From Actinoallomurus purpureus (lineage in GTDB: Bacteria > Actinomycetota > Actinomycetes > Streptosporangiales > Streptosporangiaceae), in assembly GCF_024055795.1 (NCBI RefSeq), contig NZ_JAMXMY010000038.1, positions 1-35,616 on the forward strand: 35,616 nucleotides of DNA. The letters run 5' to 3'. Shown here in pieces: positions 1 to 35,616 of the stretch. A model generated the notes under the pieces. The model was not told the DNA's origin, searched no databases, and was given only the letters and a program-made list of their open reading frames with translations. Positions within the stretch are counted from its first letter, which is position 1. Each line of letters starts with the position of its first letter. The position numbers and the translations under genes were made by a program.

Positions 1-1
1 G

Positions 2-3000
2 AACGGCGACGGCCGGACCACCCCCCGGCCCGGCACCACCCCCGGCCGCCCCGAAGGCCCGGCCGGCAACGGCCCCCGGCCCGGTGAGACCGGCCCAGAG
101 CCCGGACAAGGCACCAGGCCAGGCGAAAACGGCAACAGCACACGACCCGGTGAAGGACCCACCGCCACCAAACCCGACGAAAACGGCAACGGCACCAAAC
201 CCAGTGAGAGGCCTGCCGGCGACCAGCCCCGGCCCGCCGACACACGCGCCACCACGGCCGAGTCCGGCGGCGCGGGCACCGGAGGCGCGCACGCCCCCGG
301 CGGCGCCCCGGTCGTAGGGATCGAGCCCGGTGGGCCAGGGTCCGGGCCCGCCCTCCCCTTGCGTCCGGGCGAGCCCGTACCCGGCGGCACCGGGCCCGCC
401 GAACCGTCGGCGGGGGGCACCGGCCGTGGTGACATCTTCTCGCTCCTGAATGGCGACGGCTCCGAGCGGCCGCGTCCGGCGAGTGCGGGCGCGGGCACCC
501 GGGGAGAGAGCGAGCCGACGGGTTCGTCCGGCCGTCGCGTACCCGCCGCCGAGCCGGGGACCGGTCCCGGCACCGCTCCGGCGTCTCGTACGGAACCGGC
601 CGGGAGCGCGCGGGGTACGACCGGCCCGGAGCGGCCGGTCGGCGGTCGCTCCTCGGAACGCCCCGTCGCCGAGACCCCCGCACGTTCTGGGGACGACGGG
701 ACCGGCTCCGTGCCGTCATCCGAGCGTCCGGCCGACCCGACGAGCGCCGGTGAGCGCCCCACTTCCGAGATCGACAGACTGCTGAACCACTCACCCGAGC
801 GGCCAGGGGAGGAGCCGGGAGAGCCGGGAGATCCGTCCCAGGCGGCACCCGTCGCGATGCCGGATGGCGGCCCCGAGCACGCCGGGCCGGAGGAGCGCCG
901 GACCACGGAGCCGAGCGCGCTCCTGAAGCCGGAGTCGTACGAGGAGGTGGCGCGGGGGATCACCCAACGGGTCGAGTCGCTCGAGGTCGAACCATCACGG
1001 GCGGTCGCGCCGACCTCCCCGGCCGCTCACGAACAGCAGACCTCGCACCCGGTCGGAACGCCGGGCGCCGACGGGGCACACGCCGCCCCCGAGTTGACGG
1101 CCACGCCGCATACGGACGTGCCCGCCCGGGTGCGCGAGCTCGCCGATTCCCTGCGGCGGGACGCGGAGGTCCTCGAACAACGCGTGGCCGCCCACGAGGC
1201 GCAGGCCCGCGAGGCGGGAGAGAAGGCCGAGGCCGCCCTCAGGGAGTCGCAAGACGCCGCGGGTGAGCGTGAGATCGGGGCTCCCGAGCGCAGCGCCAAG
1301 GCCCTCGCCGAGAACGAGTCGGCGTTGCGCGACCAGGCGCGTCACACGGACATCGCCGCGTCCTACCGGAAGGCGCTGGACACGGCCCGTGAGGCGCAGA
1401 TCGGCTACGAGGCGCTGCGGAACTCTCTGGAACACCTCGCCGTGCACGAGCACGCCTCGAAGCTGGAGGCGGAGGTGTCCGCCCAAACTGCCAGGCTGCT
1501 CGCCCATGACGCGCAGAAGCGACTTGCGTCATATGACGACGCGCGGTCCAAGGTGCTGTCGCCGCACCCGCCCAAGTACACCGACTACGGTGCCATCGGA
1601 GACGCCACAGGCGTGAACCGGGTCGAAGTGCCCGCGGACACGCGCGAAGCGGTGCGTGAATGGGCCGCAGACCTCCCCGACTACCTCCCCGAGAAGCTCC
1701 GGGCGGAGATCGAGGAACGCGTCCACGAGATCCTGTCCACCGCGGACCGTGACGTGTGGACCGACTTCCTCCAGAACGGCATCGCCTTCGAATCCCGCGG
1801 CCACCTGGTCTGGCTCAAGCCGCGGCTGGAGTCGCCCACGTACCTCGGCCCCCAAAAGGGCCCGCGGGACTACACCGTCCCGTTCGGCGCCGCCGGAGCC
1901 GGCGCCAAGGAGGCCGGGCACGCGCATCGCGAAGTGACCGGCGGCGACGTCGAGATCGTCGAGAACTCCGACGCCATGGAGATGCTCGGCCTGCCCGGCG
2001 TCAGCGCGGGCAAGGTGTCGGGCGAGGCGCACACCGCCGCCACCGAGGTCATGGCGGGCCACAAGCCGGTGGCGCTCAAGCACGATTTCTTCGACTGGAA
2101 GGTACGCCTCGACGCCCATGTCGACGGTGCCGAGCTGGGCCACGGCGGTCGCCTCCGGGACACCTCGTTGACCGTGCCGATGCCCGAGCAGTTCCATCGC
2201 GAGGGAACACCCGTGACCGGCGGCGACAGGGCGCCCCTGCCGCAGCACCGGGTGCCGTCCGAGCGGGCGGGCGCGGTGCGCAGGCATGACGTCTTCGTCA
2301 CCGCCGTCCAACCCGACCGCCTGGTGACGGAGTTCCAGCGACAGGCCCTGCAGGCGGGCATGTCGCCGCGCCGGGTCGCCGAGATCGTCAACCGCGAGCT
2401 CACCGGCCACATCGGTCAGCAGATCATGCTGAACCGCGGCCGCGACCTGGTGCACGGCGAGCTGACGACACCGAACCTGACCGTCAAGTCGCAGGTGCTC
2501 CGCCTCGAGCACCTGCCCGAGAGCGACACGCCGATCCGCGAGGCGGCGCTGCGCGACGACCAGGGCCTGCTCGCGTCGACCAACGACTCTCACCAGTTCG
2601 GCACCAAGTGGCGCGTGTTCGCCGGCATGAAGCTCGGTATGGACAATCCCGCTGCGAAGTTCTTCGCCCGGATCGGCCTCACCTACCAGAACGGCAAGAC
2701 CCACTTCGTCGCGACCTCCCACACGGCACTGCCGAAGAGCACGTTGGTGCGGAAGGCAGAGGTCGCCCGATACCAGGCGCTCGTACGCATGGAGGTCGAC
2801 GCCGGATTCGGACGCTTTCACGCCGACATTCCGATGGAGTGGGCCGTACGGGCGTCCGACGCTCCACAGTTCGAGCGCGACCTCCTCGGCGCGGTCAGGA
2901 CAAAGGAGCTCGATCGCTCGGTATCCGGTGGGCGGTCCGCCGAGGCGACGCCCGGTGAACTGCCCGCCGGCGAACCGGCCGGGTCGCACGGGCATGAGGC

Positions 3001-6000
3001 GGGTAAGCCGGGCGAGCCGCACGGGCACGAGACCGGTAAGCCGGGCGAGCCGCAGGGACATGAGTCCGCCAAGCCGGCCGAGCCGCACGGGTATGAGACC
3101 GAGAAGTCGCCCGAGCCGCACGGGCATGAACCCGATGAGTCGGCCGGCGGTCGCGAGGTCGCCGTGCCGGGTGCCGGCCCGGTCCGTCCGGCGGAGGTCG
3201 CGCCGCACGAGCCGCATCCGGCGGAACCCGCGCATCTCGCCGCCGGCTGCGGTGCGGGTCTGGGCAAGCTGACCAGGCTGCCGGGAGCCGAACGCGTCGT
3301 GGAGGAGGTCCACGCGGCCATCGACCAGGCCATACCGGACCTTCCCCGGGACGTACGGCGCCAGCTGTGGCGGGATCTCGACGCGCGGTTCGGCCGGTCC
3401 GCCCTCGAAGGACGGTCCCTCGCCGACGTTCTGTACGGCGACCGGCACCACATCACGGTCGGGGGGCGCCGGATCGAGATCTCCCACCACGCCGAGCTGG
3501 GAGAGCGCCGCGGCGTGGACTCGTACGACATGACGGTGAACGACCGGAAGGTCGCCGGATCGGGGACGAGCGTCGGCCGTAACACTTCCGCAGGCGGCGG
3601 CGTGGAGTTCGCGGGGAACATGCGGGTGAAGGCGGGGAAGAGCTTCGGGGTCGACTTCCCGAAGGCCACGGCGCACGCCGGCGTGAACCGTTCGAAGTCG
3701 GTGACCTTCCTCAGCGGCACCACGGAGTACCGCCGGACGGAGACGGACGGGCCGGTCACCGAGATCTCCAAGGAGATGCGCCACCACGTACGGTTGCGCA
3801 TCCAGGACGGCCGCAAGGAGGTCACCGACCGATCCTGGACGGTCGACGGTGAGGACGTCGCCGCGAAGGTCGTCGTGCCGGAGGAGCACCGCCCCGAGTG
3901 GAAGATCACGGCAGACGATCTGCCGGACGTCGGCCGCGTCGACCGGGTGGACGCGGACGCCCTCCCGGACGACCGGATCGACTTCGACGGCAAGACCACC
4001 GCCGTCTTCCCGAGCTTCGTCGCCTCCCGCGACCTGCCGCTCGAGGTGGGACGCGTGGAGGCGGAGCTGACGGGACGACAGGCCCCGGCCGACCTGGCCG
4101 AGGTTCCGGCTGAGATGTTCGATGCTCTGGGGCCGTCGCAGTTGGAGGCGCATCTCGCCGAGCTGACGTCTCCGGACGGCTGGAGGGTCGAGTACACGGG
4201 GGCCGACGGCACCCGCCGCGGCATGACGCTCAGGATGGAGTTCGGCCGGCCCGAGCATGTCGCATCCGGGACCGGTACGGAGATCGAGCACTACCGGATG
4301 GCCAGCTCCCGGATCAAGGACGGGACCGGCATCGACCTCAGGGTGGAGGCCGAGGCGAAGGCCGGTGGCCGGCTGAGCGTGTCGCAGCACTCGGGAGAGT
4401 CCGGGGGGCACGGAGGGATGTCCGGGAAGGGCATCGTGGACGCCGGGCTGTCGATCGAGGCCGACCGCCGGACCGGGCACAGCGAGTACGTCGGCGCCAG
4501 CGACGTCATCCGGGGCACCTACGGCAGCGGGGGACTGACCCACCGGTTCAGCGGCTCGGACGTGCACCTGTCGGTCACGCCCGACGCGCCGGCCGGCGGT
4601 CGGCCGCAGACCGGCCACCTGCGGATAAAGGGTGCCGCCGATTTCATGATGCCGGACCGGATAGCCAAGGATCATCACCTGGCCCCGTCCCCGGAGCACG
4701 CCGAATCGGGGCACGCGTCGGAGGGACCGTCGCCGGAGCACGCCGCGGAATCCTCGCCGGAGGTCGCTCCTCACACCGACGACGGGCCCGTCGTGGCCAA
4801 GCCGGTGAGCGAGCCGCGGACGTACCGGCCCGACGTCGCCATCACGTCCGCCCACGTCGAGCGCTTCGACGGGCGTTCCGTCCTGCCTGAGGTCGAGAGG
4901 GTTCTGCGGGACCGCGGGGTCCTGTCCGGGGACGGCGGCCCGGTCAGATCCCTGCTCCGCGCGGCGTTCGGCGAGCCCGCGCTGGCGGCGAACATGGCGG
5001 GCCTGCGCAAGGGCGTCGTCCAGTGGATCCCGGTCGAGTCGGCCTATGGCTTCACCCGCCATATCGGCGTCCGGGTCCGGGCGGTGCTGGAGAACGGTGC
5101 GCACACGGCCGAACGGCCCGACGTCCAGCACATGGCCCGAGTCCAGGGGCTGAGCGGATCCGACTCGGTGCACGAGAGGGGGGTCGCTCGCGGTGCGGGC
5201 GCGCTCGCGCGGCTGACGGGGCGCGGCGAGGACGGCAGCCTCGGCGGCCAAGTGGGCGGCGCGCGGGTCTCCCGATCCGAGAGCGGGCGCGTCGACGGTG
5301 TCGGAGAGAAGGACATCGACCGGCGCCAGACCCGGGAGGGTTCGCAGGAGTTCACGCACGGCATCCGTTACGAGATCGAGGTCTCCGAGACGAAGGACCC
5401 GCCGCCCGGCCTGGAGCGGGGCGTCGGCGCCATCCGGCGGGCCGCACGCGCGTTCGCGAGGCTGACCGGGAACGATGCCGCCGCGCGGCACTGGGACGGT
5501 CACCGCTCGGTGTGGTCCACGACCGCGACGACCGCGGGCAGCGTACGGCTGGTCGTGCCGGACCATTTCACGACTCCCCTGGGCGAGGGCGAGCACGTGC
5601 CGGGATGGGATCCGGTCGTCGGCGAGCACCCGCGCTGGGCGGACCGTACGGGGCCCACCGAGGCCACCGCGACGCTGCGGGGAATGGTCGGCCGCATCTC
5701 CTTCCCCGGCGCCGAGGTGGTGCACGAGTACGCGCCGATCGCCGCGCAGCCGCCGGAGCACCGCGGCCCGGTGCCCGGCCAGACCGATCGGCCGTCCGGG
5801 TACGAACTGAGCCGGCCGCGCGGCATGGAGCTGTGGGAGAGGACGAACCCGCGCAACCTTCTGGCGCACGTCAAGGAACTGCTCGACCACCAGTACACCC
5901 TTCCGGGCCTTCGACCGGGGGAGAAGGTCACCGTCGGGATGAACGTCGTGGGGCTGCGCGAGGAGGCCGAGGCCCTGCTCAAGCGGCGGGAGTACGTCCA

Positions 6001-6364
6001 GACGGCGACCGGCCACCGGGACGTGTCCGGCCACGGCAAGGAGGTCAGCGGCCGGGGTGGGGGGTCCGGAGGCCCGGCTGGGGACCATGTCGCCCTGCTC
6101 TCCCGCAGTGGCGGACGCGGCTCGGCCGTCGCCCGGGAGGCGGACAGCGTCAACATCCGTGAACGCAACATCGAGGTGACGGACAACAACCACGTCTACG
6201 CCGCGGACGTCATCTTCGTGTTCCACCGCGAGGGCGCCAAGGATCTGCTGGTCGACGTCTCGGAGGCCCTGCACATCCGGCTCACCGAGGACGCCGTCGC
6301 CGAGCTGGAGCGGCTGCACCCCGGGCTGATCCGCGAACCCGTACCCGAGCTCCCGGGCGAGTAG
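2..6364 (+). CDS. Giant repeat-module protein, 5' end outside window
   Basis: The frame is open from the left edge, so the first possible start in the window (TTG at 359) is probably internal and the N terminus is missing. The visible 2,120 residues begin with a Pro/Gly/Glu/Arg-rich low-complexity region (to about 930), then a charged heptad-like coiled coil (about 1110-1530). Three related modules follow, near 1660-2930, 3280-4670 and 4860-6364, separated by Pro/Glu/His-rich linkers. Each module starts with an amphipathic helical stretch and a short beta segment and later carries a hydrophobic VPxxF/H-type motif (about 2168, 3867 and 5548, nearly evenly spaced at about 1.69 kb). I see only one cysteine after residue 120, near 3250. 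I recognise no enzyme or toxin domain. By size and composition it resembles the giant secreted or WXG100-linked proteins of actinomycetes; that is inference. Existence of the gene is near certain, function unknown. Confidence 0.85.
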   Translation, partial: NGDGRTTPRPGTTPGRPEGPAGNGPRPGETGPEPGQGTRPGENGNSTRPGEGPTATKPDENGNGTKPSERPAGDQPRPADTRATTAESGGAGTGGAHAPGGAPVVGIEPGGPGSGPALPLRPGEPVPGGTGPAEPSAGGTGRGDIFSLLNGDGSERPRPASAGAGTRGESEPTGSSGRRVPAAEPGTGPGTAPASRTEPAGSARGTTGPERPVGGRSSERPVAETPARSGDDGTGSVPSSERPADPTSAGERPTSEIDRLLNHSPERPGEEPGEPGDPSQAAPVAMPDGGPEHAGPEERRTTEPSALLKPESYEEVARGITQRVESLEVEPSRAVAPTSPAAHEQQTSHPVGTPGADGAHAAPELTATPHTDVPARVRELADSLRRDAEVLEQRVAAHEAQAREAGEKAEAALRESQDAAGEREIGAPERSAKALAENESALRDQARHTDIAASYRKALDTAREAQIGYEALRNSLEHLAVHEHASKLEAEVSAQTARLLAHDAQKRLASYDDARSKVLSPHPPKYTDYGAIGDATGVNRVEVPADTREAVREWAADLPDYLPEKLRAEIEERVHEILSTADRDVWTDFLQNGIAFESRGHLVWLKPRLESPTYLGPQKGPRDYTVPFGAAGAGAKEAGHAHREVTGGDVEIVENSDAMEMLGLPGVSAGKVSGEAHTAATEVMAGHKPVALKHDFFDWKVRLDAHVDGAELGHGGRLRDTSLTVPMPEQFHREGTPVTGGDRAPLPQHRVPSERAGAVRRHDVFVTAVQPDRLVTEFQRQALQAGMSPRRVAEIVNRELTGHIGQQIMLNRGRDLVHGELTTPNLTVKSQVLRLEHLPESDTPIREAALRDDQGLLASTNDSHQFGTKWRVFAGMKLGMDNPAAKFFARIGLTYQNGKTHFVATSHTALPKSTLVRKAEVARYQALVRMEVDAGFGRFHADIPMEWAVRASDAPQFERDLLGAVRTKELDRSVSGGRSAEATPGELPAGEPAGSHGHEAGKPGEPHGHETGKPGEPQGHESAKPAEPHGYETEKSPEPHGHEPDESAGGREVAVPGAGPVRPAEVAPHEPHPAEPAHLAAGCGAGLGKLTRLPGAERVVEEVHAAIDQAIPDLPRDVRRQLWRDLDARFGRSALEGRSLADVLYGDRHHITVGGRRIEISHHAELGERRGVDSYDMTVNDRKVAGSGTSVGRNTSAGGGVEFAGNMRVKAGKSFGVDFPKATAHAGVNRSKSVTFLSGTTEYRRTETDGPVTEISKEMRHHVRLRIQDGRKEVTDRSWTVDGEDVAAKVVVPEEHRPEWKITADDLPDVGRVDRVDADALPDDRIDFDGKTTAVFPSFVASRDLPLEVGRVEAELTGRQAPADLAEVPAEMFDALGPSQLEAHLAELTSPDGWRVEYTGADGTRRGMTLRMEFGRPEHVASGTGTEIEHYRMASSRIKDGTGIDLRVEAEAKAGGRLSVSQHSGESGGHGGMSGKGIVDAGLSIEADRRTGHSEYVGASDVIRGTYGSGGLTHRFSGSDVHLSVTPDAPAGGRPQTGHLRIKGAADFMMPDRIAKDHHLAPSPEHAESGHASEGPSPEHAAESSPEVAPHTDDGPVVAKPVSEPRTYRPDVAITSAHVERFDGRSVLPEVERVLRDRGVLSGDGGPVRSLLRAAFGEPALAANMAGLRKGVVQWIPVESAYGFTRHIGVRVRAVLENGAHTAERPDVQHMARVQGLSGSDSVHERGVARGAGALARLTGRGEDGSLGGQVGGARVSRSESGRVDGVGEKDIDRRQTREGSQEFTHGIRYEIEVSETKDPPPGLERGVGAIRRAARAFARLTGNDAAARHWDGHRSVWSTTATTAGSVRLVVPDHFTTPLGEGEHVPGWDPVVGEHPRWADRTGPTEATATLRGMVGRISFPGAEVVHEYAPIAAQPPEHRGPVPGQTDRPSGYELSRPRGMELWERTNPRNLLAHVKELLDHQYTLPGLRPGEKVTVGMNVVGLREEAEALLKRREYVQTATGHRDVSGHGKEVSGRGGGSGGPAGDHVALLSRSGGRGSAVAREADSVNIRERNIEVTDNNHVYAADVIFVFHREGAKDLLVDVSEALHIRLTEDAVAELERLHPGLIREPVPELPGE
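2987..3151 (+). repeat. Five tandem 33-bp units coding for 11-residue HGHE repeats
   Basis: Inside the giant gene, five in-frame units of exactly 33 bases begin at 2987, 3020, 3053, 3086 and 3119. They encode variants of HGHETGKPGEP. The first two are nearly identical and the later ones diverge progressively. They form the linker between the first and second modules. The His and Glu content could bind metal, but that is inference. Confidence 0.85.
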
Positions 6365-6415
6365 GAGGTCTTGCGCCCGGCCGCCGACCCTGCCGAGGCC
6401 GTCGTCGGACGCCCG

Positions 6416-7216
6416 TCAGTGGAACCTCGTGAGCACGGCCGCCATGACGGCGAGGGCCTGCCGCCGGGCCGCGGGGTAGGCGAACCGGGTGCCGACCAGG
6501 TTCTTCTCGTCACGTGCGCCCGGCGGATAGTCGGCTCCCCGCCAGGTGACGGTGATGATGACGTTCCGCGTTCGGGCCTCCACCTTGGCGCCGCCCATGT
6601 CATAGCTGCGGGCGGTCGTCTTGGTGGGGCCGGCGAGGATCCGGGTGAACGCCTGCGCCGCGAACGCGTCGTCGCCCAGACCGCCGAGGCGTTCGGGGTC
6701 GTGCTCGTAACCGCCGTTCTCGCTCGTGTCGGCGGCGTACGCGTAGTCGCGGTCGAAGTTCCTGGCCACCTTGGCGGTGCCCGAACCGAGCGAGTCGGTG
6801 TCCTCCCGATCGAAGACGATCTCCAGCGTGCGGGACCGGTCCGAGTGCAGGATCGACCAGCCGCAGGAGTCGCCGCCCCGCAGGGGCTTGACCGACCGCA
6901 CGTCGGACGGCAGCGCGTCGCCCGCCGCCGTACAGGGGTCCGGCAGCGTGGCGTACTCGGGACCGGTGGGACCCGGCGGTGCACTCGACGGGGCGGCGAC
7001 GGGCCGATCGTGGCCCTTGGTCTTGTGCAGCGCGCCGGTCCAGCCCAGGACCACGGCGACGACGGCGGCGATCAGCAGGGCGACGATCCAGGTCCGGCGA
7101 GGACCCGCCGTGGGCCGCACGGGCGCTTCCGGGCGCACGGGGTGTTCCGGCGACGGTGACGCCGCCGGAAGCGGGTCCTCCGGGGGAAGGAACTCGGGTC
7201 TGCCTGGACCGGTCAC
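6416..7216 (-). CDS. Membrane-anchored DUF3558-like protein
   Basis: 266 residues. I chose the GTG at 7216 because AGAGGAG lies five bases upstream; longer readings have no ribosome site. The N terminus is Pro-rich and cytoplasmic, followed by one membrane segment (TWIVALLIAAVVAVVLGW) and an outer domain. That domain has a cysteine pair (DPC near the start, CGW about 35 residues later), a strand pattern and a final TVTW stretch typical of the actinobacterial DUF3558 family, whose function is unknown. The usual lipobox is replaced here by a membrane anchor. It converges on the giant gene (51 bases between stops) and diverges from the STAND ATPase gene, so it may belong with either. The DUF3558 assignment rests on the cysteine/tryptophan pattern only. 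Confidence 0.7.
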   Translation of the reverse strand: MTGPGRPEFLPPEDPLPAASPSPEHPVRPEAPVRPTAGPRRTWIVALLIAAVVAVVLGWTGALHKTKGHDRPVAAPSSAPPGPTGPEYATLPDPCTAAGDALPSDVRSVKPLRGGDSCGWSILHSDRSRTLEIVFDREDTDSLGSGTAKVARNFDRDYAYAADTSENGGYEHDPERLGGLGDDAFAAQAFTRILAGPTKTTARSYDMGGAKVEARTRNVIITVTWRGADYPPGARDEKNLVGTRFAYPAARRQALAVMAAVLTRFH

Positions 7217-7262
7217 GGGACTCCTCTCGGGCGGCGACGCCGTGTCCGATCTTCCGGCATGG

Positions 7263-7278
7263 TGGCCGACTACGGCCA
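7263..7278. promoter_or_regulatory. Short palindrome between divergent genes
   Basis: TGGCCG-ACTA-CGGCCA is a perfect 6-bp inverted repeat with a 4-base spacer. It sits in the 144-base gap between the divergent DUF3558-like and STAND ATPase genes. It could be an operator serving both, but 6-bp GC-rich palindromes also arise by chance in such DNA. Confidence 0.3.
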
Positions 7279-7360
7279 GATGTGTGCGTAATGCTGCCGG
7301 ACGGTCGCCTTCCGTGAACCATTGGGAGCGCGGGTGGCTGGTGACGGCAGGGGAGCACGA

Positions 7361-9796
7361 GTGGCGGACGATCAGAGTGCGCGGCGGGTGCACGTCGGGG
7401 GGAACGTCAGCGGCCAGGTCGTCGCGGGCGACCACAACCTGCTGATCAACGGGGACGGCACGACCGTCACCGTGCATCATGGCGCGGCACCGCCGGTCCA
7501 GAGGCGCCGCCACCCGGCGGCGCGGGCGCTGCCCCGCCCGGGCGCGCCGCTGTTCGGGCGGGAGACGGAGCTGGCGCGGCTGTCCGGCTTAGTCGACGAC
7601 GGCGTCCCGGTCCAGGTGTACGGGCCGAGCGGGGTGGGCAAGTCGGCGCTGCTGCGCAGGCTGATGGCCGACCGGGCCGCATCGGGGACCGACGTCGTCT
7701 TCCTGCCCGCCGCCGGACTCGACGTCGAGGACATCGTGCAAGAGCTGTTCGACGCCTGCTACGACTCCATCGACTACCGGCCCGAAGCGAACCGGTTGCG
7801 GCGGCTGATGGGGTCCATCCAGGCCCTGATCCTGGTGGACGACTTCGCGGGGTCGGCCGCCGACCTGAAGACACTCCTGGACGCGACCCCGTCCAGCGAC
7901 CTGGTCGTGACCTCGACGGACCGCACCATGGGGAGCGACGGGCGCGCGCTGGAGCTGCCGGGCCTGCCCGAGGACGCCGCCCTGCGACTGGTCGAGGCCG
8001 AGCTGGGCCGGGAGCTGAGCGACGAGGACGCCGGCGCGGCCCGGCGGCTGTGCACGGCCGCGCGCGGTCACCCCCGCGCGCTGATCCAGGCCGCCGCGGC
8101 GACGCGCGCCTCGGGAGCGGGCACCCTGGTCGCCGACGCGGACGCGGTGGCGCGTGCGCTGGCGGCCGGTCTCGACACCGCCGCCCGCACGGCCTTCACG
8201 GCGCTCCGGGCCCTGGCCGGCGTGGCCGTGTCGCAGAGCCTGCTCGGGGCGCTGACCGGCATCCCCGATCCGGCGACGGCCTTCGCCGACCTCCAACAGG
8301 CCCGTCTGGCGGAGCCGGAGGGGGACGGGTACGTCCTGGCGGCCGGCCCCGAGACGCCCGCACCGGACGCCGCACCCGCCGACGCGGCCGGGTTCGCCCC
8401 GCCTCTCGTCGACTGGGTGCGCGTGGCCAGGCCGCGTCAGATCGCCGACGCCGCACCGGTGGTCCTCCGGGTCCTCGGCGCGGCCGTGCGGAGCGGAGCC
8501 GACGAGCCGGCGTGCGCGATCGCCCGCGCCACGGCCCCCGCCTTCGCCCGTACGCTGCGGTGGGGGTCGTGGCGGATCACGCTGGCCCTGGGGCTGGAGG
8601 CCGCACGTGCGCTGGGATCGGCCGAGGACATCGCGTACTTCGAGGGCGAGGAGCGGGCGCGTAAACGGGCCCTGGGCCTGCTCGTCGGCGCGGCCGCCGG
8701 CGGTGCGGTCGGAGCGACCGCGGTCCTCGGACACGGGGCACTCGCGGGCGGGAAGACGGCCGGGGGCGCGCTCGCCGCACACCCCGCGCTGATCGCCGGG
8801 GGCGTGGCGGCGGCGGTGGCCGCGACCGTCATCGGCGTCGCCGTCATCAACACCGGCGACGACCGACCCGCCCGAGGCCCGATCACGACCGTTCCCCAGG
8901 GGAACGTCGCCCCGCCGCCCCCACCGACGGTCAGCCCCACCCATACGCACCGGAGGACCATCGCGGCCCCCGATCTCACGCTGTCGGCCACCACGGTCAC
9001 GTCCGGCGAGCCGTTCACCGCGACGGCCACCGGCTTCCTCCCCGGCGAGCGGGTGCTGTTCGCGCTGTCGTCGGGTGAGTGGGGCAACGGCGGTCCGGGC
9101 TACGAGACCGCGGACTCCTCCGGCCGGGCCGAGCACCGCGTGGAGGGCAGCCCGTCCGCGGGAAAGTGGACGGTCACGGCGTCGGGCTCGACCTCCGGAC
9201 GTCGCGCGGAGGCCGACCTGCTGGTCAGGGCGGCCAAGGGCGTCCGTCTCGTCGCGCCATCCCACGTCGAGGCCGGCAAGCCCTTCAGCGTGACGGCCTA
9301 CGGCTTTCCCTCGGGCTTCCGGGTGGTGGTCACCTGGGTGAACGACGACACGAAGGACAGCGGCGACTTCGGGCCCGACACGGCGAACTCCGACGGCACC
9401 GCGGGCACGTCGACCGCGCGGCTGCAGAATCCCGGGCACTACACGCTCCAGGTCACCGACCCGCGCCGTGGCGATACGGACACCCGGTCCCTGCGTGTCG
9501 ACCCGGCACCGGAGCAGAACCCGCCCGGGCCCGCCGAGCTCGGGTTGTCCACGCCGGCCGTTCGTCACGGTGACAGCTACACGGTGCGCCCGTCGGGCTT
9601 CTGGCGGAACGAGGAAGTGCGCTTCACCTGGACGGGCGACACCAGCGGCCTCATCACCAGCAAGGTGACGGACGACGAGGGCCGCGTCGCTCCGTTCTCG
9701 GTGCACGAGCTCGAACAGCCCGGCGACTACCGGGTGTGCGCCACAGGAACCCGTTCCGGCCGACAGAGTTGCGCTTCGCTGAAGGTGGTCCCATGA
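7361..9796 (+). CDS. Tagged STAND/NB-ARC-like ATPase with C-terminal Ig-like repeats
   Basis: 811 residues from GTG 7361, chosen because AGGGGAG lies six bases upstream; a TTG at 7322 has no such site. Order seen: a Gly/Asp/Asn-rich tag (GGNVSGQVVAGDHN, about residues 10-35); a STAND-type NTPase with FGRE, Walker A GPSGVGKS (about 88), Walker B LILVDD (about 156), VVTSTDR sensor region and GHPRAL motif (about 235); a probable winged helix and helical region; two Ala/Gly-rich hydrophobic stretches (about 437-461 and 473-496); a Pro/Thr linker; then three Ig-like beta domains (about 538-623, 627-716, 724-811) with recurring GFxxGE/F phrases. If only the second hydrophobic stretch spans the membrane, the Ig-like part is outside and the ATPase inside. 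STAND ATPases are regulated switches, often in signalling or defence. The gene overlaps the next by ATGA. Confidence 0.85.
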   Translation: MADDQSARRVHVGGNVSGQVVAGDHNLLINGDGTTVTVHHGAAPPVQRRRHPAARALPRPGAPLFGRETELARLSGLVDDGVPVQVYGPSGVGKSALLRRLMADRAASGTDVVFLPAAGLDVEDIVQELFDACYDSIDYRPEANRLRRLMGSIQALILVDDFAGSAADLKTLLDATPSSDLVVTSTDRTMGSDGRALELPGLPEDAALRLVEAELGRELSDEDAGAARRLCTAARGHPRALIQAAAATRASGAGTLVADADAVARALAAGLDTAARTAFTALRALAGVAVSQSLLGALTGIPDPATAFADLQQARLAEPEGDGYVLAAGPETPAPDAAPADAAGFAPPLVDWVRVARPRQIADAAPVVLRVLGAAVRSGADEPACAIARATAPAFARTLRWGSWRITLALGLEAARALGSAEDIAYFEGEERARKRALGLLVGAAAGGAVGATAVLGHGALAGGKTAGGALAAHPALIAGGVAAAVAATVIGVAVINTGDDRPARGPITTVPQGNVAPPPPPTVSPTHTHRRTIAAPDLTLSATTVTSGEPFTATATGFLPGERVLFALSSGEWGNGGPGYETADSSGRAEHRVEGSPSAGKWTVTASGSTSGRRAEADLLVRAAKGVRLVAPSHVEAGKPFSVTAYGFPSGFRVVVTWVNDDTKDSGDFGPDTANSDGTAGTSTARLQNPGHYTLQVTDPRRGDTDTRSLRVDPAPEQNPPGPAELGLSTPAVRHGDSYTVRPSGFWRNEEVRFTWTGDTSGLITSKVTDDEGRVAPFSVHELEQPGDYRVCATGTRSGRQSCASLKVVP

Positions 9797-10119
9797 GTCA
9801 CTACGAGATGAACATCGACGGGCCGGTCTCCGGGCAGGCGGTCGTCGGGGACGGCAACAACGTCGTCGCGGGCGGATCCACCCTCGATGTGGCGGAGCTG
9901 AAGCGCTTCGCCAAGGCCGCCGCACGGGCGTTGCCCGTCCTGGAGCTGAACGATGAGGGGCGGCGCACCGCGGAGGAGGCGTCCGTGGAGATCCTCGCGG
10001 CGGACGAGGGCGCCGACCACGGGAGGCTCCGCGCGCTCGGCCGGACGCTGCGCGCCGTGCTCGAGGGGGCCGCCGGCGACGTTCTGGCCGCGACCGTTCT
10101 CGGCATCTGGAGTCCCTGA
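9793..10119 (+). CDS. Small tag-sharing partner of the STAND ATPase
   Basis: 108 residues. The ATG at 9793 overlaps the TGA of the ATPase gene, with AGGTGG just upstream, so translation is coupled. The N terminus (NIDGPVSGQAVVGDGNNVV) repeats the VSGQxVxGDxN tag of its neighbour. The remainder is a helical, Ala/Glu/Leu-rich domain of about 70 residues ending in ATVLGIWSP. No catalytic motif, signal peptide or membrane segment is visible. The shared tag and tight coupling suggest that the two products act together, perhaps co-assembling through the tag; this is inference. I do not recognise the helical domain. A longer in-frame reading from 9736 lies wholly inside the ATPase gene and is unlikely. 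Confidence 0.85.
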   Translation: MSHYEMNIDGPVSGQAVVGDGNNVVAGGSTLDVAELKRFAKAAARALPVLELNDEGRRTAEEASVEILAADEGADHGRLRALGRTLRAVLEGAAGDVLAATVLGIWSP

Positions 10120-10139
10120 CCCGCGCGGTCTACAGTCTC

Positions 10140-10184
10140 GGTCACCGGTCCCACTGCAGCCGGATGTCAGTGGGGCCGGTGACC
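10140..10184 (+). terminator. Strong hairpin closing the STAND operon
   Basis: Arms GGTCACCGG-t-CCCACTG and CAGTGGG-g-CCGGTGACC form a 17-bp stem with one T-G wobble and an 11-base loop, 20 bases after the small gene stop. There is no T tract, as is common for actinobacterial terminators. Confidence 0.75.
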
Positions 10185-10288
10185 GGTATGCTCCCGGCGC
10201 CGATCCGGACGAGGCTCCGGCGATGAGCGAGCGCTGTCTCTCCACGCCACGTCCCGTCCATTGACGGCGTTCCGGTGCCGGCCTTACG

Positions 10289-10316
10289 TTGACCGATACC
10301 GACTGGTCGGTATGTC
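10289..10316 (+). promoter_or_regulatory. Promoter with embedded TetR-type operator
   Basis: ATACCGAC-TG-GTCGGTAT (10296-10313) is a perfect 8-bp inverted repeat with a 2-base spacer, the geometry used by TetR-family repressors. It lies between a -35-like TTGACC (10289-10294) and a weak -10-like TATGTC (10311-10316), so a bound repressor would block RNA polymerase. It stands 20 bases before the phosphotriesterase-like gene. No TetR gene is in the window, so the regulator must be encoded elsewhere. Confidence 0.7.
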
Positions 10317-10332
10317 CGATGGGAGATCCTCC

Positions 10333-11316
10333 ATGCCCGCTGTCGAAACCGTTCGCGGCGCCGTCGACGTCTCGGAACTGGGACGGACGTTGATGCACGA
10401 ACACGTCTTCGTCCTCGCCACCGAGCACGTGCAGAACTACGGCGCGGAGGCATGGTGGGACGAGGAGGAGCGCGTCCGGGACGCGGTCGCCAAGCTGCGG
10501 GCGGCGGCGGCGAAGGGGATCACCACGATCGTCGATCCGACGGTGTGGGGACTCGGGCGGTACATCCCGCGCATCCAGCGGGTCGCCGAGCAGGTGCCGG
10601 AGCTGAACATCGTCGTCGCGACCGGCCTGTACTGCTTCGACGACGTCCCGCACCAGTACGAGCACCGGGGGCCGGGCCTCCTGGTCGACATGCCCGAGCC
10701 GATGGTCGAGGACTTCACGCGCGACATCGTCGAGGGCATCGCGGGCACCGGCGTCAAGGCGGCCTTCCTCAAATGCGTGGTCGAGGCGAAGGGGCTGACG
10801 CCCGGCGTCGAGCGCATCGCCCGTGCCGTCGCCCGTACCCACCGCGAGACGGGCGCGCCGATCACCGTGCACACCTCCAGCGCGACGCAGGCCGGGCGGC
10901 TCGCCGTGGACCTGTTCGGGAAGGAGGGCGTCGACCTGTCCAAGGTGGTCATCGGGCACGCCGGCGACAGCAACGACCTCGACTACCTGATGGCGCTCGC
11001 CGACACCGGCGCGATCCTCGGCATGGACCGGTTCGGGCTCGACGTCTACAACGCCACGGCGGACCGGGTGCGCACGATCGCCGCCCTGTGCGAACGCGGC
11101 TACGCCGACCGGATGGTGCTCAGCCACGACGCGAGCTGCTTCATCGACTACTGGGCCGGCGCCCACGACCAGGTGCGGTCCACGATGCCGAACTGGCAGT
11201 TCGAGCACATCAGCGACGAGGTGCTGCCCGCGCTGCGCGAGCTCGGCGTCTCGGAGGCACAGCTCGACCAGATGCTCGTCGACAACCCGCGGCGGTACTT
11301 CACCCGGGGGGTCTGA
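10333..11316 (+). CDS. Phosphotriesterase-family metallohydrolase (probable lactonase)
   Basis: 327 residues from ATG 10333, with GGGAG eight bases upstream; longer readings would start inside the operator region. The full metal-binding set of the amidohydrolase-fold phosphotriesterase family is visible: HEH (His22, His24), the bridging lysine in FLKC (Lys147), His180 in VHTS, His209 in GHAGDS and Asp266 in SHDA. Most bacterial members hydrolyse lactones or related esters rather than phosphotriesters. The stop overlaps the start of the downstream acyl-CoA ligase (TGATG), and a TetR-type palindrome controls the pair. A catabolic role, opening a lactone to an acid that the ligase then activates, fits but is inferred. 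No signal peptide, so cytoplasmic. Confidence 0.9.
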   Translation: MPAVETVRGAVDVSELGRTLMHEHVFVLATEHVQNYGAEAWWDEEERVRDAVAKLRAAAAKGITTIVDPTVWGLGRYIPRIQRVAEQVPELNIVVATGLYCFDDVPHQYEHRGPGLLVDMPEPMVEDFTRDIVEGIAGTGVKAAFLKCVVEAKGLTPGVERIARAVARTHRETGAPITVHTSSATQAGRLAVDLFGKEGVDLSKVVIGHAGDSNDLDYLMALADTGAILGMDRFGLDVYNATADRVRTIAALCERGYADRMVLSHDASCFIDYWAGAHDQVRSTMPNWQFEHISDEVLPALRELGVSEAQLDQMLVDNPRRYFTRGV

Positions 11317-12806
11317 TGTTCGACGCCTCGGGAGTGGCGCGCGGTCCCGACGGGATCGCCCGGTACACCGGCCTGCCGGACAGCGTCGTCCACATGCTGC
11401 GGCTGACCGTTGACGCACACCCCGACCGCGAGGCCGTCGTCGAGACCGGCGGCGGGCCGCGGCTGACGTACCGGGAGCTGTGGGACCGTGCGGCGCGGGT
11501 GGCCGGCGGCCTGCGGGCGGCCGGAGTGGGGCGCGGCGACCGCGTCGCGATCCGGTACGCCAACGGCGTCGACTGGGTGCTGGCCTTCTTCGGCACGCAG
11601 CTCGCCGGGGCGATCGCCGTGCCGGTCAACACGCGGTTCGCCGAGGAGGAGGCGCGCTATGTGATCGACGACAGCGGCGCCGCGTACATCGCCGACGGTC
11701 CCCTGCCGGAGGGCGCCCCGTACGCCGCCCCGGACCTGCGCCCGGACGACCCGGCCGCGATCTTCTACACCAGCGGCACCACGGGCTTCCCGAAGGGCGC
11801 CGTCACGACCCACGCGAACTTCCTGTCCAACTCCGAGAGCTGCCGGCGCGCGATCGGCATCCCGGTCGGTGACCCGACGAGGAACCTCGTGTCGGTGCCG
11901 CTGTTCCACGTGACCGGATGCAACAGCCAGCTGCTCCTCACCTGCCACCAGGGCGGCACGACGGTCATCATGCCGACGTTCGCGGTGGGCCCGTTCCTGG
12001 CGGCGATCGAGGAAGAGCGCATCGACGTCCTGACGAGCGTCCCGGCGATCTACTGGCTGGCCGTCAACGACGCGGCGTTCCCACGGACCGACGTCTCCTC
12101 CGTGCGCTACCTGTCGTACGGCGGGGCGCCCATCGCCCCGGACCTGGTCGGCCGGATCAAGGACGCCTTTCCCGCCGCCCGGGTCGGCAACGGGTTCGGG
12201 CTCAGCGAGACCTCCAGCCTGACGACGTACCTGCCGCACGAGTACGCCGCGGACCACGCCGACTCGGTCGGGTTCGCCGTGCCGGTGTGCGACCTGCGGC
12301 TCGACCTGCTCGACGGCGAGCGGGAGACCGGCGAGCTGCTCGTGCGCGGGCCGAACGTCGTCGCCGGCTACTGGAACAAGCCGGAGGCCACCGCCGCGAC
12401 CTTCGTGGACGGATGGCTGCACACGGGCGACGTCGCCCGCATCGACGCCGACGGTCTCGTCCACATCGTCGACCGGGCGAAGGACATGATCAACCGCGGT
12501 GGGGAGAACGTCTACAGCGTCGAGGTGGAGAACGCCCTGGCCGGGGCGCCCGGCGTGTTCGACGCGGCGGTGGTCGGCGTGACCGACGAGGTGATGGGCG
12601 AGAAGGTCGGCGCGGTGATCGTCCCGATGCCGGGCACCGAACTCGACGTCGACGCGGTCCTGGCCCACCTGCGCGAGCACCTCGCCGACTACAAGGTCCC
12701 GCAGTACATCGCCGTACGCCCCGATCCGCTTCCCCGCAATCCCGGCGGCAAGCTGCTCAAACGCCGGGTCCGCGACGAGACCGACTGGGGGAGTCCGCTG
12801 CGCTGA
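11316..12806 (+). CDS. Acyl-CoA synthetase (AMP-forming ligase)
   Basis: 496 residues from the ATG overlapping the previous stop (TGATG at 11314-11318). ANL-superfamily motifs are complete: the P-loop-like YTSGTTGFPKG (about residues 151-161), GFGLSETSS, GWLHTGD, the hinge DRAKDMINRGGENVYSVEVE and a C-terminal catalytic lysine in PRNPGGKLLKR. It should activate a carboxylic acid with ATP and CoA, giving acyl-CoA, AMP and pyrophosphate. The length is on the short side, consistent with medium-chain or aryl acid ligases; the exact substrate cannot be read. It is probably co-transcribed with the phosphotriesterase-like gene, whose product may supply the acid. Confidence 0.9.
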   Translation: MFDASGVARGPDGIARYTGLPDSVVHMLRLTVDAHPDREAVVETGGGPRLTYRELWDRAARVAGGLRAAGVGRGDRVAIRYANGVDWVLAFFGTQLAGAIAVPVNTRFAEEEARYVIDDSGAAYIADGPLPEGAPYAAPDLRPDDPAAIFYTSGTTGFPKGAVTTHANFLSNSESCRRAIGIPVGDPTRNLVSVPLFHVTGCNSQLLLTCHQGGTTVIMPTFAVGPFLAAIEEERIDVLTSVPAIYWLAVNDAAFPRTDVSSVRYLSYGGAPIAPDLVGRIKDAFPAARVGNGFGLSETSSLTTYLPHEYAADHADSVGFAVPVCDLRLDLLDGERETGELLVRGPNVVAGYWNKPEATAATFVDGWLHTGDVARIDADGLVHIVDRAKDMINRGGENVYSVEVENALAGAPGVFDAAVVGVTDEVMGEKVGAVIVPMPGTELDVDAVLAHLREHLADYKVPQYIAVRPDPLPRNPGGKLLKRRVRDETDWGSPLR

Positions 12807-12854
12807 GCGGCGTGACCGCTGGCACGGCGGGCGCAGCCCTGAAATCCTTCCGCT

Positions 12855-15737
12855 GTGGCAGGTGCGACAGGGGAACTCCAGGGACCGTGGTACCGCATTC
12901 AGGCGATCCTGTCGCCCGAGCACGCCGCCTCGGCGGAGTGGGACTTCGTGACCGTGCTGCCGGCCGTGCTGTCCGCGGCGCAGAGCCGGCGGCCGTTCGT
13001 CGTCGGCTGGATGTCGCGCGGCGGCGGCGCACCGCTCCAGCTGATCACCAACGCCGGGCCCCTGCACCTCGCGCACGACCGGCAGCAGGGGCTGCTGTTC
13101 CCGCACGGCGCGCGCGGCGTCCCGATCGGTGACGAGTGGCTGGACGACGCCGCGGCGATGACGTGGAGCCGCTGCCCCGCCCGGCTCGCGCCGCCGCTGG
13201 CCTCCTCACGGGCGGACACCGGGCCGACCCTGTTCGAGTCGACGCTGGTGACGCTCATGGAGCGGCCGTTCGGCTGGCTCGTCATCGCCGACCAGTGCGG
13301 CGAGCAGGTGCTGCGCGATCAGGTCACCGACCTGCAGTACGAGCTGCAGATGCGGCGGCGGGGCGATGGCGAGCTCGCCGTCGAACGCCTCGAGCGGCGG
13401 CTGGCCGAGCTCGACGCCTTCCAGGAGGCGGGCCTCTGGAACGTCCGGGTCCTGGCGGGGGCCGAGTCGGCGCAGGCCGTCGAGCAGATCGCGCCCGTGC
13501 TCGTCGGCTCCGTGGAGATGAGCCACCACCCGTACCGCCTGCGCTCCGGTGAGCGCGCCGTGCGCTTCCACGAGGCCGTGCACGTGGACACGCAGGACCA
13601 GGATCTGCGGTCGCCGTTCGTCGCGACGGCGGGCGCCCTGGCGGCACTGGCCGGGCTGCCCCGCCGCGAGGTGCCGGGCCTGCGGGTGCTCGACGCCGAC
13701 TACTTCGACGTGACCTCCGAGGTCGGCGGCGAATCGGCGGTGGACGGACCCGGGGTGGCGCTGGGCGCGATCCTCGACGGCCAGGACCGCCGGGTCGGGA
13801 CGTTCACGGTGCCGCTGCAGACGATCAACCGTCACGTCTTCGTCACCGGGTCGACCGGGTCGGGCAAGTCGCAGACCGTCCGGCACCTGCTCGAACAGCT
13901 CACCCGCAGCGGCATCCCGTGGCTGGCCATCGAGCCGGCCAAGTCGGAGTACGCCGCGATGTCGGGTCGTGTCGGCGCGCCCGTCACCGTGATCAACCCG
14001 TCCGACCCCGCCGCCGTGCCCCTCTCGGTGAACCCGCTCGCGCCCGAGCCCGGATACCCGGTGCAGGCGCACATCGACATGGTGCGGGCGCTGTTCCAGG
14101 CGGCGTTCGACGCCGAGGAGCCCTTCCCGCAGATCATGTCGCAGGCGCTGCAACGCGTGTACGAGGCGAACGGCTGGGACGTCGTCACCGGCCGGGGCCG
14201 CCCCGGCTCGCCGATCGAACCCGCCATCCCCACGCTGGAGCAGCTGCAGAACGCCGCCCTCGAAGTGATCGGCGACGTCGGCTACGGCAAGGAGCTGATG
14301 GCCGACGTGAAGGGCTTCGTCGACGTACGGCTCCGGTCGCTGCGCATCGGCTCGGCGGGACGGTTCTTCCAGGGCGGTCACCCCGCCGACATCGAGGGGC
14401 TCCTGAACCGCAACATCGTCCTGGCCATCGAGGACGTGGCGAACGACGAGGACAAGGCCTTCCTGATGGGGACCTTGATCATCCGTATCGTCGAGCACCT
14501 GCGGCTGCGCGCCCGGAGCGGGCGGACCCCGCCCGGCCTCGGGCACGTCATCGTCATCGAGGAGGCACATCGGCTGCTGCGCAACCGCGGGGAGAACAGC
14601 GCGGGCGCGCACGCCGTCGAGCTGTTCGCCGGGATGCTCGCCGAGATCCGTGCGTACGGCGAGGGCATCGTCGTCGCCGAGCAGATCCCCACCAAGCTCG
14701 TCCCCGACGTCATCAAGAACACCGCGCTCAAGGTCGTGCACCGGCTGCCCGCCCACGACGACCGGAGCCTCGTCGGCGCGGCGATGAACCTCGACGACCA
14801 CCAGTCCCGCACGGTGGTGTCGCTGCCTCCGGGCGTGGCGGCCGCCTTCGCGGACGGCATGGACCGCCCGGTGCGGATCCGCGTCCCGCTCGGGCAGGAC
14901 CGCGAGCGCGTGCTGCCCGGCCCGGTCCCGCCGATCGCGGGCCGCCGGTCGGCCGCGTGCGGGTGCGTGTGCCGCGACGGCCGGGCCTGTTCGCTGTACG
15001 AGCTGCGCGAGGCGGATCTGCTCGCGTCGGCGGCGGCATGGGCGTGGCTGCGGGTCTGGGCGGACACCCTGGTCCTGGCGCACGTGACCGACCGTCCGAT
15101 CCCGGCCGCGCCGGCCGACCTCCGCCTCGAATGGGCGGCCCGGCCCGCGCGCCTGCGCGAGTGCATGCTCGCGACCGTCCTGGACCGTGCCGTCGGGCGC
15201 CGCTCAGAGGCGCTGCGCACCGCGTACGCGCCGGAGAAGCTCACCGCGACCGTCGCGGCCATGGCGGACCGGCTGCTCGGCGGTGAGCCCGGTCTGGCGG
15301 GCGTCCGGCCCGGCGCCGACTGGGTGATCCCGCAGCTGCGCTGGCTCCACGAGATGGACCGGCTGTTCCCGCCCGGCCAGGGCGTCCCGGACAAGTACGC
15401 GCCCGCGCCGCCGCTGGACTACGAGCTGCCGGGGCTGCGGCAGCCCGCGGAGCCGCTGTTCGGCCACCGCGTACGGGCGCTGCGCCGCCATTCCCTCTCG
15501 ACGGCCCTGGAGGCGAACCGGCCGATCGCCCGGACGGCGATCCTCGGCGGCGACGACCACGCCGAGTTCGACCGCGACCTCGCCGTGGTCGCGGTCGGCG
15601 TCGACGCCGACGAACGGCTCCGGCACGTCGCCGAGACGATGCGGGCGGCGTGGCTGCCCCACGTGCTCTCCTGGCCCGAACACCTCATCGACGGCTTCGC
15701 CGACCCGGACGGACCCCCGCCCTTTCCCGCCTCCTGA
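12855..15737 (+). CDS. HerA/FtsK-type DNA-translocase-like ATPase with cysteine cluster
   Basis: 960 residues. GTG 12855 is the earliest sensible start, 48 bases after the ligase; no clear ribosome site. The N-terminal 320 residues have no motif I recognise. The ATPase core has Walker A GSTGSGKSQT (about 331-341), the IEPAKSEY phrase common in HerA/DUF87 proteins, DIEGLLNRN, Walker B HVIVIEEAHRLL (about 564-575) and IRAYGEGIVVAEQIPTKL. A compact cluster CGCVCRDGRAC follows (about 701-711) and may bind zinc or mark a processing site. The C-terminal 240 residues are helical and unassigned. HerA-type ATPases are hexameric DNA pumps that usually pair with the nuclease NurA or with defence effectors. 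No such partner is adjacent; the nearest nuclease is a secreted thermonuclease. Cellular role unknown. Confidence 0.85.
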   Translation: MAGATGELQGPWYRIQAILSPEHAASAEWDFVTVLPAVLSAAQSRRPFVVGWMSRGGGAPLQLITNAGPLHLAHDRQQGLLFPHGARGVPIGDEWLDDAAAMTWSRCPARLAPPLASSRADTGPTLFESTLVTLMERPFGWLVIADQCGEQVLRDQVTDLQYELQMRRRGDGELAVERLERRLAELDAFQEAGLWNVRVLAGAESAQAVEQIAPVLVGSVEMSHHPYRLRSGERAVRFHEAVHVDTQDQDLRSPFVATAGALAALAGLPRREVPGLRVLDADYFDVTSEVGGESAVDGPGVALGAILDGQDRRVGTFTVPLQTINRHVFVTGSTGSGKSQTVRHLLEQLTRSGIPWLAIEPAKSEYAAMSGRVGAPVTVINPSDPAAVPLSVNPLAPEPGYPVQAHIDMVRALFQAAFDAEEPFPQIMSQALQRVYEANGWDVVTGRGRPGSPIEPAIPTLEQLQNAALEVIGDVGYGKELMADVKGFVDVRLRSLRIGSAGRFFQGGHPADIEGLLNRNIVLAIEDVANDEDKAFLMGTLIIRIVEHLRLRARSGRTPPGLGHVIVIEEAHRLLRNRGENSAGAHAVELFAGMLAEIRAYGEGIVVAEQIPTKLVPDVIKNTALKVVHRLPAHDDRSLVGAAMNLDDHQSRTVVSLPPGVAAAFADGMDRPVRIRVPLGQDRERVLPGPVPPIAGRRSAACGCVCRDGRACSLYELREADLLASAAAWAWLRVWADTLVLAHVTDRPIPAAPADLRLEWAARPARLRECMLATVLDRAVGRRSEALRTAYAPEKLTATVAAMADRLLGGEPGLAGVRPGADWVIPQLRWLHEMDRLFPPGQGVPDKYAPAPPLDYELPGLRQPAEPLFGHRVRALRRHSLSTALEANRPIARTAILGGDDHAEFDRDLAVVAVGVDADERLRHVAETMRAAWLPHVLSWPEHLIDGFADPDGPPPFPAS

Positions 15738-15751
15738 CCCGACCCGACGGC

Positions 15752-15805
15752 GCTCCGCCCTTCCCCGGCTCGGGCGCACGAAAGGCTCGGGGAAAGGGCC
15801 GGAGC
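15752..15805 (+). terminator. Imperfect hairpin after the HerA-like gene
   Basis: GCTCCG-CCCTT-CCCCG (15752-15767) pairs with CGGGG-AAAGGG-CCGGAGC (15788-15805) with small bulges and a 20-base loop, 15 bases after the stop. Probable factor-independent terminator. Confidence 0.55.
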
Positions 15806-15924
15806 CGGGCGACGAATCGGGACGAGGGCGCCTGTGCCAGCTTGTTTCACCGAGCTTTTCGTATGCCCTGCGAGGGGGCGCCAGGAGATGATGACTGTCG
15901 GTGTCGCATTGGATACTTGCGGCC

Positions 15925-16596
15925 ATGCGGAGATGGGCTCTCGCCGGGGCGGCGATGCTGACGGTGCTCTGCGGCGCCCACGCGACCGGCGCGGATCGTA
16001 CGATCGGGGCGACGCCGCTCCTCGAGCATCTGAGGCGCGGGCCCGCAGTTCCCCGGTCCCCGGGCGCGGACGGCCCGGCGCGGGACGCCGGGTGGATTCC
16101 GGGGGGCGGCGCGGCCCCGGACGTCAAGCGGCTCCCGGATGGCGCGAACGGTGGCGCGGTGCCGGGTGCGGCCGGCCCGGGGCCACCGCCCGACGCATGG
16201 ACCGCCACGGTGGTGCGTGTCGTCGACGGAGACACCCTGATTCTGCGGATGTGGGGCAGAGCCGTCCGGGTCAGGCTGATCGGCGTGGACGCGCCCGAGA
16301 CCTGGACGCGTCACGATTGCTTCGGCGTGAACGCGACCCGCGCTCTGCGCCGCTTGGCTCCGGCGGGGTCCGTTCTCCGCCTCGCCGGCGACCGTGAGGC
16401 CTATGACCACTACGGTCGGCGGCTCGCCTACCTGTGGACGACGCGTGGCCGGTTCCTCGCGGCGGAGCTCATCAGGGCGGGCTTCGCCCAGGCCATGGTC
16501 ATCGGCCCCAACGCCCGCTATTTCGGGGTCTTGGCGGCGGCCGAAGCGGCCGCCCACCGCAAGAAGGCGGGGTTGTGGGGGTGCCGCAGCCTTTAA
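15925..16596 (+). CDS. Secreted thermonuclease (SNase-like nuclease)
   Basis: 223 residues from ATG 15925, which gives a standard signal peptide (MRRWALAGAAMLTVLCGAHA); GTG 15901 would add eight residues, and neither has a clear ribosome site. After a Pro/Gly-rich linker, the C-terminal 130 residues are a staphylococcal-nuclease fold: VVDGDTLIL with the calcium-binding aspartate, VRLIGVDAPET with catalytic Arg and Glu, and DREAYDHYGRRLAYLW with the second catalytic Arg. The family cleaves DNA and RNA at 5' phosphodiester bonds in a calcium-dependent manner. Export suggests nucleic-acid scavenging or predation. It stands alone, between two hairpins. Confidence 0.88.
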   Translation: MRRWALAGAAMLTVLCGAHATGADRTIGATPLLEHLRRGPAVPRSPGADGPARDAGWIPGGGAAPDVKRLPDGANGGAVPGAAGPGPPPDAWTATVVRVVDGDTLILRMWGRAVRVRLIGVDAPETWTRHDCFGVNATRALRRLAPAGSVLRLAGDREAYDHYGRRLAYLWTTRGRFLAAELIRAGFAQAMVIGPNARYFGVLAAAEAAAHRKKAGLWGCRSL

Positions 16597-16605
16597 GAGC
16601 TCTGA

Positions 16606-16647
16606 GGCGGTGACTTTGTCCGGTCCACGCCGGACAAGGTCACCGCT
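16606..16647 (+). terminator. 18-bp hairpin after the thermonuclease
   Basis: GGCGGTGACTTTGTCCGG (16606-16623) pairs with CCGGACAAGGTCACCGCT (16630-16647) through 18 positions with G-T wobbles only and a 6-base loop, starting nine bases after the stop. A convincing terminator without a T tract. Confidence 0.8.
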
Positions 16648-16966
16648 GAAGCGGGCGCTTAAATGCCCCGCAGCCTCCGCCGCAAGGTTGCGGGGCTCCT
16701 GTGCCGTGGAAACCTTTGTGCACAGGCTGTGGAAAACGCTGGGGGTTCCGAACCAGGGGACGATCTCCGCCCGCCTGCGTTCAGCGCGCCTGAAAAACGC
16801 CGGTCGCCCTGACGTGAAACCCGCATTCGTCTGGACCGCGGTCGTCGTCCGCCTGCCTCAGGCCGTGCCGATTGCGCCGACCAGTGGTGGCCGGGTGTGG
16901 CCTGACTCTGGTGTTGTCGCTGTGCCGCTATGGACCTGATCTTCGTGGCGGCCTACCGTCCGGCCC
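16648..16966. other. Gene-free stretch between nuclease and phosphoesterase
   Basis: No supported coding frame. It holds a second hairpin, CCCCGCA (16666-16672) with TGCGGGG (16689-16695), and a short stretch near 16715-16736 with two DnaA-box-like words (TTGTGCACA and TGTGGAAAA) in opposite orientation. Otherwise I see nothing beyond a presumed promoter for the downstream gene. Confidence 0.5.
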
Positions 16967-18391
16967 ATGTTCTGCTGTCGGCCCGGCCGTCGCGAGCTGC
17001 TGCGCCTGAGCGCGATCGTCTCCGGGTTCTCCCTCGTGCACGTGGTCGGTGAGACGCGGGCGTCCGCGTCCGACGTCCGGCCGGTCAACCTCGAACTCGT
17101 CACCCTCACCGAGACCAGCGCGATCTTCACCTGGTACACCGGCGTGGCCGGCACCGACGACGGGCTCGGACGGATGCGGCCCGCCCCGGCCGACGGGGAG
17201 ATCCTCCTGGGCACGCGGCCGGGACGGCTCACCCGCACCGTGACCGGTCCCGCTCACACGCCCTATCACTACATCGAGGCGACCGGCCTGGAGCCCGGCC
17301 GGACGTACTACTACCAGGCGCGGTCGCGGGGGAGGACGGCCTCGCCGACGCCGGTGGCCGGGGCCGCCGGGACACCGCTGACGGGCGGCACCTTCACGTT
17401 CACGACGCCGCAGCCGCCGCCCGGCCGGTTCCTGTTCTCCATCGCGCTCTGCAACGACCTGCACCTGGGCGAGACCGTCGCGGGGCTCGTGGGCGGGCTG
17501 CCGATCAAGGGGATCTCCCAGGTTCCCGGGCGGCCGCCGTACCCGGAGATCATGTCGGAGGCGTTGGTGCGGGACGCGCGGCATCGCGGCGCGACCTACC
17601 TCCTCGCGGCCGGCGACGTGTCCTCGGAGGCGGCGCCCGGCGACCTCGCCGAGGCCAAGCGGATCCTCGACGGGTTCGGCACCTACCGCCGCGACTACCT
17701 CGTCGCCCGTGGCAACCACGATCGCGCGCACGACGGACCGGCGTACGCCGCCTGCCGGGTCGGCGAGTGGCAGGGCCATGACTGCTTCCGCGACGCCTTC
17801 TCCGACGGGCCGACGTACTTCAGCCACGACCTCGGCGGCCTGCGGGTCATCGGGCTGGACACGTACGACAAGCCGGGCAACGGCGGGGACGCGGGCGGTC
17901 TGTCCCGTGAGCAGTTCGCCTGGTTCGAGGCCGAGCTGAAGGCGCAGAAGGAACAGCCGACGATCGTGTTCGGGCACCATCCGCTGCTGTCCCTCGACGA
18001 TCCGCTGGCGGCGGCCGGCGGCACTTCGCTGGAGGTCGGACAGACGGTCTCGATCATGGCGGCGTACGACCGGACGCCCGGGGTGTTCCTGCACCACGCC
18101 GGCCACACGCACCGGAACAAGCGCACGGTGCTGCCCGGAAGCCGCCACGTGACGCAGCAGGAGGTGGGCGCGGTCAAGGAGTATCCCGGCGGGTTCAACC
18201 TGCTGCGCGTGCACAGCGGCGGCTACGCGCTGAACTTCTACAAGACCCGTGGTGACCTCGCCAGGGAGTGGAGCGAGCGCAGCCGACAGGAGATCAACGG
18301 ACTGTGGCCGCAGTTCTCGTTCGGTCCGTCCGTGGCGGACCGGAACAGCGTGACCGCCCGCGACCTGTCCGGCGTCCGCGCGGTCCGGTGA
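16967..18391 (+). CDS. Exported calcineurin-like metallophosphoesterase
   Basis: 474 residues. The N terminus has a twin-arginine-type signal (GRRELLRLSA followed by a hydrophobic stretch and an AxA-like site). Next comes a fibronectin-like beta domain (about 40-150, with GLEPGRTYYYQ), as in purple-acid-phosphatase-type enzymes. The catalytic domain shows the five metallophosphoesterase blocks: NDLHLGE (D-x-H), AAGDVSSEA, ARGNHDRA, FGHHPLL and AGHTHRN. These ligands hold a two-metal centre that hydrolyses phosphomonoesters or diesters outside the cell. The ATG at 16967 has no strong ribosome site. It converges on the DsrE gene with 14 bases between stops. Confidence 0.9.
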   Translation: MFCCRPGRRELLRLSAIVSGFSLVHVVGETRASASDVRPVNLELVTLTETSAIFTWYTGVAGTDDGLGRMRPAPADGEILLGTRPGRLTRTVTGPAHTPYHYIEATGLEPGRTYYYQARSRGRTASPTPVAGAAGTPLTGGTFTFTTPQPPPGRFLFSIALCNDLHLGETVAGLVGGLPIKGISQVPGRPPYPEIMSEALVRDARHRGATYLLAAGDVSSEAAPGDLAEAKRILDGFGTYRRDYLVARGNHDRAHDGPAYAACRVGEWQGHDCFRDAFSDGPTYFSHDLGGLRVIGLDTYDKPGNGGDAGGLSREQFAWFEAELKAQKEQPTIVFGHHPLLSLDDPLAAAGGTSLEVGQTVSIMAAYDRTPGVFLHHAGHTHRNKRTVLPGSRHVTQQEVGAVKEYPGGFNLLRVHSGGYALNFYKTRGDLAREWSERSRQEINGLWPQFSFGPSVADRNSVTARDLSGVRAVR

Positions 18392-18405
18392 CGGACCGAG
18401 GTCTT

Positions 18406-18777
18406 TCAGTAGACGAGGGCCTGGGCGCCTTCGCCGGTGACCTCTTCGACGAAGGTCGGCGCGCCCGCGATGCGGACGCCGGGCAGCACCTCGTCGTCGG
18501 TGATGTCGCGGCGCGCCGCGCACTGCGTGCAGACCGTGACCCGGCCGCCCGACAGTACGATCCCGAGCAGGTCCTCCAGCGGGGTCGCGTGCGGCAGCTC
18601 GAACTCCTTGGCCCGGCCCGGCAGCGCGAACCAGGAGGATTCGCCGGTCAGCCAGAGGGATACGTCGACGCCGCTGGCCACGGCGGCGGCGGCCACCGTG
18701 AACGCCTGGTTGCAGCGCTCGGGTGCCTCAGCGCCCGCCGTCACCTTGATGACGAGTGATCGTGCCATATCCGGCAC
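18406..18777 (-). CDS. DsrE-family protein
   Basis: 123 residues from GTG 18777, selected because GGAGG lies six bases upstream, inside the end of the preceding gene; ATG 18768 is the alternative. The pattern fits the DsrE/DsrF-like fold: a first strand SLVIKVTAG, a central VDVSLWLTGES, and the cysteine-bearing VCTQCAARR loop at the usual position of the sulfur-carrying cysteine. DsrE-like proteins accept or relay sulfane sulfur, but many actinobacterial members are uncharacterised. One base separates it from the upstream BAM-domain gene, so they are almost surely co-transcribed. Confidence 0.8.
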   Translation of the reverse strand: MPDMARSLVIKVTAGAEAPERCNQAFTVAAAAVASGVDVSLWLTGESSWFALPGRAKEFELPHATPLEDLLGIVLSGGRVTVCTQCAARRDITDDEVLPGVRIAGAPTFVEEVTGEGAQALVY

Positions 18778-18778
18778 A

Positions 18779-19429
18779 CTAGTCCTCCGGGCTGGAATCC
18801 GGCACGGTCCTCGAGATGATCAGTGGCCGCAAGCCGCTTTTGCCCAGGACGAGATCGCCCAATTCCGTACGAGCCGCGCCGACGACGCGCAGCGGATCCC
18901 CGGCGGCGATGACGCGTTCCTCGACCACGAAGCCGATCGCGCGCTCCCGGTGGCGCGGACGGAGAGGGGCGCCCAGCAGGGCCGCGAGGCGCGCGGTCAG
19001 CGGTCCGTGCGGTGAGTCCGCGAACTCCGCGAACGACGGCTCGCCCAACTCCAGCTCCGCGCCGTGCGCGTCGACCCGCACGGTGGCGGTGTCACCGGCG
19101 ACGTACAGCGGCCCGCTGATCTGCTCGGCCGTCCTGCCATGGCGGACCACTTTCGTCGGACCGAGAGGGCCCGGCCGCCAGGCCCAGTACCGCTCGAACA
19201 CGGTGACCGCGTACCAGACGCAGGGGCGCCCGGACAGCGGTGCCGTGACCGACCCGACCGGCCCGTTGATCGCCTGCCCGGTGACCTCGCGCGGTGCCCC
19301 CGGGGCGTTGTCGGTGAGGGGCTCGGCGTGGTTCATCGCCCGCTGCCTGCGCGCCTTGCCGATCGTCTTGGCCATCGCGTCGGCACCCGCCTCGACCCCG
19401 GCCGTGATCAGTGTCATCAGCGCGTACAA
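18779..19429 (-). CDS. BAM/GIDE-domain protein, short form
   Basis: 216 residues from TTG 19429, with AGGAGG four bases upstream. The signature GxxxxPLSGRPCVWYAVTVFERY matches the BAM (beside-a-membrane)/GIDE domain known from the mitochondrial ligase MUL1, which bacteria carry without a RING finger. A beta-rich core follows, ending LRPLIISR. Compared with the paralogue at 19640-20419, it lacks the C-terminal membrane segment and stops just after the IIS motif. The N terminus (YALMTLITAGVEAGADAM) is only weakly hydrophobic. It forms an operon with the downstream DsrE gene. The bacterial role of the domain is unknown, though a membrane-stress function has been proposed for relatives. Confidence 0.78.
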   Translation of the reverse strand: MYALMTLITAGVEAGADAMAKTIGKARRQRAMNHAEPLTDNAPGAPREVTGQAINGPVGSVTAPLSGRPCVWYAVTVFERYWAWRPGPLGPTKVVRHGRTAEQISGPLYVAGDTATVRVDAHGAELELGEPSFAEFADSPHGPLTARLAALLGAPLRPRHRERAIGFVVEERVIAAGDPLRVVGAARTELGDLVLGKSGLRPLIISRTVPDSSPED

Positions 19430-19479
19430 CCGTCCTCCTAAAACCCGGGAAGATCAGACGCGATGGGGAAGCGAATGGT

Positions 19480-19623
19480 TCACCGGCTGATCATCTCGAT
19501 CGCGAGCCAGACCAGGCTATCTGCCTGATCAAAGATCAGGCCATCGAGATCGAACTCCTCGAGCGACCCCTGAGTAGCAGCGAACGCCGGCCCCGGCCGT
19601 GATCATGTCATCGGCGCGTGCAA
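19480..19623 (-). pseudogene. Decayed third BAM/GIDE gene remnant
   Basis: Two fragments of a lost paralogue lie between the two intact BAM genes. The 5' fragment (19623 down to about 19590) copies the start of the 19429 gene: degraded ribosome site, TTG, GCGC, ATGACA, then TGATCACGGCC with one base deleted, which creates an early stop. The 3' fragment (about 19517 to 19480) reads SLVWLAIEMISR-stop, matching SLIWLLLEMV near the end of the 20419 gene. The middle is gone. A GCCTGATC-AAA-GATCAGGC hairpin (19523-19541) sits between the fragments. Confidence 0.6.
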
Positions 19624-19639
19624 CCGTCCCCCTTCAGCC

Positions 19640-20419
19640 CTAAAGGAGCAGGCGCACCAGGTGACCGCCCGGGTCGGCGTGGACCATCTCGAGCAGAAGC
19701 CAGATCAGGCTCGCGGCGATCAGCGCGCCTCCGATGAGGTAGGCCCGGAAGAGGCCGCCCCGCAGGCTCGCCGACAACTCCTCCTCCGACCGCGTCGAGA
19801 TGATGAACGGGCCGGCGTCGGGCCGGCCCATGACGAGCCGTCCGTCCGCCGCCATCGCAGCTCCGAGAACGTACAGCGACTGACTCTGGGGAATGACCCA
19901 CTCCTCGTAGCGGTGGCCCTTGACGTTGCTCAGGTTGACCCGGAAGTGCAGGCCGAACAGGTTGACGTCGCCTCCCGCCTGCTCGTAGTGCGACAGGGAC
20001 TGCGGGGGCTCGTCGACCGGTTCGCCGTCGTGGACGATGATGATCTCCCCGGCGTCGTCGCGCACGGCGAAGGGAGCCCCGTGGGTCTCGTCGTGTAGCG
20101 TCCGCTCCCGCGTCGTCGTCTCGGTCGTGCCATCGCGGTGCTCGGTGTGCGTGTAGCGAACCGTCACCTTCGTCCGGTGCCACACGCACGGCTGCCCGGA
20201 GAACGGTGCGTGCACCGGTCCGTCGGGCCCGGGCACGGCCGTCCCCTTGACCTCACAGACGACGGGCTCGTCGTACTCGGCGATCTCGGCACAGGTGACG
20301 GTCGCGGTCGCACGCATGGCGCGGCGCTTGCGCTGCTGGACGTACGCCCGGAAGACCATCGGCACCCCGGCCACGGCGAGGAGAACGGGAATGAGCCAGA
20401 AATAGAGCAGGTCGATCAA
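19640..20419 (-). CDS. BAM/GIDE-domain membrane protein, long form
   Basis: 259 residues from TTG 20419, which begins directly at the first membrane segment (IDLLYFWLIPVLLAVAGVPM). A GGAGG lies 14 bases upstream, farther than ideal. An alternative GTG at 20503 adds 28 Pro-rich residues but would leave only 14 bases to the divergent gene. The BAM/GIDE core has GPVHAPFSGQPCVWHRTKV, and a C-terminal pair GPFIISTRSEEEL plus a membrane helix (YLIGGALIAASLIWLLLEMV) closes it. This is the MUL1-like topology: two membrane helices around a soluble beta domain, without a RING. It is the complete paralogue of the short form downstream on the same strand. Confidence 0.8.
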   Translation of the reverse strand: MIDLLYFWLIPVLLAVAGVPMVFRAYVQQRKRRAMRATATVTCAEIAEYDEPVVCEVKGTAVPGPDGPVHAPFSGQPCVWHRTKVTVRYTHTEHRDGTTETTTRERTLHDETHGAPFAVRDDAGEIIIVHDGEPVDEPPQSLSHYEQAGGDVNLFGLHFRVNLSNVKGHRYEEWVIPQSQSLYVLGAAMAADGRLVMGRPDAGPFIISTRSEEELSASLRGGLFRAYLIGGALIAASLIWLLLEMVHADPGGHLVRLLL

Positions 20420-20517
20420 GGGGTTGACGGGAACCTCCGGCGGGGGATCATTCGGGTGAACCGGTCTCCGGTGACTCGGTGTCGCCGGCCGGGCAGTGGC
20501 CACTACGCTGGCCGAAC

Positions 20518-21003
20518 ATGGAACCTGAGCTGCATCCCGACCTCGAGCCGTTGGCGTTCCTCCTCGGAGACTGGGAGGGGGCGGGGGTCGGTGGCTACCC
20601 GACCATCGAGAGCTTCCGCTTCGGACAGGAGATCTCCTTCAGTCATGTCGGCAAGCCGTACCTGATCTACACGAGCCGTACATGGCGCTTGGACGATGAG
20701 GGCAACCTCGCGGCTCCCCTCGCGCGGGAGAGCGGTTACTGGCGGGTCCAGCCCGAGGGGAGGGTCGAGGTGGTGCTCGCGCACCCGACGGGCATCGTCG
20801 AGATCTACGTCGGCCAGGCGGCGTTCAACCGGGTGGAGTTGGCCACGGACATCGTGGCGCGCACCGAGACCGCCAAGGAGTACACCGCCGGCAAGCGGCT
20901 GTACGGGCTGATCGGTGAGGACCTCGGTTACGCGTACGACATGGCGGCCGAGGGGCAGAGCCTGCAGTCGCACCTGTCGGCCCAGCTGAAACGCGTCTCC
21001 TGA
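20518..21003 (+). CDS. Nitrobindin-like heme protein (FABP-like)
   Basis: 161 residues from ATG 20518. The N-terminal GDWEGAG (17-23) is the GxWxGxG signature of the nitrobindin/THAP4-C family, a ten-strand beta barrel that binds ferric heme. GGYPTIESFRFGQEISFSHVGKPYL and ESGYWR are family-typical, and the C-terminal SHLSAQLKR carries the candidate proximal histidine (His152). Characterised members isomerise peroxynitrite to nitrate and bind NO. The length matches the family. It is transcribed divergently from the BAM membrane protein. Confidence 0.88.
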   Translation: MEPELHPDLEPLAFLLGDWEGAGVGGYPTIESFRFGQEISFSHVGKPYLIYTSRTWRLDDEGNLAAPLARESGYWRVQPEGRVEVVLAHPTGIVEIYVGQAAFNRVELATDIVARTETAKEYTAGKRLYGLIGEDLGYAYDMAAEGQSLQSHLSAQLKRVS

Positions 21004-21184
21004 GCGGTGCGGCGGTCGCCCGGAGCCGGGGGTCCTGGGACAGTGGAGGGGAAGCCGGTCGTTGTCGCCCGCGTTCATGAGTGCCATCCGTCGGTCAAGC
21101 CGGTGCCCATACCGTGGCGGAACTCCAGCGTGGCCCCGCATTCCGGGCGAATCGCGCGAGGAAGGCGTGGGTGTCTTCTCTGAG

Positions 21185-21224
21185 GTTTCTACTGAGGCGA
21201 GATATTTATCGCCTCAGTAGAAAC
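21185..21224. repeat. Perfect 16-bp inverted repeat with AT-rich loop
   Basis: GTTTCTACTGAGGCGA (21185-21200) and TCGCCTCAGTAGAAAC (21209-21224) are exact complements around GATATTTA. It is much richer in A and T than its surroundings and lies in the gap between the nitrobindin gene and the IS630 remnant. It may be a terminator acting on both strands, or a recombination or insertion scar. Confidence 0.75.
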
Positions 21225-21330
21225 GCCGGAACGAGACGGCCGAGGCGCGGCTGTGATGGGCCGCACCGGCTCCCATCGGTGCCCAAAGCACCGCCTACCG
21301 ACACCGAGAATCCCTTGGAATCAATCGTCT

Positions 21331-21545
21331 AGTGTCCTGTGCCGGGAATTCGTTCAAGATATGAGGCGAGGCGTTGTTCGGTGAGCAGGCCGAACCAGCG
21401 CTCCACCTGGTTCAACCAGGAGGAGTAGGTGGGGCCCGCTCTCGGCCGCCATCGATGCCCGTGACCAGTGCGTGGCATTCTTCGGAGTGCGCTCCAGCGT
21501 GGCCACCACCGCGGTGGGGGCGTCCGGCTGGCAAGCCGGACGCCG
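21331..21545 (-). pseudogene. IS630-family transposase remnant
   Basis: Two transposase pieces remain on the minus strand in different frames. One (about 21503-21433) reads ATLERTPKNATHWSRASMA, from the N-terminal region before the helix-turn-helix. The other (about 21430-21331) reads PTYSSWLNQVERWFGLLTE, from just after the DDE core near the C terminus. Everything between, including most catalytic residues, is deleted, and the frame is shifted at the junction near 21430. GTGTCCTGTGCCGGGAATTC next to CTAG at 21331-21353 may be one surviving element end. It cannot transpose. Confidence 0.75.
21519..21544 (-). terminator. Hairpin after the alpha/beta hydrolase gene
   Basis: GGCGTCCGGCT (21519-21529) and AGCCGGACGCC (21534-21544) form a perfect 11-bp stem with loop GGCA, 13 bases beyond the hydrolase stop on the minus strand. 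Confidence 0.75.
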
Positions 21546-21557
21546 CAACCGCGCACG

Positions 21558-22325
21558 TCAGGCCGATGCGGTGACCGCTCCGCCGAAGTGCCGGGCGAAG
21601 AACCGGACCGTGCTGTCGACCTCGAACCGGGGCAGTTCTTTGTGCTTGCCCGAGTTCACGTGCAACGACTTCTCCTTCGAGGCGAAGGCGTCGAACAGCG
21701 CGAGGCCCTCCTCGCGCGAGATGTGCTCGTCGTCCCACTGCATGTCGAACTCGATCGGGATGGTGATCTGCTTCGCCTTCTCGGCCAGGACATCGGGCCA
21801 GTGCTGACCGAAGACCGCGGCGGTGATCCTGGGTTCGATCGCCACGAACGGCACGCCGATCGCGGTGCCCATGTTGATGCCCCAGAAGCCGACCAGCCCG
21901 CCGGTGCCGATCTCCGGGAGTTCCTGGAGGGCGTCCAGGGTCGCCTGGTACTCGGGCACGGCGAGCTCCGCCAGGTGGTCGTTGTAGCGCACGACGATCG
22001 GGCCTTCGGGCTCGCCCGCCGCCCTCGCCCGGAACAGCTCGGCGGTTTCCGCCTCGTCGTGCGCCGTGCGCGGCCGGTCGCCGTGACCGGGCGCGTCGAT
22101 GACGGCGACGTGGAAGCCGCAGCCGGTCACGAGGCGCTGGGCGCGGCCGGACATCGCCGGGTGCTTCTTGTGGTTGCCGCCGCCGTGGGCCATCAGGATC
22201 AGGGGTGCGCGATCGGCCGCGTTGGAGGCCGGTGACCAGAGGACGCCGGGGACGCCGGCCACGGTGAAGTCGCGTTCGAGGATGCCGTTGGACGACGACT
22301 CGGCGGTGAACTGCAGAGAGTGCAT
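21558..22325 (-). CDS. Alpha/beta hydrolase-fold protein with Asn at the nucleophile position
   Basis: 255 residues from ATG 22325, with AAAGG eight bases upstream. The fold is clear: an oxyanion-region HGGGNHKKH, the VAVIDAPGHGDR strand, an elbow GFWGINMGTAIG, and a C-terminal GKHKELP carrying the catalytic-type His228. At the elbow, where related dienelactone-hydrolase-like proteins have GxSxG, codon 151 is AAC (Asn) rather than AGC (Ser). Normal esterase chemistry should therefore be lost unless this Asn is the native state of a non-enzymatic subgroup. A 17-codon reading frame with an excellent ribosome site precedes it on the same strand. Confidence 0.85.
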   Translation of the reverse strand: MHSLQFTAESSSNGILERDFTVAGVPGVLWSPASNAADRAPLILMAHGGGNHKKHPAMSGRAQRLVTGCGFHVAVIDAPGHGDRPRTAHDEAETAELFRARAAGEPEGPIVVRYNDHLAELAVPEYQATLDALQELPEIGTGGLVGFWGINMGTAIGVPFVAIEPRITAAVFGQHWPDVLAEKAKQITIPIEFDMQWDDEHISREEGLALFDAFASKEKSLHVNSGKHKELPRFEVDSTVRFFARHFGGAVTASA

Positions 22326-22380
22326 GGGTGTTGCCTTTCGGGAGTGCCTTGTTGTCGAGGCGCTCCCGGCGACACCTACG

Positions 22381-22434
22381 TCAATCGCCGGCCGTGACGG
22401 CAAGGGGGAGCACCCACGTGGATACAGCGTTCAT
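22381..22434 (-). CDS. Candidate 17-residue leader peptide
   Basis: ATG 22434 is preceded by GAGGAGGTGA, close to a perfect anti-16S match, six bases upstream. It opens a frame of only 17 codons (MNAVSTWVLPLAVTAGD) that ends 55 bases before the hydrolase start on the same strand. Its Shine-Dalgarno is stronger than that of the hydrolase. It could be a translational leader or a small membrane-active peptide. There is no run of regulatory codons to suggest classical attenuation. Only sequence evidence supports it. Confidence 0.45.
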   Translation of the reverse strand: MNAVSTWVLPLAVTAGD

Positions 22435-22593
22435 GGGTCTCACCTCCTCGGGCGGTGTCACGGTCGACTGGAAACTATCAGAACGATCATCATCCTGCCA
22501 GACAGGCCCTAGGGGCCCGTGCCCAAACGATGATCCGATATGCGTGGCCACACGTCTGCGGATCGATCGGAGAAATTCAGAGGAAATAGGACA

Positions 22594-22654
22594 ACCCCCG
22601 GGCTGCACCTGCTGCTGCAGGGGTCGACAGGACTGGGTCGACCGGCCCGGGGGT
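22594..22654. other. Potential three-way-junction RNA or DNA structure
   Basis: An outer 10-bp stem (ACCCCCGGGC at 22594-22603 with GCCCGGGGGT at 22645-22654) encloses two hairpins: CCTGC-TGCT-GCAGG (22608-22621) and GGTCGAC-AGGACTGG-GTCGACC (22622-22643). All stems are perfect. It lies in a divergent intergenic region, so it could be in the leader of either transcript. It matches no riboswitch class that I recognise. Confidence 0.4.
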
Positions 22655-22905
22655 CGGGTGTCTGCCTGGTATTCGCCGGCCGTGTCCTCGACCGGTCGCC
22701 TCACCCGCGTCGGGGCGGGGCTGAGGCGGGACGGCGGCTAGCGGACAGCCACCTCACGAGTCCTCGTACTATGCATACTTCCGGACCACCTCCTTTCACG
22801 CTTAGCCCGAACGTTAGATCAGCGGTCGAGACGATGGCAAGGGGATTTTCGGCGGTCTTCGCACGCCGGTCGGCGAGAGGCCCGGCAGGACGCCCGGCGG
22901 GGACA

Positions 22906-22911
22906 TAAACT
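22906..22911 (+). promoter_or_regulatory. -10 element for a leaderless Nur-like transcript
   Basis: TAAACT fits the actinobacterial -10 pattern TAnnnT and ends six bases before the GTG start at 22918. The transcript would therefore begin at or next to the start codon. There is no ribosome site ahead of that GTG, which supports a leaderless mRNA. Confidence 0.5.
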
Positions 22912-22917
22912 CGGTTC

Positions 22918-23334
22918 GTGGCGGAACCATGGCACGAGGAGCTGAGGGCGCGGGGCTATCGCGTGACCCCGCAGCGCCAGCTCGTGCTGGAGGCGGTCAC
23001 CGCGCTGCGGCACGCGACTCCCGAGGAGATCTGCACTCAGGTGCAGCGGACCGCGCGCGGCGTCAACATCTCCACGATCTACCGGACCCTGGAGCTTCTC
23101 GAGCAGCTCGGGCTGGTCAAGCACACCCATCTGGGGCACAAGCCGCCGACCTACCATCTCGCCACCGAGGCGGACCACGTCCATCTCGTCTGCCGGGGGT
23201 GCGGCGAGGTGTACGACGTCACTCCGACCGTCGCGAAGGGGCTGGTGGACGTCCTGGAGCAGGAGCACGGCTTCGAGACGGACGTCCAGCACCTCACGGT
23301 GTACGGCCGCTGCCGCGACTGCCGGACAACGTAG
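22918..23334 (+). CDS. Fur-family metalloregulator, Nur-like
   Basis: 138 residues from GTG 22918. Fur-family winged helix: RGYRVTPQRQLVLEAV, HATPEEI and VNISTIYRTLELLEQLGLVKH. Candidate metal ligands are His32, His69, His71, His74, His80, His87 and His89. Cys92/Cys95 (CRGC) and Cys132/Cys135 (CRDC) form the structural zinc site. The sequence closely follows the nickel-responsive regulator Nur of Streptomyces (same TPQRQLVLEAV, STxYRTLELLExLGLV and LGHxxPTYHLA blocks), so nickel is a better guess than iron or zinc, but this is unproven. The gene appears leaderless and is followed after ten bases by the ygfZ-like gene. Confidence 0.85.
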   Translation: MAEPWHEELRARGYRVTPQRQLVLEAVTALRHATPEEICTQVQRTARGVNISTIYRTLELLEQLGLVKHTHLGHKPPTYHLATEADHVHLVCRGCGEVYDVTPTVAKGLVDVLEQEHGFETDVQHLTVYGRCRDCRTT

Positions 23335-23344
23335 GCTTGCGGTC

Positions 23345-24307
23345 ATGGACAGTCCGCTGCTGAGCACGCCCGGAGCCGTATCGGCCGATTCGCCGGACGA
23401 CGGGGTCGCCGCGCACTACGGCGAGCCGTTCGCCGAGCAGCGCGCCCTCGTGTCGGGGGCGGCGGTGGTGGACCGGAGCAACCGCGGGGTCGTGCGGGTG
23501 GCCGGGGCCGACCGCCTGCGCTTCCTGCACAGCCTCACCAGCCAGCACCTGCAGGACCTGTCGCCGTACACGCCGACCGAGGCCCTGCTGCTCAGCCCGC
23601 ACGGCCACGTCGAGCACCATCTCGCCCTCGTCGACGACGGCGAGGCGGTCTGGGCGCACGTCGAGCCGGGCACCGCGCCGGAGCTCGCGCGCTTCCTCGA
23701 CTCGATGCGGTTCATGCTGCGCGTCGAGGTCACCGACGAGTCCGAGTCGTACGCGGTCGTCACGCTCACGGGCGCCGAGCCGCCCGCGGGCGCCCTGGTG
23801 ACGACCGACGGCCTCATCGTGCCCCGCAAGGAGCTGGACCGCGACTGGCAGGCGCGTCCGGCGGGCCTGTGGGCGTACGAGGCGCTGCGCATCGCCGCGC
23901 ACCGGCCGCGGTTCGGGCTCGACACGGATCACCGGACCATCCCGCACGAGGTCGGCTGGATCGACGTCGCCGTGCACCTGAACAAGGGCTGCTACCGCGG
24001 CCAGGAGACGGTCGCGCGGGTCCAGAACCTCGGCCGTCCGCCCCGGCGACTGGTGTTCCTGCACCTCGACGGGAGCGTCGACCGGCTGCCCGCGCACGGA
24101 GGGCCGATCGAGGCCGGCGGCCGCACGATCGGGTTCGTCGGCTCCGCGGCCCGCCATTACGAGCTGGGCCCGGTCGCCCTCGGCCTGATCAAGCGCAACG
24201 TCCCGGTCGACGAGCCGTTGCTGGCCGATGGGGTGGCGGCCACGCAGGAGGTCATCGTGCCTCCGGACACCGGAGCCAACGCCAAAATCGATCTTCGACG
24301 TCGATAG
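23345..24307 (+). CDS. ygfZ: YgfZ/GcvT-like folate-binding protein
   Basis: 320 residues from ATG 23345. The diagnostic KGCYRGQE motif (about residues 214-221), a FLHSLTSQ segment early on and LSPHGHVEHHLALV identify the YgfZ family of tetrahydrofolate-binding proteins. These assist iron-sulfur cluster assembly or repair and resemble the T-protein of glycine cleavage. A -10-like TAGGCT overlapping the stop of the Nur-like gene ends seven bases before the ATG, and there is no ribosome site, so this too may be leaderless. Cytoplasmic. Confidence 0.9.
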   Translation: MDSPLLSTPGAVSADSPDDGVAAHYGEPFAEQRALVSGAAVVDRSNRGVVRVAGADRLRFLHSLTSQHLQDLSPYTPTEALLLSPHGHVEHHLALVDDGEAVWAHVEPGTAPELARFLDSMRFMLRVEVTDESESYAVVTLTGAEPPAGALVTTDGLIVPRKELDRDWQARPAGLWAYEALRIAAHRPRFGLDTDHRTIPHEVGWIDVAVHLNKGCYRGQETVARVQNLGRPPRRLVFLHLDGSVDRLPAHGGPIEAGGRTIGFVGSAARHYELGPVALGLIKRNVPVDEPLLADGVAATQEVIVPPDTGANAKIDLRRR

Positions 24308-24396
24308 TCCGTTAATCGCCAGGAACCGGATCATGATGGGCGGCGCTCATGGGAGGGTTTTCTCCGTCGGACGAGACCTCGACGAGGAAAGAGAAC

Positions 24397-24849
24397 ATGG
24401 GGCGACGGCGGCGGCGGGTGCGCGAGCCCGGCTACGTCTGGTGGGGCGGCTTCGGCGTGCTGCTGGTGGCCGCCGTGCTGATGACGTCGTGGCGGCTGGC
24501 ACTCATCGCGCTGCTGGGCTGGTGCCTGTATGAGTTCTCGCTCGTGCCGACGGTCTGCCGGGTGATGACCCGGCAGGGGTTCGCCTGCCACGAGCCGGTC
24601 CGCGGGCGGCTGTTCGCCTGCTCCTCCGCGCACCAGCAGGTCAAGAACGATGCCCTGTGGGGCGCGGTCCGGCTGCCCAATCCGTTCCGGCGGGAGGCCG
24701 TGCCCGACCCGAACCGCGACACCGGGGTCGTCGTCTACTCTCCGAACGTCCGCGCCCGCCTGGCGGACAACGACCGCAACGTGCTGGCCCTCGCCACGGC
24801 GGGCATGATCGTCACGGTCGTCGCCGCCGTGCTCGGCCTGAGCACTTAG
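24397..24849 (+). CDS. Small membrane protein of unknown function
   Basis: 150 residues from ATG 24397, with a GAGGAAAGAG stretch just upstream. A basic N terminus ([10 protein letters not shown]) precedes two closely spaced membrane helices ([18 protein letters not shown] and [17 protein letters not shown]). A polar middle of about 75 residues carries two cysteines. A C-terminal helix ([19 protein letters not shown]) ends the protein. I do not recognise the family. It sits between ygfZ and dtd and shares a TTAG stop overlap with dtd. Confidence 0.75.
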
Positions 24850-25289
24850 GTCTCCACGATGAGGGTGATCGGGCCGTCGTTGGTCAGGGTCACCTTCATG
24901 TCGGCGCCGAAGACGCCCGTCTCCACGTGGGCGCCGAGGCGGCGCAGCTCCGCGACGACCTCCTCGACGAGGGGCTCGGCGACGGGGCCGGGGGCGGCCG
25001 CGATCCAGGACGGCCGGCGGCCCTTACGCGTGTCGCCGTAGAGGGTGAACTGGCTGATCACGAGCAGTGGCGCGCCGAGGTCGGAGCAGGACTTCTCGGG
25101 CGCGCCGTCCTCCGCGCCGTCGAAGACCCGAAGTCCCCAGAGCTTGGCCGCGAGTCTCCTCGCCCGCTCCTGGGTGTCGTCGTGGGTCACGCCGACGAGG
25201 GCCAGCAGGCCCGGTCCCTCGATGGCGCCCACGACGCGACCTTCGACGGTCACGCCGGCCTGACTCACTCGCTGGACGACGGCTCGCAC
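24846..25289 (-). CDS. dtd: D-aminoacyl-tRNA deacylase
   Basis: 147 residues from GTG 25289, the usual size. DTD hallmarks are complete: [17 protein letters not shown] at the start, the [17 protein letters not shown] motif, and NDGPITL with the cross-subunit Gly-cisPro pair. The homodimer removes D-amino acids, and glycine from tRNA-Ala, as a chiral proofreading step. It is convergent with the small membrane protein, with a four-base overlap, and divergent from the BKACE gene, with 92 bases between the starts. Confidence 0.95.
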
Positions 25290-25381
25290 GCCACCGCATT
25301 CTGCCGTACGCCGCGTGGCAGGGGAGAACGGGAGTATTTTGCTGAAGATCTTCTCGCCAAATCGGCCATCTACTTGAAATC

Positions 25382-26218
25382 ATGCTGTCCATGGCCAGAA
25401 CGCTGATAACAGTTGCGCCGACCGGGGCGGAGGCCGACAAGGCCGACGTCCCGGCGCTGCCCGTCACGCTCGACGAGCTCGTCCAGACGGCCAAGGAGTG
25501 CGAGGCCGCCGGGGCCGCCGTCGTCCACGTCCACATCCGCGACGCCGAGGCCCGGCCGACGCTCGACCTCGCGCGCCTGCGCGACACGGTCGCCGCCCTG
25601 CGCGCGAGCACGAACCTCATCGTGCAGTTGTCCACCGGCGGCGCGGTCACCGACCCGTACGAGCATCGGCTGCGGGTGCTCGACGCCGAGCCGGACGCCT
25701 GTTCGCTGACGTGCGGCACGGTGAACTTCGGCGACGAGGTCTTCATGAACCCGTGGCCGTTCATGACCGAGCTGTACCGGCGCACGCAGGAGCGGGAGAT
25801 CGTGCCCGAGTTCGAGCTGTTCGACCTCGGTCACATCGCGTCCCTGCACCGGCTGCTGGACAAGTACGGCCCGCCGTACGGGGGGCACGTGCACTGCGAC
25901 CTGGTCATGGGCGTGCCGGGCGGCATGCCGGGCGACGCCCGGACCCTGGTCGCCGCCGTCGAGGCGCTTCCCTCGGGGGCCACCTGGTCGGCGACCGGGA
26001 TCGGCCGGACGAGCCTGCCGGTGATGTACGCCGCCCTGGCGGCCGGGGGTCATCTGCGGGTGGGCATGGAGGATACGCTGAGCTACGCCAAGGGGCGGCC
26101 GGTGACGGCCAACGCCCAGCTCGTGGAGCGTGCGGCGACCTTGGCGCGGATCGCCCAGCGTGACCCGATGCCGCCGGATGAGGCGCGGTCGTTCCTGGGC
26201 GTGAAGGACCGCCAGTAG
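25382..26218 (+). CDS. BKACE-family beta-keto acid cleavage enzyme (DUF849)
   Basis: 278 residues from ATG 25382 (ATG 25391 is possible). Family motifs: VHVHIRD with zinc ligands His49 and His51, QLSTGG, PEFELFDLGH, GGHVHCDLVMGVPGG and the C-terminal GMEDTLSYAKG. BKACE enzymes condense a beta-keto acid with acetyl-CoA and split it into a CoA ester and acetoacetate; the first known member acts in lysine fermentation. The substrate cannot be deduced. The gene lies 28 bases before an asparaginase II family gene, so they are probably co-transcribed. A GAAGATCTTC palindrome (25344-25353) lies in its AT-rich promoter region. Confidence 0.88.
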   Translation: MLSMARTLITVAPTGAEADKADVPALPVTLDELVQTAKECEAAGAAVVHVHIRDAEARPTLDLARLRDTVAALRASTNLIVQLSTGGAVTDPYEHRLRVLDAEPDACSLTCGTVNFGDEVFMNPWPFMTELYRRTQEREIVPEFELFDLGHIASLHRLLDKYGPPYGGHVHCDLVMGVPGGMPGDARTLVAAVEALPSGATWSATGIGRTSLPVMYAALAAGGHLRVGMEDTLSYAKGRPVTANAQLVERAATLARIAQRDPMPPDEARSFLGVKDRQ

Positions 26219-26246
26219 CCGACCGTCGACCCCCCGAAGAGAGAAG

Positions 26247-27167
26247 ATGCATCCCGTCCTCGTCGAAGTGGAACGTTCCGGATTCGTGGAGTCGCGCCAC
26301 CGCGGCTCGGTGGCCGCGCTCGCCGCCGACGGCTCCCCGGCCGTGCGCATCGGGTCCCCGGACGACCTGGTCTTCCCCCGGTCGGCCAACAAGCCGATAC
26401 AGGCGGTGGCGATGGCGCGCAGCGGGCTCGCCCTCGAGGGAGAGCTCCTCGCGCTGTCGTCGGCCAGCCACTCCGGCGAGGACTTCCACGTGGAGGGCGC
26501 CCGCAAGATCCTCGCCGACGCGGGGCTCACCCCGGACGCCCTCCGCTGCCCGCCCCAGTGGCCGCTGGACCTGGAGGTCGCCGTACGGTCCGAGAGGTCG
26601 CGGCTGCGGATGAACTGCTCCGGCAAGCACGCCGCCATGCTCGCCACCTGCGTCATCAACGGCTGGCCGACGGAGTCGTACCTGGAGTTCGACCACCCGC
26701 TGCAGCTCGCCGTGCGCGTGACGGTCGAGGACCTCACCGGCGAGCGGGTCGCGGCGACGGGCGTGGACGGGTGCGGCGCGCCGCTGTTCGCCGTCTCGCT
26801 GACCGGGGTGGCTCGGGCGCTGCGCGCGATCGTGACCGCCGAGCCCGGCACCCCCGAGCGGCGTCTCGCCGACGCGATGCGCGCCCACCCCGAGTGGACC
26901 TCGGGCACCGACCGCGACGAGCGCCGGCTGATGAACGCCGTGCCGGGCCTGCTGGTCAAGTGCGGCGCCGAGGGCGTCGACGCGTTCGCGCTCGCGGACG
27001 GGCGTGCGGGCGCCATCAAGATCGACGATGGGGCGATGCGCGCCCGGACGCCGGTGACCGTGGCGACCCTCCGCGCCCTCGGCGCCGCGGTCCCCGACGA
27101 GCTGGCCACCGTGCCGCTGCACGGCGGCGACGCCGTCGTCGGCGAGATCCGCGCGGTCGGTTTTTAG
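26247..27167 (+). CDS. L-asparaginase II family protein
   Basis: 306 residues from ATG 26247, with a purine-rich AAGAGAGAAG just ahead. It matches the Asparaginase_II family known from Rhizobium AnsA rather than the common bacterial asparaginases: FPRSANKPIQAV, SSASHSGEDFH, the RMNCSGKHAAML catalytic-region motif, and DGCGAPLFAVSL. These enzymes hydrolyse asparagine to aspartate and ammonia in the cytoplasm; members with other amide substrates may exist. Likely co-transcribed with the BKACE gene. Its stop overlaps that of the convergent DUF2207 gene by four bases. Confidence 0.9.
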   Translation: MHPVLVEVERSGFVESRHRGSVAALAADGSPAVRIGSPDDLVFPRSANKPIQAVAMARSGLALEGELLALSSASHSGEDFHVEGARKILADAGLTPDALRCPPQWPLDLEVAVRSERSRLRMNCSGKHAAMLATCVINGWPTESYLEFDHPLQLAVRVTVEDLTGERVAATGVDGCGAPLFAVSLTGVARALRAIVTAEPGTPERRLADAMRAHPEWTSGTDRDERRLMNAVPGLLVKCGAEGVDAFALADGRAGAIKIDDGAMRARTPVTVATLRALGAAVPDELATVPLHGGDAVVGEIRAVGF

Positions 27168-28822
27168 GACAGGCTGCGGAACTGCCGGGAGGCGGAGATC
27201 GCGCCGGAGGTGGCGAGAGTGAAGCTGCGCATCGACTCGGCGAAGTTCGACAGGTCCCACTCGGCGGGCCCCTCGTACCAGTAGAGGTTGTCCGAGGGGC
27301 CGCTGTTGCCCACGCCGACGTCGGCGACCGTCTGCGCCCAGCGCTGGACCACGTCGAAGACGACCGCGTACGGCAGGTAGTGCGAGAACAACGCCAGCCG
27401 GTGACCCGCGGGCGCGTCCGGGACCTCGCCGCGGAACAGGTGCGCCCGGAAGCCGAGCGTGTGCGCCAGCACGGTCGCGCCGCGCGCGGTCTTGGCCGGC
27501 ATGTACTGACCGCCGACGGCCAGCGCCGCACCGGCGATGATCACCGCCAGGCCGATCAGGGCGAGGTTCGTGTAAACGGCCAGCGCGATCGTTCCGAAGA
27601 CCCCGAGACCGGCCAGGACCATGCCGATGGTGGTCCAGCGGGTGCGCTCGGAGTCGGGCCGGCGGGTGAACCAGCCCTGCCGGACGACGTCCTCGTACAG
27701 GGCCTTGCGCACCGCCGCGAGCTGTTCGGCGAAGGTGCCGCCGAGCTCGGACAGTGCGACGACGTCGCGGCCGGTGAACAGGGCGTCGTACAGGATCCGT
27801 TCGTACGGCAGCAGGTCGTCCGCCGGGCGTTCCATGCGGCGCAGCTGCCAGTCGATGCGGCCGTACGTCTCGCGGGGCAGCTCCTCGATGAGGAGGTACC
27901 CGCGGACGGCGAGGTCGATGATGGTCGCGGTGACGTCGACGACATCGGCCTGCTCGTCGATGAGCGTGCCGATCTGGCCCGGCCGCACTCCGTGCGGCGG
28001 GGCGAACCCGGTGGAGTCGACGGGGGCGTGGTCCCCCTCGGCGGCCTTCTTGTTGACGATGCGCGCGTCCCTGCCCCGGGTGACGTACAGGAGGGAGACC
28101 CCGCCGAGCAGCAGGGCGAGCAGGCCGAGGAGGGTGCCGCCGGTGACCCCATTGACGGTGAAGGCGGTGGCCACGGTGTGCCGCTGCTCGACGATCGGCT
28201 TGCCGGTGGTCGTGCCGGTCGGATACCCGATCATGACCGTCACGTAGTCGCCGGGCTGGAGATCCTCCTGCCGGAAGTCCGCCAACGTATGGGTGTGGTT
28301 CGTGAAGAACTGCGTGCAGCCGACGGTGCCCTCCTGCTCGCCGGCGAAGCAGTTGAGGTTCTGGACGACGGCGCTGGACTCGACGGTCACCCGGGTCTGT
28401 GTGACGGGGACGTGCCAGCCGCCGGCGGCGGTCCAGTTCAGCTGCTCGCCGCCGCGCAGCGCGGTGATCGCGCCCTTCACCGTGTAGGAGAGCTGGGCCG
28501 TGTGCCGGCCGGCGGCGCCGCCACCGGCGACCTGGAGGACGGCGTGGTCGCCCTGGTTCTTCAGGGTGGCGCCCTGGACGTCGCCGACGTCGAACCGGCG
28601 GTCCTGGCGGTCGTCGAGGTGCTTGCGGCGGATGAGGGTCCGCGCGGGAGCGTTCCCCTCGTAGCTGACCGTCTCCTTGACCCGGAGGGTCCCGTCCGGC
28701 GCCACCGTGATCGCGACGGTGTCCTTGACGACCTGCCCCGAGGCCGCCGACGCGGAGACCGCGCAGGTGAGAAGCCCGGCGGCGATGAGGGGGGCGATCA
28801 GCAGCCGCGTGCGAACCAGCAT
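27164..28822 (-). CDS. DUF2207 membrane protein
   Basis: 552 residues from ATG 28822. A signal peptide (LLIAPLIAAGLLTCAVSASA) precedes an outer beta-rich DUF2207 domain of about 220 residues with two cysteines. Then come a membrane helix (GGTLLGLLALLLGGVSLLYV), a cytoplasmic portion with a winged-helix-like stretch (IDLAVRGYLLIEE), two further helices near residues 405-450 and a C-terminal soluble tail. The layout matches actinobacterial DUF2207 proteins, whose role is unknown. A -10-like TACGCT at 28836-28831 is eight bases before the ATG, suggesting a leaderless transcript. Confidence 0.87.
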   Translation of the reverse strand: MLVRTRLLIAPLIAAGLLTCAVSASAASGQVVKDTVAITVAPDGTLRVKETVSYEGNAPARTLIRRKHLDDRQDRRFDVGDVQGATLKNQGDHAVLQVAGGGAAGRHTAQLSYTVKGAITALRGGEQLNWTAAGGWHVPVTQTRVTVESSAVVQNLNCFAGEQEGTVGCTQFFTNHTHTLADFRQEDLQPGDYVTVMIGYPTGTTTGKPIVEQRHTVATAFTVNGVTGGTLLGLLALLLGGVSLLYVTRGRDARIVNKKAAEGDHAPVDSTGFAPPHGVRPGQIGTLIDEQADVVDVTATIIDLAVRGYLLIEELPRETYGRIDWQLRRMERPADDLLPYERILYDALFTGRDVVALSELGGTFAEQLAAVRKALYEDVVRQGWFTRRPDSERTRWTTIGMVLAGLGVFGTIALAVYTNLALIGLAVIIAGAALAVGGQYMPAKTARGATVLAHTLGFRAHLFRGEVPDAPAGHRLALFSHYLPYAVVFDVVQRWAQTVADVGVGNSGPSDNLYWYEGPAEWDLSNFAESMRSFTLATSGAISASRQFRSLS

Positions 28823-28830
28823 GGGCGCAC

Positions 28831-28836
28831 AGCGTA
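28831..28836 (-). promoter_or_regulatory. -10 element of the DUF2207 gene
   Basis: TACGCT on the minus strand fits TAnnnT and ends eight bases before the DUF2207 start codon. No Shine-Dalgarno follows, so the mRNA probably starts very near the ATG. Confidence 0.4.
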
Positions 28837-29008
28837 CCGGTGAACCGTCGGCCGGGCGTGACCTGTGGCGGTGACGATCTTGGGCGGGTATGCGAGGTCG
28901 ATGCCCGACGAGTGATCGCCGTTTCCGCCTGTATGGGATGATTCTCGTCGCGGTCGCCCCTCCCGCGTGGAGCCGGCGTGGCCGGTCCCAGGGGAGGAAC
29001 GGACAGCA

Positions 29009-29995
29009 GTGGTAGGTCCCTATCGGCGACGCCCGCCGGACGGCCCGGAGCCGCAAGGCCCGCCGTCCCGGCAGTGGCGCCGGCCCGCGCGGGACCTCGG
29101 CTACCTGCCGCCGCGCCGCCCGCCCCGGCGGCGGAGCACGGCCGGCACCATCGTCGGCGCGCTCGGCGGTTTCGCCGGACTGTGCGCGGTGGCGATCGTC
29201 GCCTACTCACTGGCCGGGCCGGACCGGTCGGCACCGAGCCTCGGCACCGCCGAAGGCCCCCCACACGCGGGCAGCCGGCAGGCCGCGGTCTCCGGCCCGC
29301 TGTACGACAGCGGCGCGCTCGACCCGGTCGGCTGCGCCCTCCCGGCGATCCGGGAGCACGACGACGAGTCGATGCGGGTCTTCCTCGACCGGCTGTCGGA
29401 CTGCCTGGACGAGGCGTGGCGGCGGCAGTTCGCCAAGGCGGCGCTGCCGGGGTTCGCCGCGCCGCACCGGGTCTTCTGGAGCGAGTCGGGAACGAGCCCG
29501 TGCGGCTCGTACCCGGCCCCCGGCGCGGCCGCGTTCTACTGCCCGGCCAACGACACGATGTACGTCGGCCTCGGCGACGTCGTGGAGACGGCGGACGGCG
29601 AGCCGGTCTCGCACTACGCGGTGTACGCGCGGGTGATCGCGCATGAGTACGGCCACCATGTGCAGGAGGACGCGGGAATCCTCGAGTACGGGCACCGGCT
29701 GATGGTCGACGCGGCCACGGCCGCCCGCAATGAGGCGAGCCGCCGCATCGAGCTGCAGGCGCAGTGCCTTGCCGGCGCGTTCCTGTCGGCCGAGCGCGAC
29801 AGCCTCCCGATGACGGCCGCCCAGTACCGGGCGGTGCTGGCCGACGCGCGGGCGCGCGGCGACGAGGACGAGCCCGCCGACCAACGCGACCACGGCACTG
29901 GAGCCCACTACGCGGGCTGGCTGGCCCGCGGCTACACGCAGCGCGTCCTGTCGTCCTGCAACACGTGGACGGCATCCCCCTCGGACGTTGAATGA
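29009..29995 (+). CDS. Membrane-anchored neutral zinc metallopeptidase, copy 1
   Basis: 328 residues from GTG 29009, with GGGGAGGA about ten bases upstream; a GTG at 28967 lacks such a site. A basic, Pro-rich cytoplasmic N terminus leads into one membrane helix (about 43-70) and an outer peptidase domain. The HEYGH zinc motif is at 212-216, with the third ligand Glu248 in RRIELQAQCLAG, as in the YpfJ-type Zn_peptidase family. Four to five cysteines (GCALP, DCLDEAW, SPCGSY, FYCPAN, SCNTW) may form disulfides outside. It is followed after ten bases by a second copy. Confidence 0.88.
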   Translation: MVGPYRRRPPDGPEPQGPPSRQWRRPARDLGYLPPRRPPRRRSTAGTIVGALGGFAGLCAVAIVAYSLAGPDRSAPSLGTAEGPPHAGSRQAAVSGPLYDSGALDPVGCALPAIREHDDESMRVFLDRLSDCLDEAWRRQFAKAALPGFAAPHRVFWSESGTSPCGSYPAPGAAAFYCPANDTMYVGLGDVVETADGEPVSHYAVYARVIAHEYGHHVQEDAGILEYGHRLMVDAATAARNEASRRIELQAQCLAGAFLSAERDSLPMTAAQYRAVLADARARGDEDEPADQRDHGTGAHYAGWLARGYTQRVLSSCNTWTASPSDVE

Positions 29996-30005
29996 CAGGA
30001 GAAGA

Positions 30006-31112
30006 ATGATGGCTGGACCCGGCTCATGGGGACCCCCGCCCCAGGGACACGGCCAGGGGTACGGCCCGCCCCAGGGATATGGAAGACCGCCCCAGGGATA
30101 CGGGCCGCCGCCCGGCTACGGCCCGCCGCAGGGGTACGGCCCGCCGCCCGGTCCGCCGCAGGGCCCGCCCCCTCGGCCGCCGTACGGCCCCGGACACGGT
30201 CGTCCTCCCTACGGCGTTCCCGGATACGGGTACACGCCGCCGCCCCGGCGGAAGGGCGGCGGAGGCGTGCGGGCCATCGTCTTGCTCGGCCTGCTCGCGA
30301 TCGTCGGGGTCGGCGGTGCGATGGCCCTCAAGGTCGTCGGCAGGCCGGCGTACACGCCGGTCCGGCCGCCGCTCAGCGCGCCTCCTGCGGCCGGCCAGAA
30401 CGCCGCGACCAGCCCCCTGTACAAGGTCGGGCGGCTGCCGTCGGACGGCTGCCGCGGGCGGCAGATCACGCAGGGCGACCCACAGTCGTTCCGGCTGTTC
30501 CTCGACGGGACGACCGACTGCCTGGATCGGGCGTGGCAGCAGGGCTTCGCTCACGCCGGGATGCGGTTCACGGCGCCGCAGCGGGTCTTCTGGTCGACGC
30601 CGGGCCAGAGTCCGTGCGGGACCTACCCGTCGCCGGGCGTCGCCGCGTTCTACTGCCCGACCAACCAGTCGATGTACATCGGCGTCACCGACGCCCAGAA
30701 GGCGGCCGGCGGGCTGCCCGTGCGCTACAACGTGGCGTACGCCCGGGAGATCGCCCACGAGTACGGTCACGCGATCCAGGACATGTCCGGCATCCTCGAC
30801 TACACCCAGCGGGCCCGGTCCGAGGCGACGAGCACCCTGGCCCGCAACGCCGTCACCAAGCGAAGTGAGCTGCAGGCCCAGTGCCTGTCCGGACTGTTCC
30901 TGGGCTCGGCGCGCTCGACGTTCCCCGTCACGGCCGAGCAGTGGGCGATGGCGCTGCGGGACTCGTACCAGCGCGGTGACAACGGGCGTCCCCAGGACGA
31001 GCGGGACCACGGCACGGACGCGCACTACCGCGGCTGGGTCCAGATCGGCTACAACCGCGGCACCACGGCGGCCTGCAACACCTGGGCGGCCCCGGCCCGC
31101 AACGTGAACTGA
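30006..31112 (+). CDS. Membrane-anchored neutral zinc metallopeptidase, copy 2
   Basis: 368 residues from ATG 30006, with AGGAG just upstream; ATG 30009 is equally possible. The N-terminal 85 residues are a Pro/Gly/Tyr/Gln repeat (recurring GYGPPxGYG and PPQGYG units), then one membrane helix (AIVLLGLLAIVGVGGAMAL). The outer domain parallels copy 1, with HEYGH at 251-255, third ligand Glu288 in RSELQAQCLSG and the same cysteine positions. The domains are clearly paralogous, but the cytoplasmic tails differ. The pair forms one operon. Substrates unknown. Confidence 0.9.
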   Translation: MMAGPGSWGPPPQGHGQGYGPPQGYGRPPQGYGPPPGYGPPQGYGPPPGPPQGPPPRPPYGPGHGRPPYGVPGYGYTPPPRRKGGGGVRAIVLLGLLAIVGVGGAMALKVVGRPAYTPVRPPLSAPPAAGQNAATSPLYKVGRLPSDGCRGRQITQGDPQSFRLFLDGTTDCLDRAWQQGFAHAGMRFTAPQRVFWSTPGQSPCGTYPSPGVAAFYCPTNQSMYIGVTDAQKAAGGLPVRYNVAYAREIAHEYGHAIQDMSGILDYTQRARSEATSTLARNAVTKRSELQAQCLSGLFLGSARSTFPVTAEQWAMALRDSYQRGDNGRPQDERDHGTDAHYRGWVQIGYNRGTTAACNTWAAPARNVN

Positions 31113-31133
31113 TGTGACTCGTCTCACCGGAAA

Positions 31134-31165
31134 GTGCTTGCAACTGTGCTTGCAATAGCAAGCAC
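31134..31165. promoter_or_regulatory. Repeated GTGCTTGC operator-like site
   Basis: GTGCTTGCAA occurs at 31134 and again 12 bases later at 31146. The second copy forms a perfect inverted repeat, GTGCTTGC-AATA-GCAAGCAC (31146-31165), 19 bases before the HTH gene. The TTGCAA inside it could act as a -35 for a leaderless start at 31185. Autoregulation by the HTH protein is a reasonable guess. Confidence 0.6.
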
Positions 31166-31184
31166 GGCGACGCACAGTAGAGAC

Positions 31185-31571
31185 ATGGCGACTTCCAAAG
31201 TCGGCTCCATCGGGGAGTACATCCGAGAGCAGCGCAAGCGGGCCAAGGTCTCGCTGCGCCAGATGGCCGAGGTCACGGGCGTTTCCAACCCGTACCTGAG
31301 CCAGATCGAGCGTGGGCTGCGCAAGCCGAGCGCGGAGATCCTGCAGCAGATCGCCAAGGGTCTGCGCATCTCCGCCGAAGCCCTGTACGTGCAAGCAGGG
31401 ATCCTCGACGAGCGAGAGACCGACACGGACGTCCAGGCCGCGATCCGGGCGGACGCGGCACTGTCGGAACGCCAGAAGCACGTGCTGCTCGACATCTACG
31501 AGTCGTTCCGCCGGGAGAGCGAGTCCGGCGCGGAAGCCGCCACCGAAGCCACAGCATCGACTGAAGGGTGA
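31185..31571 (+). CDS. XRE-type HTH regulator (Rv0474-like)
   Basis: 128 residues from ATG 31185. A canonical XRE helix-turn-helix occupies residues 8-65 (YIREQRKRAKVSLRQMAE, SNPYLSQIERG, KPSAEILQQIAKGL), followed by ALYVQAGIL and an acidic C-terminal tail. It is followed by an HBHA-like gene and a DUF2516 gene, the same order as Rv0474-Rv0475-Rv0476 in Mycobacterium tuberculosis, so it is probably the Rv0474 counterpart. A repeated palindrome lies directly upstream. Confidence 0.88.
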   Translation: MATSKVGSIGEYIREQRKRAKVSLRQMAEVTGVSNPYLSQIERGLRKPSAEILQQIAKGLRISAEALYVQAGILDERETDTDVQAAIRADAALSERQKHVLLDIYESFRRESESGAEAATEATASTEG

Positions 31572-31578
31572 CCCAGAA

Positions 31579-31941
31579 ATGCCGAACATCACCGAGAAAC
31601 TGCGCGATTCCAAGGCGTTCTATGTCGCGGCCGGCGCCGGCGACCTGGCGGTCGAGAAGATCCGCGAGGTTCCGGAGCGGATCAACCGCCTGCAGGAGCG
31701 GACCGACCCGAAGGACCTGGGCGGCGCCGCACTGGCGTACGTCACCCACGTGGGCGGCCGCGCCGCCGAGGTCGTCGACGGGCTCGCCGAGCGCGGCAAG
31801 AAGATCGTGAGCCGGGTCGAGCGCCAGAAGGCCACGCAGCAGCTGGAGGACTCCGTCAAGTCGACGGCCCGCAAGGCCAAGGCGACCGCGGGCCCCGCCA
31901 AGGACACCGCCAAGGACACCGCCAAGAAGATCGGCAACTGA
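31579..31941 (+). CDS. HBHA-like lysine/alanine-rich protein
   Basis: 120 residues from ATG 31579, seven bases after the HTH stop. The N-terminal half (FYVAAGAGDLAVEKIREVPERI) and predicted helices resemble the coiled-coil part of mycobacterial heparin-binding haemagglutinin. The C-terminal 30 residues are a Lys/Ala/Thr tail (KSTARKAKATAGPAKDTAKD), much shorter than the HBHA tail. No signal peptide. In mycobacteria HBHA is a surface adhesin also linked to lipid inclusions. In soil actinomycetes the function is unknown, so the name denotes synteny and resemblance only. Confidence 0.8.
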   Translation: MPNITEKLRDSKAFYVAAGAGDLAVEKIREVPERINRLQERTDPKDLGGAALAYVTHVGGRAAEVVDGLAERGKKIVSRVERQKATQQLEDSVKSTARKAKATAGPAKDTAKDTAKKIGN

Positions 31942-31948
31942 CCTTCGC

Positions 31949-32005
31949 GTGCGCGCAGGCGCGCGCACCGGGAGCCCGGGCGGACGCGTCCGCGCGGGCT
32001 CCCGG
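31949..32005 (+). terminator. Double hairpin after the HBHA-like gene
   Basis: GTGCGCGC-AGGC-GCGCGCAC (31949-31968) is followed at once by a long stem, CCGGGAGCCCG (31968-31978) with CGGGCTCCCGG (31995-32005), enclosing GCGGAC-GC-GTCCGC. It begins eight bases after the stop and separates the HTH/HBHA pair from the DUF2516 gene. Confidence 0.8.
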
Positions 32006-32123
32006 CGTCTCTCCGTACGCTCACTATCGGCAGGACCCCGCCGGAACGCATACGCTGGGGCCCGTACGTGATGACAGATGGCGCGGCGCTCGTACGACGC
32101 CGCCCCGGTACAGGGGGCTTATC

Positions 32124-32462
32124 GTGCTCGCACCAGCCCAGAGTTTCGTCGGCATCGTGTTCTGGGTCGTGGCCATCGCCGCCTTCGTCGTTGAGATCTG
32201 GGCGTTCATCGACGCCGTACGACGGCCGGCGGCGGCCTACACGGCCGCGGGAAAGCTCACCAAGCAGAAGTGGCTGATCATCCTCGGCATCGCGCTGCTG
32301 TTCGGCCTGGCCGGCGCGGTCGGGTTGGTCTCGATCATCCAGATGCTGCCCATCATCGGCTTCATCGCGGCCGCCGTCTACCTCGCCGACGTCCGGCCCG
32401 CCGTGCGGCCGTACGGCGGTCGCGGCGGCTCTTCGTCCTCGGGTCCGTACGGCCCCTGGTGA
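32124..32462 (+). CDS. DUF2516 membrane protein (Rv0476-like)
   Basis: 112 residues from GTG 32124, preceded by AGGGGG. Helices at IVFWVVAIAAFVVEIWAFIDAV and WLIILGIALLFGLAGAVGLV plus a third stretch (IIGFIAAAVYLADVRPAV) fit the small DUF2516 family, always found in actinobacteria and of unknown role. The tail is Gly/Ser/Tyr-rich. It follows the HTH and HBHA-like genes as in mycobacteria. A -10-like TACGCT near 32051 suggests its own promoter after the double hairpin. Confidence 0.85.
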   Translation: MLAPAQSFVGIVFWVVAIAAFVVEIWAFIDAVRRPAAAYTAAGKLTKQKWLIILGIALLFGLAGAVGLVSIIQMLPIIGFIAAAVYLADVRPAVRPYGGRGGSSSSGPYGPW

Positions 32463-32474
32463 GCCGCCGGGCCG

Positions 32475-33212
32475 TCACGGCCTGGCCAGTCCCCGCGTCC
32501 GCAGGTCGGCGGCGAGCCGCTCGGCGATGTGACGGGCGCCCGCCGTGGTGGGGTGGGTGCCGTCGGGCAGGATGTACTGCGGCGCGTTGCCGGTGCCCTT
32601 GTCGCGGTCCCCGGTGATCCACTGCTCGCCCAGCGGGTCGATGAACGGCACCTGCGACTCCGCGGCCACCTCTCCCATGGCGTCCCGGATCGCCGTGACC
32701 GCCTTGGGCGGGTCGCCGCCGCCCCACAGGGGGCCGATGAGTAGCAGCCGCGCGGTGCTCCACTGCCGGTGGACGCCGCCCAGCAGCTGCCGGGCCGCCT
32801 CGCCGACGGCCTGCGCCGAATACCTCCGGTCGTTGTGGCCGCCCGAGACGATCACCAGGTCGGGGGCCGGGCGCCAGGCGAGCTGTTCGGTGAACAGCTG
32901 CGCGAAGTTCTTGCCGATCTGTCCTTTGGCGATGAACCCGGTGCGCCGGTAGCCGCCGATGATGGGCTGCCAGCCCAGGAGGCGGGCGGTCTCGGCGGCG
33001 TACGTCTGCTCCGGGATCTGCCCGAGCTTGCCCGTCGTGTAGCTGTCGCCCAGGAACATGACGACCGGGGCGCGTGCGGCCTGCCGCTTCGGCGCGCGGG
33101 ACGGGCTCTCCGCCCGCGCCCGGCGCTCCGTGCCCCCGCAGCCCGCCAGGGCGAGGAGGACGACGGCGGCAGCGGCGCAACGAACGGCGCGTCGTCTCAA
33201 TCCGGGCTCCAT
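32475..33212 (-). CDS. SGNH/GDSL-family lipoprotein hydrolase
   Basis: 245 residues from ATG 33212. A lipoprotein signal ends in LALAGC. SGNH blocks: FLGDSYTTG with nucleophile Ser57, the GYRRTGF glycine block, VSGGHNDRR with the Asn of block III, and PDGTHPTTAG with the catalytic Asp and His. Such enzymes deacylate lipids, polysaccharides or peptidoglycan; the substrate is unknown. The mature protein would be tethered to the outer face of the membrane. It is convergent with the DUF2516 gene and divergent from the AlaX fragment. Confidence 0.9.
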   Translation of the reverse strand: MEPGLRRRAVRCAAAAVVLLALAGCGGTERRARAESPSRAPKRQAARAPVVMFLGDSYTTGKLGQIPEQTYAAETARLLGWQPIIGGYRRTGFIAKGQIGKNFAQLFTEQLAWRPAPDLVIVSGGHNDRRYSAQAVGEAARQLLGGVHRQWSTARLLLIGPLWGGGDPPKAVTAIRDAMGEVAAESQVPFIDPLGEQWITGDRDKGTGNAPQYILPDGTHPTTAGARHIAERLAADLRTRGLARP

Positions 33213-33227
33213 CCTTGGCTGACCTTC

Positions 33228-33467
33228 ATGACGACACACCGGACGCGTCGGCTTGAGCTGACCGACCAGACGCTGCGCGAGTGGGAAGCGGTCGTGCTCG
33301 ACTCGGGACCCGGGGGGATCGTCCTCGACCGCTCGGCATTTTATCCAGGCGGGGGCGGTCAGCCGCCGGATCACGGAGTTCTGCTGTGGCAGGGCGTCGA
33401 ACTGCGCTCCAGCCGCGTCTCGCCGGTCTCGCGTCCCGGTGAGGTGGCCGCCGCCATTCGCAGGTGA
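33228..33467 (+). pseudogene. Truncated AlaX-type alanyl-tRNA editing gene
   Basis: 79 codons from ATG 33228. The start matches the N terminus of AlaX-like proteins: LELTDQTLREWEAVVLD then VLDRSAFYPGGGGQPPDHG, the conserved FYPGGGGQP motif of the editing fold. After LLWQG the match fades and a stop follows. The normal protein is about three times as long; its metal-binding HxxxH and C-terminal cysteine/histidine residues are absent, and no continuation is seen in any frame before the next gene. Probably a deletion-truncated gene. Confidence 0.7.
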
Positions 33468-33562
33468 CACGGCTTTCGACCATGGGTTGATCCGTTGCCC
33501 GGCCGTGAAAGGCGCGCGAGAGTTCCGTTGTCGGTTCGGATGTTCCCGAAGCGGTCGGCGCG

Positions 33563-34858
33563 TCACGTCCGCTGGGCGGCGACCTGGCGGACCTGTCTCG
33601 GAGACAGGGGCATGGCGAACACCCGCACGTCGTCGATGGCGCCCTGCCAGCCGTCGATCGGCGAGCCTTTCAGCAGGGCCCGGCCGATGTCGAGGGGGCC
33701 GCCGGCGCGGGTCATTTTCGTACGCTTCCGGCAGGAGCCGGGTTCGCCGTCGACGTAGAGACAGAGCTGCCGGTCGGCGGGATCGAACACCGCGGCGAGA
33801 TGGGTCCACCGTCCGGCGACGGGACGGCGACCGCCGTAGGCGGTCTCGTTGCCGTTCGCCCAGGAACTGACGCGGTCGGGGACCATGAGCGCCCAGTCGG
33901 TGTGCTCCGCGTCGTAGGTGAGTAGGACAACGTCGGGCGCGTCACCCGTATGGTGCGCGGCGATCACTGTGCCGGCGCGCCGGGTCTCCGCCAAGAGGAC
34001 CCACGCCGTGATCGTGAAAGCCGCGTTGGTGTTGATGACGGGGCGGTCGGCGACCGCGTGACCGTTCCCGCCGAGGCTGAGCGCGTGGCCGGACGGGGCC
34101 GTCGTACGGGTGGCGTCGCCACTGATCCGCAGGTGCAGGCCGTGTCCGGAGGAGTCCAGCGCGGTCCGCCCGCCGGTCTCCTCGAATCGCCACCAGCCGG
34201 CGGGCGTGGGCAGCGGCGGCGCGGCGGCAGGGACCGAAGGACGCTTAGGCTCCTCCGGAATCGCGCGCGACGAGACGCTGACCGCGAACACAACCAGGAG
34301 GATCGCGGCGAGCGCGCCGGCGGGGGCCAGCAGCCCCGCACGTCGTCTGGCGGGCCGGGACCGGGCGCGGGGATCACCCAGGCGGACGGTCAGGCCCTCA
34401 CCGCGATGCGGATGCGTCATCGGGTGGGGCGGCGGGGCGCCGGCAGGAGCCGCCGGTGGTTCGTCGGGGGATCGGACGGCGTCCTCGGTGGGATCGACCG
34501 GCTCGGCCGGGAATGGCGTCGCGGTGTCGGCGCCTGGAGCCGGCTCGGCCGCGGAGCGGGGGGTGGGATGTTCGCCGACGGCGAGGGCACGGCGGACCGC
34601 CGTCCACGCCGCGACCGTATCGTCGGGACAGCCGCATGCCGTTACCAAGCCCTTGACCAGCTCTTCCCGGGGCAGCGACTCACGCTTGAGAGCCGAGGCG
34701 ATCGTGCTGTGCGGTAGGGCGTATCCGTGCTTCGCCGCTTCTTTCTCCAGCTCACGGTAGGTCAGGCCCGACCATGCCTTGAGCCGTCGCAGCTGCGCGA
34801 CGAAATCGGCCGCAGTACGCGCGTCGTGAGGATCCGGGGCGGAACTCTCCAAAGACAC
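33563..34858 (-). CDS. HTH protein with membrane helix and external LamG domain
   Basis: 431 residues from GTG 34858. The N terminus (FVAQLRRLKAWSGLTYRELEKEAAKHGY, LPHSTIASALKRESLPREELV, ACGC) is the divergent helix-turn-helix domain common in actinomycete regulators. A Pro-rich stretch, a membrane helix (about 173-195) and a LamG/concanavalin-like lectin domain follow (about 215-425: GWWRFEETGGRTALDSSGHG, FTITAWVLL, WTHLAAVFD, LYVDGEPGS, IDDVRVFAMPLS). A DNA-binding-type head inside and a carbohydrate-binding-type domain outside suggest a one-component transmembrane sensor, but the HTH may instead serve protein contacts. A GAGGTAAG lies 13 bases before the start. Confidence 0.85.
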   Translation of the reverse strand: MSLESSAPDPHDARTAADFVAQLRRLKAWSGLTYRELEKEAAKHGYALPHSTIASALKRESLPREELVKGLVTACGCPDDTVAAWTAVRRALAVGEHPTPRSAAEPAPGADTATPFPAEPVDPTEDAVRSPDEPPAAPAGAPPPHPMTHPHRGEGLTVRLGDPRARSRPARRRAGLLAPAGALAAILLVVFAVSVSSRAIPEEPKRPSVPAAAPPLPTPAGWWRFEETGGRTALDSSGHGLHLRISGDATRTTAPSGHALSLGGNGHAVADRPVINTNAAFTITAWVLLAETRRAGTVIAAHHTGDAPDVVLLTYDAEHTDWALMVPDRVSSWANGNETAYGGRRPVAGRWTHLAAVFDPADRQLCLYVDGEPGSCRKRTKMTRAGGPLDIGRALLKGSPIDGWQGAIDDVRVFAMPLSPRQVRQVAAQRT

Positions 34859-34916
34859 GGAAGAGAACTTACCTCGTACAACCCCGTCAAGTGGCCTGTT
34901 GGGACGGGTCGACGAA

Positions 34917-34951
34917 GGCGGGGCTGCCCGGATGCTCCAGGCAGCCCCGCC
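34917..34951 (-). terminator. 12-bp hairpin after the NlpC/P60-like gene
   Basis: GGCGGGGCTGCC (34917-34928) and GGCAGCCCCGCC (34940-34951) are perfect complements with an 11-base loop. It lies 12 bases beyond the stop of the minus-strand hydrolase gene. Confidence 0.85.
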
Positions 34952-34963
34952 ATGCTGAGTCGC

Positions 34964-35560
34964 TTACTTCACGTTCTTGTAACGGATGCCGTAGTACCCG
35001 CCGTCCGCCAGCTCCTTCCAGGACTTGAAGTCCCGGTTGGCCTTGGTGCCCGTCTGGTTCTCCTGGAGGACCCAGACACCCTTCGACGTCCGCTTTTGGA
35101 CGAGAGCCACGTGACCGTGCGCCTGGCTCTTCGGCAGACGGGTGATCGCGTCGCCCTGCTTGATGTACTTCTTCCAGTTCTTGATGGGCGAGCTGTACTT
35201 CTTGGCGATCAGGGTCTTGGTCCATTCCGTGTTGCTGTGCAGACCCCACGCCATCGACACGAACCCGGAGCAGTCCTGCCGGTAGTAACCCTTGCTGTCG
35301 CAGTGCCACTTGATCTGCGAGTACGAGACCTTGCCGATCCAGGTCATACCGCGCGCGACGATCTGTGCGCGCGTCAGATGCAGATCTTTCTTGGGCTGGG
35401 GCGTCTTGCATTTACTGGTAGCGGCGATGGGCGCCTGGTTCGTCGGCATCGTGACGCTGGTGCGGTGGCTCGCGGCGTTCGCGGTGCTCGCGCCGGCGAC
35501 GCCGACCAGCGCTACAGCCGCCAGTTGAACGGGGATGAGCGTTTTGAAGGAGGACTTCAT
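34964..35560 (-). CDS. Secreted NlpC/P60-like cysteine hydrolase
   Basis: 198 residues from ATG 35560, with AGGAAG six bases upstream. The signal peptide ends in STANAAS. The mature part has the papain-like NlpC/P60 order: GYYRQDCSGFVSMAWGLH with candidate nucleophile Cys97, then GHVALV with candidate His150, then a polar residue in WVLQENQ. Members cut cell-wall peptides. Lys/Trp-rich stretches (NWKKYIKQGD) are notable, and GC content is slightly lower than in the surroundings. The upstream leader has a 16-base C tract (G on the plus strand), which might affect expression. Confidence 0.85.
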   Translation of the reverse strand: MKSSFKTLIPVQLAAVALVGVAGASTANAASHRTSVTMPTNQAPIAATSKCKTPQPKKDLHLTRAQIVARGMTWIGKVSYSQIKWHCDSKGYYRQDCSGFVSMAWGLHSNTEWTKTLIAKKYSSPIKNWKKYIKQGDAITRLPKSQAHGHVALVQKRTSKGVWVLQENQTGTKANRDFKSWKELADGGYYGIRYKNVK

Positions 35561-35576
35561 CGGCTTCTTCCTGTTC

Positions 35577-35592
35577 GGGGGGGGGGGGGGGG
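35577..35592. repeat. Run of 16 G in the leader of the NlpC/P60-like gene
   Basis: Sixteen G in a row on the plus strand (C on the mRNA strand), ending 17 bases before the hydrolase start codon and just before its ribosome site. Such tracts slip in replication and in sequencing. It lies 24 bases from the window end. Confidence 0.9.
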
Positions 35593-35616
35593 ACCCGAAC
35601 CATTTTGTCTATTGTT

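Follow-up and report, generated by a model that had tools for sequence, protein, structure and literature searches.

A predicted transmembrane STAND-type ATPase and its small neighbour carry the same short tag in Actinoallomurus purpureus

Proteins of the Avs and bNACHT kind sense phage proteins intracellularly. In BASS pairs, a STAND/NLR protein begins with a short motif that recurs in the product of an adjacent or overlapping gene; TIR is among the alternative effectors and the pairs occur in filamentous bacteria (PMC7889193). The work on BASS 1–10 and the Bell domain (Dyrka et al., 2020) is compared here through its description in later papers. A BASS3 peptide that is reported to form amyloid-like aggregates shares a core with the tag described below (PMC8086366). 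In EAD coupling (Kaur et al., 2020; PMC7159879), copies of the domain lie on a core switch and on a neighbouring exchangeable effector, with neighbours being more alike, as given in the available text. A C-type lectin domain predicted to lie in the periplasm has also been described in STAND/NACHT sensors (PMC10907252). Amyloid-motif NLR systems are treated as intracellular switches in the literature surveyed, as far as the accessible parts of those papers go. A search with the letter strings of the present tag returned no papers, and the titles and abstract openings covered, a scope beyond which most subscription papers lie, contain no tagged transmembrane receptor of the kind described here.

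We analysed a stretch of 35,616 nucleotides of A. purpureus DNA (the window) that contains two overlapping genes, A and B, with the following features.

7349–7355, forward strand: Shine–Dalgarno-like AGGGGAG 5' of gene A (sequence reading)
7361–9796, forward strand: gene A, from the GTG at 7361 to the end of the stop codon, read from the sequence; an 811-residue STAND-type ATPase bearing the tag, a membrane segment and Ig-like repeats (Pfam, family alignment)
7388–7447, forward strand: tag of A, residues 10–29, VHVGGNVSGQVVAGDHNLLI (DNA pattern and profile searches)
7547–8110, forward strand: ATPase core, residues 63–250, end approximate (Pfam AAA_16, family alignment)
7622–7645, forward strand: Walker A of gene A (sequence reading)
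8111–8665, forward strand: stretch of A conserved in the family, lying after the ATPase core and before the membrane segment, with the pattern LRWGAWR..LG..AA..LG...D..YF..E (family alignment)
8669–8731, forward strand: weaker hydrophobic stretch of A, Gly/Ala-rich, residues 437–457 (hydropathy)
8792–8848, forward strand: membrane segment of A, residues 478–496 (hydropathy)
8966–9226, forward strand: Ig-like repeat 1 of A, residues 536–622 (repeat comparison)
9239–9499, forward strand: Ig-like repeat 2 of A, residues 627–713 (repeat comparison)
9533–9793, forward strand: Ig-like repeat 3 of A, residues 725–811 (repeat comparison)
9793–9796, forward strand: ATGA, 4 bp start/stop overlap of A and B (sequence reading)
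9793–10119, forward strand: gene B, from the ATG at 9793, small tagged partner, 108 residues (sequence, alignments)
9811–9867, forward strand: tag of B, residues 7–25, NIDGPVSGQAVVGDGNNVV (DNA pattern and profile searches)
9880–10116, forward strand: presumed helical domain of B, residues 30–108, with a hydrophobic Trp-containing C-terminus (alignments, hydropathy)
10139–10185, no strand assigned: possible terminator 3' of B, an 18-nucleotide inverted repeat with an 11-nucleotide loop (repeat scan); a scan for a T run at this repeat found none

The product of gene A matches AAA_16 of Pfam (33 bits; cut-off, 32.6), and the motifs GPSGVGKS (Walker A) and LILVDDF were read from the sequence. It could not be assigned to a named STAND clade, as nSTAND6, nSTAND1, NACHT and NB-ARC all fall below the Pfam cut-off; NACHT is above it in the relative P0017 (28.1 versus 26.7). 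A search of solved structures with the family of A gave weak P-loop and other matches only. The hydropathy maximum is located at residues 478–496, with residues 437–457 weaker. The three C-terminal repeats, each of 87 residues, are mutually homologous (z of 9–11) and are called Ig-like on the basis of weak Pfam matches in A (PKD, 0.14; Big_3_5, 0.74) together with a Big_3_5 match above the cut-off in P0017. The AAA_16 match, the hydropathy profile and the repeat homology thus bear out an earlier note on this DNA, which read A as a STAND ATPase with a membrane segment and three Ig-like domains. In the family alignment, the tag, ATPase and membrane segment are retained among receptors and the region that follows is variable, as would be expected of a sensor. 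The trans-membrane sensor envisaged in the earlier note gains from the PASTA, fn3 and Ig-like domains found beyond the segment in relatives, but its single-pass topology is not certain: 14 of 26 receptor relatives have a second hydrophobic stretch (hydropathy, counted by hand), so that a hairpin is possible.

The earlier note had also proposed that the two ATGA-coupled genes begin with a common tag, and this holds. Aligned with each other, the two tags read VHVGGNVSGQVVAGDHN and MNIDGPVSGQAVVGDGN (z = 10, a score equalled by none of 5000 shuffles). Over 12 core positions the residue is identical at eight and the codon at five; for the Ser common to both, one tag uses AGC where the other uses TCC. 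With codons differing in this way, a recent duplication of the tag DNA is ruled out. In the 9.25 Mb genome the exact degenerate DNA pattern of the tag occurs in genes A and B only, and the same two genes were the only ones found with a 27-row tag profile (150 of 157 candidates scored) and with a profile containing neither tag (20 of 53 scored). On these searches, taken with the tag pairs of the sampled genomes and the profile matches to partner tags given below, chance or low complexity is rejected as the origin of the tag. A profile built solely from receptor tags of other organisms matches B with an E value of 1.1e-5. The tag, about 25 residues long, is present in 16 of 18 aligned receptors, the other two records starting downstream of its position, and the receptor-only alignment (14 rows) has three invariant columns, counter to the possibility raised in the earlier note that the tag might prove to be random, unconserved low-complexity sequence. 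This alignment uses 14 of 17 cut tags (P0018, P0023 and P0028, with a longer insert, were dropped; P0010, P0012, P0015, P0020–P0022, P0029, P0030 and P0032 are also absent from it). Its profile misses the receptor tag of locus L031 (E of 2.5) and matches three partner tags weakly (L025, 0.005; L034, 0.0015; L033, 0.033).

Receptor and tagged neighbour recur together. Among 394 sampled genomes, five of the eight positive for the receptor-only profile (that of the window included) have two tags, in every case 0.4–2.7 kb apart; with an earlier tag profile, two tags were present in five of seven positives. A tagged neighbour adjoins the receptor at 17 of 19 loci with both flanks visible, and at 13 of 15 after removal of the four retrieved through the tag itself (L059–L062). 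The 19 loci exclude L029 and L030, where the contig ends within the ATPase gene, L064, which has a tag pair without this ATPase, and the single tags of L063, G189 and G391. The neighbour is downstream in nine loci, upstream in five, divergent in two and convergent in one. At two similar Streptomyces loci no tagged neighbour was found within 1.7 kb downstream (L026) or 4.5 kb (L027). In a plasmid collection, residues 1–446 of A match two records, each with a tagged neighbour. Tags of the same locus resemble each other more than tags paired by permutation do: over 17 pairs, the summed similarity was matched in none of 50,000 permutations (p = 2e-5, kinship ignored). The value is 4e-5 when Nonomuraea is represented by one pair and 0.03 once loci with odd tags are removed; an earlier test on 11 pairs gave 0.007, or 0.02 without L033. 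The pair of the window is unremarkable in this respect, with B ranking 12th of 17 for A.

The 17 partners differ in kind. Three are of the B type, seven are of a second helical type, three are helical with a C-terminal tag, two are bivalent adaptors, one is cyclase-like and one is a TIR protein (Pfam, 5.6e-14); for L025 and L034 the type was judged by eye, with the sequence and its alignment as the guide. The tag is N-terminal in 13, B included, and C-terminal in four (L033, L035, L061 and L065). We take the product at L023, and that of the gene after the adaptor of L024, to be cyclase-like; the L023 partner has no Pfam match and none among solved structures up to an E value of 1. The bivalent adaptors (L024 and L062) have sizes of 76 and 100 residues. 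The second motif of the L024 adaptor is presumably BASS1-like; it resembles the N-terminal end of the NB-ARC/TPR protein encoded at L064, with a z of 8.3 (a comparison picked post hoc), and the adaptor shows no similarity to its own downstream neighbour (z of −0.7). One partner weakly matches MinC_C (0.07, below the cut-off).

Several observations come directly from the sequences: a tag common to both genes and unique to them in the genome, receptors repeatedly paired with tagged neighbours, partners that are swapped and cognate tags that co-vary. From these we consider it rather likely that A and B form a dedicated receptor–partner unit acting tag to tag, probably through amyloid-like recruitment of exchangeable effectors; the pair looks like an immune-style receptor that would recruit its effector by tag contact. 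The co-assembly through the tag suggested in the earlier note is strengthened by partner swapping, which includes a TIR effector, and by the co-variation of cognate tags. A would be a membrane protein whose tag and ATPase face the cytoplasm and whose Ig-like array faces the exterior. A ligand bound on the outside would cause the ATPase to oligomerise, by analogy with the STAND family, and the clustered N-terminal tags may then nucleate a β-rich assembly, probably amyloid-like (BASS/RHIM-type), into which B is recruited, and by which it is activated, by way of its own copy of the tag. Since the same receptor family occurs with differing partners, the tag would serve as a constant plug and the partner (TIR, cyclase-like or bivalent relay adaptor in relatives) as an interchangeable output.

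B itself is most likely to be a small helical executor acting at or near the membrane. No Pfam or NCBIfam family is above the cut-off for B, and Pfam recognises no enzyme domain in it; its hydropathy peaks at 1.46, with no clear transmembrane helix. DUF7553 is a repeated sub-threshold match in B and in P0003–P0005. The alignment of B found no relative in the genome contigs, B has no match in the plasmid collection at 1e-3, and the helical domains match no solved structure below an E value of 0.05. The profile of B (12 candidates scored per genome) finds the window and four other genomes of the 394, the latter four without this tag. Helical types I and II are possibly one family: in hhalign their comparison reaches 93% when the tag is included and 46% when it is left off. 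The association of B with the ATPase implied in the earlier note is borne out for tagged B-type proteins, which adjoin the ATPase in all three context-visible loci (the window, L031 and L066), a count biased by the retrieval of L031 and L066 through the ATPase; it does not extend to the helical domain at large, which, where it is joined to other linkers, stands without this ATPase in all eight loci examined (L011, a chance-looking frame in G109, and L020, in G639, were left out). Alternatively, B might be a regulator or adaptor (a cap, inhibitor or co-assembly factor), and the output might come from A or from some other protein. The occurrence of the helical domain at the end of longer proteins of about 300 residues (L009 and L010) and with other linkers (L012 and L015–L019), the bivalent adaptors in the family and the features missing from B would suit such a role, but the genome holds no further tagged protein among the candidates scored (150 of 157), so an adaptor B would need its helical domain to contact a further partner. 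We regard this as the less probable role, though one to be taken seriously.

The physical nature of the tag contact bears on the amyloid-like part of the proposal. All 26 tags, which were preselected as tags, have a hydrophobic-G-x-x-N core like that of the Frankia BASS3 peptide VDLRDAKGVQVGDGNVQINRF, as given in the available portions of the source; the similarity of the A and B tags to this peptide is weak (z about 2). The tetrad [IV]Q[IVLC]G of RHIM, BASS3 and the fungal PP motif is found in the core of none of the 26 tags and outside it in one (the L031 receptor); most tags have a Gln two residues earlier relative to the RHIM tetrad. The missing tetrad and a core rich in Gly and β-branched residues would fit an ordinary, non-amyloid contact (a β-solenoid rung or strand exchange) that docks B on A without templated growth, as would the MinC_C match of one partner, MinC_C being a β-helix. 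Against this, the tag core resembles the BASS3 peptide, and the combination of STAND N-terminus, neighbour and TIR partner parallels amyloid-motif systems (PMC7889193, available portions), and we consider simple docking unlikely.

Another possibility is that A, anchored in the membrane, serves as a STAND regulator of cell-envelope physiology or development and that B is its signal-transmitting subunit. PASTA and fn3 domains, which follow the membrane segment in relatives, frequently bind cell-wall or surface ligands, and PADLOC models match neither A nor B (no families). A conflict role is better suited by the patchy distribution (one of eight genomes of the genus, namely that of the window), the TIR partner and the plasmid-borne pair that adjoins Tn3 transposase genes (L066), and an envelope or developmental role seems improbable. 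Finally, mere shared descent of neighbouring N-termini, or low complexity, with no functional link is suggested only by the short, Gly- and Val-rich nature of the tag and is very improbable, as different partner types have only the tag in common with the receptor, the tag switches from the N- to the C-terminus, gene order varies, codons differ and the receptor-only profile retrieves neighbour genes and little else.

If the reading of A and B as a tag-coupled receptor and partner is correct, an outside sensor joined to an inside motif would let a bacterium start prion-like signalling at its surface. Partner exchange behind one conserved tag would be a natural experiment in which the tag alone should determine recruitment, and the bivalent adaptors suggest relays that wire separate motif families. 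More speculatively, and with rather more doubt than confidence, the family may represent a surface prion-like signalosome in which transmembrane NLR-type receptors with exchangeable Ig/fn3/PASTA-like arrays are coupled by RHIM-related templated polymerisation to interchangeable effectors, in some lineages via code-converting bivalent adaptors (L024 and L062).

Compared with BASS pairs, as described in the available portions of the sources, A and B likewise carry the same short motif at an NLR N-terminus and in the adjacent product, an arrangement found at 17 of 19 loci. They differ in the membrane segment of A and the Ig/fn3/PASTA-like domains behind it, in the position of the tag (mostly N-terminal in the partner, 13 of 17, rather than C-terminal as in BASS effectors), in the absence of the Q-hydrophobic-G tetrad from the core and in having bivalent adaptors among the partners. 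The BASS effector is a Bell domain with a transmembrane helix; for B, the hydropathy peak is 1.46 and no Pfam family is above the cut-off. As in EAD coupling, the tag is on switch A and neighbour B, and cognate tags co-vary (p = 2e-5 for 17 pairs with kinship ignored, the window ranking 12 of 17); however, EADs are small domains, often with many copies per genome, and the tag of about 25 residues was found twice here. The GAP1-N2 and EACC1 systems (Kaur et al., 2020) also combine a cytoplasmic switch with predicted outside parts and, together with the lectin-bearing STAND/NACHT sensors, go some way towards a precedent for a switch that faces the surface; they use other switches or hypervariable lectins, and the available portions of the sources mention no short common tag. 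Avs and bNACHT proteins share with A a STAND ATPase and a variable C-terminal sensor, but their N-terminal effector is fused (PMC10907252, available portions), whereas the effector of A would act in trans and its sensor is probably outside. The best reading is that the unit of A and B would be a variation on known NLR/motif pairs, distinguished by a surface-facing NLR-like receptor.

The tagged pair lies in a 9.25 Mb source genome assembled in 52 contigs, the window being one entire contig; named relatives place it among the actinomycetes.

Features of the A–B locus
7361–9796, + strand: gene A, tagged ATPase with tag at residues 10–29; GTG start preceded by AGGGGAG
9793–10119, + strand: gene B, small partner with tag at residues 7–25; ATG start overlapping the stop codon of A (ATGA)
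10139–10185: 18-nt inverted repeat, 3' of gene B

A scan of the inverted repeat found no T run. A and B would most simply form a two-gene operon, with translational coupling suggested by the ATGA overlap. The following phosphotriesterase-family gene (10333–11316) and AMP-ligase-like ORF (the latter assigned by eye) belong to ordinary metabolism. A HerA/DUF87-type ATPase of 960 residues (12855–15737), which may be part of another, defence-like unit, lies 2.7 kb downstream of B, and a 2001-residue ORF with recurring GKPGEPHGHE-like stretches (359–6364) matches no Pfam family at 0.001.

The architecture that the earlier note had read in A, with an STAND ATPase, a membrane segment and three repeats in one protein, is borne out. 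From residue 63 onwards A matches Pfam AAA_16, barely over the cut-off (33 bits against 32.6), and all named STAND clades fall under their Pfam cut-offs in A; NACHT is over its cut-off in the relative P0017. The main hydropathy peak (residues 478–496) is followed by three mutually homologous 87-residue repeats (z 9–11). An alignment of 18 homologues has in common the ATPase, a region ending LRWGAWR...YF..E and the hydrophobic segment, with variable sequence C-terminal to it, where the relatives have all of their PASTA (P0014), Big_3_5 (P0017) and fn3 (P0018, P0022 and P0026) matches over cut-off. The tag is present in 16 of the 18, the other two records starting downstream of it, which answers the concern that it might be random low-complexity sequence. 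A weaker hydropathy peak (residues 437–457) has a similar upstream stretch in 14 of 26 relatives, and the two hydrophobic stretches could form a hairpin. Ig-, fn3- and PASTA-type domains are usually extracellular in actinomycetes, and a single pass with the repeats outside the cell is therefore the likelier topology.

After its tag, B consists of an ∼80-residue domain with conserved ALPVL.L and DHGRLR..GR.LR motifs and a hydrophobic, tryptophan-containing tail, whose hydropathy (1.46) is under the threshold of 1.6 applied to A. As previously described, the domain is unrecognised: Pfam, NCBIfam and PADLOC contain no family identifying B, and a search of 5.8 billion proteins at E 0.001 found only three relatives, each of them a JGI entry. 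In remoter relatives the domain makes up a small protein or the C-terminal end of a longer one, and the linkers differ from that of B and are often Asn/Gln-rich; neither an A-type ATPase nor the tag was present in any of the eight such loci that were inspected (11–13 kb each). In the locus L043, a different P-loop frame (4455–6601) overlaps a small protein with a B-like helical domain and a distinct Asn/Gln-rich linker.

A degenerate DNA pattern of the tag phrase matches twice in the source genome, at A and B, and once in the seven other genomes of the genus; a reversed control pattern gave two matches in all eight. A 27-row tag profile likewise found A and B alone in the source genome (150 of 157 candidates scored). 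Since this profile had included both of their tags, another was built from 14 receptor tags, all from other organisms. It detected A (E = 8.5e-9) and B (1.1e-5), confirming the shared tag, with no third match in the source genome at E 0.01 (20 of 53 candidates scored). Across 394 sampled genomes of the class, including that of the window, it gave eight positives; five carry two tags, in every case 0.4–2.7 kb apart, and the single-tag positives are G017 and two weak matches, G189 and G391. Applied to 2409 sequences (frames of the 22 loci L022–L035 and L059–L066, B, and residues 1–61 of A), it gave 39 matches at E 0.05: tagged receptors, their neighbours and frames of L063 and L064. The L031 receptor was missed (E 2.5), its tag being detected only by a profile that itself included it. 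L063 carries a lone tag in a 139-residue frame (7549–7968) with no recognised ATPase behind it.

A receptor-family search of named genomes gave 14 loci, two of them ending inside the receptor gene. Nineteen loci with both flanks visible were assembled from the named-genome loci, the window, four genomes found by tag and two plasmid-collection records. A tagged gene adjoins the receptor in 17 of the 19 (13 of 15 without the four found by tag), and the pair recurs; the similar Streptomyces loci L026 and L027 show no tagged neighbour within 1.7 and 4.5 kb downstream, respectively. Partners lie downstream (nine), upstream (five), divergent (two) or convergent (one), and the linkage thus survives rearrangement.

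Partner types adjoining the receptor
B-type: window, L031, L066
Second helical type, ending WFxRxxP...EFxRRF: L022, L025, L028, L032, L034, L059, L060
Helical, tag at the C-terminus: L033, L035, L065
Presumed cyclase-like: L023
TIR (TIR_2, 5.6e-14): L061
Bivalent adaptor: L024, L062

The receptor and B-type partner of L066 (4013–7342) are on a mobilizable linear plasmid of Streptomyces europaeiscabiei, adjoined by Tn3 transposase genes.

The bivalent adaptors were compared with other frames in pairs selected after the sequences had been inspected. In the L062 adaptor (100 residues) the tag is joined by a second motif, which resembles the C-terminal end of the next frame (115 residues, hydrophobic N-terminus; z 5.4). 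For the 76-residue L024 adaptor, the second motif is similar to the N-terminal end of an NB-ARC/TPR protein encoded in L064, from a different genome (z 8.3); the adaptor shows no similarity to its own next gene (z −0.7), which we take to be cyclase-like. In L064, a 674-residue frame (4346–6731) that looks membrane-like by eye and hits no Pfam family bears a tag close to its C-terminus, matching that of an overlapping small frame (z 13); the NB-ARC/TPR protein, with a different N-terminal motif, is close by. This is the same tag pairing without the A-type ATPase family.

For the 17 receptor–partner pairs, the summed score of cognate tags was higher than in every one of 50 000 permutations of the pairing (p = 2e-5; 4e-5 keeping one Nonomuraea pair and 8e-5 keeping none). 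Removal of three odd-tag loci and two Nonomuraea loci left p = 0.03, and kinship of neighbouring genes can contribute to the signal. The tags of A and B are not each other's best match (rank 12 of 17); pairing specificity in the source genome may accordingly come from tag uniqueness rather than a private code.

Partner exchange, including TIR, and cognate co-variation support at the sequence level the co-assembly proposed in the earlier note, and the tag very probably mediates recruitment. Whether it adopts an amyloid-like state is an even call, and action of B on the membrane is a tentative suggestion. A Frankia BASS3 peptide (bacterial amyloid signalling motif; core VGDGNVQIN) forms amyloid-like aggregates by spectra and Congo red staining (PMC8086366). 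The tags of A and B resemble it weakly (z ∼2; tag median 1.95, best 5.3). In an alignment of 26 tags, its rows chosen as tags, all have a hydrophobic-G-x-x-N core and none has the RHIM tetrad [IV]Q[IVLC]G there.

In the literature examined, partly excerpts and with the primary BASS description outside its scope, we found no description of a short-tag receptor with outer Ig, fn3 or PASTA domains, nor of bivalent adaptors in such systems. The GAP1-N2 and EACC1 systems and a periplasmic lectin STAND, from partial accounts, are partial precedents for surface-facing switches. Coupling by effector-associated domains follows the same recruitment logic but uses domains instead of a short tag (PMC7159879). 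The closest described logic is that of amyloid-motif NLR pairs, in which a motif at the NLR N-terminus is repeated on an adjacent or overlapping gene product and the effector can alternatively be of TIR or CHAT type (PMC7889193). Two features of amyloid pairs and RHIMs, the motif at the effector C-terminus and the RHIM tetrad, are absent from the A–B pair. Judged from its sequence, the A–B system would work like an amyloid-motif NLR pair, a likeness of logic that assigns it to no named BASS family.
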